Shown piece after piece: positions 1 through 64,000 of a DNA stretch of 64,000 nucleotides. Below the pieces are notes generated by a model that was given only the letters and a program-made list of their open reading frames with translations, ran no database searches and had not been told where the DNA came from. How positions within the stretch are numbered: position 1 is the first letter of the stretch; each line of letters starts with the position of its first letter. The position numbers were made by a program, and so were the translations under genes. Source of the DNA: Noviherbaspirillum massiliense JC206 (GTDB lineage: Bacteria; Pseudomonadota; Gammaproteobacteria; Burkholderiales; Burkholderiaceae_D); NCBI RefSeq assembly GCF_000312045.1, contig NZ_HE978634.1, positions 677,940 to 741,939 on the forward strand, given 5' to 3'.

Positions 1-188
1 TCGGTGATGCCGGTGAGGTTCTGGATGAAGGGCGGAATGGGCACTTCAGGATTGACCAGCGTGGACCAGCGTGTCACGCCGTCGGCAGTGGCGACCACCA
101 TGCCGATTTCGGTGACCAGGTCCTTCAGCGGTTCGGGACCGGTGGTTTCGAGGTCGATGAAGATGTACTTGTCGAAGTGAGTGAGCAT
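1..188 (-). CDS. DEDD-family 3'-5' exonuclease, N-terminal fragment
   Basis: The gene runs off the left edge, so only its first 62 codons are present. They read MLTHFDKYIFIDLETTGPEP and continue to a segment ending NLTGIT. The D-x-E-T-T-G stretch is exonuclease motif I of the DnaQ/RNase T superfamily, whose Asp and Glu bind catalytic metal. The NP-x-x-P-I-P-P-F-I-x-x-L-T-G-I-T stretch is typical of the same fold. The full protein could be a proofreading-type exonuclease, a fusion with a UvrC-like nuclease domain, or a DinG-like helicase; the missing C-terminus would decide. The ATG at 188 precedes the motif by a normal distance. It is codirectional with the anti-sigma gene upstream. Confidence 0.8.
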   Translation of the reverse strand, partial: MLTHFDKYIFIDLETTGPEPLKDLVTEIGMVVATADGVTRWSTLVNPEVPIPPFIQNLTGIT

Positions 189-300
189 GCTATGCCGATT
201 GACCAGCCGAAAGGCATTGCCTCGCGGTGCGCTGCGTGAAGCTGAGTGGCGCAATAAAACTGTAAGTTCCCTTCCTGAACGGGAAGGAATGAAGCAGGGC

Positions 301-1062
301 TCAGGCGCCCAGCAGGGCCTGGGTGAAGCGGTCGAATCCTGCCTGGTCGAGATCGGAGATGACACACAGGTTCATGCTGCCCTTTCGGAAGAATTTCACG
401 CGCAGCCCTTCCTCGGCCATCATTGAAGTCGGGAAGTCGTCCGACTTCGATGATGGCCAGATGAGCACGTTGATGACATGCCGTTCCTGCCGGTACACGA
501 CCGCAGCCAGCGGCCGGGTATAGAGATAGTCGAGGCGGCCGCCGACGAGGGCATAGCCTTGCGCCGACAAGTCCCGGACATCGACGCGATAGGGCAGGCG
601 CCGGCCAAACCATGATGCGAGCCGGCCCGCTTGCGTTTCGGCCACATCCACCAGATGGTTTTCCAGCAGCGAGCGCCGGTGCACGGAAATCGCATCGTCC
701 CTGAAATCCTCTTCCACTTCGGCCGCCCTCTGATACGCACCCAGTCCCCAGGTCAGTGCGACTGCAAGCATGGCCGTGGCGGCAAGGCTCCACCAGGCAG
801 GACGCTGCACGCGCCCGGGGTCCGCCTTTTTCCCGGTGACTGGAAGCGCGGATTCAATGCGTTCACGCAATTGCACCGGCGCTTCGAAGCGGGGTGCATG
901 CTTTCTGAGGATGCCGTCCAGAGCCTGCTGTTCAGCATAGACTCTGGCGCAGTCATGGCAGTCGAGGACATGCCGGTCGATATCCTGCCGCCTCGACGCG
1001 TCCAGTTCCGCATCGAGATAGCTGTGCACTTTCGCCTGAATTTCGGTGCAGTTCATTTCCAT
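301..1062 (-). CDS. Zinc-finger anti-sigma factor, membrane-anchored
   Basis: A 253-residue protein whose N-terminus carries the zf-HC2 signature: a His near residue 31 followed by C-x-x-C (DCHDCA), the zinc-binding anti-sigma domain that holds an ECF sigma factor. A hydrophobic segment near residues 92-110 (WWSLAATAMLAVALTWGLG) should span the inner membrane, leaving about 140 residues as a periplasmic sensor. Its start overlaps the end of the ECF sigma gene by 10 bp, so the two are translationally coupled, as usual for sigma/anti-sigma pairs. The signal sensed cannot be read from the sequence. A near-perfect 15-bp inverted repeat lies inside the coding sequence at 418-455. Confidence 0.85.
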   Translation of the reverse strand: MEMNCTEIQAKVHSYLDAELDASRRQDIDRHVLDCHDCARVYAEQQALDGILRKHAPRFEAPVQLRERIESALPVTGKKADPGRVQRPAWWSLAATAMLAVALTWGLGAYQRAAEVEEDFRDDAISVHRRSLLENHLVDVAETQAGRLASWFGRRLPYRVDVRDLSAQGYALVGGRLDYLYTRPLAAVVYRQERHVINVLIWPSSKSDDFPTSMMAEEGLRVKFFRKGSMNLCVISDLDQAGFDRFTQALLGA

Positions 1063-1649
1063 TCCGGATTCATGGGCTTCAGACGCTTTGCCAGATGCAG
1101 GCGCGCGCGTGCCAGGCGTGACATGACCGTGCCCAGCGGAATATTGGTAATCGTTGCAATCTCATTATAGGTAAGCTCGTCAAACATTCTCAGCACCAGC
1201 ACTTCCCGCATATCGACCGGCAATTCCTCGAGCGCCTTCTGAACCATTTCCATGTTCTGCCGCTGCGACAGGATCGATTCCGGATTCCTGTCCGTCGCAA
1301 GGCCGGAAACAAGACCGGAAGCCGCCTCGCAATCTTCCGCGCCATGCGCTTCTTCATCGAAGCTTTCGGCGGCGGGCTGATGCTGCCGCAACGACGAGTA
1401 ATACGTATTGCGCACGATCGTCAGGATCCAGGAGCGCGGGTCGCCACCGCGATAGCCATCGAAGTGCCGGAAGGCGGACAAATACGCTTCCTGCACGATT
1501 TCTTCCGCATCCTCATGATTGCGGGTCAGCCAGCGCGCCAGCCGATAAGCCGGTCCCAGCTGGGGCAAGGCCACTTCCCTGAAGGCAGCACTGTTGCGCG
1601 CTTCATCCGGCGAAGCTTTCCTTGTCCGAAAGTAAGACGCAATGCCCAT
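1053..1649 (-). CDS. ECF-subfamily RNA polymerase sigma factor
   Basis: The 198 residues hold the two conserved ECF regions. Region 2 spans about residues 30-95 and includes HEDAEEIVQEAYLSAFRHF and the DPRSWILTIVRN motif. Region 4 spans about 135-190 and includes LPVDMREVLVLRMFDELTYNEIA, a helix-turn-helix that reads the -35 element. The linker carries an acidic insertion (FDEEAHGAEDCE). The gene leads a two-gene operon with the overlapping anti-sigma factor. The exported protein gene at 1815 diverges from it and is a possible regulon member, but I could not identify a bipartite ECF promoter there with confidence. Confidence 0.92.
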   Translation of the reverse strand: MGIASYFRTRKASPDEARNSAAFREVALPQLGPAYRLARWLTRNHEDAEEIVQEAYLSAFRHFDGYRGGDPRSWILTIVRNTYYSSLRQHQPAAESFDEEAHGAEDCEAASGLVSGLATDRNPESILSQRQNMEMVQKALEELPVDMREVLVLRMFDELTYNEIATITNIPLGTVMSRLARARLHLAKRLKPMNPEWK

Positions 1650-1814
1650 TCAATTTATTCCCGGGCCGGAAAAAAAGCACACAGCGCTTCCATGGAATAA
1701 AGCCGCGCGCAATGTCGTCTTGCGCTCAAAGACCGTGAGAAAGAAGAGGGAGGACAGGCCGGCCCCGTCCATTCCGGGCCGCGCATTCATCCATCCATGC
1801 TGAAAGGGTATGAA

Positions 1815-3278
1815 ATGAAACTGCACACCGAATCCACGCGCATCAAGAAATCTGCCGGATGGGCCGGTTCAGCCTGTCTTTTCGCCATCCTGTGCGCCAT
1901 GGCCCATGGCGCACATGCCGGCCAGCCCTCAGCTCCCTGCCATCCCAATCCGAATGCCGCAGCCGACCGGACGCAGGTGCTGAACCGCAGCGACGTGAGC
2001 CAACTGCCCGCGGCGCTGAAGGATGTGCTTGCCACCCTGGCCGAGCGTCCGCATACCTTCCTGCCCATGCAGATCTTCGCCGAAGCGGACCAGCCCAGCC
2101 AGTTCTTCCAATACTATTTGCTCAACAGCAGCGGCTTTGAGCCAAATCCTTTCACCACGCAAATTCCCGGGGTAAATGACAAGGCGATGCTGACGGCAAC
2201 CGGATCGAATTGCGGCTTGCCCACCATCGGTGCGGTGCGCCTGGCGCTCGAACCCAAGCCCGGCTTGCCGACCGACCCGAGCGATGTGGAAGCCTTCATC
2301 GATGTCTTTACCGACATCTCCGGGCTGTTCGTGATCAACAATGAAAGCGGCTGGTATGAAGGCTGGATGATCCACGACCTGCGGGTGCCGAATGTCGCAT
2401 CGCCGCGCGCGGACGGCTCCGCCCAGTTCGGCACAATCACCGGAGCCGACGCCACGGCCCTGCGCGCCATGGGCAACGGCCACAACACGCCAGGCAATAT
2501 CTTCACCATGGATGGCCAGCCCGAGCATTTCCCAAGCGCCAGCGATCATTTCCCGGACCGGCAAACCAATGTGGTGCCGATCCAGCTGAGCATGGGGGCA
2601 TTCAACTGCATGCAGCAGACCGATTGCCACAACTACTGGGAATTCAATTACACCACCAACTGGATCCACCCCCTGTATGAGCTTCCCTTCACCGGCGGGC
2701 TGCCCGGCACATTCGAAGCCGGCATGGTCGGAGCGCTGTCCTCACTGGTGCCGGGTTCCGGACCATCGGGCGTCAAGAACGACCCGCTCAAGTATGGGGA
2801 CAACCCGAATAACGCTGGCGTGCTGGGGGCATCCGGGCCGCGCGACCCGGACAAGTTCGATGCCGATGTCGATTCGCAAAGAGAGTTTCGCCAGCGCTTC
2901 ATCCCGAGCGGGCTGGCAAACGAGATCATGCTCGACACCTATGTGCGGGTCGCGTCCTTCGAACCCGGGGTGGCATTCCCGCAGCGCCTGTACGACGCCT
3001 ATGCGAAGGAAGTCAAGCGCGTCGACACCAATGGCGACGGCGTGATTTCGGCTGAAGAGGGCGATGTCGATACGGCGAGCGATGGCTTCGAGAACAATCA
3101 GAGATTGTTCCTGCCCGCGACCTCGTACAACCGATTTGCGGTGACGCGCGAGATCAATGACGGCTTGCTGGCGCCGCGCTTTGCTCCCAGCCAGAAAGCC
3201 TGGGTGCTGAGTGGAAGCATTGCGAACGTGTCATCCGCCGTGCCTTCGGCACAAGGGCGCGATGCGGACGATCGCTAG
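1815..3278 (+). CDS. Exported protein of unknown function with an EF-hand-like loop
   Basis: About 487 residues starting MKLHTEST, followed by a basic region, a hydrophobic stretch (WAGSACLFAILCAMAHG) and an AHA-G cleavage site: a Sec signal peptide. I chose this ATG over the upstream one at 1797 because AAGGG lies 7 bp before it. The mature protein is rich in Asn, Pro and aromatic residues, with no catalytic family I recognise. Near residues 404-415 DTNGDGVISAEE matches a calcium-binding EF-hand loop (D-x-N-x-D-G-x-I-x-x-x-E), so it may bind calcium outside the membrane. It diverges from the ECF sigma operon and is followed 17 bp later by a small lipoprotein gene. Confidence 0.7.
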   Translation: MKLHTESTRIKKSAGWAGSACLFAILCAMAHGAHAGQPSAPCHPNPNAAADRTQVLNRSDVSQLPAALKDVLATLAERPHTFLPMQIFAEADQPSQFFQYYLLNSSGFEPNPFTTQIPGVNDKAMLTATGSNCGLPTIGAVRLALEPKPGLPTDPSDVEAFIDVFTDISGLFVINNESGWYEGWMIHDLRVPNVASPRADGSAQFGTITGADATALRAMGNGHNTPGNIFTMDGQPEHFPSASDHFPDRQTNVVPIQLSMGAFNCMQQTDCHNYWEFNYTTNWIHPLYELPFTGGLPGTFEAGMVGALSSLVPGSGPSGVKNDPLKYGDNPNNAGVLGASGPRDPDKFDADVDSQREFRQRFIPSGLANEIMLDTYVRVASFEPGVAFPQRLYDAYAKEVKRVDTNGDGVISAEEGDVDTASDGFENNQRLFLPATSYNRFAVTREINDGLLAPRFAPSQKAWVLSGSIANVSSAVPSAQGRDADDR

Positions 3279-3295
3279 AGGATGGAGGCCTGTTC

Positions 3296-3496
3296 ATGAA
3301 AGCGAATATTTTCACAGCCCGCCGGCTGCACTGGGGATGGATGTGTGTCCTGGCGTGTCTTGTGTCATGCGGCGGTGGCAGCGGCGACGGCATGGCGCCG
3401 CAGCAGGCTGGATCCGGCTCTTTCAGTAACGGCTCTGCCAGCAATACGGCAGGCGGACAAGCCATGCAGCAGCCGGCGCAAAACTCCGGCATGTAA
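3296..3496 (+). CDS. Small putative lipoprotein
   Basis: The 66-residue product begins MKANIFTARRLHWGWMCVLA and reaches a lipobox-like LVSC before a Gly-Gly-Gly-Ser tail, so Cys near residue 25 should be lipidated. The rest is Gly/Ser/Asn/Gln-rich and probably disordered. GGATGGAGG about 8-16 bp before the ATG is a convincing ribosome site. It follows the exported protein gene after 17 bp and probably shares its transcript. No function can be assigned. Confidence 0.6.
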   Translation: MKANIFTARRLHWGWMCVLACLVSCGGGSGDGMAPQQAGSGSFSNGSASNTAGGQAMQQPAQNSGM

Positions 3497-3541
3497 AAAT
3501 TTGGGGAGCGCGGACAGCGGGCAGGCCTGGCCGGAACCGGA

Positions 3542-3823
3542 TCAGGCGCTGCCCGCAAGCGTCTGGCTCGCCTTATCGAGCCAGACCGAGAGGTTGGCCT
3601 GCAAGTCTTCGTGGCTGAAGGAGCAGCTTTCCTCGGTAAACAGGCTGCCTGCTTCCATGCGGCCCAGCAAGTCTTCCATCACCTGGCCGTAGCGCGGCGG
3701 CAGGGCGGCCAGCAGGGTGGTCTGGGCGCGCCAGGTGCGGCAGAAGTCGGCGATGGAGAGGCGGTTTTGTTGCAGGTCCTGGAGGGAGGTGCGGAGGGTG
3801 GTTAGGGATTGGAGGTGGGGCAT
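3542..3823 (-). CDS. Small helical protein of unknown function
   Basis: The frame is open further upstream, but the part resembling a real protein starts at the ATG at 3823 (MPHLQSLTTLRTSLQDLQQN) and gives 93 residues. The earlier codons translate the repeat-rich intergenic region and are unlikely to be used. The product is soluble and mostly helical, with a central stretch CRTWRAQTTLLAALPPRYGQ and an acidic C-terminal half. No family is recognised. It converges with the small lipoprotein gene. Confidence 0.55.
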   Translation of the reverse strand: MPHLQSLTTLRTSLQDLQQNRLSIADFCRTWRAQTTLLAALPPRYGQVMEDLLGRMEAGSLFTEESCSFSHEDLQANLSVWLDKASQTLAGSA

Positions 3824-3966
3824 GGGGTTATGGTGAGTAGTGTTTTTGTATGATCGTATTTGTGGGCTTGGATGGTATTCCCATGAAGGTGGGAATCTCG
3901 CTTCTTTCTTCGGTGTTCGATTCGGAAGTTTCGCTGTGCAGACTTGCCGGGGTGGCCCGGCGGCCA

Positions 3967-3998
3967 CTTACTTTTCTTGCTTCGCCGAGAAAAGTAAG
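3967..3998. repeat. Hairpin with an 11-bp perfect stem
   Basis: CTTACTTTTCT and its exact complement AGAAAAGTAAG flank a 10-base loop. The arms match each other perfectly. The flanking GGCCA and AAAAGAAGGCGACC resemble a dispersed intergenic element I have seen in many proteobacterial genomes (recollection, not a search). Confidence 0.6.
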
Positions 3999-4082
3999 CA
4001 AAAGAAGGCGACCGCGCAGCCGCTGCCCCTGCGGGGGTGTCGCAGGGAATTCGGACAGCATTGGTGTCCGCCTGCGGAACGG

Positions 4083-4102
4083 TTTGCGCTTGCAAGCGCA
4101 AA
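4083..4102. repeat. 20-bp perfect palindrome
   Basis: TTTGCGCTTGCAAGCGCAAA is identical to its own reverse complement. It lies between the hairpin at 3967 and the larger inverted repeat at 4112 and could be a protein-binding site or part of a composite repeat. Confidence 0.6.
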
Positions 4103-4111
4103 CTCCTGCTC

Positions 4112-4205
4112 CCGAAAAAGCAATCGCCAAATCGGGAAGCGAACGAAACTCGCTTCGCTCAGACAACGTTCGCTTCTTTATCCGATTTGCCGACTGCTTT
4201 TTCGG
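4112..4205. repeat. Long nested inverted repeat
   Basis: The outer arms (4112-4135 and 4182-4205) are 24 bp each and match in inverted orientation with two mismatches. An inner pair (GAAGCGAACG at 4136-4145 and CGTTCGCTTC at 4167-4176) is exact. The whole could fold into one long hairpin or cruciform with a loop of about 21 bases. It looks like a mobile or REP-like non-autonomous element rather than a terminator, as no T-tract follows on either side. Confidence 0.6.
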
Positions 4206-4275
4206 CAGCGTCAGAAGCGGAAAGCAAAAGTGGTCAGCACTACCCGTTCTACGGCTTGCCATTTAACACGGTCTG

Positions 4276-4704
4276 TTATGTGGCTGCTCCACTGATCAGG
4301 AAATGTCCAAATGGCTTGTAGCTAGTTGTTACCTGTTGCGCAAACTCGATAAACCAGGGAAGCGCTCCTTCGTTTCCCAAGACATCTGACCTATTGAGTG
4401 GCCGGCAATTCCAGATGTCGTCTTCACTCCAAGGGGTGTCGGCAAAGTCCTCAATCCGGGTCACCAAGCCCGTTCCATTGCTCCACAGGTGAACGCTCAC
4501 CCAGCAGTCCCGTCCATCATCGAACCACGGTCCTGTAAAGATGCCAAGCCAAAGATGCGGGAAGCCGGCTTCGTGTTGCATTAGGACACAACGGAAAAAG
4601 AGCTTGGTGTCACCCTCCACAGTCTCGCCATCGAACCGGGGATAGACTTGAGCGCAGCCGCAAGTGCAGTGAAAAACTCCCTTCTTAAGTATCGGTACGT
4701 CCAT
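4276..4704 (-). CDS. Hypothetical protein, possibly acquired
   Basis: From the ATG at 4704 (MDVPILKKGVFHCTCGCAQV) the product is 142 residues. Longer upstream starts would overlap the ypfJ coding end and are not needed. The N-terminus has a C-x-C-x-C cluster (CTCGC) that could bind metal. The remainder is rich in Trp and acidic residues (LWLGIFTGPWFDDGRDCW), a composition common in immunity-type or accessory proteins. The gene is AT-richer than its neighbours and sits between a repeat-rich interval and ypfJ, which suggests transfer. No function is assigned. Confidence 0.55.
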   Translation of the reverse strand: MDVPILKKGVFHCTCGCAQVYPRFDGETVEGDTKLFFRCVLMQHEAGFPHLWLGIFTGPWFDDGRDCWVSVHLWSNGTGLVTRIEDFADTPWSEDDIWNCRPLNRSDVLGNEGALPWFIEFAQQVTTSYKPFGHFLISGAAT

Positions 4705-4750
4705 TGATTTGTCACTTAACGCTAATATTTGTTGTCTTTTAGGACCAGCT

Positions 4751-5632
4751 TCACAGCTGCCTCGCCTCAAATGTATTGCAGGCACTCATCTTCCCCGACT
4801 CTATACCGCGTGTGAACCAGCGCACCCGCTGTGCCGAGGTGCCGTGGGTGAAGGAGTCTGGCACCACGTAGCCTTGGGCCTGGCGCTGCAGGGTGTCGTC
4901 GCCGATGGCGGTGGCGGCGTTCAGTGCGCTTTCGATGTCGCCTTCTTCCAGGATGTTGCGCGTGCGGTCGGCGTGGTAGGCCCAGACGCCGGCGAAGCAG
5001 TCGGCTTGCAGTTCGAGGCGCACTGACAGGGCATTGGCCTGGGCTTCGCTCATGCGGCGGCGGGCATTGTCGACCTTGTCGGAGATGCCGATCAGTTTCT
5101 GCACATGGTGGCCGACTTCATGGGCGATGACGTAGGCTTCGGCGAATTCGCCCGATACCCGGAAGCGCTCTTTCATCAGCTGGTAAAAGCTCAGGTCGAT
5201 GTAGATTTCCTGGTCGGCCGGGCAATAGAAGGGGCCGGTCGCGGACTGGCCGATGCCGCAGGCGGTGCGGGTGCGGCCGGTGAACAGCACCAGCTTGGGC
5301 TTGACGTATTGGCCGCCGCGCTCGCGGAACAATTCCGTCCAGGTATCTTCGGTATCGGCCAGCACGGTGGAGACGAAGCGCGCCATGCGGTCGTCGGCCG
5401 GTGGACGGTGCGCGGGAGCCTGCTGCGTCGGCACCGGGGCCGGGCCGCCGCTCAGGAGGCTGAGCAGGGTGGCCGGGTTGATGCCGAGGAAATAGGATGC
5501 CACCAGCGCCACCACGACAGTGCCGATGCCCACCGAGCGTCCGCCGAAACCGAAGCCACCGCCGCCACCGCCGTCATAGTCGCCGCGGCGGTCTTCCACA
5601 TTGTCGCTTTCGCGATTGCCTTCCCATCTCAT
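4751..5632 (-). CDS. ypfJ: Neutral zinc metallopeptidase, YpfJ family
   Basis: A 293-residue protein starting MRWEGNRESDN. GGAGG 8 bp upstream favours this ATG over the one at 5668. An acidic, Gly-rich N-terminus leads to one membrane segment (VGIGTVVVALVASYFLGI), then a large extracytoplasmic domain. AYVIAHEVGHHVQ contains the HExxH zinc site with its catalytic Glu, and downstream QADCFAGVWAYHA is the conserved helix supplying the third ligand. The RTACGIG and FYCPADQEIYIDL stretches are typical of this family (Pfam zinc metalloprotease 04228). The substrate is unknown. It is transcribed toward the small hypothetical gene. Confidence 0.9.
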   Translation of the reverse strand: MRWEGNRESDNVEDRRGDYDGGGGGGFGFGGRSVGIGTVVVALVASYFLGINPATLLSLLSGGPAPVPTQQAPAHRPPADDRMARFVSTVLADTEDTWTELFRERGGQYVKPKLVLFTGRTRTACGIGQSATGPFYCPADQEIYIDLSFYQLMKERFRVSGEFAEAYVIAHEVGHHVQKLIGISDKVDNARRRMSEAQANALSVRLELQADCFAGVWAYHADRTRNILEEGDIESALNAATAIGDDTLQRQAQGYVVPDSFTHGTSAQRVRWFTRGIESGKMSACNTFEARQL

Positions 5633-5791
5633 GGCTTGTCCTCCGGATTGACTCGTCCGCATGCCCAATACGTAGACCGTCGCGCAGTCGCCCGGATTCC
5701 CTTGCGCACCGTGATTGGCGCCTTGATTCTTACTATCATCGAAACTTGCTCGGTTGAATATTTTCCTGACAGCTTGTCCAGCTGCAGCCGC

Positions 5792-6163
5792 TTAGAAAAC
5801 CTGCCGCGTGATCGCGATCTTGATGATGTAGGCAAACACCGCCAGGGCGGCGATGAAAGCGGCCACCTTGGCCGACTTGGACTTGCTACGCTTGAGCGCC
5901 AGCATGCCCAGTCCGATATACACCACCAGCAAGACCAGTTTGGCAGTCAGCCAGTTTTGCACGAAGGGATACTGATGGCTCCAGACCACCATGACCAGTG
6001 CGCTGGCGAGCAGGATGGTATCGACGACGTGCGGCACGATCTTCACCCAGCGCTGCTGCAGCATGGCGGAGTCGCTCATCATCCACAGGCCGCGGATGAA
6101 GAACAGGATGCCGCTCAAGGCGACGAAGGTGACATGGATATGCTTGACGGCGAGATAGCTCAT
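5792..6163 (-). CDS. SirB2-family integral membrane protein
   Basis: A 123-residue membrane protein from the ATG at 6163 (MSYLAVKHIHVTFVALSGIL). It has four hydrophobic segments, around residues 7-27, 43-63, 70-88 and 98-118. The N-terminal KHIHVTFVALSG with the following FFIRGLWM is the SirB2 signature. The family was named from a Salmonella invasion-gene locus, but its biochemical role is unknown. The frame is open upstream to 6271; those codons are Arg/Pro-rich and not convincing. It lies about 160 bp upstream of ypfJ on the same strand. Confidence 0.85.
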   Translation of the reverse strand: MSYLAVKHIHVTFVALSGILFFIRGLWMMSDSAMLQQRWVKIVPHVVDTILLASALVMVVWSHQYPFVQNWLTAKLVLLVVYIGLGMLALKRSKSKSAKVAAFIAALAVFAYIIKIAITRQVF

Positions 6164-6349
6164 TGGGCAATCGCTGGATCGGGTTGAAGGGTGGCTCGAT
6201 GGTGGCCGGATTTTACGCCGGCAATGCTGCTGCGGCCGGCGCGCCATTCTATCAAGCCGGCACGGCCGCATGCATGGCCCACGGAAATGAAAAACGGGCG
6301 GAAGCTTATGCGTCCGCCCGTCGCGGGCTCAGAAGGGCAGTACGGCCTC

Positions 6350-6730
6350 TCAGTTCGATGCCAGGTGTTCGCTGGCGCTCTGGTACTTTGCGCGCCAGGG
6401 ACGGCCATAGCGTTCTTCCACATAGGCATGTTCCGCATAGGGGCGATCGGACTTGAGGAGGACCGGCACGCCGGAAGTGTCGCCAGTCTCATAGCTCTCA
6501 GGCAGGTAGACGCCGGAACTCCAGCTGTTGCCGTTACGCCAGAACCAGACCTGCTTTTCCGGCGCGTAATAGACTTCGAGCGCCGGGTAATACACATATC
6601 GGTGTTTGCGCACGGCCTTGGAGCGCTGGGCTTGGTTTTTGTGTCGGGCAGGCGGCTCAGCCTGGACCAAAGTGCAGATGCTCAAGGCAGCGAGCAGTCC
6701 TGCAAATACCAAAGCAAGTTTTCTTTTCAT
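6350..6730 (-). CDS. Small exported protein with a Tyr/Trp-rich repeat-like core
   Basis: From the ATG at 6730 (MKRKLALVFAGLLAALSICT) the protein is 126 residues with a clear signal peptide ending around VQA-E. The mature part has HRYVYYPALEVYYAPEKQVW then FWRNGNSWSSGVYLP, a pattern found in a group of small secreted betaproteobacterial proteins of unknown role. The C-terminus is charged and contains YVEERYGRPWRAKY. No enzyme motif is present. Confidence 0.65.
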   Translation of the reverse strand: MKRKLALVFAGLLAALSICTLVQAEPPARHKNQAQRSKAVRKHRYVYYPALEVYYAPEKQVWFWRNGNSWSSGVYLPESYETGDTSGVPVLLKSDRPYAEHAYVEERYGRPWRAKYQSASEHLASN

Positions 6731-6930
6731 TTTTCTTTGTCTGGGCAAGTGGAACGGGATGGACGGATTCCACACAGATCATGCTGGAGTCCTGGCGGCT
6801 GGCTTGCGGGCCGCCTGCAGCCGGTTCGCGGTAGCGACAGACTGCCTTCCAGTATGTTCGCCGAAACCGGGCGGGGAAGGGGAAACTGCTTGTAGGAAAG
6901 TGTAACGAATGGCAATGCCGCTGGACGCGT

Positions 6931-6955
6931 CCTCCCTGCATGTGCGGCAGGGAGG
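6931..6955. terminator. GC-rich hairpin, possible terminator for the 7002 gene
   Basis: CCTCCCTGC and GCAGGGAGG form a perfect 9-bp stem around a 7-base loop, about 50 bp past the stop of the DUF1653 gene. No T-tract follows on the minus strand, so termination is uncertain. A tandem duplication of AATTCAGCAGC lies at 6971-6992. Confidence 0.35.
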
Positions 6956-7001
6956 CTTACACCCGGTTGCAATTCAGCAGCAATTCAGCAGCAATGCGCG
7001 C

Positions 7002-7226
7002 TCATGCCGCCACGGGCCGGAAGCGCGGCACGCGCGTCCCGTTGACCTCTACTTCTTCGAAGAACATCGCCGCCGGGCGATGCACCAGATGCGGCCAGTC
7101 GGTGTCATAAAGCGGCCGGTACACCACGCAGACTTCCCCGGTTTCGCTATGGCGGGACAGGCCGAGCACGAAATAGCGCTTGCCCTTGTAGTGTTCATAT
7201 ATGCCGGGCGCGATGTGCATGTCCAT
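7002..7226 (-). CDS. DUF1653 domain protein
   Basis: A 74-residue protein, MDMHIAPGIYEHYKGKRYFV and on, that matches the DUF1653 family along its length: the G-x-Y-x-H-Y-K-G-x-x-Y start, then VVYRPLYDTDW and a final FFEEVEVNG-x-x-VPRF. The family is small, cytoplasmic and of unknown function. The start lies 2 bp after the stop of the thioesterase gene, so they form one operon. A second ATG 6 bp later is also possible. Confidence 0.88.
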   Translation of the reverse strand: MDMHIAPGIYEHYKGKRYFVLGLSRHSETGEVCVVYRPLYDTDWPHLVHRPAAMFFEEVEVNGTRVPRFRPVAA

Positions 7227-7228
7227 CC

Positions 7229-7654
7229 TTATGCCTGCTTCGGCCACAGGATCATCTGGGTGCAGCGGAAGGTGGCGATCAGCTTGCCGCTGTCGCGGTG
7301 CCGCACCTCGGCATCCCAGACCTGGGTATTGCGCCCGGCGTGCACCGCCTTCGCCTCGCATTCGATCACGCCTTCGCGCGCGGTGCCGATGAAGTTGCTC
7401 TTCAGTTCTATGGTGGTGAAGTTTGCCGCACCTTCCGGCAGGTTGGCGATGCAGGCATAGCCGCAGGCGGTATCGGCGAGAGTGACTACCGTACCTGCAT
7501 GCAAATAGCCGTTGGGTGCGAGGTGCGATTGTTGCACAGCAAGTTCCGCGGCCAGCGATTGCCCGGCGATGCGGGTGACGCGGATGCCGAGCAGGCCCGG
7601 AAGGTAGGGCACTCCGCGCTGGTTGAAGGAATCGGGATCGATGTTCGGCATCAT
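7229..7654 (-). CDS. PaaI-type hotdog-fold thioesterase
   Basis: The 141-residue product carries the hotdog thioesterase core: HLAPNGYLHAGTVVTLADTA (the H-x-G segment and following helix), then FTTIELKSNFIGTAREG and a C-terminal beta strand GKLIATFRCTQMIL. Enzymes of this family hydrolyse acyl-CoA or aryl-CoA thioesters, and the conserved Asp in LADTA is the likely catalytic acid. Consecutive ATGs at 7654 and 7651 are both possible; GGAGAC lies upstream. The frame is open to 8248, but that extension lies antisense to the hydrolase gene. It precedes the DUF1653 gene in an operon. Confidence 0.88.
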   Translation of the reverse strand: MMPNIDPDSFNQRGVPYLPGLLGIRVTRIAGQSLAAELAVQQSHLAPNGYLHAGTVVTLADTACGYACIANLPEGAANFTTIELKSNFIGTAREGVIECEAKAVHAGRNTQVWDAEVRHRDSGKLIATFRCTQMILWPKQA

Positions 7655-7807
7655 GCGTCTCCATGGCGTGGCTGATCCTGCAACTATACCTTGTACATGC
7701 CAAGCCTTCCAATGCAGCTTTCGGGAGCAATGTGTCGACAGCAAGATTGAACTTTGATCAATGGGCTTCATTCCAAACGCATCCTGAACAGGACGGGAGC
7801 TGATGTG

Positions 7808-8851
7808 ATGAGCGATTCCATGCGCAAGAAAAGTCCGTATTCCAAGGAAGCCCCGCATCCCTGGCGCAACATGATGCTGGCCGGTACCGCCGTGGCTCTG
7901 GCCAGCGCGGCACTGGTGGTGCGCAGGCGGACCCAGCAGGCGGAACGCGAGAATCCACCGGCAGGGCAATTCATCGAGGTGGATGGCGTGCGCCTGCATT
8001 ATGTGGAGCGCGGGCAGGGTCAGCCCCTCGTCCTGTTGCACGGCAATGGAACCATGATTCAGGATTTCGACGTCAGCGGCTTGCTCGATCTGGCATCCGA
8101 AAACTATCGCGTGATCGCCTTCGACCGTCCGGGCTATGGCTACAGCGAACGCCCCCGCACTACGCTCTGGACGCCGACTGCGCAGGCCCGGCTGCTGCAC
8201 CGGGCTCTGGGCAGGCTTGGCGTGGAGAAAGCCATCGTGGTTGGACATTCCTGGGGAGCGCTGGTCGCCGTTGCCATGGCGCTCGAGTTCCCGAAGGATG
8301 TGCGCGGACTGGCGCTGCTCTCCGGCTACTACTATCCGAGCATGCGCCTGGACGTGCCGCTGGCCTCGCCGCCGGCCATTCCGGTGATCGGCGACCTGAT
8401 GCGCTACACCGTGTCACCGCTGCTCGGCAGGCTGATGTGGCCCGCCATCCTGCGTCGCCTCTTCGGTCCGGCGCCGGTGCCGGAACGGTTCTCGGCATAT
8501 CCGGTATGGATGAGCCTGCGCCCGTCCCAATTGCGGGCCAGTGCAGCCGAGGCAGCCCTGATGATTCCGGCCGCGTTCCGCCTGCGCAGCCGCTATCACG
8601 AAATCGCCATGCCCGTCACCATCATGGCGGGTGCCGACGACCGCCAGGTCGATCCGCACCGGCAGTCGGAACGCCTGCATGCCGAACTGCCGCAGAGCGA
8701 CCTCAACCTCGCGCCGGGCGCGGGCCACATGATTCACCACCTGGTGCCGCATGAAGTGATGGCTGCGATCGATGCCGTCGCCAGCGCGGTGCGCACGGAA
8801 GGCAGGAGGATGCCGCAGCTTGCCTATCCCGCGCCAGGCACCCTCCAGTGA
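7808..8851 (+). CDS. Alpha/beta hydrolase with N-terminal membrane segment
   Basis: A 347-residue protein starting MSDSMRKKSPYSKEAPHPW, chosen because GGGAG lies about 8 bp before this ATG. A hydrophobic segment (MMLAGTAVALASAALVV) follows and probably anchors it. The fold is clear: LVLLHGNGTM supplies the oxyanion region, VVGHSWGALV the nucleophile elbow with Ser near residue 147, and GADDRQVDP the Asp region. GAGHMIHH near the end carries the catalytic His. The substrate is unknown. It diverges from the thioesterase operon. Confidence 0.88.
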   Translation: MSDSMRKKSPYSKEAPHPWRNMMLAGTAVALASAALVVRRRTQQAERENPPAGQFIEVDGVRLHYVERGQGQPLVLLHGNGTMIQDFDVSGLLDLASENYRVIAFDRPGYGYSERPRTTLWTPTAQARLLHRALGRLGVEKAIVVGHSWGALVAVAMALEFPKDVRGLALLSGYYYPSMRLDVPLASPPAIPVIGDLMRYTVSPLLGRLMWPAILRRLFGPAPVPERFSAYPVWMSLRPSQLRASAAEAALMIPAAFRLRSRYHEIAMPVTIMAGADDRQVDPHRQSERLHAELPQSDLNLAPGAGHMIHHLVPHEVMAAIDAVASAVRTEGRRMPQLAYPAPGTLQ

Positions 8852-8946
8852 ACCGGACCGGGCCGGCAATGCTTCGCCGCGGCGGCCGTACGAACAAACA
8901 TGGCCGTTTCCTTGTCGAACAAGACTGTTTTCAAGGAGGACGTCAT

Positions 8947-9396
8947 ATGCAAACGACTTGGATTGTTGCCGCAGACAGCAGCCGCGCGAGGATTTTCGAA
9001 CTGGAAGGAACGGAACATCATTTGCGCGAAGTCGAGGATGTCGCCAATCCGGTTGCGCGCGGAAACGAGCAGGACATCGAAGACGAACCCATGGGGCGCT
9101 TCCATGGCAAGGGCGAACGCGAGCAGGACCATACCGCCGAGCCGAGTGTCGATCCCATGCAGCGCGAAGTGGAAATCTTTTCGAAGGAAGTCAGCCAGTT
9201 CCTCGACAAGGCGCGCATGGAGCACCGCTACGACCGGTTGCGCGTGATTGCCTATCCGAAGTTCCTCGGCATGCTGCGCAAGCACCTGAGCAAGGAAGTG
9301 GGGGAATTGGTGGAAGATGAAATCCCCCGGGACATTTCCTGGCTGGATGCTTCGGACATCGAGGCTTACCTGAAAGCCAAGGGCAAGCTGCATTGA
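8947..9396 (+). CDS. Host-attachment family protein
   Basis: From the ATG at 8947 (MQTTWIVAADSSRARIFELE), preceded by AAGGAGG, the protein has 149 residues. The W-I-V-A-A-D-x-x-x-A-R-I-F start and the later FLDKARMEHRYDRLRVIAYP and FLGMLRKHLSKEV segments mark the host-attachment family (Pfam 10116), named from work on plant-associated bacteria. The domain resembles the release-factor fold of archaeal eRF1-like proteins. It is cytoplasmic by sequence, so a direct adhesin role is doubtful. It stands between the hydrolase and the orphan sdhB. Confidence 0.88.
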   Translation: MQTTWIVAADSSRARIFELEGTEHHLREVEDVANPVARGNEQDIEDEPMGRFHGKGEREQDHTAEPSVDPMQREVEIFSKEVSQFLDKARMEHRYDRLRVIAYPKFLGMLRKHLSKEVGELVEDEIPRDISWLDASDIEAYLKAKGKLH

Positions 9397-9476
9397 ACCA
9401 CCATATCGGTACAGCTGTACCGGCATGGCATGGATGATGCATCGATTTCACCTCTTCACCGACACCGATATCGACC

Positions 9477-10193
9477 ATGGCCACCCAACGCACGGTTCAC
9501 CTGGAAATCTACCGCTACGATCCGGATACTGACGAACGGCCTTACATGCGGAAATATGAAGTGCAGCTCGGGCACCAGGAAAAGATGCTGCTCGACGTGC
9601 TCATGCGGATCAAGGCCGAGGTCGACGACACCCTGTCGTTTCGCCGCTCCTGTCGCGAAGGCATCTGCGGCTCGGATGCGATGAACATCAATGGCAAGAA
9701 CGGCCTCGCCTGCATTACCAACCTGAACGAGGTGAAGCATCCGATCGTGCTCAAGCCTCTGCCCGGCCTGCCGGTGGTGCGCGACCTGATCGTCGACTTC
9801 ACCAATTTCTTCAAGCAGTACCACTCGATCAAGCCTTACCTGATCAACGACACGCCGCCGCCGGAAAAGGAACGCCTGCAATTTCCGGAAGAGCGAGCCC
9901 TGCTCGACGGTCTGTACGAGTGCATCCTGTGCGCCTGTTGTTCCTCGTCCTGCCCGACCTTCTGGTGGAACCCGGACAAGTTCGTCGGACCGGCGGGGCT
10001 GCTGCAGGCCTACCGCTTCATTGCCGACAGCAGGGATGAGGCAACCAAGGAAAGGCTGGACAACCTGGACGATGCCTACCGCCTGTTCCGCTGCCGCACC
10101 ATCATGAACTGCGCCGACGTGTGTCCGAAAGGATTGAACCCGGCGGCGGCCATCAGCGAGATCCGCACCATGCTGCTCCGGCGCACGATATGA
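9477..10193 (+). CDS. sdhB: Succinate dehydrogenase iron-sulfur subunit, orphan paralogue
   Basis: A 238-residue protein with every cluster ligand of SdhB. The [2Fe-2S] site is C59, C64, D67 and C79 (SCREGICGSDAMN then LAC). The ferredoxin-like half has CILCACCSSSCP (C149, C152, C155, C159) and CRTIMNCADVCPKG (C206, C212, C216) for the [4Fe-4S] and [3Fe-4S] clusters. In the enzyme it passes electrons from FAD in SdhA to ubiquinone. Here sdhC, sdhD and sdhA are absent on both sides: an SDR gene follows and a host-attachment gene precedes it. It is probably a second copy, whose partner flavoprotein must lie elsewhere. Confidence 0.93.
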   Translation: MATQRTVHLEIYRYDPDTDERPYMRKYEVQLGHQEKMLLDVLMRIKAEVDDTLSFRRSCREGICGSDAMNINGKNGLACITNLNEVKHPIVLKPLPGLPVVRDLIVDFTNFFKQYHSIKPYLINDTPPPEKERLQFPEERALLDGLYECILCACCSSSCPTFWWNPDKFVGPAGLLQAYRFIADSRDEATKERLDNLDDAYRLFRCRTIMNCADVCPKGLNPAAAISEIRTMLLRRTI

Positions 10194-10246
10194 GGCCCGT
10201 GCCGGCGGCAATGAAGGCGTGAACAGCTAATCTTAGAAGGAAGCCC

Positions 10247-11263
10247 ATGAAAGTACAACTCAAAAAAATAGCGGACCAGGTGATGGTCATCACGGGGGCG
10301 ACCAGCGGCATTGGCCTGACCACCGCCCGCAAGGCGGCGCGTCGCGGCACGCGGCTGGTGCTGGTGGCGCGCAACGAGGATGCGCTCAGGCAATTGGCAG
10401 GAGAACTCACGAGTGAAGGCTGCAAGGCCCTTTACGTCGCGGCCGATGTCGGCAAGGAAGAGGATGTGCGCCGGGTCGCCGAGACGGCGATCCGGGAATT
10501 CGGCGGCTTCGATACCTGGGTAAACAATGCCGGCGTGTCGATCTTCGGGCGCATGGAAGACGTTTCACTGGAAGACCAGCGTCGCCTGATCGATACCAAT
10601 TTCTGGGGTGTGGTGCATGGCTCGCTGCTGGCGGCAAAGCACCTGAAGGAAAAGGGCGGCGCCATCATCAATATCGGCAGCGAAGTTTCCGATCGTGCCG
10701 TTCCGCTGCAGGGCATCTATTCCGCTTCCAAGCACGCGGTCAAGGGCTTTACCGACTCCCTGCGGGTGGAATTGGAAGCTGAAAATGCGCCGGTGTCGGT
10801 CACGCTGATCAAGCCGGCCTCGATCGACACCATGTTCGTGCCGCATGCGAAGAATTACATGCAAGTGGAGCCGCAGCTGCCGCCGCCCGTTTACGCGCCG
10901 GAAGTGGTCGCCGATGCCATCCTGCATGCGGCGGCGCACCCCATGCGCGACATCTATGTAGGCGGCGTCGCAAAGCTGACTGCTTCCGGCGCCTATCATC
11001 TGCCGCGCCTCATCGACAGCTACATGAAGCGCTTCGCCTTCAAGCAGCAGCAAAGCGACAAGCCGGCGCAGGACAGGGAGAGGAACAGCCTGTATAGGCC
11101 GGTCGGCGATGGCCTGCGGCAGCGCCAGGGCCGCGACGGCCGGGTGCATGAATCGAGCTGGTACACCCAGGCTGCACTCCATCCGACGGCGACCCGGGTG
11201 CTGATGTTCGGCGCCGGGCTGGCGCTTGCAGCGCTATGGAATTCGCGGCGCAGTTCTGCGTAG
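10247..11263 (+). CDS. Short-chain dehydrogenase/reductase with C-terminal extension
   Basis: A 338-residue SDR. The NAD(P)-binding TGATSGIG motif is near residue 18, NNAG near 92, the catalytic Ser around INIGSEVS, and YSASK (Tyr and Lys) around 160. After the usual 250 residues come about 85 more, with a basic stretch (RERNSLYRPVGDGLRQRQGR) and a hydrophobic end (VLMFGAGLALAALW), which suggests membrane association. The substrate is unknown. AGAAGGAAG lies just before the ATG. It converges with the GntR gene. Confidence 0.88.
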   Translation: MKVQLKKIADQVMVITGATSGIGLTTARKAARRGTRLVLVARNEDALRQLAGELTSEGCKALYVAADVGKEEDVRRVAETAIREFGGFDTWVNNAGVSIFGRMEDVSLEDQRRLIDTNFWGVVHGSLLAAKHLKEKGGAIINIGSEVSDRAVPLQGIYSASKHAVKGFTDSLRVELEAENAPVSVTLIKPASIDTMFVPHAKNYMQVEPQLPPPVYAPEVVADAILHAAAHPMRDIYVGGVAKLTASGAYHLPRLIDSYMKRFAFKQQQSDKPAQDRERNSLYRPVGDGLRQRQGRDGRVHESSWYTQAALHPTATRVLMFGAGLALAALWNSRRSSA

Positions 11264-11308
11264 GAAGCGGCCGGATTTGCGGCTGCCATCCGCCATCTCG
11301 ATGGCAAA

Positions 11309-12181
11309 TCACTTCGTGTCGAGAAGCTTGCGGATCTTCGTAATGTTGTTGACAGTGCTGCGGAGATGCGCGGCCATCGCTTCGGAGGCCTCCTCGTTGC
11401 GCTCCTTTTCGAGCAGTTCCAGGATGTGCAGGTGTTGCTTGCAATGCTGCTTGTAGCGACTGCGGTCCAGCATGGAGCGATAGGAGAGAAGGCGCCGGAC
11501 GCGATTGACCCGCTTGATGGTATCGATGAAGAACGGGTTGCCGGAAGCCTCGACCAGGGTTTCGTGGAAGCGGACCCCCCGGTCATGCAACTGGTCCGCC
11601 GTATCGGTTTCGATGCCGCCCTCCAGGAGATGGTATTCCGCCGACTTGCACCGTTCCAGTGCCTGCGGGTTCAGGCGGTAGCCGGGTTCGAGCAGGGCTG
11701 CGGGTTCGAGCGCCAGACGCAGGCGATAAGACTGCACCAGACTTTCGGAGCTGGTCAGCATCGATGAAAACATCCAGCCGTAACCGGGTTTCTTCTCCGC
11801 CCAGCCTTCCTGCGCAATGCGCGCCAGTACCGACGAGAGCTGCGTCGCTGTCAGGTTGTAGCGCTGCTTGAGCATGGACTCGGTGAATTCGTCGGGCAAT
11901 TGTCCGCGCAAGCGATCCTCGGCAATCCGGAAATAGACCGCTGTCACCACATCCTCTTCTGCCAGCTTCGCCACCGGCTGCAAGGGCTTCTTCGCAAGGA
12001 AATAACCTCGGTTGGGTTCCCGGTAAAGAATACCCTTTTCGCAAAGCGTACCTAGCGCATCGTTGACCGGTTGCCGGGAGACGCGCAGGCGATCCGCCAG
12101 CATCTGGGCCGGCAGGTGGGTCCCGACTGCAAGATTTTCCGACTGGATGATTTCAACGATCTGCGCGGCGATCGGCTTCAT
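11309..12181 (-). CDS. GntR-family regulator with FCD ligand domain
   Basis: A 290-residue protein. The N-terminal winged helix-turn-helix is seen in LPAQMLADRLRVSRQPVNDA followed by LCEKGILYREPNRGYF. The rest is helical with the spacing of an FCD effector domain, which commonly binds a carboxylate through metal-coordinating His/Asp residues (DRGVRFHETLVEASGNPFF). Its ATG overlaps the acnA stop by 4 bp (ATGA), so it is co-transcribed with acnA. The likely job is control of acnA and the divergent tctCBA operon by a tricarboxylate; this is inference from position. Confidence 0.88.
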   Translation of the reverse strand: MKPIAAQIVEIIQSENLAVGTHLPAQMLADRLRVSRQPVNDALGTLCEKGILYREPNRGYFLAKKPLQPVAKLAEEDVVTAVYFRIAEDRLRGQLPDEFTESMLKQRYNLTATQLSSVLARIAQEGWAEKKPGYGWMFSSMLTSSESLVQSYRLRLALEPAALLEPGYRLNPQALERCKSAEYHLLEGGIETDTADQLHDRGVRFHETLVEASGNPFFIDTIKRVNRVRRLLSYRSMLDRSRYKQHCKQHLHILELLEKERNEEASEAMAAHLRSTVNNITKIRKLLDTK

Positions 12182-14823
12182 GGCGATGCGACTTCCCGGC
12201 TGGCCTGGATGGTGTTTTCTAGGATGAGGGGCATGACGCCGCCTGATTTGAGCAGGGTGACTTCCAGCTGGGTCTCGACGGCGGCCTTGCCCTCGATTGT
12301 ATCAATCCTGCCGTCGGTACGATGAATGCGCACAGGGATCGTGCAGCGCGGCGCGAGCAGGGCGGCATCGGCCGATACTTCAATCCGGTCACCCGCTTCA
12401 ATAGCGGGAAGATTCCGGAACGCGGGAGGAAGCTGCACCGGCATGATGCCCATGCCGATCAGGTTCGACCGGTGGATGCGTTCGAAGCTCAGAGCGAGCA
12501 CGGAGCGGACATTGAGTAGCCGCACCCCCTTTGCTGCCCAGTCGCGGGAGGAACCCGTGCCGTAACGCTCACCTGCGACGATGACCACTGACCGGCCTTC
12601 TTCGCGATAGCGTTTCGCGGCTTCCCAGATCGGCATCACCTCGCCGCTCGGGATGTGCAAGGTGTGCGCGACGGGCAGGCCTTCCTTCAGGAGATTGACC
12701 ACGTTTTTGTTGTGGAAGGTCGCCCGCAGCATCACAAGCCAGTTGCCGCGCCGCGAAGCGAACACGTTCAGGTCCTTGCGGTCGTCTCCGCGCGCAACCA
12801 GATAATCGGCGACAAGGCTCCTGGGCGGAATCGCGCTCGCCGGCGAAATGTGATCGGTCGTGATGTCGTCGCCGAGCACCATCAGCGGGTACGCATTGTA
12901 GCTACCTAGGAGGCTGCCTTCCTTTAGCGAGGCGAAGGGCGGCCGCTGCAGGTAGTTCGATCGTTCATCCCAGGGAAAAAGGGCGGATGCCGGCGCGTCC
13001 AGCTGATGCCAGACCGGGTTCTTCGACGCTTCGGCGAAGTCGCGACGATAGTCGTCGGAGGCTTGTCCCAGCATCAGGCATGTCTCGATTTCTTCCGGCG
13101 TCGGCCACAAGTCGCGCAGGTAGACTTGCTTCCCGTTTTCTGCAGTGCCCAAGGGCTCCGTTGCTAGATTTTTTTCGGCATTGCCCGCAAGCGCAAACGC
13201 AATGACCAGCGGCGGAGACATGATGAATCCCAAGTCGAGATCGGGGTGGATGCGCCCGGGGAAGTTCCGGTTGCCGGAGAGTGCCGCGACCGGATGGCCG
13301 GAACCTTCGTCAATCATTTTTCGGATCGGCTCGGTCAGCGGGCCGGAATTGCCGATGCAGGTCGCGCAGCCGAAACCGACAATGCCGAAGCCCAGCGTAT
13401 TCAGATCGTCGAGCAAGCCCGACCGCTTCAGGTAGGAGGCGGCAGCGGGTGATCCCGGTGCCAGGGAAGTCTTGACCCAGTGGGCAGGTTGCAGGCCGAA
13501 GGTTCGTGCCTTGCGCGCGATCAGGCCGGCGGTGACCAGGAGCCGCGGATCCGAAGTATTCGTGCAACTGGTGATGGACGCAATCGCAACGGGAAACCGC
13601 GGCAGCCCTGAGGGCAGGGGCATGTTGCCCGTGGCCTGCTGCTGCAGGACGGCCGGTACATCGGAAACCGGCAAGCGGTCCTGCGGCCGCTTCGGGCCGG
13701 CAACATGCAGGCCGATCTGGTTCAAGTCGATTTCGATGACGCTCGTGTAGCGTGGTGTTGCATGCGGATCGAACCAGAGGCCCGTGCGCCGGCCGTAGGC
13801 TTCGATCAGCGCCAGCGCCTCTTCGCTGCGGCCAGTGGCGCGAAGATAAGCGAGGGTCTGGCGATCGATGCCGAAGTAGCCGGTGGTCGCACCATACTCG
13901 GGTGCCATGTTGGCGACGACCGCCCGGTCGCCGGCCGTTAGGGTGGCAACGCCCGGGCCGTGGAACTCCACGAAGTCGCCGGTCACGTCGAGTGCGCGCA
14001 GACGCTGGGTGACCGTCAGTGCGAGGTCGGTGGCCGTCGATCCGGGACGCAGGGTACCGGTAAGGCGCACGCCGACGACATCCGGGATGCGCAGCATGGT
14101 CGGCATGCCGAACATGACGGTTTGCGCTTCCAGCCCGCCCACTCCCCATCCCAGCACACCAATGCCATTGATCATCGGCGTATGGCTGTCGGTTCCGATC
14201 AGGGAATCGGGAACCGCCCACAGCTCCCTGCCTTCGCTTCCGTCCCGTTCCTGGGCTGTTACCACTGTGGCCAGCTGTTCCAGGTTGATCGTGTGCATGA
14301 TGCCGGTGCCCGGCGGATGGATGCGCACGCCGCGCAGCGATCTCGATGCCCAGCGCAGGAAGCGGTAACGCTCTTCATTGCGCCGCATCTCATGCTGCAG
14401 GTTGAGGGAAACGGCATCTGGGCGGGCGTAAGCTTCCACGGCCAGCGAGTGGTCGACGGAAACGTCGACGGGAATAGTCGGATTCAACCGTGCTGGGTCG
14501 ACACCATGCTCCGCAAGCACGTTGCGCATGCCGGCGATGTCTACCAGCGCCGGAGTGCTCGTCGTGTCATGCATGAGGACGCGTACCGGCTGAAAGGGAA
14601 TTTCCGCTTCGCTGCTGCCTTGGTCCAGCCACTTGAAGATCGCGCCTACTGCTGCGTCTCGCTCCTGTCCCTGCATGTTGCGGATGATGTTTTCCAGAAG
14701 GATGCGCATCACCATCGGCAGGCGGTCCAGTTCGCTGCCAAATAGAGCGGGCAAATCGACGATCTTGTAGTTGCGGGCGTTGACGGTGAGGCTGCCGGTC
14801 GTAGAAAAATGTGCGGTTTTCAT
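12178..14823 (-). CDS. acnA: Aconitate hydratase, AcnA type
   Basis: An 881-residue protein from the ATG at 14823 (MKTAHFSTTGSLTVNARNYK). The [4Fe-4S] ligands are present: Cys in SITSCTNTSDPRLLV near residue 420 and two in GFGCATCIGNSGP near 485-489. The swivel domain is seen in GERYGTGSSRDWAAKG near the C-terminus. It interconverts citrate, cis-aconitate and isocitrate. It heads a two-gene operon with the GntR regulator and is divergent from a tricarboxylate transporter, so it is likely a dedicated catabolic copy rather than the housekeeping aconitase. AcnD of the methylcitrate cycle is an alternative, but no prp genes are nearby. Confidence 0.9.
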   Translation of the reverse strand: MKTAHFSTTGSLTVNARNYKIVDLPALFGSELDRLPMVMRILLENIIRNMQGQERDAAVGAIFKWLDQGSSEAEIPFQPVRVLMHDTTSTPALVDIAGMRNVLAEHGVDPARLNPTIPVDVSVDHSLAVEAYARPDAVSLNLQHEMRRNEERYRFLRWASRSLRGVRIHPPGTGIMHTINLEQLATVVTAQERDGSEGRELWAVPDSLIGTDSHTPMINGIGVLGWGVGGLEAQTVMFGMPTMLRIPDVVGVRLTGTLRPGSTATDLALTVTQRLRALDVTGDFVEFHGPGVATLTAGDRAVVANMAPEYGATTGYFGIDRQTLAYLRATGRSEEALALIEAYGRRTGLWFDPHATPRYTSVIEIDLNQIGLHVAGPKRPQDRLPVSDVPAVLQQQATGNMPLPSGLPRFPVAIASITSCTNTSDPRLLVTAGLIARKARTFGLQPAHWVKTSLAPGSPAAASYLKRSGLLDDLNTLGFGIVGFGCATCIGNSGPLTEPIRKMIDEGSGHPVAALSGNRNFPGRIHPDLDLGFIMSPPLVIAFALAGNAEKNLATEPLGTAENGKQVYLRDLWPTPEEIETCLMLGQASDDYRRDFAEASKNPVWHQLDAPASALFPWDERSNYLQRPPFASLKEGSLLGSYNAYPLMVLGDDITTDHISPASAIPPRSLVADYLVARGDDRKDLNVFASRRGNWLVMLRATFHNKNVVNLLKEGLPVAHTLHIPSGEVMPIWEAAKRYREEGRSVVIVAGERYGTGSSRDWAAKGVRLLNVRSVLALSFERIHRSNLIGMGIMPVQLPPAFRNLPAIEAGDRIEVSADAALLAPRCTIPVRIHRTDGRIDTIEGKAAVETQLEVTLLKSGGVMPLILENTIQASREVASP

Positions 14824-14833
14824 GAACTCATTA

Positions 14834-14871
14834 TTGCATATGATCGTAAAAATATGCAAAGTGTCGTACAA
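14834..14871. promoter_or_regulatory. Candidate operators for the GntR regulator between acnA and tctC
   Basis: TTGCATAT (14834-14841) and ATATGCAA (14852-14859) are exact inverted copies separated by 10 bp, starting 11 bp before the acnA start codon. Directly beside them TGTCGTACAA (14862-14871) has the TTGTACGACA pattern on the other strand, which resembles sites of FCD-type GntR proteins. Either could control acnA and the divergent tct operon. Confidence 0.45.
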
Positions 14872-15009
14872 TGAAAAAACGACCAGCGCGCCTCCTTGGC
14901 GTGGGTGTCGTGTGCTTGAAGTTTCTTTGCACCAGGGAGGGCGCGCGGGAGCCCTTCGAGAACAACAATCCGCACTTTGGCATAGACCTCATTTCTAGGA
15001 GACGTTGTT

Positions 15010-15990
15010 ATGTTCAGGAAGAACCGTTTTTTCGGCAGGGCCGCGCAGGCGATTTCCCTCGGCGTAGCGATTGCAGCATCGATGCCGGCCATGGCCCAGA
15101 ATCCCCTTGAACTGAAGATCATCGCCCCGGCAGCCCCGGGCGGCGGATGGGATGGCGCTTCCCGTTCCCTGCAGCAGGTGATGGTTGCGACAGGCGCCGC
15201 AAAGAGCGTGCAAGTGGTCAATGTGCCGGGAGCGGGTGGCACGGTCGGTCTTGCGCAATTCGTGAATGGTGCGTCCGGTGATGGCAACCAGGTGATGGTG
15301 ATGGGTATTACGATGCTCGGCGCCGTGCTGACCAACAAGTCACCGGTCACGCTGGATACCGTGACACCCATTGCACGCCTGACCGCTGATCCTTTGGTGG
15401 TCGTCGTTCCCGCCAACTCCCCGCACAAGACCATCAAAGATCTTGCGGCAGCCTTGAAATCCGATACATCTAAAGTGGTTTGGGCCGGCGGTTCTGCCGG
15501 CGGCGCAGACCACATCCTGGCCGGGCTGGTTGCCAAGGCAGCCGGCGGCGATACCGGGAAGCTCAACTATGTACCGTTCTCCGGCGGCGGCGAGGCGCTG
15601 GCGGAAATGCTCGGCGGCCGCGTGACGGCCGGAATCTCGGGCTACAACGAATTCGAGAGCATGATCAAGGCCGGCAAGCTGCGGGCGCTGGCGCTGTCCT
15701 CCGGCCAGCGGCTCGCCGGCGTCAACGTGCCCACTCTCAAGGAGCAGGGCATGGATGTCGAGTTGGTCAACTGGCGCGGCATTGTCGGCGCCCCGCATAT
15801 CACGGCCGAGCAGCGCAAGGCCCTCACCACGGCCGTTGAGAAGACAGTCAAGTCTCCCGAGTGGGCGAAGATCCTGAAGACCCGGGGCTGGGACGACGCC
15901 TATTTGCCCGCAGACCAGTTCACTGCCTTCATGAAAGCTGACCAGGCGCGGGTGAAGGAAGTACTGACATCGATCGGTCTGGCGAAATGA
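15010..15990 (+). CDS. tctC: Tricarboxylate-binding periplasmic protein (Bug family)
   Basis: A 326-residue protein with a signal peptide (MFRKNRFFGRAAQAISLGVA, cleavage after AMA-Q). The mature N-terminus LKIIAPAAPGGGWDGASRSL is the conserved Bug/TctC ligand-binding loop that captures a carboxylate. GGSAGGADHILAGLVAKAAG and FSGGGEALAEMLGG are the other family blocks. It is the extracytoplasmic receptor of the tripartite tricarboxylate transporter whose membrane subunits follow. Its stop overlaps the tctB start by 4 bp. The GGWDG-x-S loop is typical of citrate or tricarboxylate binders within this very large family. Confidence 0.92.
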   Translation: MFRKNRFFGRAAQAISLGVAIAASMPAMAQNPLELKIIAPAAPGGGWDGASRSLQQVMVATGAAKSVQVVNVPGAGGTVGLAQFVNGASGDGNQVMVMGITMLGAVLTNKSPVTLDTVTPIARLTADPLVVVVPANSPHKTIKDLAAALKSDTSKVVWAGGSAGGADHILAGLVAKAAGGDTGKLNYVPFSGGGEALAEMLGGRVTAGISGYNEFESMIKAGKLRALALSSGQRLAGVNVPTLKEQGMDVELVNWRGIVGAPHITAEQRKALTTAVEKTVKSPEWAKILKTRGWDDAYLPADQFTAFMKADQARVKEVLTSIGLAK

Positions 15991-16487
15991 CTGGCGGCGA
16001 CGCAATGAAGGTGCCCGCATGGCGGGCGCCGCTAGTCGTGGGGTTGGTGCTGCTGATACTTGCAGTCATGACCTTGACCGACTCGTTCAAGGTGTCGGCA
16101 GGAGCTGGCCCCGGTGTCGGGCCGGCGGTTGCGATGAAACTGATCGCGGCGCTTCTCGGCCTGCTCGGCGTGGCGCACCTGATGCAAGCCTGGCAGCATC
16201 GGGAGAAGCAGACGACACTCGCCGGGGAAGATGTCATGAATCCCGGCGCGCTGGCCTGGGTCCTGGGCGGATTGATCGTCCAGATCGTCGCGCTGTCACT
16301 CGGGGCAGGATTCATCCTTGCCGCCACCATCCTGTTCGTATCGACCGCACGGGGTTTTGGCCGACCGATCAAATCGCTCGGACCGGTGTACGGATTCGTG
16401 CTGAGCGTCGCGGTTTATGCCTTCTTCACGAAGATACTCTCCTTGACCTTGCCGGCGGGCCCGCTGGAGCGGTTACTGCTCGGCTGA
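15987..16487 (+). CDS. tctB: Small membrane subunit of tripartite tricarboxylate transporter
   Basis: A 166-residue protein with four predicted membrane segments, around residues 13-30, 47-65, 87-120 and 130-150. It has little sequence conservation, as usual for TctB, but size, topology and position between tctC and tctA identify it. The start overlaps tctC by 4 bp. An internal ATG at residue 7 (MKVPAWRAPL) could also serve. The KSLGPVYGFVLSVAVYAFFT segment matches the last helix pattern of the family. Confidence 0.88.
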   Translation: MTGGDAMKVPAWRAPLVVGLVLLILAVMTLTDSFKVSAGAGPGVGPAVAMKLIAALLGLLGVAHLMQAWQHREKQTTLAGEDVMNPGALAWVLGGLIVQIVALSLGAGFILAATILFVSTARGFGRPIKSLGPVYGFVLSVAVYAFFTKILSLTLPAGPLERLLLG

Positions 16488-16496
16488 AGGAAATCC

Positions 16497-17996
16497 ATGC
16501 AAATCTTTTCGTTGTTGGCAGACGGCATCTGGGTCGCCCTGCAGCCCGGGAACCTGCTGTTTGCGGGGATCGGCGTCTTGCTCGGTACCCTGGTCGGCAT
16601 CCTGCCCGGTATCAGTCCCTCCCTGACGGTTGCCTTGCTGCTTCCGGTGACCTTCAAGCTCGATCCGACAGGATCGATCATCATGTTCGCCGGCATTTAC
16701 TTCGGCAGTATGTATGGCAGCTCGACCACCGCCATCCTGATTAACACGCCCGGCGAAGCCGCTTCGATTGCCACTGCGATCGAGGGATACAAGATGGCGC
16801 GTAACGGGCGCGGCGGGCCAGCGCTTGCGACAGCGGCAATCGGATCCTTCGTCGCCGGGACCATCGCCACTATCGGCCTTGCAGTACTCGCTCCGACCAT
16901 CGTCGAGATCGCCGTTCAGTTCGGCCCCTGGGACTACTTCGCCCTGATGGCAGTCGCGTTTGTGACCGTCTCGGCGACATTCGGGAATTCTGCACTGCGC
17001 GGGTTGACCAGCCTTGCGTTGGGCTTGTTCCTCGGTCTGGTTGGTATCGACAAGCTGACCGGCCAGGCCCGGCTCACCTTCGGCATACCCGCGCTGATGG
17101 ATGGCGTGTCCATTACGACGCTAGCTGTTGGCTTGTTTGCAATGGGCGAAGCCTTGTACGTCGCATGTCGCTTCAAGGGGCAGGAAGAGCATATCGAACC
17201 GGTTCGCGGTTCGCTGTGGATGACCCTGAACGACTGGAAGGCATCATGGAAAGCCTGGATACGCGGAACCCTGCTCGGCTTTCCGATCGGCGCCTTGCCC
17301 GCCGGCGGAGCGGAAGTGCCGACCCTGCTCTCGTATTCACTGGAACGCAAGCTGGCGAAGGACCCCGCCGAGTTCGGCAATGGCGCCATCGCCGGCGTGG
17401 CCGGTCCGGAAGCCGCAAACAATGCATCGGCTACCGGCACGCTCGTTCCGCTGCTTGCCCTTGGTCTGCCGACGTCGGCCACCGCTGCGATGATGCTTGC
17501 CGGCTTCCAGCAATACGGCCTGGTACCCGGCCCGCTCCTGTTCGCCACCAATCCGGAAATGGTGTGGGGCCTGATCGCCAGCTTCTTCGTCGGCAACCTG
17601 ATGCTCCTGGTGCTGAATCTTCCGCTGGTCGGGCTGTGGGTCAAGCTGCTTGCCATTCCCCAGGCATGGCTGTACGCCGGCATCCTCGTATTCGCTTCGA
17701 TGGGCACGCTGGCGGCCAACCCGTCGGTAGTGGAACTCACCATGCTCGTCGTGTTCGGCGTCGTCGGCTTTCTGATGCGCTGCTGGGATTATCCGGTGGC
17801 CCCGATGATAGTGGGCCTGATTCTTGGACCCATGGCGGAGAGCCAGTTCCGGCGGGCGCTGCAGGTGAGCCTCGGCGACCATCTGGTGTTTTTCAAGCAC
17901 CCGTTCTCCGCTACCCTAATCGGCATCGCCGTGCTCGCGCTGATGGCACCTCTGGTGTTCAAGGGCCTGCGACGGTTCCAGGGCGATGATGTCTAA
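16497..17996 (+). CDS. tctA: Large membrane subunit of tripartite tricarboxylate transporter
   Basis: A 499-residue polytopic membrane protein with about 10-12 hydrophobic segments. The family signature near residues 25-45 ([20 protein letters not shown]) and the [20 protein letters not shown] block are diagnostic of TctA. A second half-repeat motif, [20 protein letters not shown], is near residue 262. Together with TctB and the TctC receptor it imports a tricarboxylate with a cation gradient. AAGGAAATCC precedes the ATG. It overlaps the next frame by one base, but the true start of that gene is later. Confidence 0.95.
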
Positions 17997-18064
17997 TGTT
18001 ATATGTGAACAGCGGCATCGCTCTTGCCGGCTTTCATCCGAAACGTTCTCACTTGCGAGGAATC

Positions 18065-18802
18065 ATGGCTATCAGTAAATCGGTCCTGACAGCGCTGGCG
18101 CCGACCGGCACGCTTCGTGCGTCGATCAATCTCGGCAACCCGATACTTGCCAAAGCTCATCCTGAAACTCGGGAGCCGTACGGAGTTTCCGTCGACCTGG
18201 CGAACGAACTGGCGCGGCGTCTTGGGGTGGGGCTGCAAAAAGTGGTGTTCGATGCAGCCGGAAAGGCTGCGGATGCTCTCAAGCAGAACGAAGTTGATGT
18301 CGGCTTCGTGGCCATTGACCCGGTGCGCGGCGAAGGCATCGCTTTTACCGCACCATACGTTCTCATCGAGGGATGCTATCTCGTCAGGGAAGACTCGCCG
18401 ATCATGGAGAACGGCGAGGTCGATCGTCCCGGGATCCGGGTGGCAGTAGGCAAGGGTAGCGCGTACGACCTCTACCTGACGCGCGAACTCAAGCATGCGG
18501 AAATCTTCCGGGCGCCTACTTCGCCCACGGTGGTCGACACCTTTGTTGCGCAAGGCCTGGAGGTCGCCGCAGGTGTGCGCCAGCAGCTCGAATTCGATAG
18601 CGCGCGATTCGGCGGCCTGCGCCTGTTGCCCGAACGGTTCATGGTGATCCAGCAGGCCATGGCTACGCCGAAGTCCCGGCCCGCAGAAGTGGTGGCCTAT
18701 CTGGGCGAGTTCGTGGAAGAGATAAAGGCGTCCGGCTTTGTGGCCGGCTCCCTTGCCCGGCACCAGATCGCGGGCGCCTCCGTCGCGCCATTGCATTGTT
18801 GA
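18065..18802 (+). CDS. Solute-binding-fold (family 3) protein without signal peptide
   Basis: From the ATG at 18065 (MAISKSVLTALAPTGTLRAS), with GAGGAA 6 bp before it, the protein has 245 residues of the family 3 bacterial solute-binding fold: GTLRASINLGNP, YGVSVDLANELARRLGV and VDVGFVAIDPVRGEGIAFTA. No signal peptide or lipobox is seen with this start, nor with the upstream start at 17996. Either it is a cytoplasmic ligand sensor, or an enzyme on this fold (cyclohexadienyl dehydratase is a known precedent). It is the last gene of the tctCBA operon, so its ligand is probably the imported acid or a derivative. Confidence 0.8.
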   Translation: MAISKSVLTALAPTGTLRASINLGNPILAKAHPETREPYGVSVDLANELARRLGVGLQKVVFDAAGKAADALKQNEVDVGFVAIDPVRGEGIAFTAPYVLIEGCYLVREDSPIMENGEVDRPGIRVAVGKGSAYDLYLTRELKHAEIFRAPTSPTVVDTFVAQGLEVAAGVRQQLEFDSARFGGLRLLPERFMVIQQAMATPKSRPAEVVAYLGEFVEEIKASGFVAGSLARHQIAGASVAPLHC

Positions 18803-19155
18803 TCAGCATCTGGCTTTCAACACTCACCCGTGCCACATAAGAGGAGTTCCATTTCTTATTACCTTATGAGCCGGTCACGACTACACTTAACCGGCTGAGG
18901 ATAGCCACTGTATCAACCTTCTATTGCTATATTCATTGCCACATTCCAACGAATGAAAATTAGCGAAAATAAGCTTAGGTGATCTTCGCGTTTACCTGTA
19001 TATTGTGTCCTGCACTTGCATCGAGTCGTAGTCATTGTTGGTCTCTCTCCCGTTTGCTCTGTCACAGAGTCATTCCTGTTTGAATCCCTTCGGTTATCTC
19101 TCCTGGTCTCGAGTGCGTTTCGGGCTTAGCCCCTTATTTTTTTCAAGGAAGTAAC
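18803..19155. other. Intergenic region, probable cspA promoter and long leader
   Basis: No gene is seen. AGCCGGT and ACCGGCT at 18869-18875 and 18890-18896 can pair and may end the tct operon transcript, though no T-tract follows. The part from about 18940 to 19155 is AT-richer and pyrimidine-rich. A long untranslated leader is usual for cold-shock genes, but I did not find a clear promoter pair. Confidence 0.5.
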
Positions 19156-19365
19156 ATGAGTATTCAAACTGGCACAGTCAAATGGTTCAACGATTCCAAG
19201 GGCTTCGGCTTCATTACGCCTGACGGCGGTGGCGCGGACCTGTTCGCGCATTTCCAGGACATCCAGGGAACCGGCTTCAAGAGCCTGGCTGAGAACCAGC
19301 GCGTTTCGTTCGAGCGCGGCACCGGCCCCAAAGGCGAAAAGGCGACCAATATTCGCCCCGCGTAA
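19156..19365 (+). CDS. cspA: Cold-shock domain protein
   Basis: The 69-residue product has both RNA-binding motifs: [11 protein letters not shown] (RNP1) and DLFAHFQDI (RNP2, with His/Phe in place of VHF). The opening [16 protein letters not shown] is the hallmark of bacterial CspA proteins, which bind single-stranded RNA and melt secondary structure. AAGGAAG 6 bp before the ATG is the ribosome site. It converges with infA across a strong hairpin. The symbol is for the family; the genome will hold several copies. Confidence 0.95.
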
Positions 19366-19487
19366 GTTATACGGACGGCGCATGTCCGACTTGTCGGATT
19401 GCCGGCCTGACCAGTTCATGCCTTGTCGGGAGGCTGCATTGCAGCACCTGGTATCGGCAAGGGAAACGATTTAATTGAAATCGGCAA

Positions 19488-19552
19488 CACCATGCAGATA
19501 GCATGGGTGGTTGAAATCATCTGTCCGGAAGCACCACGCAGATAGCATGGGT
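19488..19552. repeat. 21-bp direct repeats that can form hairpins
   Basis: CACCATGCAGATAGCATGGGT (shown here as its 20-base core ACCATGCAGATAGCATGGGT) starts at 19488, and the same sequence with one change (CACCACGCAGATAGC...) ends at 19552. The copies start 44 bp apart. The first copy is itself palindromic: CCATGC and GCATGG around AGATA. They lie in the 3' region of the cspA transcript. Confidence 0.6.
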
Positions 19553-19577
19553 TCCTGGTCGATCGATTCTTGGAATG

Positions 19578-19606
19578 AAAAAAAGCCCACTACGGTGGGC
19601 TTTTTT
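19578..19606. terminator. Bidirectional rho-independent terminator between cspA and infA
   Basis: A perfect stem of AAAAAGCCCAC with GTGGGCTTTTT around the tetraloop TACG, bordered by A-runs on one side and T-runs on the other. It therefore works in both directions and ends cspA from the left and infA from the right. Confidence 0.9.
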
Positions 19607-19665
19607 CGTTTACGCGGATTTCTTCCGCATCCGTCGACGGGCTCTTGCATCGCCCCTGCATGCCA

Positions 19666-19929
19666 TCAATGGCGGCGGCGCTGAGAACCGGCAGGTGCCG
19701 GGCCGCGCTTTTCGAGATGACGGAAGGTGATGCGTCCCTTGCTGAGATCGTAGGGAGACAGTTCCAGGGAGACCTGGTCTCCCGCCAGGATGCGGATATG
19801 GTTCTTGCGCATCTTTCCCGAAGTGTAGGCAATCAGCTGGTGGCCGTTGTCGAGGTCAACACGATAGCGGGAGTCCGGGAGCACTTCGGCCACACGGCCG
19901 TGCATTTCAATCAGTTCTTCTTTGGCCAA
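19666..19929 (-). CDS. infA: Translation initiation factor IF-1
   Basis: An 87-residue S1/OB-fold protein: [20 protein letters not shown], then [20 protein letters not shown] and [18 protein letters not shown]. These are the ribosome A-site contact and core sequences of IF-1. The C-terminus is extended by a basic, Ala/Pro tail ([11 protein letters not shown]) beyond the usual 72 residues. The start codon is TTG, preceded by AGGAATAAACC; no ATG in frame fits. Its place beside a cold-shock gene, outside the ribosomal protein operon, points to the second IF-1 copy common in Burkholderiales. Confidence 0.93.
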
Positions 19930-20460
19930 GGTTTATTCCTATAAAAAAAAGTGAGGGTTGCCGGAGCAGCCGGCTATCGGTGGAGCAGTGCACGACCGGG
20001 TTGCTGTGGCCGGTGGGGAGAAGACGGCCCGGTAACGGCCGCTACGGTTTCGCTGCTGTCGCCCGACTCGCTTGCGGGGCGGGTCAGAGAGCCTTGATGA
20101 GCACCGTTATGGCATGCATGTACATGACATGGCGGCAATGGTTGAGAAGGGCAGGCATGCTTGAGGCTCCAACGCGCATGCCACCGAGGGCTGTGAGAGA
20201 TGGCTGGCTGGAATGCCAACCCAGACAAGGCAGTCCGTCTTTCAGGCCGTGCATTATACCGCACAAGCCCATGCGCCATTCCGATGAAGGCGAGGTGCGT
20301 GGGTCGCGGCCTTGCTGCACAAGGGCTTCACCGATGGAGCGATCGGCGCGGAACGAGGATTGACCGGGATGCTGTCGCAGGCGCTGTTATTTTTTGCGGC
20401 AGCGATGTCGAACCGGCGTACGCCATGAAGGCACTTCAAGGCTGCGCCTGAACGAACGGA
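19930..20460. other. Intergenic region upstream of infA
   Basis: About 530 bp between the infA start and the stop of the amidase gene. Short frames are open on both strands but none has a ribosome site or resembles a protein. The stretch closest to infA should hold its promoter. I see no repeat, RNA gene or other feature I can support. Confidence 0.45.
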
Positions 20461-21951
20461 TCAGATTGCCGGCTGCCGGTCGAACCATGGCCGCGCCTGC
20501 TCCAGCTCGGCAGCAAGCTGCAGCAGCAGGGCTTCATCGTTCAGCGCTCCAAGGAATTGCACGCCCAGCGGCAGGCCCTGGCGGTTCCAGTACAGGGGAA
20601 CCGACATGGCCGGCCTGCCGGTGATGTTGGCCAGCTGAGTGAATGGCGTCCATGCCAGATTCTTCAGAATGTTTTCCTGGAACACCGAGGTTTTTCGCAG
20701 CACGCCGGACAGGCCGATCATGTTGACGAGGTCGTTGACCGCATGCAGAAGCGGCGGCGTTGCCATCTGCCCGATGCGCAATGCCGGCTCGCTCAGCACC
20801 GGGGACAGCCACAGGTCGTACTGCGCATGGAAGTGCGCGAGAGCCTGGACGTAGATCTGCCAGCGGGCCTGCGCCTGCAGCAATTCGGTGGCGGATACGC
20901 TGCGGCCCACGTCGGCCATGGCGAGCGTATCCGGCTCGAAATCGCGCCGGGCGGCGTCGGTGTTGCGGCGAATCCCGTCCACGGTCGCCGCGACAAAGCA
21001 GAACCAGGGAATCAGGAAGTCCTGTGCGAGCTGCACGCCGTCAATCGCAGGGCTGGCTTCCTCGACATGATGGCCGAGTGTATCCAGCAGCTTGGCGGCA
21101 TCCTGCACGGCTGCCACCGCATCGGCATGGACGGGAGTGGCGATAGGCGAGATCGTTGAAAAGCCGATCTTCAGGCGGCGCGGAGGCTGTCGGATGGCAT
21201 CAAGATAGGACCGGTCAGGCGCCGGCATGTAGTAGGGCGCATGCGGCTCAGGGCCCTGCAGCACATCCAGCATGGCAGCGCTGTCGCGCACGCTGCGCGA
21301 CACCACGCCCTGCACCGCGGAGCCATTCAAGCCCTCGCCGACATACGGGCCCATCGGAATGCGCCCGCGTCCGGCCTTGAGTCCGAACAGGCCGCATGCT
21401 GCAGCCGGAATGCGTATCGAGCCGCCGCCGTCGTTGGCTCCTGCCATCGGGACGATTCCCGCCGCTACCGCGGCAGCCGAGCCGCCGGAAGAACCGCCGG
21501 GCGTGCGCGACAAATCCCAGGGATTGCGGGCAGGCCCGTGGGCGAGCGGTTCGGTGATGTTCTTGGCGCCGAATTCGGGCGTGTTGGTCATGCCGAATAT
21601 CAGCAATCCTTGGGCCTCCCAGCGTCTCGTTACATCGGCGGAGGCAAGCGAAGCCGTCTTGCCCAGGGCCCGGCTGCCGTAGGAACTCGGCAAGCCGGCG
21701 ATGTCCTGGAACAGTGCCTTCACCAGAAAGGGCACGCCCGGGAAGCGGGCTTCCGTCGCAAGCGGTTGCAGCGCTTTCTGCCGTGCCCGTTCATCGAAGC
21801 GGCGAACGATGGCGTTGAGCTTCCCTTTGGTTTGATCGGCACGCGCGATCGCCACTTCCAGCAATTCCTGCCGCTGTACTTCGCCGCGCCTGACCAGTTC
21901 GGCCAGACCCAGTCCGTCATATCGAACATATTCGTCAAACGAGATCGTCAC
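20461..21951 (-). CDS. Amidase-signature family amidase
   Basis: About 496 residues. I prefer the GTG at 21951 (VTISFDEYVRYDGLGLAELV), since AGGAGAG sits 6 bp before it; an upstream ATG at 21975 is possible. The catalytic Ser-cisSer-Lys triad is visible: Lys in VPFLVKALFQD (about 78), the cis-Ser in TPGGSSGGSAAAVAAG (about 154) and the nucleophile Ser in DGGGSIRIPA (about 178), with the standard 24-residue spacing. Such enzymes hydrolyse amides or nitrile-derived amides; the substrate is unknown. It is transcribed alone. Confidence 0.92.
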   Translation of the reverse strand: MTISFDEYVRYDGLGLAELVRRGEVQRQELLEVAIARADQTKGKLNAIVRRFDERARQKALQPLATEARFPGVPFLVKALFQDIAGLPSSYGSRALGKTASLASADVTRRWEAQGLLIFGMTNTPEFGAKNITEPLAHGPARNPWDLSRTPGGSSGGSAAAVAAGIVPMAGANDGGGSIRIPAAACGLFGLKAGRGRIPMGPYVGEGLNGSAVQGVVSRSVRDSAAMLDVLQGPEPHAPYYMPAPDRSYLDAIRQPPRRLKIGFSTISPIATPVHADAVAAVQDAAKLLDTLGHHVEEASPAIDGVQLAQDFLIPWFCFVAATVDGIRRNTDAARRDFEPDTLAMADVGRSVSATELLQAQARWQIYVQALAHFHAQYDLWLSPVLSEPALRIGQMATPPLLHAVNDLVNMIGLSGVLRKTSVFQENILKNLAWTPFTQLANITGRPAMSVPLYWNRQGLPLGVQFLGALNDEALLLQLAAELEQARPWFDRQPAI

Positions 21952-22211
21952 GGTGGCTCTCCTAAGTGCCGGCAATGGCTATCTTTCCCGTCCTGTTTTG
22001 AAGCATAGCTGCTGCGGCCATCCGCATGCAGCATTGTTGCTCGCCATGCAATCGTCATGCCCGCCAGAAGTTTGCGCCTGAAAACAGGGATCTGCGAGCA
22101 AGCAGTCTTGCAGGTCCGGCTGGATTGTAAGAATTCTCGACAGCACCCAAAAGGCGTGGATTCGCGGCCCTTGTTCCAGAGTCACTTGCCAAACCGGCTG
22201 TTCTCGATCAG

Positions 22212-22826
22212 TCAGGCCTTGTCCAGCAAGACACTCGTCAATTGCAGGGCAGTGTTCGTCACCGCTGCAATCGAAGGCTCGTAGTTCCGGTTGACCCAGC
22301 TCGAGGCGATCTGGATGACTCCCCCGAGCACGCCAAGCTGCAGCAGCTCGTCGGCACCCGTTTCCTTCAATGCCAGCAGCTGGGCATTCTCGCGGGCGAT
22401 GGTGCGCAGGGCGAGTTCGAAGGCTTCGTCCACGGCCGGGCTGACGCCGCGGATCTCGACCAGGAAGACGCGTGCCGAACGCGGATCGCGCTTGAGGGCC
22501 GAGAAGTAGGCATGCAGCATCGCGCGCATGCGTTCCTTCTGGCTGCGCTTGCCGCGCATGGCTTTCACGCTCTCGCCGTGGACGCCGTAGGTGACGGCGT
22601 TGAAGCAGGCGACCAGCAGTTCTTCGCTGTTGGCAAAGGATTCGTAGAAATAGCGTTCCGTCAGCCCGGCGGCTTCGCACACAGCCTTGACGGAGGCATT
22701 GCGGTAACCCCGTTCGCCATAGACGGCGATGGCCGCGGCGATCAGGCGCCCGCGGCGCTCGGCGCGGCGTTCGGCATGGGAAACCCCCCGATAGGGGCGG
22801 GCGGCAGGATTCGGTTCTGGAGGCAT
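22212..22826 (-). CDS. TetR-family repressor
   Basis: A 204-residue regulator. The N-terminal helix-turn-helix occupies about residues 25-70 (LIAAAIAVYGERGYRNASVK and then CEAAGLTERYFYESFANSEE). The helical remainder is the ligand domain (Pfam TetR_C type with ARVFLVEIRGVSPAVDEAFE). It is divergent from the BVMO operon, with two identical-format palindromes in the 91-bp gap, so it most likely represses both itself and that operon until a hydrophobic ketone or alcohol binds. Confidence 0.9.
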   Translation of the reverse strand: MPPEPNPAARPYRGVSHAERRAERRGRLIAAAIAVYGERGYRNASVKAVCEAAGLTERYFYESFANSEELLVACFNAVTYGVHGESVKAMRGKRSQKERMRAMLHAYFSALKRDPRSARVFLVEIRGVSPAVDEAFELALRTIARENAQLLALKETGADELLQLGVLGGVIQIASSWVNRNYEPSIAAVTNTALQLTSVLLDKA

Positions 22827-22835
22827 GCCTCTATT

Positions 22836-22881
22836 TTGACATGGTTCCTTGTCAAATAAAAACTGACAATGTAAAGTGTCA
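22836..22881. promoter_or_regulatory. Twin TetR operators between the repressor and BVMO genes
   Basis: Two palindromes of the same form, TGACA-N8-TGTCA, lie at 22837-22854 and 22864-22881. The first extends to TTGACA-N8-TGTCAA. Their centres are 27 bp apart, and both fall in the only gap between divergent genes. That spacing and identity fit a dimeric TetR protein binding twice; TTGACA also resembles a -35 element. Confidence 0.75.
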
Positions 22882-22917
22882 AAAAATTAATCCGGATCAA
22901 AATTTTTTCCAGCTCCC

Positions 22918-24405
22918 ATGCCTACTTCACCACCCGCTGCGGAAGAGAAGCTGCTCGATGTGCTCATCATCGGCGCCGGCCTGTCCGGCATCGGCGCTGC
23001 CTATCATCTGCAGGAACGCTGCCCCGGCAAGCGCTACGCCATCCTCGAAGCGCGCGATGCCATCGGCGGCACCTGGGACCTGTTCCGCTATCCCGGCATC
23101 CGTTCGGATTCCGACATGTACACGCTGGGTTACCGGTTCAAGCCCTGGACCAATCCGAAAGCCATCGCTGATGGCCCGTCCATCCGCACTTATATTCGCG
23201 AGACGGCGGACAAGGCGGGCATCACGCCGCACATCCGCTTCCGGCAGAAGGCGGTGAGCGCTTCCTGGTCGAGCCGCGATGCCTGCTGGACGGTCGAGAC
23301 GGAAGACACTGCCACCGGGGTCCGCTCCACCGTGCGCGCCCGCTTCCTGTACGGCTGCAGCGGCTATTACAGCTATGAAGAGGCGCACCGTCCGGAATTT
23401 GCCGGGGAGGAGGATTACCGCGGCGCCGTCGTGCTGCCGCAGTTCTGGCCGGAAAACCTGGATTACGCCGGCAAGCGCGTCGTCGTGATCGGCAGCGGTG
23501 CCACTGCCGTCACCCTGGTTCCGGCCATGGCCGAGACCGCGGCCCACGTCACCATGCTGCAGCGCTCGCCTTCCTACGTGGTCACGCGTCCCGGCGAAGA
23601 CAGCATCGCGCAAGGGCTGCGCCGCATCCTGCCCGAAAGCCTCGCGTACAGGCTCACGCGCTGGAAGAACATCCTGGTCAGCATCTTCTTTTACCGGCTG
23701 GCGCGCAGCCGGCCGGAACCCGTCAAGCGCCACATCGTGAAGCTGGCAGCAAAGCAGGTCGGCGACGGATGCGATGCCGGCACGCATTTCAATCCGAGCT
23801 ACAAGCCCTGGGACCAACGCGTGTGCGCAGTGCCGGACGGCGACCTGTTCCGCGCCATCCGCAAGGGCCGCGCCTCGGTCGTCACCGATACCATCGAGCG
23901 CTTCACGCCGGATGGCATCCGGCTCAGCTCCGGCCAGGAACTGCCGGCCGACGTCATCGTGCTGGCGACCGGCCTGAAGCTCAAGGTCTTGGGCGGAATG
24001 AATGTCGTCGTCGACGGCAAGCCTTTCCGTCCGAACGAAGCCATTGCCTACAAGGGCATGATGCTGAGCGACCTGCCGAATTTCGCCATGGCCTTCGGCT
24101 ACACGAATGCTTCATGGACGCTGAAGGCGGACCTGACCGCAGGCTATGTATGCCGCCTGCTGCATTACATGGACCGCCATGGCAAGTCGATCGCGGTGCC
24201 GCGCCGGGAAGCGGGCGTCCAGCCGGAACCCTTCCTCAGCTTTACGTCTGGCTATGTGCAGCGCGCGCAGCACATCCTGCCCAAGCAGGGCTCGCGTGCG
24301 CCCTGGCAGGTGTACCAGAACTATTTCCAGGACTTGTTCACCATCCGCTTCGGCCGCATCGCCGACGGGGTCATGCGCTTCGGCGAAAAGGGAGCTATGC
24401 CATGA
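22918..24405 (+). CDS. Flavin-containing Baeyer-Villiger-type monooxygenase
   Basis: A 495-residue FAD/NADPH enzyme. The FAD-binding GAGLSGIGAAYHL is near residue 19 and the NADPH-binding VVIGSGATAVTL near 190. Between them FAGEEDYRGAVVLPQFWPEN matches the position of the Baeyer-Villiger fingerprint F-x-G-x(3)-H-x(3)-W-P, but with the His replaced, as in EtaA-like members where the fingerprint is degenerate. These enzymes insert oxygen beside a ketone to give an ester. Its stop overlaps the next gene's start by 4 bp. The SDR and hydrolase that follow support alcohol-ketone-ester chemistry. Confidence 0.9.
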   Translation: MPTSPPAAEEKLLDVLIIGAGLSGIGAAYHLQERCPGKRYAILEARDAIGGTWDLFRYPGIRSDSDMYTLGYRFKPWTNPKAIADGPSIRTYIRETADKAGITPHIRFRQKAVSASWSSRDACWTVETEDTATGVRSTVRARFLYGCSGYYSYEEAHRPEFAGEEDYRGAVVLPQFWPENLDYAGKRVVVIGSGATAVTLVPAMAETAAHVTMLQRSPSYVVTRPGEDSIAQGLRRILPESLAYRLTRWKNILVSIFFYRLARSRPEPVKRHIVKLAAKQVGDGCDAGTHFNPSYKPWDQRVCAVPDGDLFRAIRKGRASVVTDTIERFTPDGIRLSSGQELPADVIVLATGLKLKVLGGMNVVVDGKPFRPNEAIAYKGMMLSDLPNFAMAFGYTNASWTLKADLTAGYVCRLLHYMDRHGKSIAVPRREAGVQPEPFLSFTSGYVQRAQHILPKQGSRAPWQVYQNYFQDLFTIRFGRIADGVMRFGEKGAMP

Positions 24406-25211
24406 GATTGAAAGACAGGGTTGCCGTCATCACCGGCGCGGGCAGCGGCATCGGTCGCGCCACTGCCATATCGCTCGCGCGGCGCGGATGCCATCTGGCG
24501 CTGGCCGACATCAACCAGGAGGGCCTGCTGGAAACGGCGAAGCAGGTCACGGCGCTTGGCGTCAAGGCGAGCTGCCATCGCCTTGATGTCGCCAGCCGCG
24601 ACGCGGTGCGGGCGCTGCCCGGTGAAGTGCATACCACTCACGGGCACATCGACCTCTTGATCAACAATGCCGGCGTTGCGCTCGGCGGCACCTTCGAACA
24701 GGTCAGCGAAGCGGATTTCGATTGGCTCATGGACATCAACTTCCATGGCGTGGTCCGGATGACGCGCGCCTTCCTGCCGTACCTGCATGCGAGCGACGAG
24801 GCGCGCATCGTCAACCTCTCCAGTCTCTACGGCCTGGTTTCGCCGGCCGGGCAGGCGGCGTATTCGGCCAGCAAGTTTGCCGTGCGCGGCTTTTCCAATG
24901 CGCTGCGCCATGAACTCGAGGGTTCGAATGTCGGTGTGACCGTCGTGCACCCGGGCGGCGTCGCCACGTCGATTGCCAGGAATGCGCGCGTTCCCGCCGA
25001 TGTGCCCGAGGACGAGGTGCGGCGCCGGAAAGCGCTCGCCGAGAAGCTGCTGCGCATGCCGCCGGAAAAGGCGGGGGAAGTTATCGTGCGCGGCATTGAG
25101 CGCCGCAAGGCGCGGGTCCTGGTGGGCACGGATGCCAAGATCGTCGCGCTGCTGGAGCGCATCGCACCGGTTCATTACTGGAAACTGCTGAAGAAAGGAA
25201 TCAGGGAATGA
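24402..25211 (+). CDS. Short-chain dehydrogenase/reductase
   Basis: A 269-residue SDR from the overlapping ATG at 24402 (MRLKDRVAVITGAGSGIGRA). It has TGAGSGIG for NAD(P), NNAG near residue 88, the catalytic Ser in NLSSLYG and the YSASK Tyr/Lys pair near 153-157. As the middle gene of the operon it most likely oxidises a secondary alcohol to the ketone used by the monooxygenase, or reduces the reverse. The frame is open far upstream through the monooxygenase gene, but that part is a shadow. ATGA overlaps at both ends show translational coupling. Confidence 0.9.
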   Translation: MRLKDRVAVITGAGSGIGRATAISLARRGCHLALADINQEGLLETAKQVTALGVKASCHRLDVASRDAVRALPGEVHTTHGHIDLLINNAGVALGGTFEQVSEADFDWLMDINFHGVVRMTRAFLPYLHASDEARIVNLSSLYGLVSPAGQAAYSASKFAVRGFSNALRHELEGSNVGVTVVHPGGVATSIARNARVPADVPEDEVRRRKALAEKLLRMPPEKAGEVIVRGIERRKARVLVGTDAKIVALLERIAPVHYWKLLKKGIRE

Positions 25212-26188
25212 TGGTGGTTCTTATTGCGGCCTTGTCCGTGCCGCTGTTTTTTTGCCTGCTCGCGTACGGCCTGGCCTTGTTCACCTGGTACACCGCGCGG
25301 CAGGTGCAGGTGGCGCTGCCACCTCTGGGGCGATTCATCGAGGTTGCCGGCGTACGGTTCCATGTACGGGAACAGGGCAAGGGGCCGGCCTTGCTGCTGA
25401 TTCACGGACTGGCCGGGCAGATGCGGCACTACACCTATGGTGTCGTCAAGCAGCTGTCCGAGCAGTATCGCGTCATCACGATAGACCGGCCGGGTTCCGG
25501 CTACTCGGTGCGTGATGCCTCGACGCCCGCCGACCTGTCCACGCAAGCCTCGCAGATCGCGGCCCTGATCGACAAGCTGCAACTCGGCCGCACCTTTGTG
25601 GTGGGGCATTCGCTGGGCGGTGCGGTTGCGCTGACCCTGGCGCTCGAACATCCGAGCCGTGTTGCCGGCCTGGCCCTGCTGGCGCCGCTCACGCATCTGC
25701 CGGAGGATGGCGAGCCGCCAGCGGCCTTCCGGGCCTTGACGATCGAGTCGCCGTGGCGACGCAATCTGTTTGCCTGGACCCTGGCGACGCCGGCCTCCAT
25801 CGTCGCCAGCCGCGCTGTCCTCGGCCAGGTATTCGGCCCGGATCCTGTCCCGCGCGACTTCGCCACCCGTGGCGGCGGACTCCTGGGTCTACGTCCCAGC
25901 CATTTCATCGCCGCCTCGCTGGACCTGCAGGCGCTGCCGGCGCGGCTGCCTGCGATCTCGTCGCGCTATGCCGAGTTGCAGGTTCCGGTCAGCATCCTGT
26001 TCGGGCGCCAGGATCGCATTCTGAACTGGAAGGCGAACGGACAGGCATTGGTCGACAAGCTGCCGGGCGCGACGCTCAAGCTGGTGGATGGCGGCCACAT
26101 GCTGCCGGTGACGGCGCCGGAGATGACGGCGCGCTTCATCATGGAAGCGGAGCGGCAAGTCCGGGAAGGCAAGGTCGACGCGGCCTGA
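25208..26188 (+). CDS. Alpha/beta hydrolase (likely esterase) of the BVMO operon
   Basis: A 326-residue protein with an N-terminal membrane segment (VVLIAALSVPLFFCLLAYGL). LLLIHGLAGQ is the oxyanion loop, FVVGHSLGGAVAL the nucleophile elbow (Ser near 133), FGRQDRILN the acid region and VDGGHMLPV the His region. In context it should cleave the ester made by the monooxygenase to an acid and an alcohol. Its start overlaps the SDR stop by 4 bp. The architecture resembles the hydrolase at 7808. Confidence 0.88.
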   Translation: MMVVLIAALSVPLFFCLLAYGLALFTWYTARQVQVALPPLGRFIEVAGVRFHVREQGKGPALLLIHGLAGQMRHYTYGVVKQLSEQYRVITIDRPGSGYSVRDASTPADLSTQASQIAALIDKLQLGRTFVVGHSLGGAVALTLALEHPSRVAGLALLAPLTHLPEDGEPPAAFRALTIESPWRRNLFAWTLATPASIVASRAVLGQVFGPDPVPRDFATRGGGLLGLRPSHFIAASLDLQALPARLPAISSRYAELQVPVSILFGRQDRILNWKANGQALVDKLPGATLKLVDGGHMLPVTAPEMTARFIMEAERQVREGKVDAA

Positions 26189-26216
26189 ACGCAATTGGTA
26201 GAAGAAGCACTGCGGG

Positions 26217-27536
26217 TCAGAACGAATCCGTCGTGCTAAAGCTATCTCCCCCGAACGAGCCCGACGTGTCGAAGCCGCCGCTCTGGCCCCAGTCCTGGGG
26301 AAAGCGGTCATATGGAAAATCGTTCGGGCTATCCTGGCGATACTGGCCGATTTCGTGCGTGGCCTGGTCCAGGGTCAGCCGGCCGGCCATGTAGCCCATG
26401 AGCAGGGCACCGAGGTCTATGCCGCTGCGGTACTGGTAATTTCCTCCGGCATACCCGGGATGGCGCATCGTGCGTTCCAGCTCCTTTGCACGCTGGTACT
26501 CCGCTTCCGCGCCGGAACGCTGCCGTTCCAGCTCGGCAATGCGGCGCTGCTGCGCCTTCAACGAAGCCTGCATGTCGACGACCTCCCGCGCGAGCGCATC
26601 GTCGGCCTTGCCCGGCGTCTGCAGCACGCGCGCCATCAATTCCTCTTCCGAGTGCGCCTGCAGCGCGACCGTCACCAGTGAACGTGCCTGCACATAGCGG
26701 GTATCCGTCTTGGCGGCGTAAGGGGCGAGCTGCGCCTGGATGTCCTTGGCGCGCTTCTTCTCTGCCTGTACCGTCTCCTTCAGGCGCGCCAGGTCCGCCT
26801 CCAGGGGGTGCATGCCGGCGGCTTCCTCTGCGCCTGCCTTTGCCGCGGCAAGCTGCGAGGCAAGCGCCTCCAGTGCCTGCCGCGTTTCGCCTTCCGACTT
26901 GGAGAGTTCATCCCGCATGGCCAGCAGCGTCATTTCATTGCGCCGGTTTTCACGGAAGTTGCACAAGCGGGCGATCCAGTCGTCGAGGAAGCGCACGAGG
27001 CCCGAGCCCCGGTAGGCATCCGTACCATAGCCGGCTGTAACGAGATAGGCATAGCGCGGGTCCTGCCGGTATTGCGGCAGCTTGCGTGCGCATTCGTCCT
27101 GCAGTTCGTGCAGCCCGGGCGCCGCCACACGCTGGCGCTCCTGCGCCTCTTCATAGCGTGCCAGCTGCTGCCTGAAATCCTCGCGCCCGGCCAGCAGGTC
27201 CGCCGCCTTCTTCCTGACCCGGCGCATGTCCGCCTGCAGGGCATCGATTTTTTCCTGCAGCCCGGAAATCACGCTCTCGACCTGTTGCAGCCCCTTGCGC
27301 AGCTCGCGTTCCTCCGTATCCCGGAGCTCCAGCACTTCGCGCGCCTCGCGCTCCAGCTCCGGCCTGCGTTCCAGGTGCATCCCAGCAATTTCGTTGAGCT
27401 TGAGGGCGATCTGCTGCTTCAGCCGCAATTCCTGGCTGGCGGCTTCGGAGAGCTGATGTTCGATCTCCCGCAACTTCCAGCCGTAGTCGAGGGAATTTCG
27501 CTGGATGGAGCCGAGCATGGTTGAGGCGAGCAACAC
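26217..27536 (-). CDS. Large coiled-coil protein, third gene of a TelA-like operon
   Basis: A 439-residue cytoplasmic protein that I do not recognise. It begins with GTG at 27536, directly after the stop of the preceding gene and 6 bp past GGAG. Residues of about 20-115 and 205-350 are heptad-rich coiled coil (ELEREAREVLELRDTEEREL; KAQQRRIAELERQRSGAEAE). Between them lies a compact region with DPRYAYLVTAGYGTDAYRGS. The C-terminus has a small hydrophobic patch (IDLGALLMGYMAGRLTLDQA) and a Gly/Ser/Phe tail. Its partners suggest a scaffold working at the membrane. Confidence 0.75.
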   Translation of the reverse strand: MLLASTMLGSIQRNSLDYGWKLREIEHQLSEAASQELRLKQQIALKLNEIAGMHLERRPELEREAREVLELRDTEERELRKGLQQVESVISGLQEKIDALQADMRRVRKKAADLLAGREDFRQQLARYEEAQERQRVAAPGLHELQDECARKLPQYRQDPRYAYLVTAGYGTDAYRGSGLVRFLDDWIARLCNFRENRRNEMTLLAMRDELSKSEGETRQALEALASQLAAAKAGAEEAAGMHPLEADLARLKETVQAEKKRAKDIQAQLAPYAAKTDTRYVQARSLVTVALQAHSEEELMARVLQTPGKADDALAREVVDMQASLKAQQRRIAELERQRSGAEAEYQRAKELERTMRHPGYAGGNYQYRSGIDLGALLMGYMAGRLTLDQATHEIGQYRQDSPNDFPYDRFPQDWGQSGGFDTSGSFGGDSFSTTDSF

Positions 27537-28478
27537 TTACCACTCCAGGATCAGGTCGGGTTGATCGGAATAGGCGCGCGAGTACTGCACCGTCAGCGCC
27601 TTGGCGGGCTTTTTCCCGAGTACCTTGTCATTCACATGGCCGTCGTCCATCTTGTCGGCCCGGACGCTGTCATACACGGCCTGGCTTACCCGCACGCCGA
27701 ACTGGCTTGCCTGCTTTCTCTCACCGGATTCGGCACTGGTGACGGGGATGGGCACAACGCGTCCTGCGGGATCGGTGGCTTCCGCAATCAGATACCAGGC
27801 AGTCCCGCCGCTTGCGCCATACCGGCGTACGACCCCGGTCTTCGCGCCGGCGCGGTCGACCACATTGATGGTCAGCGGTGTCGCGGCATAGGTCAGCGTC
27901 GACTCCAGCGTATCGAGGGATGCGCGCGCCCTGGCGCTGTCGTGCGCGCGCAGCGCTTCGTCGGCTTGCGCCACCATGGCCTCCACCTGCTGCATGTCGG
28001 ACTGCGGCAGGCCCATTGCGCGGAAGCTTTCCTCGGTCTTGCGCACCTGGGAAGCGATGCGGTCGAGTTCGGCGTTGGCAGCAGACTGTGCGGCGCGCTC
28101 GGCGACTGCCGCATTCTCGCGCGCCTGCTGCGCCATATAGCCGCCGCCGGCAAGCAGCGCCAGCACCGCGACGCCTGCCAGCGCCGGCTTTTTCCATGAG
28201 GCGCGGGTGATGTAAATGCGGGACAGGAAAGCGGACAGCTTTCCGGTGTGCGGCGCCTCGTAGCTGAGGCGCTTGTCGAAATAGGTGCGCACGCCCTGTT
28301 CCACGAGCTCGTCATCGACCGTGATGTTCTGGGTCCGGTAGTATTCCCGGATGCGCCGCGCAACTTCTTCCCGACGCCGCGGCAGGTCCAGGTGCTCCTG
28401 GACCACCATCTGCCTGTGGCGCATCTCGTCGATGAGGGCCATCGCCCCCATCTGTTCCCGCAGCCGCACTTCCGCCAT
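27537..28478 (-). CDS. Membrane protein, probably DUF6384 family
   Basis: A 313-residue protein. The first 100 residues are a charged cytoplasmic domain with RRREEVARRIREYYRTQNIT and VDDELVEQGVRTYFDKRLSY. One membrane segment (PALAGVAVLALLAGGGYMA) follows near 118-136. Then come a helical stretch and a beta-rich C-terminal domain (residues about 200-313) that should be periplasmic. The pattern matches what I recall of DUF6384, a family with no known role; this is recall, not a search. It sits 5 bp after the TelA-like gene and abuts the coiled-coil gene, so the three are made together. Confidence 0.65.
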   Translation of the reverse strand: MAEVRLREQMGAMALIDEMRHRQMVVQEHLDLPRRREEVARRIREYYRTQNITVDDELVEQGVRTYFDKRLSYEAPHTGKLSAFLSRIYITRASWKKPALAGVAVLALLAGGGYMAQQARENAAVAERAAQSAANAELDRIASQVRKTEESFRAMGLPQSDMQQVEAMVAQADEALRAHDSARARASLDTLESTLTYAATPLTINVVDRAGAKTGVVRRYGASGGTAWYLIAEATDPAGRVVPIPVTSAESGERKQASQFGVRVSQAVYDSVRADKMDDGHVNDKVLGKKPAKALTVQYSRAYSDQPDLILEW

Positions 28479-28483
28479 GGCGC

Positions 28484-29626
28484 TCAGACACCCTTGGCGG
28501 TGAGCTCAACGAAGCGCCGCTTGCTGTCCTCGGTTGCCGCCTCGATCTCGCGCGCGGTCTGGGTGGATTCCTTGCGCAGCTCGTCGACCAGCTTGAGGGT
28601 GTGCGCCTGGAATTCGACCACGGCATCCGCCAGCGCCTTGACCGAACTCGCCTGCAGCGTCGAGCCATATCCGGCGCGCAGGCCGGCTTCCAGCTGGGCG
28701 CCGCCGGTCCGGGCCAGATCTTCCAGGCCCTTGTTCATGCCGGCCTTCATTGCTTCCATGGTATTGGTCGCCTCCGACAATCCCGCCATCGAAGTGAAGG
28801 AAGCCGACAGGCCGGTGAACACGACTTCGTTGGTGGCAAAGAAGGTCACGGCGCGCTGGTACAGGCGCTCCTTCACGCTGTGGGTCTGCTGCAGCCGGGC
28901 AAACACGAGCTCCGCGGTGTTGTAGGCAGTCTTCAGGTCGTCGGCGATATCCTTCACCACCTGGTAGGACCTGTCCTCGTTCTGCACGGTCCGCAGCGCT
29001 TCGTCGCGCAGCAGCTCCAGCCGTGCACGCTCGGCGGCATCCTCACCCGTGTAGGTCTCGACCGCGGCATTCGCATTCTGCAAGGCTCCCTTCTTTTCAT
29101 CCAGTGCTGTGGTGGCAGTGTTCAGCAATTCCTGGGCCTGCACTTCGGCCGCCTTGAGCGCCATGCGGAAATCACGGTAAGCCTCGAGTATCGTGTTCTC
29201 GCGCTGGATCTGGTCGTTCGCCGATTCAGCCACCGAATAGTAAGTGTTGCGGATATCGTTGAAGCGGTCCGGAATGGAGCCGCGCCGCATCTTCATCCAG
29301 TTCATGCGCATGCGTTCGCGGAAGTCCAGCTTGCCATCGGCGGTCCATTGCGCCATCTGCTGCGCATCGTCCCGGATGGAGTTGAATCGCTCGGCAATGT
29401 CGGCATAGCGGGTGGAAATATCCATGCCGGCGATCTGCTCCCGCACCGCGGCGTTGAATGAGGAGGATTGCTGCAGGGTAGTGGCGATCGACGTCACCTT
29501 TGCATTGTCGTAATGCTCGATCTTTTCCAGGATCGGTATGACCGGCGCGCTCTGCTCGGCCTGGATATTGATGCCGATGGTGCGCAGCGCCGACACCGCG
29601 CGGTCAAGATAATTTACAGGCAGCAT
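28484..29626 (-). CDS. Helical TelA/KlaA-like protein, first gene of the operon
   Basis: A 380-residue, almost wholly helical cytoplasmic protein starting MLPVNYLDRAVSALRTIGIN, with AAGGAAT upstream. The repeated polar helices (QRENTILEAYRDFRMALKAA; HTLKLVDELRKESTQTAREI) and the central ERLYQRAVTFFATNEVVFTG segment resemble TelA/KlaA toxic-anion-resistance proteins, and related proteins are often called cell surface protein. I could not confirm the family. TelA-type proteins occur in stress systems that include tellurite resistance, so a membrane-stress role for this operon is plausible but unproved. Confidence 0.7.
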   Translation of the reverse strand: MLPVNYLDRAVSALRTIGINIQAEQSAPVIPILEKIEHYDNAKVTSIATTLQQSSSFNAAVREQIAGMDISTRYADIAERFNSIRDDAQQMAQWTADGKLDFRERMRMNWMKMRRGSIPDRFNDIRNTYYSVAESANDQIQRENTILEAYRDFRMALKAAEVQAQELLNTATTALDEKKGALQNANAAVETYTGEDAAERARLELLRDEALRTVQNEDRSYQVVKDIADDLKTAYNTAELVFARLQQTHSVKERLYQRAVTFFATNEVVFTGLSASFTSMAGLSEATNTMEAMKAGMNKGLEDLARTGGAQLEAGLRAGYGSTLQASSVKALADAVVEFQAHTLKLVDELRKESTQTAREIEAATEDSKRRFVELTAKGV

Positions 29627-30056
29627 GAAAATTCCTTCCGTTCCGGTTATCCACGTTCCGCCGGGTGACCGGCAGGCATACTGCTATGGACAGGAATCGG
29701 AGGAAATCGATCTCGTGAAGGCGTAGCGGATGTGCCGAATTGCCGAAGTAAAACTTCAAGCTCACTTAGGAGTTGCGCGGGCGGTTCGGAAGGGGAAGAA
29801 CAATCCATGGCCGCATGGTGTTGATTGCCAAGACAGGCACCTGACACTTTGTTGCAAGGAAAGGGGTTTCTACGAGCATTTCCGGCAGCTGTACGCTTGC
29901 CGCTCGTAGCGATTGGCGCAATGGTGACGCAGAATCCATGTCGGCACGGCCGTTAATGAGCGCATCACAGATGCCGGATAGTCGACTGCAGGCTGCTCCC
30001 TCATGCCATCCCTATCGATCAGTCCCTTGTACTTCGGGGGAGTCCATATACGACAA
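29627..30056. other. Intergenic region upstream of the TelA-like operon
   Basis: About 430 bp with no credible gene. Its right end meets the boundary of the cassette-like segment at 30057. The sequence right next to the boundary, GTATATGGACTCCCCCGAAG on the minus strand, is not part of an attC site and could be the edge of an old insertion. The promoter of the TelA-like operon should be in the left part. Confidence 0.45.
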
Positions 30057-30063
30057 GTTAGAC
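30057..30063 (-). repeat. Half attC-like core heptamer at the end of the second cassette
   Basis: On the minus strand this is GTCTAAC, a perfect match to the inverse core RYYYAAC of an integron attC site, 2 bp after the stop codon of the gene at 30065. No partner GTTRRRY core is found in the next 100 bp, so the site appears cut short. Confidence 0.45.
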
Positions 30064-30064
30064 A

Positions 30065-30418
30065 TCACGACGCGGATTTGCAATCTTTCCAATTCCGATA
30101 AACCTTTCCATTTTTTGGTGAGATGAAAGCGAACTCTTTAAGTATCGGAGGCCTGGATGTACCGTTATGCACAATGACGCAACCATGCATTAAGCCAAAG
30201 GAGCCGTAGTAATCGCCTTCGAATTTTGACCGTCCGAAAACAATACCAGCGTTGGGCTTTCCAATTCCTGTAATGGTTACTTCAAAATCGTTACCTGCCA
30301 CGTAAGTACAATAGTCATCTCCGCATTGCTTGTTCTTTTCGATCTCTGCAGTAAGGTCCGACTGCGCAATTGCAAATTTGGCAGAAAGCAAAAGCACAAA
30401 TAACGTTATAAGTCGCAT
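30065..30418 (-). CDS. Small exported protein carried in an integron-like cassette
   Basis: A 117-residue protein with a signal peptide (MRLITLFVLLLSAKFAIAQS). The mature part has two Cys in CGDDYC, one in GCVIVHN and one near the end (WKDCKS), so disulfides are likely. No family is recognised. The gene is AT-richer than the window. Its ATG starts 7 bp after the core heptamer GTTAGAC of the attC-like site, the spacing usual in gene cassettes, and its stop lies 2 bp before another core-like heptamer. Confidence 0.65.
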   Translation of the reverse strand: MRLITLFVLLLSAKFAIAQSDLTAEIEKNKQCGDDYCTYVAGNDFEVTITGIGKPNAGIVFGRSKFEGDYYGSFGLMHGCVIVHNGTSRPPILKEFAFISPKNGKVYRNWKDCKSAS

Positions 30419-30425
30419 TCTTGAT

Positions 30426-30509
30426 GTCTAACGCCGAGCTAACCGGTCGCAACCCTGCCGCGAAGCGGCGGTCTTCGGTTGCGAGTCCGGGTTCAGCGAC
30501 GAGTTAAAG
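30426..30509 (-). repeat. attC-like recombination site (59-base element) of an integron
   Basis: Read on the minus strand, 84 bp begin with CTTTAAC and end with GTTAGAC, the two R-type core heptamers. Inside, GCTGAACC pairs with GGTTAGC except for one extra G, the extrahelical base of attC L boxes. The R and L boxes are separated by 5 unpaired bases on each side. The centre carries two further stems (CGCAACC/GGTTGCG and GCCGC/GCGGC). The upstream gene's stop codon lies inside CTTTAAC. All this is attC architecture; no integrase is in the window. Confidence 0.75.
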
Positions 30510-30824
30510 TTCTTCATATCGCTCATGAATAAGAGCTTCCCAAAGTCGTAAAGCTGCTTCAACCGTTGGAGCTTTGAGTTCCTTAGTCTCAAGTTCTTCT
30601 GTCATATCGACGTCAGAGTATTTGGTGTAAATACCATACCAGCTCTGAAAAATGTTAAGTGTGTACAAAGGGCCATCTTGGCTACCACACTCAATCCAGC
30701 AGTCAGGATGTTCATCATCTCTTGGTGACGTAAATAGTTCAGTCAGTGCGTTGCGGAGAGTGGTCGAATCAACGATTTGGGTTGTAACACCATAGCGTGT
30801 GGTCAATGTTGTCCATTCGTGCAT
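30504..30824 (-). CDS. Hypothetical cassette protein, possibly immunity-like
   Basis: A 106-residue soluble protein, MHEWTTLTTRYGVTTQIVDS, with acidic, Trp-rich composition (HPDCWIECGSQDGPLYTLNI; MTEELETKELKAPTVEAALR). It resembles small immunity proteins in length and character, but I can name no family. It is AT-richer than its surroundings. The stop codon TAA is inside the first core of the attC-like site, and a GTTAAAG heptamer stands 15 bp before the ATG (30839-30845), so the gene is probably a complete integron cassette. Confidence 0.6.
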   Translation of the reverse strand: MHEWTTLTTRYGVTTQIVDSTTLRNALTELFTSPRDDEHPDCWIECGSQDGPLYTLNIFQSWYGIYTKYSDVDMTEELETKELKAPTVEAALRLWEALIHERYEEL

Positions 30825-31242
30825 GAGAATTCTCTAAACTTTAACTGTAATTTATATGGACAGCGACGTCCGCTATGCACGGAGCACTGTCCGTTATGCA
30901 TCGTCCGCCACTTGGCGCAAACCGGTAGAGTACTTGGGTTTTTGCCTTTATCCCCGACTTATACGGATAGATAAAAATCCGTGAAAGACGGACAGTCCGG
31001 ATCAGATGGGACGGAGGGCAGTGTAGAAGGAAAATATGCTTGCAGCAATTAGCCGCGCATATGTGTGGCAACAAATGAACGCTCGGTTCTGACCGGACAT
31101 TGCTGCTTGCGTCATCCGCATTATTACGGGCTTCGGTACAACGATCAGACCGAGACAGACCGGAAGAGCGCTTGAGACGTCGGGAAGTCGTTGCCCGACT
31201 TGCGAATGCAAACCGGGCTCTGCCATACAAGAACCGTTACCG
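30825..31242. other. Intergenic region between the cassette genes and gspB
   Basis: About 420 bp with no supported gene. It starts with the GTTAAAG-type heptamer (30839-30845, minus strand). GTCCGCTATGCA at 30868 and GTCCGTTATGCA at 30889 are near-identical 12-mers exactly 21 bp apart. The segment near 31075 (AACGCTCGGTTCTGACCGGA) resembles degenerate cassette-associated sequence, but I could not fold an attC from it. Confidence 0.4.
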
Positions 31243-31947
31243 CTAATACCCGCTGCGGTAGCGAAGGCCCTTGTAATTCAGCACCATCCCGTCCGGCATC
31301 ATCTTCTCCAGCACCAGGCCGGGTGCGACCTGGTCGCCTTCGCGCAGCAGACGGTTGTTGATCACCACTGAGCGGTCGGCAGGATTGCCGGCGTAGAGGT
31401 AGCCGCCGACCGACAGCGCCGGAAGTTCGCGCTGTATCTGCTGCGGCAGGTCCTTGCGGGCGGGAAGGTTTTCCGTTGCGGCAGCCGCGACCTGCACTGG
31501 CTCCGGCTTGCGGGTGTCGTTGGATGCAGTGTGGGTTCGGCGCGTCTTCTTCGTACGCCTGGGCTTGGCTTCCACCGGCTTTTCCTCTGGCGCCGGCTTT
31601 GCCTCGGCCGGAGGTGCAGGCTCGGTGTGCCGGGGAGGCGCGGCGGGTGGCGTCGAGGCCTGCGGTGCCGGCGCAGGCTGCACCTGGGCCGCGACCGGGG
31701 CCGTGGCAGGCGTCGCGGGAGTGGCAGCAGGCTTGGGCGAGGGCGCTGCCTGCCAGGGCTTCATCCATGCGAATCCGATCAGCGCCGCAGCGCAGGCGCT
31801 TGCGCCGGCCCAGATCCAGGGGCGATCCCAGCGTGCGTGGCTCGACGCACGCGTTGCGCTGAAGCTGGGCGGCACCTGCAGCGGCCGGAGAGTTTCGGCA
31901 CTGCGTTCGGCTTCCGCTTTTTTCAGGGCATCGAGAATGTAGGACAT
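31243..31947 (-). CDS. gspB: GspB/ExeB-type secretion assembly protein
   Basis: A 234-residue protein from the ATG at 31947. It opens with MSYILDALKKAEAERSAETL, the N-terminal motif of GspB proteins, followed by a membrane segment (WIWAGASACAAALIGFAWM). A long Pro/Ala-rich linker of about 90 residues and a KPRRTKKTRRTH patch reach a C-terminal domain (residues about 170-234, LSVGGYLYAGNPADRSVVIN) that matches the type II secretion B domain. With ExeA it helps place the secretin in the cell wall. It lies 4 bp after exeA. No other T2SS gene is nearby. Confidence 0.9.
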   Translation of the reverse strand: MSYILDALKKAEAERSAETLRPLQVPPSFSATRASSHARWDRPWIWAGASACAAALIGFAWMKPWQAAPSPKPAATPATPATAPVAAQVQPAPAPQASTPPAAPPRHTEPAPPAEAKPAPEEKPVEAKPRRTKKTRRTHTASNDTRKPEPVQVAAAATENLPARKDLPQQIQRELPALSVGGYLYAGNPADRSVVINNRLLREGDQVAPGLVLEKMMPDGMVLNYKGLRYRSGY

Positions 31948-31951
31948 GGTC

Positions 31952-33790
31952 TCATTCCCTTGAAGCTGTGTTGAGGAGCGCCGTCGCGCCGCGCAGGCGC
32001 GGCTCATCCACGCCGGCAACGCGGTTCAGGCGCATGAAGGTCGCCGGGCCGACGAGACCGTCCACCTGCAGCCCTTGCGTCACCTGGAATTCGCGCACCT
32101 GGTTGCGCAATTTCAGGTCGTAGGCCTGCGGTCCTTCCGGCGCGGCGCTGCCGTTGAGCTTTGCCAGTTGCGCCGCAATCCAGTCCACATCCGCGCCCTT
32201 GTCCTCCGGCGGGACGAGATCGCGGAAGGCTGCCGGCGCGCGCCAGAAGGTCGCGAACTCGCCGCGGAAATAACGGGCAAGCGCAACCAGGCTCACTTCC
32301 TGGCTGGTGTCACCGATGCGCAGCGTGGCATGGGTGTCGCTCAACCCGGTCAGGAGCGCATAGTAGGTGTTCTGCCTGCGGTCGCGCAGGGACAGTACGG
32401 CCGGCCGGTCCAGCAGCCTCAGTTCGGCAAAGCCGGCGCTGCTGAGGTAGCAATGCAGGCCCGTGGCGGTCGCATCATGGCAGGGCTGGCCTTCGGGCAG
32501 CGATACGTCCCAGTACCGGGCGAGGTTGCGAAATGCCTCGTTGCGGTCGCGCAGGCTGTCGCTGCTGCTGTCGTCCACGTCGGAGAGCTGCACCGTCTTG
32601 ACGAGCTCCGGCCGGTCCGCTGCAGGCATGGACGCGGCTTGCGGTTCGGCCGCATCTGTTGCAGGCGTGGGCTCGACGGCGCTTGCCGTTGCTGCTGTTG
32701 CCACCGGTGCGGACTCGGCCGGTGCAGCAGCCGGGGTGGCTGGTGCGTGCGTGGTCAGCACAGCCAGCAGCCGGTCGGATGCCGCCCGCATGGACGACCA
32801 TGCATCACCGGCGAATGCGGCAGAAGCGGCCATCCCGGCATCGATGGTCTTCCTCCAGTTGGCGTTTCCCGTCGCAGCCACTGCCGCAACCACGGCCGTG
32901 CCGGCCAGGAGGCCGAGCGCCGCATACTGCCAGCGGTGCCTTGCCGGCAGGCGGGATGAATGGGCGCGGTCGAACAGTTCCGCCGCCGCCTGACTGATGA
33001 TGGCGCGGCTGACTTCGCGCTCGCCGGTCGCGAAGGCGCCCAGCAGCGCGCGGTCGCACAGCAGGTTGATGCGGCGCGGTATGCCCTGCGTCAGCTGATG
33101 GATCTGCTTCATCTGCGGCTGCTGGAAGGGCGAGGCGGAAGTCAGGCCGGCGGTGGCCAGCCGGTGCTGGATGTAGCTCGCGGTATCCTGCTCCGACAGG
33201 GCTTCGAGGTGGTAGCGCGCGACCACCCGCTGCGCCAGCTGTTCCAGGTCCGGCCGCGCGAGCATGGCGCGCAGTTCCGGCTGGCCGACCAGGATGATCT
33301 GCAGGAGCTTGCGCTCGTTGGTTTCCAGGTTGGTCAGGAGGCGCAGCTGTTCCAGCACCTCGGCCGACAGGTTCTGCGCTTCGTCGATCACCAGCACGCT
33401 GTTCCTGCCTTCGGCATGCGCGGCCAGCAGGAAGCGGTTGAGGGCATCGATGTATTCCTTGATGCCGCCCGTCTGTTGCTGCGGCAAGCCGATCCCGAAT
33501 TCCTCGCACACCGATTGCAGCAGTTCGCGCACCGTCAGCCGGGGATTGAAGATGTAGGCTACCTTGCAATCGGCCGGCATCTGCTCCAGCAGGCAACGGG
33601 TCAGCGTGGTCTTGCCGGTGCCGATCTCGCCCGTCAGGAGCACGACGCCGCCGCTGCTGCCGACGCCGTACAGCAGGTGCGCGAGCGCTTCCCGGTGGCG
33701 CTGGCTCATGAACAGATAGCGCGGGTCGGGGGCGATCGAAAACGGTGCCTGCTTCAGCTGGAAGTAATGGATGTACATGGGCAAATTCAT
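31952..33790 (-). CDS. exeA: ExeA-like AAA ATPase with peptidoglycan-binding domain
   Basis: A 612-residue protein. The start MYIHYFQLKQAPFSIAPDPR (Met at residue 5) is the standard ExeA opening; the upstream Met at 33790 is equally open. Walker A is GEIGTGKTT (54-62) and Walker B is SVLVIDEAQN (131-140). A membrane segment lies near residue 285, then an Ala/Pro linker and a C-terminal PG_binding_1 domain (VREFQVTQGLQVDGLVGPAT). The ATPase face is cytoplasmic and the binding domain periplasmic. It precedes gspB with a 4-bp gap. ExeAB assemble the GspD secretin. Confidence 0.93.
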   Translation of the reverse strand: MNLPMYIHYFQLKQAPFSIAPDPRYLFMSQRHREALAHLLYGVGSSGGVVLLTGEIGTGKTTLTRCLLEQMPADCKVAYIFNPRLTVRELLQSVCEEFGIGLPQQQTGGIKEYIDALNRFLLAAHAEGRNSVLVIDEAQNLSAEVLEQLRLLTNLETNERKLLQIILVGQPELRAMLARPDLEQLAQRVVARYHLEALSEQDTASYIQHRLATAGLTSASPFQQPQMKQIHQLTQGIPRRINLLCDRALLGAFATGEREVSRAIISQAAAELFDRAHSSRLPARHRWQYAALGLLAGTAVVAAVAATGNANWRKTIDAGMAASAAFAGDAWSSMRAASDRLLAVLTTHAPATPAAAPAESAPVATAATASAVEPTPATDAAEPQAASMPAADRPELVKTVQLSDVDDSSSDSLRDRNEAFRNLARYWDVSLPEGQPCHDATATGLHCYLSSAGFAELRLLDRPAVLSLRDRRQNTYYALLTGLSDTHATLRIGDTSQEVSLVALARYFRGEFATFWRAPAAFRDLVPPEDKGADVDWIAAQLAKLNGSAAPEGPQAYDLKLRNQVREFQVTQGLQVDGLVGPATFMRLNRVAGVDEPRLRGATALLNTASRE

Positions 33791-34133
33791 GTCTGACAGG
33801 CAAGACTAGCACAGCCGTGCCGGGGCGGGCTGCGCTAAAGCAAATCTTTGTTCAGGTAAATATGTTAGAGGGTGTTGTGGACCAGGCGGGGATGCGTGTC
33901 TGTGCCGGAAGGGATGCGGACTCGCGAACGAATTTCAATATACCGGGGGGAAGTAGGGTGCGCCGCGCGCACCATGCCATTCCGGTGCGCATGGCACACC
34001 CTGCTTTCTTTTCCTTTGAAAGTTATGGATCCCGCTTCAGGAGCCGGTTGCTTGTGGTACCAATACTGCAAGCGCACCTGCGGCATGGCGCACCCCTCTG
34101 ACTAGAACCCAATCCGTGACACCTTCCAGGATC
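33791..34133. other. Intergenic region between divergent exeA and the DUF1345 gene
   Basis: No gene is supported in these 340 bp. An imperfect inverted repeat at 33955-34002 (arms AGGGTGCGCC... and ...GGCACACCCT, 19 bp with three mismatches) resembles the dispersed GTAGGGTGCGC-type repeat seen between genes in many bacteria. The exeA promoter should lie near its right-hand start. Confidence 0.45.
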
Positions 34134-34805
34134 ATGTTCATCAAACGCGTTTTCTTCCATCCGGTGCGCCGCTTCACGCGCAACCGGCCGCGCCTGATGG
34201 CCGCGCTGGGCCTGGGCATTCTGCTCGCGCTGCTGCTGCCGGGCGACTGGCAGCCCATCACGCGCGCGCTCGCAGGATGGAATGTGGCGGTCTGGTCTTA
34301 TATCGGTCTGATGGGCTGGCTGATGATCCGCGCCGACCACGCCATGGTGCGCAGGATCGCGGAGCAGGAAAACGAAGGCGCGGTTGCCGTGCTGGCGATA
34401 TTGTCGCTCGCCGCGACCGTCAGCCTGGTGGCGATCGTGTTCGAGCTGTCGAGCTCGAAAGGCTCGCCGCTCGGCTCACGCGTCGGCCACTATCTTTTTA
34501 CCGGCTCCACGGTCCTCGGTTCCTGGTGCCTGCTCGGGCTGGTCTTCATGTTCCACTATGCGCGCCTTTACTACCAGTCCCCGGAGGGCCAGCGGGCGCT
34601 GCGTTTTCCGGACGACGAGCGCAATCCGGATTACTGGGATTTCCTGTATTTCTCCTTCACCATCGCGGTGGCGGTGCAGACGTCGGATGTCAGCGTGATG
34701 TCGCGCGAAATGCGCAAGACAGTGATTGCACAATCCGTCCTGAGTTTCCTGTTCAATGCCGCCATCCTCGGCCTGTCCGTGAATATCGCGGCAAGCCTGG
34801 TCTGA
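34134..34805 (+). CDS. DUF1345 integral membrane protein
   Basis: From the ATG at 34134 (MFIKRVFFHPVRRFTRNRPR) the protein has 223 residues and five predicted membrane segments. An in-frame GTG at 34116 is an alternative start. Near the C-terminus DFLYFSFTIAVAVQTSDVSV and FLFNAAILGLSVNIAASL are the conserved DUF1345 blocks; the YFSFT-x-A-x-x-x-Q-T-S-D motif resembles the selectivity-filter region of two-pore ion channels, so a channel-like role has been suspected. Function is not established. Confidence 0.88.
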   Translation: MFIKRVFFHPVRRFTRNRPRLMAALGLGILLALLLPGDWQPITRALAGWNVAVWSYIGLMGWLMIRADHAMVRRIAEQENEGAVAVLAILSLAATVSLVAIVFELSSSKGSPLGSRVGHYLFTGSTVLGSWCLLGLVFMFHYARLYYQSPEGQRALRFPDDERNPDYWDFLYFSFTIAVAVQTSDVSVMSREMRKTVIAQSVLSFLFNAAILGLSVNIAASLV

Positions 34806-34835
34806 AAACCGGGCAGCCATTCCTCCCGGCAGAAC

Positions 34836-35519
34836 TTATGCGGAGCGCTCATCCGCCAGCATCCAGCGGACGGCTTCCTGCGCGATCTCCGAAGGAATGA
34901 CGTGCCCGCCGTCGAACTCGTGATACGCGACCTGGTATCCGGATTGTGCAAGGCGTGGGACGATCTCCCTGCTGCACGGGCCGATCGGCAAGACATTGTC
35001 GGCAATGCCGTGGGAGATGAAGATGCGCGGCTTTCCGTGCGCCTCTGCCGGCGCGGCGAAACCGGGTGAAAACGCGATCACATGGGTGAACAGGTCGCCG
35101 TTGGCGAGGCCGAGCGAGAGCGCATACGACGCGCCGTCGGAAAAACCGGCGATGGCGACGTGCGCAGGGTCGATGGCGTAGGAAGCGAATGCCTGTTGCA
35201 GTGCCTGGTCAATGTTCGCGACATCGACGCCATAGCTGCTGTTGACGATGATGTCCCAGGTATGTGCATTCGAAGCCGGCGCGACCAGGATCAGCCCGTT
35301 CTCGTCAGCCAGGTGACGCAGCAGATCCAGTCCATGGTGCGCATGGCCGCCGGCGCCATGCAGCAGCAGTACAAGGGGCGCGCGTCGCTCCGGACGGTAA
35401 TGTGGCGGCACATACAGGTAACTGTCGCGCTCGCTGCTTGTGCGCAAAGGATGCAGGCCGGCTGGTGCGCTTGCAGTAACCGTTGACGGGCGGGCAAGTA
35501 GGCGTGCTCCGTAAGGCAT
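34836..35519 (-). CDS. Alpha/beta hydrolase, phospholipase/carboxylesterase-like
   Basis: A 227-residue protein. PLVLLLHGAGGHAHHGLDLL is the oxyanion region, VAIAGFSDGASYALSLGLA the nucleophile elbow (GFSDG, Ser near 146), HGIADNVLPI the Asp region and FDGGHVIP the catalytic His. Length and motifs fit the phospholipase/carboxylesterase or serine esterase group. No signal peptide is seen, so it is cytoplasmic. It converges with the DUF1345 gene 30 bp away. Confidence 0.85.
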   Translation of the reverse strand: MPYGARLLARPSTVTASAPAGLHPLRTSSERDSYLYVPPHYRPERRAPLVLLLHGAGGHAHHGLDLLRHLADENGLILVAPASNAHTWDIIVNSSYGVDVANIDQALQQAFASYAIDPAHVAIAGFSDGASYALSLGLANGDLFTHVIAFSPGFAAPAEAHGKPRIFISHGIADNVLPIGPCSREIVPRLAQSGYQVAYHEFDGGHVIPSEIAQEAVRWMLADERSA

Positions 35520-35573
35520 GGTGAATTGCTCGCGGGTTTTCCAGCGTGTTCATGCAAGAACCAGTCCCGCCAT

Positions 35574-35609
35574 AAAAAACGCGGGAAAAGTGGAAACCAC
35601 TTTTCCCGC
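35574..35609 (-). terminator. Strong rho-independent terminator of the CHRD gene
   Basis: GCGGGAAAAGTGG and CCACTTTTCCCGC form a perfect 13-bp stem with a 3-base loop. On the minus strand the stem is followed by GTTTTTTA, a proper T-tract, about 64 bp after the stop of the CHRD lipoprotein gene. Confidence 0.92.
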
Positions 35610-35672
35610 TTGCTTTAGCCATGGGTGAAATCGCGATCAGCCATCCATGGCTTTTCCGTTTTGCCTTTCGGC

Positions 35673-37928
35673 TCAGGGATCGACCGCGCCGGTTCCGGTG
35701 CCTGTCGTGCCCGTACCAGTCGTACCGGTGCCAGTCGTACCAGTTCCAGTTGTGCCTGTACCGGTCGTGCCAGTGCCAGTCGTACCAGTTCCAGTCGTGC
35801 CAGTTCCAGTCGTGCCAGTTCCAGTGGTGCCTGTACCGGTCGTGCCAGTTCCAGTGGTGCCGGTGCCCGTCGTACCAGTTCCGGTTGTACCTGTACCAGT
35901 CGTGCCAGTGCCCGTCGTGCCGGTGCCGGTTGTTGCAGTGGCGGCAGCAGCGTTATTGAAGGGCAGGGCCTGTCCGCGGATTTCGCCGTTGGGGAAGGCT
36001 GTGCTATGCACGTTGAAGTACGTAGTACCGGCCTGCAAGGCAGTGTACTGCTCCTGGGTCAGCGTTCCGGTTGCCAACCATATTCCGCTTCCCGCTGTGG
36101 ATTCGGTCATCGGAATGGTGATCGGACCTGCAACGCCCGGGGCGCCCGTATGCAGATGGGCTGCCGTACCCGTGATGCCCGAAGTCACAATGACTGCCGT
36201 AAAGGCACGGGTCGTCGGATTGACGGTGAGCGATGCCGTACCAATGGCCGTGCTGGAGTTGGGCGGAGTCTCTTGCGAACCTCTCAGAGCTGCCACGAAG
36301 GACGAGTTGGACAAGGCCGCAGCAGTGACGCCGGTTCCGGTCGTGCTCGTTCCGCTAGTGCCAGTGGTCCCGGTGGTGCCAGTGCCGGTTGTACCGGTTC
36401 CCGTTGCGCCCGTACCGCTGGTTCCGCTTGCGCCGCTGGTACCAGTGGTTCCGGTCGTGCCAGTCGTAGTGCCCGTCGTGCCTGTGCCGGTGGCTCCAGT
36501 GGTCGTACCCGTACCCGTCGTGCCGGTTGTTCCAGCACCAGTGGTCGTGCCTGTCGTACCAGTGCCGGTTGTGCCGGTGCCAGTAGTAGCGGTTCCGGTA
36601 GTGCCGGTGCCAGTAGTACCAGTGCCAGTCGTACCAGTGCCAGTCGTACCAGTGCCGGTTGTTCCAGTGCCAGTGGTCGTGCCAGTCGTACCAGTGCCGG
36701 TTGTGCCGGTGCCAGTCGTGGTGGTTCCGGTCGTGCCTGTACCGGTCGTGCCAGTGCCGGTAGTGCCGGTGCCAGTTGTGCCTGTACCGGTGGTGCCCGT
36801 ACCAGTCGTGCCAGTGCCGGTAGTACCTGTGCTAGATGCGGTGCTTCGTTGCGGCAGGATCTGGCCACGGATGATTTCAGCGTTAGGTGCAGCTGCGGCG
36901 TTGACTACGAAGAAGAGGCCGCCGCTCGAAACTGCTGTATTGAAATCATCCAACTGCGTCTGGGTCAGTGTTTCCTTTGCTGTCCAGACGCCGCTTCCCG
37001 AGCTGGTCTCGGTCAGATTGAAAACGACTGTGCCCGAACTGGTCGCAGTGCCGGTCTTGATGGTGGCGGTGGCGGGAATGGCGGTGCCGCCAGTGGTGCC
37101 AGTGCCAGTCGCACCCGTTCCGCCGGTTCCGCTGGCGCCGCTAGTGCCGGTACCAGTCGTACCGGTGCCGGTCGTGCCAGTACCAGTTGTGCCAGTACCA
37201 GTTGTGCCAGTACCAGTTGTGCCAGTACCAGTTGTGCCAGTACCAGTTGTGCCGGTGCCAGTTGTGCCGGTGCCAGTTGTAGCTGTTCCGGTGGTACCCG
37301 TACCAGTCGTACCGGTCGTCGCGCCAGTCGTGCCCGTACCGGTTGTGCCGGTGCCAGTCGTGGCTGTTCCGGTAGTGCCAGTACCAGTCGTGCCGGTGGT
37401 TGTTCCGGTCGTACCCGTACCAGTCGTGCCGGTTCCGGTCGTGCCGGTGCCAGTCGTGGCTGTTCCGGTGGTGCCAGTCCCAGTTGTGCCTGTACCGGTA
37501 GTGCCTGTACCGGTAGTGCCTGTACCAGTCGTGCCGGTGGTCGTTCCGGTCGTACCCGTACCAGTAGTGGCTGTGCCAGTGCCAGAGGTGCTGGTCAGGC
37601 CAGTGGTTGTCAGGGTGGCCACGAGAGTCCGTGTTGTGGGATCAACTACGATGGTGCCTGTGCCGCGTGCAGTGCTGGTGGTCGCCGGGATCGCCGAGCT
37701 GCCAGTGAGGGTAGCTGCATATGTATTGACCAGCTCGTTCTGGGCTTGGGTAACGGCCGCAGGTACGGTGCCAGTCGTTCCAGTCCCGGTCGCCCCGGTG
37801 CCGGAACCGGAACCAGTACTGGCGTTGTTGAAGCTGCGATCACCGTCGCCACCGCAGGACGCGATCACGACGACCGACATGGTCGCCAGTAACCAGCGTA
37901 GTATCAAATTGAAACTGAAAGACTTCAT
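35673..37928 (-). CDS. CHRD-domain lipoprotein with long Gly-Thr repeat tracts
   Basis: A 751-residue protein. The signal ends at a lipobox (VVVIASC, Cys25), and TAGGAGG precedes the ATG. The rest alternates CHRD domains with tracts of the unit TGTGTT or close variants. The second CHRD domain (about residues 540-660) is intact, with AHLHTGAPGVAGPI, WLATGTLTQEQYTALQAG and FPNGEIRGQ. The first appears split: its front half (YAATLTGSSAIPATTSTARG, about 70-114) and back half (about 285-365, ending ILPQRS) are parted by some 165 repeat residues where the His loop should be. CHRD domains occur in chordin and bacterial surface proteins; the role is unknown. Confidence 0.85.
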   Translation of the reverse strand: MKSFSFNLILRWLLATMSVVVIASCGGDGDRSFNNASTGSGSGTGATGTGTTGTVPAAVTQAQNELVNTYAATLTGSSAIPATTSTARGTGTIVVDPTTRTLVATLTTTGLTSTSGTGTATTGTGTTGTTTGTTGTGTTGTGTTGTGTTGTGTTGTATTGTGTTGTGTTGTGTTGTTTGTTGTGTTGTATTGTGTTGTGTTGATTGTTGTGTTGTATTGTGTTGTGTTGTGTTGTGTTGTGTTGTGTTGTGTTGTGTTGTGTSGASGTGGTGATGTGTTGGTAIPATATIKTGTATSSGTVVFNLTETSSGSGVWTAKETLTQTQLDDFNTAVSSGGLFFVVNAAAAPNAEIIRGQILPQRSTASSTGTTGTGTTGTGTTGTGTTGTGTTGTGTTGTGTTGTTTTGTGTTGTGTTGTTTGTGTTGTGTTGTGTTGTGTTGTGTTGTATTGTGTTGTGTTGTTTGAGTTGTTGTGTTTGATGTGTTGTTTGTTGTTGTSGASGTSGTGATGTGTTGTGTTGTTGTSGTSTTGTGVTAAALSNSSFVAALRGSQETPPNSSTAIGTASLTVNPTTRAFTAVIVTSGITGTAAHLHTGAPGVAGPITIPMTESTAGSGIWLATGTLTQEQYTALQAGTTYFNVHSTAFPNGEIRGQALPFNNAAAATATTGTGTTGTGTTGTGTTGTGTTGTGTTGTGTTGTGTTGTGTTGTGTTGTGTTGTGTTGTGTTGTGTTGTGTTGTGTTGTGTGAVDP
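35690..35944 (-). repeat. C-terminal 18-bp repeat tract of the CHRD gene
   Basis: Tandem copies of an 18-bp unit coding for Thr-Gly-Thr-Gly-Thr-Thr, with variation mostly at third codon positions. The unit size keeps the frame, so copy changes alter length without shifting it. Confidence 0.85.
36329..36837 (-). repeat. Middle 18-bp repeat tract of the CHRD gene
   Basis: Some 510 bp of the same 18-bp unit between the first and second CHRD domains. Part is less regular, with TSGASGT and TTGTTGT variants toward the second domain. Confidence 0.85.
37080..37590 (-). repeat. 18-bp repeat tract inside the first CHRD domain
   Basis: Some 510 bp of the same unit, with TATTG and TTTGT variants, lying between the two halves of the first CHRD domain. 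Several neighbouring copies are identical at DNA level (near 37185-37250), which points to recent slippage or recombination. Confidence 0.85.
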
Positions 37929-38854
37929 GACGTGGCCTCCTAAATAGGGTAAAGAAATTCAAGACTTCTCATGTTTCGGAGGTGCATTGCAATGATGCAC
38001 AACGCGCGGGTAAGGTCACGCGTTGCTCTTCGTCCTGATGCGCAAGCAATTGCCTCATTCTTCTTCAACGGCAGGCTCGAGCAGCAATACGAAGATTTCA
38101 GCTTCTTCAACGAGCATTTGCATCGCCTGTATTGCGAACCTCTGAACGGAAACGCAATGCAGTCTCCGTGCCAGAGGCCGCTAGTGTTGACGGGGGCAAA
38201 TGCAGAGTAATTTTTTGTAGGCGCGCAGAAAACCTGTTTCACCGCGTTATTCAAAAAAGGCATTTATCGATAACCTGCTGCATCAAATTGGGTACGCGCC
38301 TTGCGCTGAAAAAATTCTCTTTCGCTCCTGCATTCATCGCCCTAATACGTTCCAAGATGCAGCACGTAAGAAGTACGACTGGATTACAAAAAATACCAAT
38401 GGTTTTCACCGTATTTGACAAGATGTATTTTTTTGTTACGGGCGAGCTTGAAAAATGTTGTGCGGCGCTTGTGTTGCGTTTGGAATAAGCACTCTTGCAA
38501 TGATGGTTTTTCATTAATGCGAACATCGGTGCTGTGCCTTCCCCTGAGGCCGTTTGCAGTTTGTTGTACTGCAACTGGCGACGAAGGTGCTCATCGTGTC
38601 CAAAAGTATTTCCAACACTTGGGCGTGCCGCTCGCTGCAAATTCATTAGTCGCAGCCATTGCTCCCGCCCATGTTTCGCATGACAAAGTTTCGCGGGACT
38701 AAAGTTGGGGAAAGCGCTCTGCAGTTTCATAGCCTTTGCTTATTCCCGCGGAATATTTCATTGCTATCGCAATGCAGCATGAAACTTGCTTTCCAAATGA
38801 GGTAGATGGCCACGCAATGCTTCAGGCCAATGACAAACATGTGGAGGAATATTC
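37929..38854. other. Long intergenic region between the CHRD and esterase genes
   Basis: 926 bp, the largest gap in the window. Several frames of 60-160 codons are open on both strands, but they overlap each other, lack ribosome sites and show no family or membrane pattern. The section 38190-38560 is AT-richer than the surroundings. The CHRD promoter should lie in the first 100 bp and the esterase promoter in the last 100. I cannot support any RNA gene. Confidence 0.45.
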
Positions 38855-39796
38855 ATGCCAACAGTAAAAGCCGACAACGAACAGCCCTTCGTTGCCACCC
38901 GCACTCCGGCCCGTTTTATTCGGGGCCGCTTCGGCAATGCCGCTGACGGCCGCAGCTACAAGCTGTTTGTTCCGGAGGTGGTGCGCGACGAACTGCTGCC
39001 GCTGGTGGTGATGCTGCACGGCTGTCATCAGAAGCCGGATGACTTTGCCAGTGCAACCAGAATGAACGAGCTCGCCGAGCGCGAGCGCTGCCTGGTGGTG
39101 TATCCCTCGCAGTCGCGCAGCGCGAACCGTGCCGGCTGCTGGAACTGGTATGCCCCGTCAAACCAGCGGCGCGGCCAGGGAGAGCCGGCCATCATCGCCG
39201 GCATCACCCGGAGCATCATTGCGTCCTATCCCGTCGATCCGAAGCGCGTCTATGTGGCAGGCCTGTCAGCCGGCGGCGCGATGGCGGCGATCATGGGCAT
39301 GACCTATCCCGATCTGTATGCGGCAGTGGGCATTCATTCCGGTCTGCCTTACGGTGCGGCGCATGATCTGCTGTCGGCCTACGATGCGATGCTGTACGGG
39401 ACGGACCTCAAAACATCCGAATCGCCGCACGAGACCATGCTGCCAACCATCGTTTTCCATGGTGACCGCGACACGACCGTGCATCCTTCGAATGCGGACC
39501 GGATACTGGCCCAGGCTGCACAGCCGGTGCATCATCCCGAGGCGCAGGCCCAGGAAGGCTATGTGGAAGTCGTTCTGCCGGAACCGCCCGACTTCGGACG
39601 CCATGCTTATACGCGCACCATACGCTGCAATCAGCGGCGCAAGGCCTACGCAGAACAGTGGCTGGTGCATGGCGCCGGCCATGCATGGTCCGGCGGCCAT
39701 GCCGGCGGCAGCTTCGTCGATCCCAAGGGACCGGATGCGTCGCAGGAAATGCTGCGCTTCTTTGCGACTGCCCGCCAGTATTGCAAGTGCTGCTGA
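38855..39796 (+). CDS. PHB-depolymerase-family esterase
   Basis: A 313-residue alpha/beta hydrolase preceded by GGAGGAAT. LPLVVMLHGCHQKPDDFASA is the family's oxyanion loop, YVAGLSAGGAMAAIMGMTYP the nucleophile elbow (Ser near 139), HGDRDTTVHP the acid region and GAGHAWSGGHAGGSF the catalytic His segment. The HGC-x-Q and GAGHAWSGG blocks are typical of PHB depolymerase-type esterases, which cut polyhydroxybutyrate or similar esters. No signal peptide is evident, so it may be intracellular. It stands upstream of two phasin genes, which supports a PHA link. Confidence 0.9.
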   Translation: MPTVKADNEQPFVATRTPARFIRGRFGNAADGRSYKLFVPEVVRDELLPLVVMLHGCHQKPDDFASATRMNELAERERCLVVYPSQSRSANRAGCWNWYAPSNQRRGQGEPAIIAGITRSIIASYPVDPKRVYVAGLSAGGAMAAIMGMTYPDLYAAVGIHSGLPYGAAHDLLSAYDAMLYGTDLKTSESPHETMLPTIVFHGDRDTTVHPSNADRILAQAAQPVHHPEAQAQEGYVEVVLPEPPDFGRHAYTRTIRCNQRRKAYAEQWLVHGAGHAWSGGHAGGSFVDPKGPDASQEMLRFFATARQYCKCC

Positions 39797-40077
39797 AGAC
39801 GGCATGAGGGGCGCGGAAGAAGGTCACCCGCCTGTATCATGCATTGCAGCATTTCTGGCAAAGAAAATAATTTTCGATTGCAAGATGAATGAACGGATTA
39901 CCGGTAAATAAAGGCGATTGTAAAAACTATCGCCAGAAATGTCGCATTGGTGCAACGCAAAAATAAAATCAAATCATCTGGAACTTGACAAAAGATCCAG
40001 CCTCTATCCAGTGCGCGCAGAGCCATTGCTCAAAACCGGTAAGTTGTTCCTTCAACGAATCTGCAAAGAGGTGATGC

Positions 40078-40578
40078 ATGTTTTCCCTTTCTCAAACGAT
40101 TACGCCCGCCATGAAGGCGCACATGGAAGCACAATGCTCGCTGCTCAATGACATGTCGCAACGGATTTTCGAAACAGCGCAAAAGATTAACGAGCTCAAT
40201 ATCCAGGTTGCAAAGACCGTGATGGAAGAGTCGCTTACCAGCATGCAGCAGGTGATGGTGGCCAAGGATCCGTACGAAGCGCTTTCCATTGCAGCAGCAC
40301 AGGCCCAGCCAACCGCGGAAAAAATCCGGGCCTACCAGCAGCATCTGACGAACATCGCTGCACGCACGCAGGTGGACCTTGCGAAGACCGCGGAATCGCA
40401 CGTGCCCAATACCAGTCGCACTGCGGCCGCGTTCGCGGATGAGGTCGCCAGGAGGGCGACTGAAGAAACCGAAAAGGCTACCCTGCGTCAGAAGGCCGCA
40501 ATGGAGAAGCTCACCAATCCGATTGCCCGTCCTTCACCTGACGGCAAGGCGCAGGCAACGCGTTCGGGTGCGACCTGA
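40078..40578 (+). CDS. phaP: Phasin, first of two
   Basis: A 166-residue, amphipathic helical protein starting MFSLSQTITPAMKAHMEAQC, with AAGAGGTG upstream. The QRIFETAQKINELNIQVAKT and EKIRAYQQHLTNIAARTQVD segments are the phasin (PhaP) signature of Burkholderiales. Phasins coat polyhydroxyalkanoate granules and set their size. A second phasin follows after 126 bp, and the two align along their whole length, so they arose by duplication. The C-terminal tail is Pro/Ala-rich. Confidence 0.93.
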   Translation: MFSLSQTITPAMKAHMEAQCSLLNDMSQRIFETAQKINELNIQVAKTVMEESLTSMQQVMVAKDPYEALSIAAAQAQPTAEKIRAYQQHLTNIAARTQVDLAKTAESHVPNTSRTAAAFADEVARRATEETEKATLRQKAAMEKLTNPIARPSPDGKAQATRSGAT

Positions 40579-40704
40579 GTGGCATGAAGCAGGGCATTCA
40601 AGCCATGGCTTGCGGCACGGGGCCGCACCATGGCGGGAGGCGCTTGCATCATCGCCACGATGAGGCAATGCGCCGGTTCACGTTTCTTTTCAAGGGGGCG
40701 TTAC

Positions 40705-41196
40705 ATGGTACCTTTCACCCAGAACTATCCACCCTCCGCGCAAGCCTGCCTGCAGTCCCAGTTTGCCATGCTGGCTGAATGGTCGAAGCCCATGCTCGAT
40801 GCGGTACAAAAGGTCGGCGAACTGAATATCCAGACTGCGCAGACCCTGATGCAGGAATCCATATCCAGCACACGGCAGATACTCGAATCCCAGTCACCGT
40901 TTGAAGCGGCCGCCATTGCCATGAACCAGCTGCATCCCGGTGTCGAGAAACTGCGCGCCTACCAGCAGCACCTGCTGAACATCACTGCCGCCATGCAGCT
41001 CGACCTGGCAAGAGTAGCGGAAACCCATATGCCGGAAGCCAGCCGCACTGCGATGGCGATGGCGGACGAGGTTGCGCGCTCCGCTTCCGAAGAAGGCGAG
41101 AAAGTCGTGCAACGCCAGAAAGCCGCAATGGATACGGTGATGGGTTCGGTCTTCAAGACGCCGGAACCCGGGAACGGCGGAACGAAGGTGCACTGA
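40705..41196 (+). CDS. phaP: Phasin, second of two
   Basis: A 163-residue protein from the ATG at 40705 (MVPFTQNYPPSAQACLQSQF), chosen because AAGGGGGCG lies 6-8 bp upstream. DAVQKVGELNIQTAQTLMQE and EKLRAYQQHLLNITAAMQLD match the first phasin. It should also bind PHA granules. The distance to the first gene allows a shared transcript or its own promoter. Divergence between the copies is moderate, so the duplication is not recent. Confidence 0.93.
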   Translation: MVPFTQNYPPSAQACLQSQFAMLAEWSKPMLDAVQKVGELNIQTAQTLMQESISSTRQILESQSPFEAAAIAMNQLHPGVEKLRAYQQHLLNITAAMQLDLARVAETHMPEASRTAMAMADEVARSASEEGEKVVQRQKAAMDTVMGSVFKTPEPGNGGTKVH

Positions 41197-41222
41197 ACAG
41201 GCCTGGTGGCTGCAGCGAGCCT

Positions 41223-41873
41223 TCAGGTGCTGGCACCGCCGCGCTTGACGAAAAACAGCGCTGCCCCGACCGCCATCAGGATGCTGCCGAAGAAGCGGTT
41301 CTGCCGCTTCACTGCGCGCGCATCGCGGAAATAGCGCTGCATCGAGGATGCGGCGAACGCATAGCCGTGCATGACGACGAGGTCGATGCTGCACATGGTC
41401 ACGGCCAGTATGAGCAACTGCGGCAGCAGGGGCGCATTCTGCGTGATGAACTGCGGCAGGACCGCCACCATGAACAGGATGCCTTTCGGGTTGGTGGCAT
41501 TCGTGAAGAAGCCGTGCAGGAAGCGCCGCTTCAGTGACGGCACGACGGCAAGCGCAGTCGCATGCGCCGGAGCATCCGTGCGGACCGCCGCTTTGGCGCG
41601 CCACTGGCTGATCCCGAGATAGACCAGGTACAGCGCGCCTATGGTCTTGACGATATTGAACGCAACTTCGGACGCCAGCAGGATGGAGCCGATGCCGGCG
41701 CCGGCGATGAACAGCACCAGCAGCAATCCCGCCTGCAGGCCGAGTATGGTACCGGTGGCTTTTCTGACACCGTAGGACAGGCCGTGCGACATCGACAGCA
41801 CGGCACCTGATCCGGGCGAAATGGCAATGACGCAGGCGGCGGCGAAGAAGGCGAGCCAGGTAGCGAAGCTCAT
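41223..41873 (-). CDS. LysE/RhtB-family amino acid exporter
   Basis: A 216-residue membrane protein with six hydrophobic segments. The N-terminal AACVIAISPGSGAVLSMSHG is the family's first helix with its conserved P-G-P-like turn (here SPGSG), followed by GLSYGVRKATGTILGLQAGL. The central FLHGFFTNATNPKGILFMVA is the second conserved block. It probably exports an amino acid or small metabolite. It converges with the phasin gene. Confidence 0.92.
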   Translation of the reverse strand: MSFATWLAFFAAACVIAISPGSGAVLSMSHGLSYGVRKATGTILGLQAGLLLVLFIAGAGIGSILLASEVAFNIVKTIGALYLVYLGISQWRAKAAVRTDAPAHATALAVVPSLKRRFLHGFFTNATNPKGILFMVAVLPQFITQNAPLLPQLLILAVTMCSIDLVVMHGYAFAASSMQRYFRDARAVKRQNRFFGSILMAVGAALFFVKRGGAST

Positions 41874-41959
41874 TCGTATTCCCTTCGTTGCAAAGCCGCC
41901 ATTATGCAGCGTGGCGCGCCGCCATGCACGCTGGGCGTGCCTGTGATCCGGTCAGCAGA

Positions 41960-42256
41960 TCAGAGCCGCCACCGGGAAATCAGGCTGAAGCTTGCCGAAT
42001 GGGCATCCTGCAGCGCACGCTGCGGCATCAGCCTGAGCAGTGCGGGAATGCCGAATGCAAGCAGGGTGACATCGTCTATCCATCCGAGGACGGGGAACCA
42101 GTCGGGAACCAGGTCGACCGGGCTGAGGATGTACAGCCCCAGCAGCATGGTGGCCAGCTTCAGGCGACGCGGTGTCGCCGGATGCCGGCATGCATACCAG
42201 AGTGTCACTATGTCCCGGCCAGCGGTACGAAACAAACGAGTCAAGCGAAGAAACAT
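41960..42256 (-). CDS. YkvA-like DUF1232 membrane protein
   Basis: A 98-residue protein. LKLATMLLGLYILSPVDLVP followed by DWFPVLGWIDDVTLLAFGIP is the DUF1232 signature, a helical hairpin with the conserved SPVDLIPD-type turn. It is a small inner-membrane protein of unknown function. The ATG at 42256 is the first in frame. It sits alone between the LysE and SYLF genes. Confidence 0.9.
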   Translation of the reverse strand: MFLRLTRLFRTAGRDIVTLWYACRHPATPRRLKLATMLLGLYILSPVDLVPDWFPVLGWIDDVTLLAFGIPALLRLMPQRALQDAHSASFSLISRWRL

Positions 42257-42405
42257 GTAGCCTCCAGAACGATTCGCAGGAATGCATCACATCCCGGCAA
42301 ATGTTCTTAGGCAGCAGCGGGGCGCAAAAGTGCCCCGGACCTGCGGTCGGTGCAGCAGACGGCATCGAGATGGTCATCGATGCCTCGGTCGAAGGCGGAG
42401 GAAGC

Positions 42406-43008
42406 TCAGATGTTGAGGCGTGTAATCTTGGTGCCTTCCAGCGTCAGGTTCGCCATCAGGCCAGCATTGGTCAGCACGAAGGCGACGACGGGTCCTGTTG
42501 CCTGTGTGACATCGATATTGCCGTTTGCGCCCACCTTCAGCACCGCAACGGAGGCATCGGCACCAACCGACCAGCCCTTGCTCTCGCGGAACTTGGAGAG
42601 CGCATCCTGCGACATGAAGAGAAAGACGATCGCTTTGGACTGGGCGCCGATCTGCAGACCGATGGATGCGGAAATCAGGTTGTAGTAATCCACGGGCTTG
42701 CCGCCCACGCGCAGCACGCCTTCACCATATTCACCGCCGACACCAAGGCCGGCTGCGATCACCGACGGAAAGACCAGCACGCCGCTTGCCTTGTCGACAA
42801 GTTCGCGCGAGCCGCGTCCGGTAGTGTAGAGGCGCTCCAGCGTGGTTTCAGCCGCCGAATTGATGTCACGACGGCGCCTGTCCGGCGCGGTTTCCCCGCT
42901 TTTCTTGTCCGTCACGCTGGTACTCGCAGTCGTGGTGCAGCCTGCGGCCAGCAGGCCGGTAGCCGCGAGCGAGGCGGCGGTCTTGAGCATGAATTCACGT
43001 CTTTGCAT
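42406..43008 (-). CDS. SYLF-domain (YSC84-like) lipoprotein
   Basis: A 200-residue protein from the ATG at 43008, chosen for the GGAGGTGAT just before it. The start MQRREFMLKTAASLAATGLL ends at LLAAGC, so Cys near residue 22 is lipidated; the RR pair resembles a Tat motif. The mature protein is a SYLF domain: LVFPSVIAAGLGVGGEYGEG, then YYNLISASIGLQIGAQSKAI and GANGNIDVTQ. SYLF domains bind phosphoinositides in eukaryotes; bacterial members are envelope proteins of unclear role. Confidence 0.92.
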   Translation of the reverse strand: MQRREFMLKTAASLAATGLLAAGCTTTASTSVTDKKSGETAPDRRRRDINSAAETTLERLYTTGRGSRELVDKASGVLVFPSVIAAGLGVGGEYGEGVLRVGGKPVDYYNLISASIGLQIGAQSKAIVFLFMSQDALSKFRESKGWSVGADASVAVLKVGANGNIDVTQATGPVVAFVLTNAGLMANLTLEGTKITRLNI

Positions 43009-43434
43009 TATCACCTCCAGATGCTTGCATGAAGAACAGGAACAGCCACGGCCAGGACAATTGCAGGCAAGACTGCTTGATGCCGCTGTCATGCAAGCTT
43101 TACACAGCCCGGCGACAAACAGCCTTCATGTGGCTGGGCAATGCATTTGCATCATTTCTCCATCCTAGTATCGGAGAAAGCCAAGGGCACTGTTTGATAT
43201 AGCTCATCCATGCCGGAAGGAAGGGATGCAAATACAACAGTTGAACATGCAGCAAGCATGCCAGCCCTTTGACGGCTTTTCCAAGGGAAACAAGCTGCCG
43301 CTCTCCACCGCTATTGAGAGCGCTCAATCGGCACTGCGTTTTTACTGAGTAAAGTGAGCAGGCCATAAAGCGCGTCAAAGAAATTTTTACAAGAACGATT
43401 GCAAGAAAATAATCTCGGGAAGGGGAGGCGGCCC
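43009..43434. other. Intergenic region between divergent SYLF and ATP-grasp genes
   Basis: About 430 bp. A frame of 92 codons on the minus strand has no ribosome site or family and is not listed. ATTGAG and CTCAAT at 43313-43328 form a small hairpin. The promoters of both neighbours should lie here; none stands out. Confidence 0.45.
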
Positions 43435-44598
43435 ATGGTGAACTACATCGTGGTGGGAAAGGCCCGCTATCTGGCGGTAGCAGTGCTGCAGGCGATTCGC
43501 AGCTTTACCGGCGCAAAATCCATCCTCATCGGCGAGAAGGAGACAGCAGTCCTTGCATGGTCTTCACTGTGCCGCCGCCAGGTCACGATTCGCCTGGATG
43601 GCAGCGAGGATGAGAAGTTCGTGAGCCTGATCAACCGGCTTGCGGAACAGATGCCGCACCTGGTACTGATCCCCGCCGATTGCGATGGCATCCGCATCAT
43701 CAATCGCGTGCGCAGCCGGATCTGGCTGAAGATCGCGCCCATCCCCGATCTGCCCACGCTGCAGATGTTCGACGACAAGTGGCATTTCCACCAGTTCTGC
43801 ATGCGCAATGGCTTGTCGGTACCGGCAACCCGGTACATCGGATCGAAATTCGATCTCGACTTCGACGCCGTCGCCTCCGAGCTCGGTCTGCCGTTCGTGA
43901 TCAAGCCGATCAACCAGTCCGGCTCCATCGGCGTGCAAGTGGTGAGGGGGAAGGCGCAATTCGAAGAAGCCGTCCGCGAGAATCCGGAATACCGTTGCGG
44001 CCCCCTGATCGCCCAGCGCTACATCGAGGGAGACGACATCGACCTGAGCCTGCTTGCCGTGCGCGGCAGGCTGTCGGCGGTGGCAATCCAGCGCGTGTAC
44101 GGCAGGGAGGTCCGGTTCGTGCCCAACGCCTACCTCGAAGAGGCTGCCGCGGAATTGTGCCGCCTGAGCGGCTACAACGGGGTGATGCATGTGGATGCGC
44201 GCATCGAAAAGGGAACGCAAAGAGTGTATCTGCTGGAATCCAACCCGCGCTTCTGGGCTTCGCTGGCGGCGTCGGTATGGTGCGGCCTCAACTTCGTCGA
44301 GCAAAGCATCGAGCGTCCGCCATTTACCAACAGCGTGCACCGGCTGACCGCAGGCACCGCCTCAACCCGGCATCCCCTGATGCGCCCCTCATCCTGGCCA
44401 CGGCTCCTGACAGACCGCGGCGCGCGCGGGCGACTGCTGCGGGCGATGGTGTTCGATCTGCTCGCCTTCACCGACCTGCTGCGGGCGCCGCCACTGCTGC
44501 TATGGCAGCATACGGGGGGATGGCTGAGCACGCGGTCCCGGTCCGCAAGGAAGGGCAATGCCTACTTGCGGACCGCGCCCCCGGGGAAGGCCACCTGA
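43435..44598 (+). CDS. ATP-grasp enzyme of unknown substrate
   Basis: A 387-residue protein from the ATG at 43435 (MVNYIVVGKARYLAVAVLQA), preceded by GGGGAGG. It shows the carbamoyl-phosphate-synthase-like ATP-grasp layout: MFDDKWHFHQFCMRNGLSVP, ELGLPFVIKPINQSGSIGVQ (nucleotide-binding Lys and Gly-rich loop), IAQRYIEGDDIDLSLLA and LLESNPRFWASLAASVWCGL (metal-binding E-x-N). Such proteins ligate a carboxylate to an amine or thiol. The C-terminal 80 residues are Arg-rich and variable. No partner enzyme is adjacent, so the product is unknown. It converges with the GGDEF-EAL gene. Confidence 0.85.
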   Translation: MVNYIVVGKARYLAVAVLQAIRSFTGAKSILIGEKETAVLAWSSLCRRQVTIRLDGSEDEKFVSLINRLAEQMPHLVLIPADCDGIRIINRVRSRIWLKIAPIPDLPTLQMFDDKWHFHQFCMRNGLSVPATRYIGSKFDLDFDAVASELGLPFVIKPINQSGSIGVQVVRGKAQFEEAVRENPEYRCGPLIAQRYIEGDDIDLSLLAVRGRLSAVAIQRVYGREVRFVPNAYLEEAAAELCRLSGYNGVMHVDARIEKGTQRVYLLESNPRFWASLAASVWCGLNFVEQSIERPPFTNSVHRLTAGTASTRHPLMRPSSWPRLLTDRGARGRLLRAMVFDLLAFTDLLRAPPLLLWQHTGGWLSTRSRSARKGNAYLRTAPPGKAT

Positions 44599-44652
44599 AC
44601 GCGTGCGTGCACTGCGGAAGCACTACGTGTGCGTGTCACGGCAGGGGCCGGC

Positions 44653-47331
44653 TCAGTTCAGTGAGGCACGGGCAAGATTTCCGGCCGGGGCCTGGCCAGG
44701 AAGCAGGAAGCGCGCGAGCATCATCGCCGTCATCTCGCTTGCGGCCGCTGCCTTCGCAATGAAATTGCCCTGGACCTCGTCGCATGACAGCGACTGCAGC
44801 GCATCCAGCTGCTCGGGCGTTTCCACGCCTTCGGCAACGACGGACATGTCGAGCGCATCGGCCATCGACATGATGGCGCGGAAGATCTGGCGGCTCTCGT
44901 CGTTTTCGCACAGCGCCCGGGTAAATGCCTGGTCCACCTTCAGCACGTCGACATCGAGCCGGTGCAATTGCGCCATCGAGGAGTAGCCTGATCCAAAGTC
45001 GTCGATCATCAGCCTGATGCCCAGCGCGCGCAACTGGTCCAATTCCTTCGACACCGCATGGCTGCGGTCGACGACGGCCGCCTCCGTCAGTTCGACTTCG
45101 AGCAGGGAGGCGCTAATGTCGAAGCGGGAGAGGCAGCCGGCGACGAATTCGCTCAGATTCCCGTGTCTGAGCTGCTGCGGCGATACATTGACCGAGACCG
45201 GCACCTGGGCCAGTCCCTGCGACTTCCATTGCGCGAGCTGGGCACAGACTTTTTCAATCACCAGTTCTCCGATCTGCACGATCAGGCCGACGTCTTCCGC
45301 AAGGTCAATGAATTCCCCCGGATACACCAGCCCGCGCTCGGGATGGTTCCAGCGCACCAGGGCTTCCATGCTGGTCAGGCTGCCGGAACGGATATCTACC
45401 CGCGGCTGGTAGTGGACAAGGAACTCATCGTTTTGCACCGCCTGGCGCAGGGCACGTTCCTTGTTCAGGCGCAGCAGCAAAGTATCCGACAGATGCGCAT
45501 GATAGAAGTGATAGCGCCCCTTGCCGGCAGCCTTGGCCGCATACATCGCGATGTCCGCATGCTTGAGCAGCGCTTCGGCGTCCTTGCCATCCTGCGGGAA
45601 CATGCTGATGCCGATGGAGGCGTTGACTGCGTTTCCTGTGCCGGTCGACAGCGTGAAGGGTTCGCTCACCGTCCGGACGATCGCCTTCGCCACGCGGGAT
45701 ACATCGTCGACGACTTCGACGTGTTCCAGGATCACCAGGAATTCGTCGCCGCCCAGCCGGACGACATGGTCGCTTGCCCGTACCGCATCTTTCAGTCTTT
45801 GCGCCGCCTGGACCAGCAGCTCATCTCCGGCATCATGGCCGAGCGTGTCATTGATGTTCTTGAAGTTGTCGAGGTCGATGAAGAGGACGGCCAGATGGCC
45901 GTCGCCCCTGGCGGCCCGTGCTACTGCCGAAGGAAGATAACTGGTGATCCAGTGCCGGTTGGGGAGCTTGGTCAGTGCATCGGTATTGGCGAGGCTGGAG
46001 AGCGCTTCTTCATGCGCCTTTTCTTCCGATATGTCGCGTATGGTGAGCGCGAGGCCGGCGCCGGAGCGGACGATGCGGCGATACACCCACTTTGCCTGCA
46101 GCGCGCTGGGCGCGGCGACGCGCCGCTCGTCTTCATACACGCCCAGCCGTAGCGCCTGTTCGCATAATCCGAACACCTCCGCGCGCCACTCCGGTGGGGA
46201 GAGATCCGAGGCGGTGCTGCCGATGAGGCTTTCCCGGGTGGTGCCGATCAGTTCGGCCGCGCGATGATTGCAGTCTTCCAGCCGGAAATCCCGCAATCTT
46301 CCATCGCGCCCGTAGATCGGCCGGATCATGTAAAAGCCTTCGTTGGCCGCGTCGGTAGCGGCGCGATAGGTTGCGCGCACCTCTTCTTCCTGCCTGCGGC
46401 GGGTGGCCAGTCGTGCAGAGAAGAACATTCCCATTCCTGCAAAGAGCGCCACCAGGATGCTGCCTGCCGCCGCCATCGCACGCCGGCGGACGGCGCTTGC
46501 CTCATACCTCGCCAGTACTTCTCCTGCAGGCAATGCGGCCAGGGCGGTCAGGGGATAGTTTTGCAGCCTCCTCCATCCGACGATGCGCGACGCATTGTCC
46601 CTGAATTTTTCAGCGGGCTCCGTGGCTACGCCGAACGGTGCAGGAAACCGGGGGGAGGACCGGTAGAAGATCCGGACTTCGCCGGGATGCCTGCCCAGCT
46701 TGGTCGCCAGCACCGGTCCGTTTTCCAGGCGGACTGACACGAATCCTCCTTCGCCCGGCAGCCCCTGGTCCTGATAGGTGATGAGATAGTCGGGATCGGC
46801 CTCCACCGCCGCCACCCCGTCGAAGGAGCCATCCGGCTTGTTCAGGCGGCGCGAAAACCTGATGATCGGCTTACCCAGGCGCAAGCTGGGTTCCGGCGGG
46901 CTGATCAGAAGGCCGGTGCAGCATCCCGCTTTCTGGCTTTGGAAAAAGTTCAGGTGGGCGTGGTTGGGGCGCCTGTCCGAGGCAAGCGAACTCGACACGA
47001 TGTTCCCGTTTGCGTCGAATACCGAGGCATACAGCAGGGAATTCTCCGGATACAAGCCGAACTTGCGCTTGTCTTCCAGGTCGGTTTTTTGATCGAGGCG
47101 TTCCCAATCGTATTTCAGGCTGAGAGTGAACTGGTCGATCAGTTCAACCGTGCGCCGCACCTGTTCCGCATAAGAATTGGCAAGTGATGACACTTGCTCG
47201 TTGGCGGCAAGCATGCTCGCCCTCCGGTCATCTTCAAGGCCCGCCAATGTGGCAGCCCAGATACCGGCGATCAGGATCGCTGCCGCAAGAGGCCATGCGG
47301 CAATGCGTATGAAGTCCTTACCGTTCCACAA
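44653..47331 (-). CDS. Membrane GGDEF-EAL protein with dCache-like and PAS sensors
   Basis: About 892 residues if translation starts at the TTG at 47331, which has AGGAAAG 5 bp upstream and leads directly into the first membrane segment (IRIAAWPLAAAILIAGIWAA). ATGs up to 47526 would add 65 unremarkable residues. A periplasmic sensor of about 250 residues (dCache-like), a second membrane helix and a PAS domain follow. The cyclase has a canonical RLGGDEFLVIL and the phosphodiesterase an intact EAL (SMEALVRWNHPE) plus IDDFGSGYSS. Both c-di-GMP synthesis and breakdown are therefore possible. It is probably an environmental switch of surface life. Confidence 0.92.
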   Translation of the reverse strand: MWNGKDFIRIAAWPLAAAILIAGIWAATLAGLEDDRRASMLAANEQVSSLANSYAEQVRRTVELIDQFTLSLKYDWERLDQKTDLEDKRKFGLYPENSLLYASVFDANGNIVSSSLASDRRPNHAHLNFFQSQKAGCCTGLLISPPEPSLRLGKPIIRFSRRLNKPDGSFDGVAAVEADPDYLITYQDQGLPGEGGFVSVRLENGPVLATKLGRHPGEVRIFYRSSPRFPAPFGVATEPAEKFRDNASRIVGWRRLQNYPLTALAALPAGEVLARYEASAVRRRAMAAAGSILVALFAGMGMFFSARLATRRRQEEEVRATYRAATDAANEGFYMIRPIYGRDGRLRDFRLEDCNHRAAELIGTTRESLIGSTASDLSPPEWRAEVFGLCEQALRLGVYEDERRVAAPSALQAKWVYRRIVRSGAGLALTIRDISEEKAHEEALSSLANTDALTKLPNRHWITSYLPSAVARAARGDGHLAVLFIDLDNFKNINDTLGHDAGDELLVQAAQRLKDAVRASDHVVRLGGDEFLVILEHVEVVDDVSRVAKAIVRTVSEPFTLSTGTGNAVNASIGISMFPQDGKDAEALLKHADIAMYAAKAAGKGRYHFYHAHLSDTLLLRLNKERALRQAVQNDEFLVHYQPRVDIRSGSLTSMEALVRWNHPERGLVYPGEFIDLAEDVGLIVQIGELVIEKVCAQLAQWKSQGLAQVPVSVNVSPQQLRHGNLSEFVAGCLSRFDISASLLEVELTEAAVVDRSHAVSKELDQLRALGIRLMIDDFGSGYSSMAQLHRLDVDVLKVDQAFTRALCENDESRQIFRAIMSMADALDMSVVAEGVETPEQLDALQSLSCDEVQGNFIAKAAAASEMTAMMLARFLLPGQAPAGNLARASLN

Positions 47332-47856
47332 TTTTTCTTTCCTGCGGGCGAATGAATAGCAGAATGGCAGCCGGGGAATGCAATTCAGATTGAAACGACC
47401 AGAGCCAAATAAGGCAGCTTTTTCCTGCGTGAAGTTCCTGAACAAGTGTTCAACTGTCGGCGACGCGATTTCCGCGCATGCTGATAGCATCGCATTCCCA
47501 CAGGGATGCATCTTGTACGAAGTCACAAATAGCTTTCAGGAACGGGAATTCACATCGCCGGCCATGAATCTGCTGGATTCTGAAGTGGTTTTCTCGTCAG
47601 AGAAATTCAGACGCGCCTGCATTCTGGCGCACGGGCCTGTTGCAGCAGTGAGCTGAAGGATGATGTGGCGCGCATCGCGAGGATAGGAAAATGCCCGTCT
47701 CGATGAGGAGTCGCCGGACTTGCGCAAGTGGCGACGGGGGAGAGTGCCGTTTCCGGTTGCGCCAGATCAGAAGTCGGATGATTCCTTGCGGATTTTTTCT
47801 TTATCCGCCTCCCCATTGTCGATTGAACGGAGAGGCGGTACTGTCATGTCAGAGGC
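47332..47856. other. Intergenic region between hpf and the GGDEF-EAL gene
   Basis: About 525 bp, less if the GGDEF-EAL protein starts further upstream. GCGGAT and ATCCGC at 47788-47808 can pair around a 9-base loop about 50 bp past the hpf stop, but the following minus-strand sequence has no T-tract. No gene or RNA can be supported. Confidence 0.45.
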
Positions 47857-48225
47857 TTAGTGCGCAATCCAGCCCGGCGTGCTTTCCACACGGGAAATCA
47901 TGGCGGCGCGCGGAACATGGACCTGGCGCTTGCGCATCACCAGCCGGATCGCGCGGTAGGCGGCACGCTTGACTGCAAGGTCAATGGCTGCATACATGTC
48001 TTCCTGCACTTCCTTGATGACCACTTCCGGTTGCCCCGGCATGCTCACGCAGACCTGGCACAGCATGTCACGCCCGCCTCGAGGCCCGTTCAGGTCGCGC
48101 AGCCTGACCGCGACGGCGGTGATCCGGTCGCGCACCGGCGTGAAGGCAAAGCGCAGGCGCCGCTCGAGATAATCCCGCAGGGAGGGCGTGAGCGAGAAGT
48201 CATTGGCCACCATCTGGACATTCAT
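47857..48225 (-). CDS. hpf: Ribosome hibernation promoting factor family protein
   Basis: A 122-residue short-form S30AE-family protein, with AAGGAGATC before the ATG. It opens VQMVANDFSLTPSLRDYLER and has LRDLNGPRGGRDMLCQVCVS and QEDMYAAIDLAVKRAAYRAI, the conserved beta strands and helix. HPF/YfiA proteins bind the 30S decoding site of idle ribosomes in stationary phase. There is no C-terminal dimerisation domain, and the C-terminal Arg-rich tail is divergent (VMRKRQVHVPRAAMISR), so this may be an accessory copy outside the rpoN operon. Confidence 0.85.
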   Translation of the reverse strand: MNVQMVANDFSLTPSLRDYLERRLRFAFTPVRDRITAVAVRLRDLNGPRGGRDMLCQVCVSMPGQPEVVIKEVQEDMYAAIDLAVKRAAYRAIRLVMRKRQVHVPRAAMISRVESTPGWIAH

Positions 48226-48465
48226 GAGGATCTCCTTTCATCAAGAACCCGTCATGCCGGTCGGCTGACAGGCGTGAACCCATTGTCGGCCGAAAGCGCG
48301 CGCCGAAGAACCGGAACAAAGCTGAATGAATGTTCGGGAAAATGGAAACGCGCTTGCGGTGCAGGCTGGCATCGCGTCGGATACGGGAAGCGAATTTGAT
48401 GCCGCGCGGGATATTTCATGCGCGACTGGTGTCTACCGAAGCTCCATTTGATCCCGAGGTGAAAT

Positions 48466-48657
48466 ATGGCTGACACACATACCCATACCCAGAATCCCCC
48501 CAGCAAGAGCAAGACCCCGCAAACCGAAGCCGACGCCAAGTCGGTAGACGGCCAATCCGGCCAGAGCGGCAAGAGCAGCCATGACGCCAAGAGCCACACC
48601 AAGGCGGACTCGAACCAGGGCGCCGGCGGCGGCAAGAAGCAGGAACGGCATCACTGA
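48466..48657 (+). CDS. Small disordered hydrophilic protein
   Basis: A 63-residue protein starting MADTHTHTQNPPSKSKTPQT with GAGGTGAAAT before the ATG. It is made almost only of Ser, Lys, Gln, Asp, Gly and His, with a His-rich end (KKQERHH), and has no hydrophobic core. Such proteins resemble stress-related hydrophilins, but no family is assigned. The good ribosome site is the main reason to accept it. Confidence 0.55.
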   Translation: MADTHTHTQNPPSKSKTPQTEADAKSVDGQSGQSGKSSHDAKSHTKADSNQGAGGGKKQERHH

Positions 48658-48684
48658 GTGTGAAACCGGCAGGGCGGGCGCAGC

Positions 48685-49833
48685 TCAGTCCTGCGCCCGT
48701 CTCAGCGCGTCCAGTGAATAGCGGGTGCCGCGCCAGTCTATGCTGCCCTTCAGCAGTGTCAAGAGGCTGCCGCGCCACCAGATCGCGAGTTCGATCACGC
48801 TGACGAAAGGCGCGAAAACCAGGCAGCGGTAGCCCCAGCCGCTCGCACGCAGCATGTCCACGTAGAGCGCGAGTCCTGCCAGCACGGTTGCAGCATTGCA
48901 CAGCCAGGCCGCGCCCTCGGTGGCAAACAGGCCTACCCAGGGCGAGACCCGGAACAGCAGCATCAGGATGGTGACTGCAACCAGCTTGCCGACCCGGTAA
49001 TCGAAGGCGGCAAAGATATTCTTTTGCATGCCGTTCGCCAGCTCCGGCGTATTGCGGTACCACTCGACCGCAACCAGGCCTTGCCCGAAGAGCACATGCT
49101 GGTGCCAGCCCTTCGACTTGAGCAGCTTGCCCAGCATGACATCGTCCAGTACCGCCAGCGGGATCGCTGCATGTCCGCCCGCATCCCGGTAGGCTTGCGC
49201 GCGCACCAGGTTGAATCCGCCGGCGCCGATGAAATGCGCGGGCGAGGTGCTGACTTTCCACGGCTTGAAGCGTGCCAGGAAATTCACCGAGAAGCTCAGC
49301 ACCAGCATCCTGAGCAGCAGGGTGTTCGCGACCACGTCGAACAGCAATGTCAGGTGATCGACACGGTGCCGTTCGCAATAGGCGATGGCGCGCGCGAGGG
49401 AAGTCACCTCGAACACCACGTCGGCATCGGTGAACAGGAGGTAGTCGCCGCGCGCCTGTTGCGCGCCCTGCCAGAGTGCATGGTTTTTTCCGAGCCAGCC
49501 CTGCGGCAGGCTGTTGATGTGCAGCACCCGAAGCTGCGGATGGGCTGCTGCGAGGCGATCGAGGATGGCCGGCGTGGCATCGGTGGAGCGGTCGTCCGCG
49601 GCAATGATTTCCAGATCCGGATAATCGAGCTTCAGCAGGGAAAGCAGCGCCGCTTCGATGCCGTCTTCCTCATTCAGTGCCGGCACGATGACAGACACTT
49701 TCGGCGCCTGCTCCGCAAGCCTGGCCGGCACGTCCTTCAATTGCCCGATTCTTCTCGCGCCCCATGCAACTTCGAGCAACAGGATGACGGAAGCTGCGAG
49801 GATGCCTAAGGAAACCCAGAAGGAAAAAATCAT
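48685..49833 (-). CDS. Family 2 membrane glycosyltransferase
   Basis: A 382-residue protein from the ATG at 49833 (MIFSFWVSLGILAASVILLL). The GT2 domain is clear: APKVSVIVPALNEEDGIEAA, LEIIAADDRSTDATPAILDR (nucleotide-binding Asp) and GDYLLFTDADVVF (DxD metal site). Three or four hydrophobic segments follow near the C-terminus. The layout resembles HpnB-like and other polyprenyl or lipid glycosyltransferases, but no hopanoid gene is nearby. The acceptor is unknown. Confidence 0.88.
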   Translation of the reverse strand: MIFSFWVSLGILAASVILLLEVAWGARRIGQLKDVPARLAEQAPKVSVIVPALNEEDGIEAALLSLLKLDYPDLEIIAADDRSTDATPAILDRLAAAHPQLRVLHINSLPQGWLGKNHALWQGAQQARGDYLLFTDADVVFEVTSLARAIAYCERHRVDHLTLLFDVVANTLLLRMLVLSFSVNFLARFKPWKVSTSPAHFIGAGGFNLVRAQAYRDAGGHAAIPLAVLDDVMLGKLLKSKGWHQHVLFGQGLVAVEWYRNTPELANGMQKNIFAAFDYRVGKLVAVTILMLLFRVSPWVGLFATEGAAWLCNAATVLAGLALYVDMLRASGWGYRCLVFAPFVSVIELAIWWRGSLLTLLKGSIDWRGTRYSLDALRRAQD

Positions 49834-50030
49834 CAAGTGCTCTTTCGGAAATTTTCGCCGGCACACGCTCCGGCTTCAGGCCATTCCTTGACAATGCGCA
49901 GTCTTCGTCAAGCCCAAGCTTGAGTTGCAGGTGGCGGCTGTCACACTGAATCTGGATTCCCCCTTGCGCGCCGCAATGATTGCGCCACCGGCCAGCATGG
50001 GCCGTTTGTTTCCACGACAAGGAGATTGCC

Positions 50031-50312
50031 ATGCCCAAGTATGTCATTGAACGCGAAATTCCGAATGCCGGAAAACTGTCCGATGCAGAACTGCAAAGCA
50101 TTTCGGAAAAGTCATGCGACGTGCTGCAGAATATGGGCCCGTCCATACAGTGGCAGCAAAGCTATGTAACGGATGACAAGATCTACTGCGTCTATATCGC
50201 GCCGAATGAAGACATGGTGCGCGAGCATGCAAAGCGTGGCGAGTTTCCGGCCGATAAAGTGGCAAAAGTGCGCAGGGTCATCGATCCCACGACGGCCGAG
50301 ATGCGGTCGTAA
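50031..50312 (+). CDS. DUF4242 small protein
   Basis: A 93-residue protein from the ATG at 50031 with AAGGAGAT before it. MPKYVIEREIPNAGKLSDAE, then WQQSYVTDDKIYCVYIAPNE and a C-terminal VRRVIDPTTAE match DUF4242, a ferredoxin-like-fold family in which one Streptomyces member binds nickel. The conserved E-R and Y-C-V-Y positions are present. It is cytoplasmic; function here is unknown. Confidence 0.88.
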   Translation: MPKYVIEREIPNAGKLSDAELQSISEKSCDVLQNMGPSIQWQQSYVTDDKIYCVYIAPNEDMVREHAKRGEFPADKVAKVRRVIDPTTAEMRS

Positions 50313-50332
50313 GGGACACATCACGCGACGCA

Positions 50333-51259
50333 TCATGCCGCGCCGGCGGGCGCCTGTCCGAGAAAGTCGAGGAGCGCGCGGTTGACTTGGTCCGGCGCTT
50401 CATTCTGTACCCAGTGGCTCGCGCCCGGGATTCGATGCACTTGCAGGTGTGGCACGAACCGCTCCAGCCCGTCGAGCAGGTAGCTGCCGAGCGCCGGGTC
50501 GCGCTCGCCCCAGATGACCAGGGTCCGTGCCTCGATCGGCGCAGCGAAAGCCCGTGACAGGTCGCCGGACCGCAGGCCGGCGCGGTAATAATTCAGCGCC
50601 GCCGTCAGCGCACCGGGACGCGCAAGCCCGTCGATGTAGGCGTCGACATCCTGTGCGCTGAACGTGCCGTGCCGTGCGGGAAGTTTCTCGAATATCCTGC
50701 GCACTGCCCGGTAATTCGCTTGCGACAGTGCCCGCTCCGGCAGAAAGGGCAGCTGGAAGAACAGCACATACCAGCTGCGCAGCAGCTGCGAACTGCGCCA
50801 CAGCTTGTCGCGGTAGATCCGCATGTGCGGCGCATTCAGGATTACCAGCTTGTCGAGCAGGGCGGGGCAGGCGGCGGCAAAGGCCCAGGCGATGATCCCG
50901 CCCCAGTCGTGCCCGACCAGGTGCACGCGCGGATGGCCGCTGCCCTCCGCCAGCATCGCCACATCCGCCACCAGATGGCGCAGGCGATACGCCTCGCGTG
51001 TTGGCGGCATATCCGACAGGTTGTAGCCGCGCAGGTCCGGCATCCATACGGAGTAGCCGGCTGCGACCAGCGGCGCGATTTGATGCTGCCAGGAGCGCCA
51101 GTTCTCGGGAAAGCCATGGAGCAGGATCACCGGCGGCCCGTCCCCGGTGATGGCTACATGCAGCTCGACGCCGTCGCCGCGGATGCGCTCATGCCGCACA
51201 TCGATGCCGGCAAGCGGCTTGTCAAGAGGGGCCGTGCGTGATGCGTGAGGATGTTGCAT
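50333..51259 (-). CDS. Alpha/beta hydrolase, epoxide-hydrolase-like
   Basis: A 308-residue protein from the ATG at 51259, chosen for the GGAGC shortly upstream; the frame continues to 51334. VILLHGFPENWRSWQHQIAP is the HGFPE motif of epoxide hydrolases and haloalkane dehalogenases, and HLVGHDWGGIIAW places an Asp nucleophile (GHDWGG) instead of Ser, as in those enzymes. WGERDPALG and GASHWVQNEAP supply the acid and His. Two Tyr for epoxide binding cannot be verified by eye. It converges with the DUF4242 gene. Confidence 0.9.
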   Translation of the reverse strand: MQHPHASRTAPLDKPLAGIDVRHERIRGDGVELHVAITGDGPPVILLHGFPENWRSWQHQIAPLVAAGYSVWMPDLRGYNLSDMPPTREAYRLRHLVADVAMLAEGSGHPRVHLVGHDWGGIIAWAFAAACPALLDKLVILNAPHMRIYRDKLWRSSQLLRSWYVLFFQLPFLPERALSQANYRAVRRIFEKLPARHGTFSAQDVDAYIDGLARPGALTAALNYYRAGLRSGDLSRAFAAPIEARTLVIWGERDPALGSYLLDGLERFVPHLQVHRIPGASHWVQNEAPDQVNRALLDFLGQAPAGAA

Positions 51260-51368
51260 GGATGCTCCGCTATGCCGGTGACTGGTTGAGGAAACGGTTT
51301 CAAGCGAGTACATTTCAGGCGCGCCATGAAGCATGTGGCCGCAGAATGAAAACTACTCAGTGAAACCG

Positions 51369-51638
51369 ATGAAAAAAGTCTCTGCCTTGCTGCTCCTGAC
51401 GTGCCTGACACTCAACGCCTGCGTACTCGTTCCCGTCGATCATCCGCCGCCCGTGCGTTCCTGCCCCCCGGGGCAGGCCAGGAAGGGCAATTGTGCGCCG
51501 GACTCGGATCGCGGCTTCTGTCCTCCGGGGCAAGCGAAGAAGGGTAACTGCACGCCCGACTCCGACCGTGGCGATCGTAACGATCGCGGCGAGCGCAGCT
51601 TCTGTCCGCCGGGGCAGGCCAAGAAAGGCAATTGCTGA
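51369..51638 (+). CDS. Small lipoprotein with CPPGQ-KKGNC repeats
   Basis: From the ATG at 51369 (MKKVSALLLLTCLTLNACVL) the product has 89 residues with a lipobox LNAC (Cys18). The mature part has three copies of C-P-P-G-Q-A-[RK]-K-G-N-C, joined by acidic, Arg/Asp-rich linkers (APDSDRG, TPDSDRGDRNDRGERS). The first Cys of each unit may pair with the last. Similar CPPGQAKKGNC motifs are found at the end of some bacterial envelope proteins, of unknown function. The last copy forms the C-terminus. Confidence 0.75.
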   Translation: MKKVSALLLLTCLTLNACVLVPVDHPPPVRSCPPGQARKGNCAPDSDRGFCPPGQAKKGNCTPDSDRGDRNDRGERSFCPPGQAKKGNC

Positions 51639-51689
51639 TACCACACCTGCCCGGGCGGCCGTAAGCGCGGCCGCCCGGCGCATCGTCCC

Positions 51690-52709
51690 TCACTTCCCAT
51701 CTGCGCTCGTTTCACGCACCAGGCGAAATCCCACCAGCGTATAGCGCGTGTCCGGCGCATTCCAGTTGCGATAGGACGAACGGGCATAGAACGCCCAGGT
51801 GTGCCACGACCCGCCGCGCCGCACCCTGACGCTGCCGTTAGCCGGCCCCTGCGGGTCATCCACCGGCGAGCGTGCGTAATAGCTGTCGTCGTGCCAGTCG
51901 GCGCACCATTCCCATACATTGCCGTGCATGTCGTACAGGCCGAATGCATTCGGCGCGAAGCTGCCCACCGGAGCCGTGAATGGGTAGCCATCATGCCCGT
52001 CCAGCGCAAATGCCCGCCATTGCGGCCAGTTCTTCTGCGAGTCGGCATCGAAGACATTCGCGACCTGCAGCAGCGATTGCGGATCGTCGCCGCTGGAATA
52101 GCGGGTGCGGGTGCCGGCGCGCGCGGCGTATTCCCATTCCGCTTCCGTCGGCAGGCGGTATGTCTTTCCTTCCTTCGCGCTCAGCCACGTTGCCATGGCG
52201 ACCGCGTCATTCCAGGTGACGTTCACCACCGGATGCTCGTCTCCCTGCGGGAAGCCGGGATTGCGCCATGAATATTTCCGGTCCCGGCCCTCGAAGGCGT
52301 CACCGCGCTTCGATGTCTTGGGGTCGTAATCCGGGTTGTAGCCGTAGCCGCCGGTGCCGTCGGCTTCCGATTCCGGCCGGTAGCCGGAGGCTTCGAGGAA
52401 GCGCCTGAACTGGCCCACCGTCACTTCATGCTGCCCGAGGTAGAAGGGCCGCGTGATGCGCACCCGGTGCACCGGCGCTTCATCGCCCAGTTCCAGGAAA
52501 CGCCTGCGCTCGTATTGTGGATAAGCCTTGGCCAGCGCCTCCGGGGATTCATCGTTTCCCATCATGAATTCGCCGGCGGGAATGCGCATGAACTTCATGC
52601 CCAGCATGTTCTCGATCTGTTGCGGCGTCGGAGATGGCGGTGCATCCGCCTGCGCGGGAATCACGGCCAACAGGGAAAGCAGGGCGGGAAGGAGGAGGAA
52701 GATTTGCAT
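51690..52709 (-). CDS. Exported SUMF1/formylglycine-generating-enzyme-fold protein
   Basis: About 339 residues from the ATG at 52709 (MQIFLLLPALLSLLAVIPAQ), chosen for its clear signal peptide; the frame reaches 52751. The SUMF1 fold is complete: FMRIPAGEFMMGNDESPEAL, FYLGQHEVTVGQFRRFLEAS, YRLPTEAEWEYAARAGTRTR, NVWEWCADWHDD and VRRGGSWHTWAFYARSSYRN ending VGFRLVRE. The two active-site Cys of true formylglycine-generating enzymes are missing from the RGGSW region, so it probably binds a ligand or performs different chemistry. Confidence 0.9.
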   Translation of the reverse strand: MQIFLLLPALLSLLAVIPAQADAPPSPTPQQIENMLGMKFMRIPAGEFMMGNDESPEALAKAYPQYERRRFLELGDEAPVHRVRITRPFYLGQHEVTVGQFRRFLEASGYRPESEADGTGGYGYNPDYDPKTSKRGDAFEGRDRKYSWRNPGFPQGDEHPVVNVTWNDAVAMATWLSAKEGKTYRLPTEAEWEYAARAGTRTRYSSGDDPQSLLQVANVFDADSQKNWPQWRAFALDGHDGYPFTAPVGSFAPNAFGLYDMHGNVWEWCADWHDDSYYARSPVDDPQGPANGSVRVRRGGSWHTWAFYARSSYRNWNAPDTRYTLVGFRLVRETSADGK

Positions 52710-52793
52710 GACAAGGCGATGGCAGCAACAGGACATTGCATTGTATGCCATGGCTATACTGGCCTATGGAAGCGGGCTAAAAAGGAGGGTGCC

Positions 52794-53117
52794 ATGAAAG
52801 GTTACCAGCTCGAATTCTTCACCCAGGAGAACAAGCGCCACGGCGGCAGGCATCTCGGCGAATGGCTGCTGGAGCTGGCCCGCTCGCAGGGCATACGCGG
52901 CGCCACCCTGTTCATGGGAACGAAGGGATACGGCCATGGGGGGCGCATCCACTCGGCGCATTTTTTCGAGATTGCGGACCAACCGGTCGAAGTCACGATG
53001 ATCGTCGGCGAGGAAGAAGCCGACCGCCTGTTCGACCTGCTGCGGCAGGAACAGGTAAGGGTGTTCTACGTGAAGTCGCCGGTGGAGTTCGGGACGCTGG
53101 GAGAGGAAGGGAGCTAA
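52794..53117 (+). CDS. DUF190 (PII-like) protein
   Basis: A 107-residue protein from the ATG at 52794, with AAAGGAGGGT just before it. YQLEFFTQENKRHGGRHLGE, GIRGATLFMGTKGYGHGGRI and VEVTMIVGEEEADRLFDLLR are the DUF190 blocks; the family shares the ferredoxin-like fold of PII signalling proteins and often sits beside CrcB fluoride channels. No crcB is adjacent here. It diverges from the SUMF1 gene. Confidence 0.9.
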   Translation: MKGYQLEFFTQENKRHGGRHLGEWLLELARSQGIRGATLFMGTKGYGHGGRIHSAHFFEIADQPVEVTMIVGEEEADRLFDLLRQEQVRVFYVKSPVEFGTLGEEGS

Positions 53118-53179
53118 TGCATTGCATTACGCCAATGCACGGTGCCTGGCGAAAGACTGCGATTGATGATGAGTGCTTT

Positions 53180-53195
53180 CCTCGCCATGGCGAGG
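53180..53195. repeat. 16-bp perfect palindrome
   Basis: CCTCGCCATGGCGAGG reads the same on both strands. It lies just past the DUF190 gene and may be part of a transcript-ending structure together with the hairpin at 53249. Confidence 0.5.
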
Positions 53196-53248
53196 ATCAC
53201 GGCAGGGATGGGTTAAACGTGAGGCGCTGTAACCCATCCCCAACCCGG

Positions 53249-53269
53249 CCTTCCCCTTGAAGGGGAAGG
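53249..53269. terminator. Hairpin between converging DUF190 and SRPBCC genes
   Basis: CCTTCCCCTT and AAGGGGAAGG form a 10-bp perfect inverted repeat around a single base, 12 bp past the SRPBCC stop. The surrounding CCCATCCCCAACCCGGCC is like a dispersed repeat seen between converging genes. It lacks a T-tract. Confidence 0.5.
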
Positions 53270-53281
53270 GGCCGATTCCGC

Positions 53282-53764
53282 TCAGTGCCGGACCTGCGGC
53301 TGGTTCTGCTGGCCCTGTGCAACATTGCCGCGCCATGCGCCGGTTTCCTGGCCGCGCGATTCTAGGAAATCCTTGAAGCGTTCCAGGTCGCCTTCTACGC
53401 GGTGCGAAAACACGCCGACGGCATCGCCCACATTTTCCATGGGGCCTTCCGGGTCGTAGTCCATCTGCACCATTACGCGGGTGGTGTCATCCGAGATTTT
53501 GTGGAAGGTAACGACACCGGCATTCAGTGCGCCGCTCGTGCTGCGCCAGGCAATGCGCTGGTCGGGAATCTGCTCGGTGATCTCGGCATCCCATTCCTTG
53601 TCCTTGCCGGCGATTTCAGCATGCCAATGCAGGTGGGTATTGTCGAGCTGGCGGACTTCCTTCACGCCTTCCATAAATTTCGGAAAGTCTTCGAATTGCG
53701 TCCATTGGTTGTAGGCGGTGCTGACAGGCACATTCACATCGATGGATTTTTGTACGCTTGACAT
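53282..53764 (-). CDS. SRPBCC-family lipid/ligand-binding protein
   Basis: A 160-residue protein from the ATG at 53764 (MSSVQKSIDVNVPVSTAYNQ), with GGAGGAACC upstream. The opening helix and FEDFPKFMEGVKEVRQLDNT, then KEWDAEITEQIPDQRIAWRS, are the polyketide-cyclase/START-like fold of the SRPBCC group, as in the cyclase family 2 proteins often induced by stress. The C-terminal 25 residues are Gln-rich. Ligand unknown. Confidence 0.9.
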   Translation of the reverse strand: MSSVQKSIDVNVPVSTAYNQWTQFEDFPKFMEGVKEVRQLDNTHLHWHAEIAGKDKEWDAEITEQIPDQRIAWRSTSGALNAGVVTFHKISDDTTRVMVQMDYDPEGPMENVGDAVGVFSHRVEGDLERFKDFLESRGQETGAWRGNVAQGQQNQPQVRH

Positions 53765-53928
53765 GGTTCCTCCATTGAAAGATGGCCGCGGCCGCAAGGC
53801 CCGCGGATGGTTTGACAAGGGGCAGCAATAGCCCGCATATCAATTAGACATCCTGCTGGAGGAAAATTCCGGCGCCGGCCAGAATGGCCGGCGCAATGCC
53901 TGAAAGCCCGAAGCGCCGGGCGAGGCGT

Positions 53929-54576
53929 TTATTCCTGGTATTCCGGCTGCTTTGCCTCGGCCTGCTTCGTGGCCGTGATGCGGATCGGGGCCGCGCATTC
54001 ATGCCTGAACCCGCGGCATTCCTGGTAAGCCTGCCTGATGTGGTCCAGGTCGGTGTCGAGGTCGCCGGTCAGCATTGCATAATGGACCAGCCTGACCTGC
54101 TTCGTCCGGTAATCGAGGGTGGCCATGCCGAGCGGCACGCCCGCTGTCAGTGCAATGTGATAAAAGCCGCTGCGCCAGCTGTCGCGATACTTGCGCGTCC
54201 CTTCGGGCGCAAGCACCAGCCAGTATTGATCGGCAGCCTTGATACGCGCCGCAAGACGGGCGATCGCCCCGGTGGATGCGCTGCGCTCGATCGGCTCGCC
54301 GCCGGTGGCCCGGAAAAACCAGCCCAGCAGTGCCCCGGTCAAGCCCTTGAATAGCGAGTCCTTGCCCAGCCAGCGGAAGCGCACGCCGATCGCCCATTTC
54401 CCCAGCAGGCCGATGATGAAATCCCAGTTCGAGGTATGGGGGTAGACGATGATGACGCCGCGAGGGCCCGGCAAAGGCTTGAAGTTGACGCGCCATCCGA
54501 TCAGCGCCAGGGCGCGGACCGAGAATTTTTGCAGGGGAGTGGAAACGGACGAGGTGGTGAGGAAATGATCGGTCAT
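53929..54576 (-). CDS. 1-acyl-glycerol-3-phosphate acyltransferase-like enzyme
   Basis: A 215-residue PlsC-family protein. VYPHTSNWDF carries the catalytic H-x4-D motif and LAPEGTRKYRDSWRSGFYHI the substrate-binding EGTR block. The membrane-embedded segment GLTGALLGWFFRATGG lies between them. It transfers an acyl group to a lysophospholipid or related acceptor. It belongs to the group with HTSNWD that is separate from housekeeping PlsC. Start ATG at 54576. Confidence 0.9.
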   Translation of the reverse strand: MTDHFLTTSSVSTPLQKFSVRALALIGWRVNFKPLPGPRGVIIVYPHTSNWDFIIGLLGKWAIGVRFRWLGKDSLFKGLTGALLGWFFRATGGEPIERSASTGAIARLAARIKAADQYWLVLAPEGTRKYRDSWRSGFYHIALTAGVPLGMATLDYRTKQVRLVHYAMLTGDLDTDLDHIRQAYQECRGFRHECAAPIRITATKQAEAKQPEYQE

Positions 54577-54964
54577 GATTTTACTCAGGAAACCGGATCA
54601 TTATGCCTCCAACTTGTTGAGTATTGATAGTTGGAAAGAGTTTTTGGTTGCAGGAATGCATGAGGCATCCACAGGCATCACCCGCCGAAGAAATTCAGGC
54701 TGCCAGTGCATGCGGACAATGGTGCGGCGGGCCTTGGAATACCTGATTTTGATGTAAGTCAGAAGGCATACTCTTGCCGGGCAGCCGGCCCATTGCCGGA
54801 CGCCCGGCGCCGGTGGATAGTGGCAAGGAGGGCGGCAAGCACCTCACACGCATCTCTGGCCGCGATCATGCACGACGCGCAACGAGCCTGAGCGCGCTTG
54901 CCGCCGCGTTACATTCGTTGAGGGCGTGGAAGTCTAGCTAGCTGTTGCGAAAGCAGGGGTGATG
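54577..54964. other. Intergenic region between divergent acyltransferase and DUF2182 genes
   Basis: About 390 bp with no supported gene. Both promoters should lie here; I see no clear -35/-10 pair and no notable repeat. Confidence 0.4.
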
Positions 54965-55744
54965 ATGTCCGACGGCTCATGGATGGAGCGGGCAATCCGG
55001 CGCGAGCGCATGCTCGTCGCGGGCGGCCTGCTGCTGGTCATTGCATCCTGCTGGGCTTACCTCCTGAATGGCGCCGGCACGCTGGAAGAGATGGACGGCA
55101 TGCTGATGCCGATGAGCAGCGGCCCGTGGACGCCCGGCCATGCAGCGCTGATGTTTGCCATGTGGGCCGTGATGATGGGTGCCATGATGCTGCCGAGCGC
55201 CGCACCCATGATCCTGCTGTATGCCGCAATTGCACGCGGCCGCCGGGCCAAGGGCCACAGAGTGGCGAATGCCGGGATATTCGCAGCAGGGTATGTCGCG
55301 GTCTGGACAGTCTTCAGCCTCGCCGCGGTCGCTCTCCAGTTCGCACTCGAGCGGCTTGCCCTGCTGTCGTCCATGATGGAGCTCACCAGCATCTTGCTGG
55401 CCGCGCTGCTGCTGATCGCCGCCGGCATTTACCAGTGGACGCCGCTGAAGCAGGCTTGCCTGCGCCGCTGCCGCTCCCCGCTGGAATTCGTGCTGACGCA
55501 ATGGCGCGAAGGCAGGCGCGGTGCCTTCCTGATGGGAGTGCGCCATGGCGCCTATTGCCTCGGCTGCTGCTGGATGCTGATGCTGCTGCTGTTTGTCGGC
55601 GGCATCATGAACCTGGCCTGGATCGCCGGCCTGGCGGCCTTTGTCCTGGTGGAGAAGCTTGCACCCGCAGGCCACTGGGCGGGCCGGGTCGCCGGGATGC
55701 TGCTGGTCGGCTGGGGACTTGCCATCCTGCCGGGCGCGGCCTAG
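54965..55744 (+). CDS. DUF2182 integral membrane protein
   Basis: About 259 residues starting MSDGSWMERAIRRERMLVAG. Consecutive GTG-ATG-ATG codons from 54959 are all possible; AGGGG is best spaced for the ATG at 54965. Met-rich segments (MDGMLMPMSS; MFAMWAVMMGAMMLPSAAPM) and CLRRCRSPLEF with GAYCLGCCWMLMLLLFVGGI are the DUF2182 signatures; the family is annotated as a predicted metal-binding membrane protein. The many Met and Cys residues suit copper. The usual DUF1326 partner is not adjacent. Confidence 0.9.
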   Translation: MSDGSWMERAIRRERMLVAGGLLLVIASCWAYLLNGAGTLEEMDGMLMPMSSGPWTPGHAALMFAMWAVMMGAMMLPSAAPMILLYAAIARGRRAKGHRVANAGIFAAGYVAVWTVFSLAAVALQFALERLALLSSMMELTSILLAALLLIAAGIYQWTPLKQACLRRCRSPLEFVLTQWREGRRGAFLMGVRHGAYCLGCCWMLMLLLFVGGIMNLAWIAGLAAFVLVEKLAPAGHWAGRVAGMLLVGWGLAILPGAA

Positions 55745-55766
55745 GCGGCATCCGAGTGCGGGAAAG

Positions 55767-56021
55767 CTAATCCGCCTTTTCCAGTTCCCGCTTTGCTTCC
55801 ATCGTTTGCCCGCCGGCCTCATCAGGCTCGCGATGGCCGGAAGCTTTTTCTTCCGGTGCAGCAAACAGCCTGCGCAGCCTCGAGCCGATGCCCGATCCGG
55901 AAGCCGCTTCCCGGGCTTTCACTGCATCAGGTTCAGGGCGGGCAGACTCTGTCATTTTTTCCGTAGCGCGGCGTTGTCCGCGCATCTGCCGTTCGGAATC
56001 GGTATGAACTCGGTAACACAT
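55767..56021 (-). CDS. Small charged protein of unknown function
   Basis: An 84-residue protein from the ATG at 56021 (MCYRVHTDSERQMRGQRRAT), preceded by CAGGAGTGG. It is highly charged, with SGIGSRLRRLFAAPEEKASG in the middle and an acidic end. No membrane segment or family is seen; probably disordered. It converges with the DUF2182 gene. Confidence 0.5.
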   Translation of the reverse strand: MCYRVHTDSERQMRGQRRATEKMTESARPEPDAVKAREAASGSGIGSRLRRLFAAPEEKASGHREPDEAGGQTMEAKRELEKAD

Positions 56022-56121
56022 GATCCACTCCTGCGTGTGCGTGCGCCTGCCTCGGATGCAGGGCACCTATGTTCAAGGTAGTTGATGGGCTGTCGTCCCG
56101 CAAGGCGGCCTTCTGCCTGCC

Positions 56122-56499
56122 TCACGCCCGCCGGCCGCGCCTGTGCCTGATCACCAGCAGGTATACCGCGGCATTGATCGCAGCCAGCGCCAGTCCGAGC
56201 AGATAGCGCAGCTCCAGCGTAAGGTTTTCCGGATAGAGAATTTTCGACACGTAGTGTTCCACGAATCCCGCTTCGTAGGCGGCATGACCGGCAAGCAGGC
56301 GGAAATGGTTCTCCAGCGGGGTCAACGGGCAGATCCAGTTTGCCCATTGCACCATGATTCCCCAGACCAGGGCCGGCACATGCCACCAGAGCAACCGGGG
56401 CCAGCGCAGCAACAGCAATCCGCCGAACAAGGCAAACAGGACAAAGGCGCCATGCAGCAGCAGGACCAGGTCGGCCACCAGGGTGTACATCGTTTGCAT
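56122..56499 (-). CDS. DUF2784 membrane protein
   Basis: A 125-residue protein from the ATG at 56499 (MQTMYTLVADLVLLLHGAFV) with AGGATAGG upstream. Three membrane segments are seen. ADLVLLLHGAFVLFALFGGL and VQWANWICPLTPLENHFRLL, then YEAGFVEHYVSKILYPENLT, are the conserved blocks of DUF2784. It is an inner-membrane protein of unknown role. Confidence 0.9.
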   Translation of the reverse strand: MQTMYTLVADLVLLLHGAFVLFALFGGLLLLRWPRLLWWHVPALVWGIMVQWANWICPLTPLENHFRLLAGHAAYEAGFVEHYVSKILYPENLTLELRYLLGLALAAINAAVYLLVIRHRRGRRA

Positions 56500-56696
56500 T
56501 CGATGCCTATCCTTCCTGCGGAAAAGACGGAATCCTTGCCGGGCGCGGCGACGCATACAGCATAGGACGAAAGCCCTTGGCGGCAAATGCCGGGCTTGAT
56601 CGATGCCGTTTCACGGATGGCCTTCTCTCATGCACGTGGGTGGCACGTTCCTTGCGGGAGGGGCAGGATCGGAATTCACATGTTCATGGAGGAAAT

Positions 56697-57218
56697 ATGA
56701 AACGACTCTCGTCGACCGTGCTCACTCTCACCCTGCTGGGCGCCGGCAGCCTTGCCGCCGTTCAATCGCCTTCGTTTGCCGCCGGAGATCAGAACAGCGG
56801 CGGCGCCGGCAATTCCGCATCCCAGACCAGGGGCAGCGATGCCGGCAGCTCAGGTAGCTCAGGCAATTCAGGTGGCTCAGGCTATTCCGGCAGCTACGGC
56901 AATTCGAGCGGCGGCAACGCGCTCGGCACCCCTAAATCGAGCGTGCCCAACTCCACCGGCGGCACGCATACCCCCGGCACATCCGCGTCAGGTGAAAAGG
57001 CGGATTGCCCCGCAGCCATGGCGCGGGCCACGGAAAAGGATGGCGGCAGCCCGAGCACCGGAAGCGGTTACCGCCTGTCCGGTCCGCGCAGCTCTTCCGG
57101 TGGCGCTGATTGCGCCACGGTCGGCGCTACCGGCGCACCCGACAAGTCGCGCGGATCCTCCAGCTCCGGCGGCTCCGAACCCACCGGGTCGCAGGGCGGG
57201 GCCGGCAGCGGCAAGTAG
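56697..57218 (+). CDS. Gly/Ser-rich exported protein
   Basis: A 173-residue protein from the ATG at 56697 (MKRLSSTVLTLTLLGAGSLA) with TGGAGGAAA upstream. The signal ends around SFA-A. The mature chain is almost all Gly, Ser, Asn and Thr (SGSSGNSGGSGYSGSYGNSS), with two Cys (ADCPAAMARA; GADCATVGA) that could form a disulfide. Likely disordered and surface-exposed; no family. Confidence 0.65.
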   Translation: MKRLSSTVLTLTLLGAGSLAAVQSPSFAAGDQNSGGAGNSASQTRGSDAGSSGSSGNSGGSGYSGSYGNSSGGNALGTPKSSVPNSTGGTHTPGTSASGEKADCPAAMARATEKDGGSPSTGSGYRLSGPRSSSGGADCATVGATGAPDKSRGSSSSGGSEPTGSQGGAGSGK

Positions 57219-57303
57219 GAAGGAATGCGGGCGGCAGCGGTGAAGCTTTGATGCTCACCTGCCGTCCGCTGAAAGTCATCCACCGAAAGAAAAGGAGAGA
57301 AAC

Positions 57304-57843
57304 ATGCCCAAAGCCACCCTGGCCGGACATCCCTTGCATCCCATGCTGATCGTTGCGCCGGCGGCCCTGCTTCCATTCGGATTCATCATGGACGCGATGT
57401 ACCGCGCCACCGGCAAGGAATCCTATGCGAATGCCGCTTATTACAGCCTGACGGGTGCGCTGCTGGGCGGCGTGGCTGCCGGAGCGGCCGGCGCCATGGA
57501 TTACCTCGGGATCGAGGAGCAGACTGACACCAAGCGCACCGCCAATCTGCATGCCACGCTGAATGGCGGGGCGCTGGCACTCACCGGCATCAACCTGCTG
57601 ACCCGCAGGAAAAAGCCCAACCATCAGGGCGGATCGCTCGCCATGTCCGCCATCGCCGCGCTCGGCGTGCTGATTTCCGGCTGGTTCGGCGGGCGCATGG
57701 TGTACGAGCAGGGCATGCGGGTCAGGAACGTCAGCCCGGTCCGGCATGTACCGGAAGCGAAACTGCCGGGTGACGAGCGCATGGAGCATGCCATGCAGCG
57801 CATGGAAAGGATTGCGCCTGCAGCCGGGCCGACGCTGCATTGA
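57304..57843 (+). CDS. DUF2231 membrane protein
   Basis: A 179-residue protein with AAAGGAGAG before the ATG. ATLAGHPLHPMLIVAPAALL is the hallmark G-H-P-x-H-P opening of DUF2231, and the conserved His positions may bind heme or metal. Four membrane segments are predicted, with GVLISGWFGGRMVYEQGMRV near the end. Function unknown. It follows the Gly/Ser-rich protein by 85 bp and may share its transcript. Confidence 0.9.
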   Translation: MPKATLAGHPLHPMLIVAPAALLPFGFIMDAMYRATGKESYANAAYYSLTGALLGGVAAGAAGAMDYLGIEEQTDTKRTANLHATLNGGALALTGINLLTRRKKPNHQGGSLAMSAIAALGVLISGWFGGRMVYEQGMRVRNVSPVRHVPEAKLPGDERMEHAMQRMERIAPAAGPTLH

Positions 57844-58029
57844 GGATATTGAGCTTGCCGAGCGCTGAGCGTGTCGCACATCAAGGATGGCCGGGCATGG
57901 GGGCCTGCATGATTCTCCCCAGACAGGCTGTTTCCTCCGGAGGAGAGTCCGTCTTGAACGTAATTCCGGTTTCCCATTCCGCATTGACCGAAGCTGCGGA
58001 ATGCATCAGCGCAGTGAAGGCCTAAGGCC

Positions 58030-59910
58030 ATGCCGCAGGCAAGCTCACCCTCGATCAGCGTCCTGATGCCGACCTACGAGCAGGCGCACTTCATCCGGCG
58101 CGCGCTCGACAGCCTGCTGGCGCAAAGCCTGGCGGACTGGGAAGCCATCATCATCGACGACGGCTCCCGCGACGGCACGGCGCAGGCGGTATTGCCCTAT
58201 CTCTCGGACCCGCGCATCCGCCATGTCAAGCTCGGCGACAACACCGGCCTCGGCCATGCCCTGAACGAAGGCCTGGCGCGGGCAAGTGCGCCGCTGATCG
58301 CTTACCTTCCGAGCGACGACGTCTATTACCGCGACCATCTCGCAAGCCTCAAGGCCAGCCTCGACGGCCAGAGCAATGCGGTGCTCGCGTGCTCGGGCGT
58401 GCGCCATCACTACAGCCGCCAGACCACCGGGCAGATACCCGGGTTTCCCCTGCAGCTGGTGCAGTGCATGCACCGGACCACGCATCTGCGCTGGACCGAG
58501 CGCGCGGAGCTGGAATCGGACGACCTCGAGCGGCTGTACTGGGCGAAGCTGCAAGAGCTCGGTGCCTTCATCGAGAGCGGCCGCGTCAGCTGCGAATGGG
58601 TGGACCATCCCTTGCAGCGGCACAAGCTGATGCAGGAACCGGTCGGCGGCATCAATCCCTTCCGCCGTCATTACCGGGTCAGGGTGCCGCTGCACTTCCA
58701 TACTACGGTCGGCAACGACATCGATGAAGCCGCGCAATACCGACCGATGCGCGAGCGGCCGGACACGCTGCCTGCACAGGACGGGCTCAAGATCCTGCTG
58801 GTCGGCGAACTCGCTTACAACGCCGACCGCGTGCTGGCGCTGGAAGAGCAGGGGCACAAGCTCTACGGCCTGTGGATGAGCGATCCCTACTGGTACAACA
58901 GCATCGGCCCCTTGCCCTTCGGCCATGTGGAAGACCTGCCGCAGGACAATTGGCGTGAAGCGGTCAAGCGCATCCAGCCGGACATCATCTATGCGCTGCT
59001 CAACTGGCAGGCAGTGCCGTTCGCGCATGAAGTCCTGATGGCCACCACCGGCGTTCCCTTCGTCTGGCATTTCAAGGAAGGGCCTTTCATCTGCCTGGAG
59101 AAGGGAAGCTGGCGGCAACTGATCGAGCTCTACCAGTATTGCGATGGCCAGATCTTTACCAGTCCGGAAATGCGCGACTGGTTTGATACCGTGATCCCCG
59201 GCCTGTCGCAGTCCAAGCCCACTCATGTGCTGGATGGCGACCTGCCCAAGCGCGACTGGTTCGAGCGGCCGCGCGGCGAACTGCTGTCGGCCTCCGACGG
59301 CGGCATTCACACCGTGGTGCCGGGACGGCCGATCGGCCTGCATCCGCACACCGTGGCTGAACTGGCGGCACAGGACATTCACCTGCATTTCTATGGCGAC
59401 TTCACTCATGGGCAATGGCGGGAGTGGATAGACAAGACACGGAGGCTGGCACCCGACCACCTGCACCTGCATGCAAACGTCGACCAGTCGCGCTGGGTGG
59501 AAGAATTTTCCCGCTACGATGCCGGCTGGCTGCATTTCTTTGCCAGCGAGAACGGCGGCGAAATCCGCCGCGCCAACTGGGACGACCTCAACTACCCCGC
59601 GCGCATGGCCACGCTTGCCGCAGCCGGTCTGCCGATGATCCAGCAGGAAAATGCAGGTGCGATCGTCGCCACCCAGGCCCTGGCGCGCCAACTCGGCATC
59701 AGCATTTTTTTTGAAAGCATCGAAGAGCTCGGCGCGAGGCTGCGCGACCGCGGGCAAGTGCAGGCCGTGCGCGAGCAGGTCTGGCGTCAGCGGCAATTGT
59801 TCACCTTCGACCATCATGTGCCGGAGCTGGTCGCCTTCTTTCGCAGCGTCATTGATTCCAGCAAGGATAAATCGGTGCAGCCAGTGGTGAAGCCGCGGCG
59901 CCGGAGCTGA
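58030..59910 (+). CDS. Two-domain glycosyltransferase (GT2 plus GT-B-like)
   Basis: A 626-residue protein. The N-terminal 230 residues are a GT2 domain: SISVLMPTYEQAHFIRRALD, WEAIIIDDGSRDGTAQAVLP and the DxD-like YLPSDDVYY. From about residue 250 (LKILLVGELAYNADRVLALE) a second, GT-B-like domain runs to the end, with DIIYALLNWQAVPFAHEVLM and a C-terminal NYPARMATLAAAGLPMIQQE segment typical of nucleotide-sugar binding. It should attach two sugars to one acceptor. It is the first gene of a same-strand cluster with an MBL hydrolase, a carbamoyltransferase and a DMFase-like protein. Confidence 0.82.
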   Translation: MPQASSPSISVLMPTYEQAHFIRRALDSLLAQSLADWEAIIIDDGSRDGTAQAVLPYLSDPRIRHVKLGDNTGLGHALNEGLARASAPLIAYLPSDDVYYRDHLASLKASLDGQSNAVLACSGVRHHYSRQTTGQIPGFPLQLVQCMHRTTHLRWTERAELESDDLERLYWAKLQELGAFIESGRVSCEWVDHPLQRHKLMQEPVGGINPFRRHYRVRVPLHFHTTVGNDIDEAAQYRPMRERPDTLPAQDGLKILLVGELAYNADRVLALEEQGHKLYGLWMSDPYWYNSIGPLPFGHVEDLPQDNWREAVKRIQPDIIYALLNWQAVPFAHEVLMATTGVPFVWHFKEGPFICLEKGSWRQLIELYQYCDGQIFTSPEMRDWFDTVIPGLSQSKPTHVLDGDLPKRDWFERPRGELLSASDGGIHTVVPGRPIGLHPHTVAELAAQDIHLHFYGDFTHGQWREWIDKTRRLAPDHLHLHANVDQSRWVEEFSRYDAGWLHFFASENGGEIRRANWDDLNYPARMATLAAAGLPMIQQENAGAIVATQALARQLGISIFFESIEELGARLRDRGQVQAVREQVWRQRQLFTFDHHVPELVAFFRSVIDSSKDKSVQPVVKPRRRS

Positions 59911-60056
59911 CCGGGTTTTCCTCCAGCATTGCCATTTTCGGCCGCCCCCGAACTAATCACCGCAAGCCAGTCTCCAAATTTGCCTGACGATCCTGCGCCG
60001 CCTGCCGCCGCTTGCCGCTGTTTAATGCCGGAGCCGGTGCGATTGCGGAGCGAGGC

Positions 60057-60869
60057 ATGCGCAAATTCCCTGTCGGCCAGATCCAGCTTGCGGTCCTCGA
60101 CGACGGCTGCTTTCCCTTTCCGGCAGCGCTCTTTTTTCACAACGTGCCGGAAGCCGTCTGGCGCACGCAGCTCGAAACGGATGCGCAAGGCAAGATTCCC
60201 GTTGGTCACAATTACGGCCTGGTCGATACGGGGCGGGAGGTGATCGTCATCGACACCGGTTACGGCGAGGACACGCACGACGGCCGGACCGGTCACCTGC
60301 TGGAAGAACTGGAGCGTGCCGGCTACCGGCGCGAACAGGTCGGCATCGTCATCCTCACGCATGCCCACGGCGACCACATCAAGCGCAACACCCTGCTGCA
60401 GAGTGGAAAACGCATCCCGACCTTCCCGCATGCCCGCTATCACCTCGCGCGTGCCGACCACGACTGGTTCGGCGGGCCGGGCCATGTTCAGGAGTTCGAT
60501 GAACAGATCGTTCCGCTGGAAGAGCTTGGACTGCTCGTCCTGTTCGACGGGCAGACACAACTCGCGCCCGGCATTTTGCTGCTGCCCACGCCGGGCCACA
60601 CGCCCGGCCATGCCAGCGTGCTGATCGAGTCGCAGGGACAGAGCGTGCTGTTTCTCGGCGATGTATGCCACCACCCGCTGCACTTTGCGCACCCGGAATG
60701 GGTGAGCGCCTTCGATACCCATCCCGCGCTTACACCGCAGACCCGCGCCCGGCTTTTCAGCTTGGCATTGGAACGTGATGCGCTGCTGGTCTGTCCGCAC
60801 GCGCTGGCGCCCGGGCTGGGACGCCTGCAGCGAGACGGCGGCAGCTATCGCTGGCAAACCTTGCATTAA
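60057..60869 (+). CDS. Metallo-beta-lactamase-fold hydrolase
   Basis: A 270-residue protein from the ATG at 60057 (MRKFPVGQIQLAVLDDGCFP), with GGAGCGAGG upstream. VILTHAHGDHIKRN is the zinc-binding H-x-H-x-D-H motif. LLLPTPGHTPGHASVLI supplies the next His and FLGDVCHH the bridging Asp. The fold and GHTPGH block resemble the quorum-quenching lactonase/AHL-lactonase group or general MBL hydrolases. Substrate unknown. It precedes the carbamoyltransferase by 17 bp, so they are co-transcribed. Confidence 0.9.
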   Translation: MRKFPVGQIQLAVLDDGCFPFPAALFFHNVPEAVWRTQLETDAQGKIPVGHNYGLVDTGREVIVIDTGYGEDTHDGRTGHLLEELERAGYRREQVGIVILTHAHGDHIKRNTLLQSGKRIPTFPHARYHLARADHDWFGGPGHVQEFDEQIVPLEELGLLVLFDGQTQLAPGILLLPTPGHTPGHASVLIESQGQSVLFLGDVCHHPLHFAHPEWVSAFDTHPALTPQTRARLFSLALERDALLVCPHALAPGLGRLQRDGGSYRWQTLH

Positions 60870-60886
60870 CAATAAAGGAGACAACA

Positions 60887-62581
60887 ATGAGCGATGCACC
60901 GATTGTGCTGGGCGTGAACCGCACCCAGGATGCGAGCCTGTGCCTGATGCAGGGCTCGCGCGTGCTGTTCGCGATCCAGAAGGAACGCCTGACGCGGCGG
61001 AAGCACCACTGGGGCCGGGTCGACGATTTCCGCAAGATCTATCTGCCGCGCCTGGCGGCGCTGCGCCAGCCGCTCGATGCGCTGGTCGAATGCTATTCAT
61101 CGGATGACGAGATCGGCAATCTCGCTGCCTATGAAGAGGAACTGGCCGAGTGCCTGACTCTCGCGCCCGGCTGCAAGCGCGCGCGCATCTCGCATCACCT
61201 GTCCCATGTTTACAGCGTGTTCCATCCGTCGCCCTTTGATGAAGCGGCCGTGATGATCATCGACGGGCAGGGCAGTCCGGCTTCCGAATTCACCGAGCAA
61301 TGGGAGGGCGCTTCCGGCGTGCCAGGCGACTGGCGCGAAGTGTCGTCCTTCTATCGTGCCAGCCGCGAGCGCATCGCATGCATGGGCAAACAGCTGTGGA
61401 ACCGCGACGAGCAGCGCCTGGTCGGCCTCGGCATGTTCTACTTCCTGCTGACCCAGGCGGTGTTTCCGGGGGAAGGCAATGAAGGCAAGGTCATGGGCCT
61501 GGCACCGCACGGCGACCCGCATGCGCTTGGCTTGCCGCCGCTCGAAGTCAACGGTGCCGAGGTCACGATTCCGGCGCGCTGGCGCGAGATCCTGCGCGAG
61601 CGCAACCGTTTCCGCTATAGCAGTGGCGATGCCGGTGGCGACCAGTCGCGCTTTGCCGATATCGCCAATCTCGCGGCCGCCGGCCAGCATGCCTTCGAGG
61701 AAGCGGTGCTCGAAGTCGCGCGCTGGCTGCACCGCCAGACCGGCGCGGACGATTTATGCTTCGCCGGCGGCACCGGGCTCAATTGTTCCACCAATGACCG
61801 CCTGCTGCGCGAGACGCCGTTCCGCCGCGTGTTCATCCCGCCGGCGCCGAGCGATGCCGGCACTTCGCTCGGCTGCGCAGTGTACGGCCTGACCGAGTTG
61901 CTGGGCGACCCCTGCGACTATCGCTGGGATAACGATTATCTCGGACCGGAACCGGATTCCGCCGACATAGAGGCGGTACTGCGCGATGCCGACGACCTGA
62001 TCGTCGAGTGCATCGGTCAGCCGGAACATCTGCGAGCGCGCATGGTGGATCTGCTGTGTGCCACCAGGGTGGTCGGCCTGTACCATGGGCGCAGCGAATT
62101 CGGACCGCGCGCACTCGGGCATCGCAGCATCCTCGGCGACCCGCGGCATGCCCATGTGCGCGACTGGATCAACGCCAGGGTCAAGGAGCGCGAATGGTTC
62201 CGCCCGCTGGCGCCGGTAGTGCTGCTCGAACGCGCGGAGGAATTCTTCGACATCCGCCGCCCCTCGCCCTTCATGCAGTTTGCCGCACCGGTGCGGCCGC
62301 AGGCGGCGCATCTCATTCCGGCAGTGACCCATGTCGATTGCACTGCGCGCCTGCAGACGGTCGGCGAACAGGACGATCCCTTCCTGCGCGCGCTGCTGCA
62401 AGCCTTCGAAGCGCGCACCGGCGTGCCCGTGCTGCTGAACACCTCCTTCAACCGCAAGGAAGAGCCGATTGTGGAAACCCCGTCCGAGGCGCTCGCATCC
62501 TTCCGCCGCACGCCGATGCACGCGCTCGCGATGCCGCCTTACCTGGTGCGCAAGCGGGTGGAGCCGGAGCCGGTTTCCTGA
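60887..62581 (+). CDS. Carbamoyltransferase, NodU/CmcH/TobZ family
   Basis: A 564-residue protein with AAGGAGAC before the ATG. The N-terminal Kae1-like half has ISHHLSHVYSVFHPSPFDEA (His103, His104, His107 for metal and carbamoyladenylate) and MIIDGQGSPASEF; the C-terminal half has FGPRALGHRSILGDPRHA near 405 and LLNTSFNRKEEPIVETPSEA. These enzymes move a carbamoyl group from carbamoyl phosphate through carbamoyl-AMP to a hydroxyl of a sugar or antibiotic. In this cluster the acceptor is plausibly a sugar made or added by the glycosyltransferase. The DMFase-like gene follows after 12 bp. Confidence 0.93.
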   Translation: MSDAPIVLGVNRTQDASLCLMQGSRVLFAIQKERLTRRKHHWGRVDDFRKIYLPRLAALRQPLDALVECYSSDDEIGNLAAYEEELAECLTLAPGCKRARISHHLSHVYSVFHPSPFDEAAVMIIDGQGSPASEFTEQWEGASGVPGDWREVSSFYRASRERIACMGKQLWNRDEQRLVGLGMFYFLLTQAVFPGEGNEGKVMGLAPHGDPHALGLPPLEVNGAEVTIPARWREILRERNRFRYSSGDAGGDQSRFADIANLAAAGQHAFEEAVLEVARWLHRQTGADDLCFAGGTGLNCSTNDRLLRETPFRRVFIPPAPSDAGTSLGCAVYGLTELLGDPCDYRWDNDYLGPEPDSADIEAVLRDADDLIVECIGQPEHLRARMVDLLCATRVVGLYHGRSEFGPRALGHRSILGDPRHAHVRDWINARVKEREWFRPLAPVVLLERAEEFFDIRRPSPFMQFAAPVRPQAAHLIPAVTHVDCTARLQTVGEQDDPFLRALLQAFEARTGVPVLLNTSFNRKEEPIVETPSEALASFRRTPMHALAMPPYLVRKRVEPEPVS

Positions 62582-62593
62582 CGCGGCGCAGCC

Positions 62594-63940
62594 ATGATCC
62601 AGGGCTATCCCGCACGCGCCAGCGTTGCGCCCGGCGAGCGCCTCGTGCTGCACGTCTCCACCGATGCGCCGCGCTTTCGCGTGGCTTTCCATCGCTGGGG
62701 CGAGGGCTTCATCCGCATGCAGGAAAGCGGCTGGCTGAGCGGCAAATATGCAGCGCCGCGCGGTGCGGCGGAAGACTGGCAGTGGCCGGCCTATGCATTC
62801 ACGATTCCGCAGGACTGGCCTTCCGCCGTGTATGTCGCGCACCTGATCGAGCCGGAGGCTGCAGTGCTGGGCGCGGCGATGGAGAGCGCTGCCATCCTGT
62901 TCGTGGTGCGTGGCGCAGGGCAAAGCCGCCTGCTCTACAAGATCCCGCTCGCCACCTACCACGCCTACAACTGCAGCGGCGGCGGCTGCTTCTATGTGAA
63001 TCCGCCGCGCTCCCTGACGCCGCCCGGTGCCAGGGTATCGCTGCAACGCCCGGGCGGCGGCATCGGCGGCCAGACCTGGGGCGCGCTGGACTACTACGAC
63101 CTGAACTCGCCGCGCCAGACCTTCGCCCACTGGGATGCGCGCTTCATCCGCTGGCTGCTGCGCGAAGGTTTCGCGCCCGAGTTCTGCACCGACTCCGATC
63201 TTCATGAAGACAGCGCACTCTGCGATCGCCATCGCCTGCTGCTCAGCGTCGGGCATGACGAATACTGGAGCGAAGCCATGCGCGACCGGGTGGAAGCATT
63301 CGTCGCAGGCGGCGGCAATGCCGCCTTCTTCGGTGCGAATCTCTGCTGGTGGCGCATCCATGTGGTCGACGAGGGCAGGGCCATGGTCTGCCATCAGGGC
63401 GGCCCGCAGGGTGCGCATGACCACTGGTGGCCGCCCACCGGGGCAAACCGGCCGGAGGACAGTCTGACCGGCGTCAGCTACCGCCATGGCGGCGGCTGGT
63501 GGGATGGGCCGCGCAGCACCGCCGGCTTCATCGTGCAGGATGCGGAGCACTGGGCATTCGCAGGTACCGGCCTGCGTCGCGGCGAAGCCTTCGGACAGGA
63601 CAGTGCGCCGCCGCTGGTGGGTTATGAATGCGATGGCGCGCCGCTGGCAAGCTTCGACAGTGAAAGCGGCATCGCGGTCCTGGCGCCCGACGCACAGGAC
63701 ACAGGCACGCCGCCCGGATTCCGTATCCTGGCTGCCGGCCTGCTCGATGGAGGCTGGCAGGAGCGCCCGCCGCGCGAAAGGCATGCAGCCGACGCAGGTA
63801 TTCATTCTGCAACCATGGGCATGTATTCGCATGGAGGTACGGTGTTCACGGCGGGCACCACCGACTGGGCACAGGTGCTGGGGCAGGACAGGCGGGTCGA
63901 TATCATCACGCGCAACGTGATCGAGCGCTTGCTGTGCTGA
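62594..63940 (+). CDS. Dimethylformamidase large-subunit-like protein
   Basis: A 448-residue protein. It starts with a short beta domain (residues 1-105, VAPGERLVLHVSTDAPRFRV) and then a domain like the C-terminal part of the N,N-dimethylformamidase beta subunit (DMFA2_C): YKIPLATYHAYNCSGGGCFY, LSVGHDEYWSEAMRDRVEAF and GNAAFFGANLCWWRIHV. The real enzyme is an iron amidohydrolase. The Tyr/Glu/His iron ligands could not be confirmed by eye. It probably cleaves or binds an amide or carbamoyl-type compound. It ends 60 bp before the window edge. Confidence 0.82.
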   Translation: MIQGYPARASVAPGERLVLHVSTDAPRFRVAFHRWGEGFIRMQESGWLSGKYAAPRGAAEDWQWPAYAFTIPQDWPSAVYVAHLIEPEAAVLGAAMESAAILFVVRGAGQSRLLYKIPLATYHAYNCSGGGCFYVNPPRSLTPPGARVSLQRPGGGIGGQTWGALDYYDLNSPRQTFAHWDARFIRWLLREGFAPEFCTDSDLHEDSALCDRHRLLLSVGHDEYWSEAMRDRVEAFVAGGGNAAFFGANLCWWRIHVVDEGRAMVCHQGGPQGAHDHWWPPTGANRPEDSLTGVSYRHGGGWWDGPRSTAGFIVQDAEHWAFAGTGLRRGEAFGQDSAPPLVGYECDGAPLASFDSESGIAVLAPDAQDTGTPPGFRILAAGLLDGGWQERPPRERHAADAGIHSATMGMYSHGGTVFTAGTTDWAQVLGQDRRVDIITRNVIERLLC

Positions 63941-64000
63941 GGATTGCTCTTTCCATGCTCGCAAGAACCAATGCATGCATTTCGGATCTAGCCTGATGAT

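Follow-up and report, generated by a model that had tools for sequence, protein, structure and literature searches.

A probable remnant of a chromosomal integron in Noviherbaspirillum massiliense, with a decayed attI, two cassettes, a putative IS1111-type end and no integrase gene

How does an attC, the recombination site of a gene cassette, come to lie between two AT-rich genes in a piece of chromosome that holds no integron integrase? The question is raised by a site near the middle of the window, by which is meant the whole 64,000-nucleotide stretch that was analysed, and the original prediction had answered it with an attC cluster without its integrase or a piece of a larger array. Loot et al. 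reportedly described in 2024 the insertion of cassettes at attG sites. For integrase-less attCs the choice between decayed integrons and attG-inserted cassettes has been discussed in Xanthomonas, where chromosomal integrons have inactivated or lost intI and sets of cassettes are also found away from the main integron (PMC12444791), and attC clusters without integrase (CALIN) are proposed in the IntegronFinder 2.0 paper to be degraded integrons (PMC9024848). The window locus is very probably the remnant of a chromosomal integron, laid out as attI, cassette A, attC, cassette B and an IS-interrupted attC, from which intI has gone. Legible in its sequence are a decayed attI, cassette A with a complete attC, cassette B with the R'' half of another, and the right end of an IS, lying at the point of entry that the element commonly uses when it invades attC-like sites of the genus. 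The features are as follows.

30839..30991, minus strand: decayed attI and intI promoter region, located by an attI profile; core GTTAAAG at 30845-30839; two repeats, TGCATAACGGAC and TGCATAGCGGAC, lie within it
30981..30989, plus strand: GTGAAAGAC, likely the first three codons of the lost intI (nine-base match)
30432..30844, minus strand: cassette A, 413 bp, beginning with the TTAAAG that follows the attI core and ending with the G of R'
30504..30824, minus strand: cassette A gene, 106-aa ORF of no known family, with its stop inside R''
30426..30509, minus strand: complete attC of cassette A (attC_A), from sequence, fold and covariance model
30509-30503, minus strand: R'' of attC_A, CTTTAAC, followed by a 5-nt spacer (30502-30498)
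30497-30491, minus strand: L'' of attC_A, GCT-G-AAC, with the extra G at 30494 and the internal stem next
30443-30438, minus strand: L' of attC_A, GTTAGC, followed by a 5-nt spacer (30437-30433)
30432-30426, minus strand: R' of attC_A, GTTAGAC
30065..30418, minus strand: cassette B gene, 117-aa ORF of no known family
30057..30063, minus strand: R'' box of the cassette B attC, GTCTAAC, the remainder of the site being interrupted
29880..30050, minus strand: right end (about 171 nt) of a putative IS1111-type element, recognised by copies in relatives, its remainder lost

The consensus cores of attC sites are RYYYAAC for R'' and GTTRRRY for R', and their L'' and L' boxes pair with one extrahelical base and are set off from the cores by spacers of 5-6 nt. 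On the minus strand, along which both flanking genes are also read, attC_A has the order R''-spacer-L''-stem-L'-spacer-R'; its R'' departs from the consensus at the first base only, its R' fits, and its L boxes pair around a single extrahelical base, with spacers of 5 and 5 nt. The original prediction had described an 84-bp attC with R cores, L boxes bearing an extra G, five-base spacers and a stem, and each of these elements was recovered in place, as were the upstream stop codon inside the first core (the TAA of gene A, 30506-30504, within R'') and the next ATG 7 bp past the second core (gene B begins at 30418 and R' ends at 30426). The cassette strand carries G as its extra base, a choice shared with three of the 16 sites used for the covariance model described below; the other 13 have C. 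IntI recombines attCs by way of their bottom strand in its folded form. As single-stranded DNA, the plus strand of the 84 nt, which is the attC bottom strand, is predicted to fold better (-22.3 kcal/mol, z -3.14, one of 200 shuffles as good) than the minus strand (-19.5 kcal/mol, z -1.91, 6/200). The site is 83% identical over 77 nt to one in a relative, G004 (blastn against the fetched loci), and 75% identical to a sister site elsewhere in its own genome, at C2:902.0k. Rfam gave no match in the window at gathering thresholds.

A covariance model had been proposed as a check, and one, here called R1, was built from 16 aligned attCs of the same genus and family, with the window site left out; it is distinct from the published attC model. 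It gave attC_A 38.3 bits (E 7.2e-7), the second-best match in the window reaching 9.9 bits, and on twelve control stretches around gspB of relatives (198 kb) it made a single match at E up to 5, of 14.3 bits. At the same threshold there were 76 matches in all 43 sources searched, which comprise 784 kb and were in many cases selected because they hold integrons. Standard pairs fill 87.5% of the pair cells of the R1 alignment, as against 73% in shuffles, a difference that is no independent evidence since the sites had been chosen by pairing. Of two home-made scanners the first was too loose and was replaced; the second made three matches in the window with attC_A on top (21.0 against 20.3 and 17.6) and 4, 4 and 3 matches in three block shuffles, so that it cannot tell attC_A from chance and was used for the collection of candidates only. 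Judged by its elements, fold and model score, 30426-30509 is a genuine gene-cassette recombination site.

The first bases of a cassette are complementary to its own R'', because both meet in the circular form. The ends of cassette A, AGTTAAAGTT and AACTTTAACT, pair at ten of ten positions (100%; 30837-30846 with 30502-30511), and those of cassette B, GTTAGACATCACGA and TCTTGATGTCTAAC, over 14 nt at 93% (30057-30070 with 30419-30432), and of the six inverted repeats recorded in the 1.6-kb region the pair of B is the first and that of A the last. The claim that the attC stands between two cassette genes is thereby borne out by ends that match each other within each cassette: A is complete, with ORF, attC and a start complementary to R'', and B has its start and R'' and an interrupted attC. 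These self-matching ends, the decayed attI and the IS end in the flanks had all escaped the original prediction. Another inverted repeat running across the cassettes, GTCCATATA, was dropped, one of its arms being attI and the other the IS end.

Each of the two cassettes contributes one small protein. Neither has a Pfam or NCBIfam match, and the N-terminus of the cassette B protein resembles, by eye, a signal peptide. The cassette A protein (P0001) was found in two of 60 genomes, its own included, with 27% identity (E 3e-4) in the other, and among 399 genomes in its own only. The cassette B protein (P0002) was found in three of the 399, again with its own included, and has weak relatives in two Aeromonas plasmids and one short match among 19 candidate genome-contig stretches; the relatives of the two proteins gave no function. 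The search of plasmids gave no match for the DNA of 29650-31100 or for P0001. With 46% G+C, the kilobase 30001-31000 lies below the other 63 kilobase bins of the window (49.7%-68.3%).

The DNA upstream of cassette A bears on how the cassettes came to be here. The absence of an integrase from the window, as originally claimed, was upheld: all nine matches of the genome to TIGR02249 (E up to 0.001) lie elsewhere, so that no intI stands beside the attC; tblastn with the genome's own C2 IntI gave nothing convincing in 29601-31300 (best E 0.24), and tblastn for intI in 29627-31243 gave nothing at E up to 1. An attI profile was made from six intI-attI regions of the genus (own C2, G001, G004, G005, G009 and G012), and it matches the window from 30991 to 30841 with 27.2 bits (E 3.8e-7 in a search of 22 sequences), the match ending in the core of cassette A, which places the putative attI directly before the first cassette. 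The second-best match in the window has 3.9 bits, the same twelve gspB control stretches stay at or below 4.0 bits, and when the segment was shuffled 500 times a match arose in only eight cases, none above 6.4 bits. Moreover, in a blastn search with 29620-31243, the stretch 30842-30900 proved 78% identical over 59 nt to sequence directly preceding a full-length intI in G012. Integrons that carry intI and lie outside the training set scored 3.0 (G015), 13.0 (G030), 15.0 (G005) and 16.3 bits (own C1), which marks the profile as narrow and places the window site close to the trained subgroup. We regard the strength of the attI match as moderate. The profile match begins at GTGAAAGAC, and the same nine bases stand at the start of intI in G004 and G009; a match of nine bases is suggestive of the start codons of a lost intI. 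The LexA-like CTGT-N8-ACAG box seen by eye in relatives has been lost at the window attI.

It could be held that there was never an integron at this place, and that cassettes from another one were inserted at a non-classical attG by an IntI acting in trans. Insertion of this kind is a described process (PMC12901181, PMC12444791); the locus has no intI, two full-length intI genes lie elsewhere in the genome, and the window cassettes, like attG-inserted ones, are away from a working integron. The flank tells against it, as the roughly 150 bp that immediately precede cassette A match the attI-intI promoter regions of the genus right up to the core, whereas attG insertion would leave the cassettes against an unrelated, non-attI chromosomal target, and we hold this explanation to be highly unlikely. 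Since the attI is still recognisable, the locus is better read as the remnant of an integron than as an off-target insertion or a piece of a longer array. The original prediction was thus right about the missing integrase; its larger array is the less likely reading, and its cluster says too much, there being one complete attC and one interrupted R'' half. A profile of the lineage's own attI points to decay at the window locus, and offers a simple test for other integrase-less cassettes.

If the locus is indeed an integron remnant, its history may be outlined as follows. An integron would once have stood here, and cassettes A and B would have entered its attI through IntI-mediated attI x attC recombination; an attC-targeting IS would later have entered the attC of cassette B, and losses would then have removed intI on one side and, on the other, most of the IS together with anything beyond it. 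As for the present, the two full-length IntI proteins that the genome encodes at other loci may still be able to act in trans on attC_A.

Elements of the IS1111 family that target attC are said to have been described by Tetu and Holmes in 2008 and by Post and Hall in 2009. In the window, the R'' of cassette B is followed by six more bases, after which TATATGGACTCC begins, and with 29640-30056 as query, seven of 35 genomes yielded 22 matches between them, the window and its own genome included. The segment after cassette B had been considered as a cassette-borne gene and was given up when its copies showed an IS end. Full copies of the element measure 1,448-1,450 bp in all four examined, each with ATGGACTC repeats near both ends, and the one checked for its protein (in G010) encodes a transposase of the IS110/IS1111 kind (PF02371, 2.5e-26; PF01548, 8.7e-11). 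AAC precedes 15 of 20 distinct IS ends at the distance seen in the window, and is missing from that position in the other five. The count draws on 18 ends caught by script, 15 of them positive, and on two (L131 and L137) found by eye to lack AAC; among the 21 loci with other IS matches, L133 has no left flank, L148 repeats another context and L138 holds a second end. When the flanks of the four full copies were joined, with the ends set by the published 3-bp and 7-bp extensions, three of the four joins (L149, L151 and L152) looked attC-like by eye; the scanner scored two of these three, L149 on the opposite strand, and left L150 and L151 unscored. The IS thus appears to lie mostly at attC-like sites elsewhere in the genus, and the window copy, a fragment, shares its end and target position with the full copies in relatives.

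These features fit the attC-targeting IS1111-family elements, such as ISKpn4 and ISPst6, described in PMC11187229: the genus IS is alike in its DEDD transposase (one copy checked), its subterminal inverted repeats, its insertion at attC-like sites and the noncoding stretch, about 275 nt long, that follows its transposase gene. The window differs in keeping only the right ~171 nt. At C1:553k of the same genome (L117 and L153) two oppositely oriented ends of the attC-targeting IS enclose a lone attC (33.2 bits); the attI profile has no match there. In the window, 28484-29626 (minus strand) encodes a 380-aa protein that has no Pfam match and for which 59 relatives gave no counterpart at E up to 1e-20.

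Set beside the known systems, the locus resembles the Xanthomonas case (PMC12444791) in that cassettes are kept and intI is broken or gone; it differs in having two cassettes, a recognisable attI and a far end cut by an IS. With CALIN elements it shares an attC that has no intI nearby, but its attI can still be recognised, and with one complete attC it falls short of the IntegronFinder 2.0 default of at least two attCs without intI (PMC9024848). The kind, the parts, the mechanism and the decay of such an integron are already known; the interest lies in the attI test and in a layout that is repeated in this genome.

Where the chromosomal surroundings are concerned, four of twelve relatives have gspB adjacent to a gene which in the window is found at about 8-9 kb, six have other DNA of about 2.1-6.6 kb before that neighbour, and in two the neighbour is outside the examined stretch. 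In the window, about 22 kb of mostly metabolic genes (9.4-31.2 kb) separate gspB from its usual convergent neighbour. It is these 22 kb that differ, and not the integron alone, so that no clean empty site can be shown at this locus. In the inserts beside gspB in relatives the covariance model found no attC; the loose scanner picked out a single site there, a weak one scoring 17.4 in the insert of G009.

A clean empty site can be shown, by comparison with relatives, for a second unit on contig C1, at C1:1810k (L155, C1:1809001-1812500, positions 1074-2013), in which an attI (69.8 bits with the profile), an ORF, an attC (55.4 bits with R1) and a second ORF lie without intI between fliR and flgL. 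It forms an addition of about 1 kb, the fliR and flgL alignments ending 1,163 bp apart (gene names by eye). Of 19 fliR loci in relatives (the best from among 29 further genomes that have FliR), three lack a flgL match, and in the 16 with both genes the gap is 29-213 bp in 15 and 828 bp in the last, the gaps of minus-oriented loci having been recomputed by hand; at E up to 1, no attC turned up in any of these 19 loci. A third intI-less unit, at C1:2517k (L024, C1:2510001-2526000, about 7250-8340), has attI-like repeats and attCs of 32.9 and 48.3 bits, and adjoins, by eye, an aldehyde dehydrogenase-like gene; a 278-aa frame reads through its first attC. The attI profile gives it 7.3 bits (E 0.47), yet it aligns with the window across 67 nt at 74.6% identity.

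The repeated layout raises the thought that the window locus is not a decayed integron at all, and is instead an active mobile unit composed of attI and cassettes, which has no intI of its own and relies on an integrase elsewhere. The similar unit added between fliR and flgL speaks for it, as does C1:2517k, which shares 43 nt at 77% with the window around the intI start (E 0.005), extending slightly past the start codons. Beyond these 43 nt, however, blastn found no left end shared by the three units (right ends were compared by eye only), the window and 1810k units have one complete attC each, the LexA-like box is missing from the window unit, and simple loss of intI accounts for all three loci. 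For the window this possibility therefore appears remote, and that the three attI plus two-cassette units spread by means of an integrase elsewhere, as opposed to three independent decays, appears very improbable.

That the site is no attC at all, and merely a hairpin formed by chance or some repeat, for example a terminator or REP, is next to negligible, since beside one R'' base off consensus and an extra G in place of C stand a model score far above that of the second window match, sister sites in its own genome and in G004, and cassette ends that match. R1 itself is incompletely sensitive, as it gives the close G004 twin of attC_A just 22.2 bits (E 0.06), while its matches at E up to 5 do not include the sister site C2:902.0k.

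For the genome itself (G000; 4.19 Mb in three contigs) a search for intI and further attCs had also been suggested; this revealed two full-length intI genes above the TIGR02249 cut-off, at C2:288.7k and C1:1.0k, and at least 15 attC-model matches at E up to 10, with 150 of 2044 first-look candidates scored, which is probably why the window site and C2:902.0k are missing from the genome-wide result. Of the remaining TIGR02249 matches, that at C2:271.9k carries internal stops and the others are weaker, some of them probably of the XerC/XerD type. Among 60 genomes, this one included, 22 have a TIGR02249 match at E up to 1e-60. The attI profile reaches at most 7.9 bits at C2:900k and 5.8 bits at C2:860k. 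An integrase-less run of five attC sites lies in C2:892001-912000 (L023, 8199-10096), four of them found by R1 and the fifth by similarity to attC_A, and one of its cassettes encodes a COQ7 family protein (E 7e-37). Both ends of C1 are inside attC sequence (L009:1-56 and L073:19952-20000), so that the assembly breaks, or closes, within a cassette array beside a full-length intI; the second cassette encodes a ColE5 immunity-like protein.
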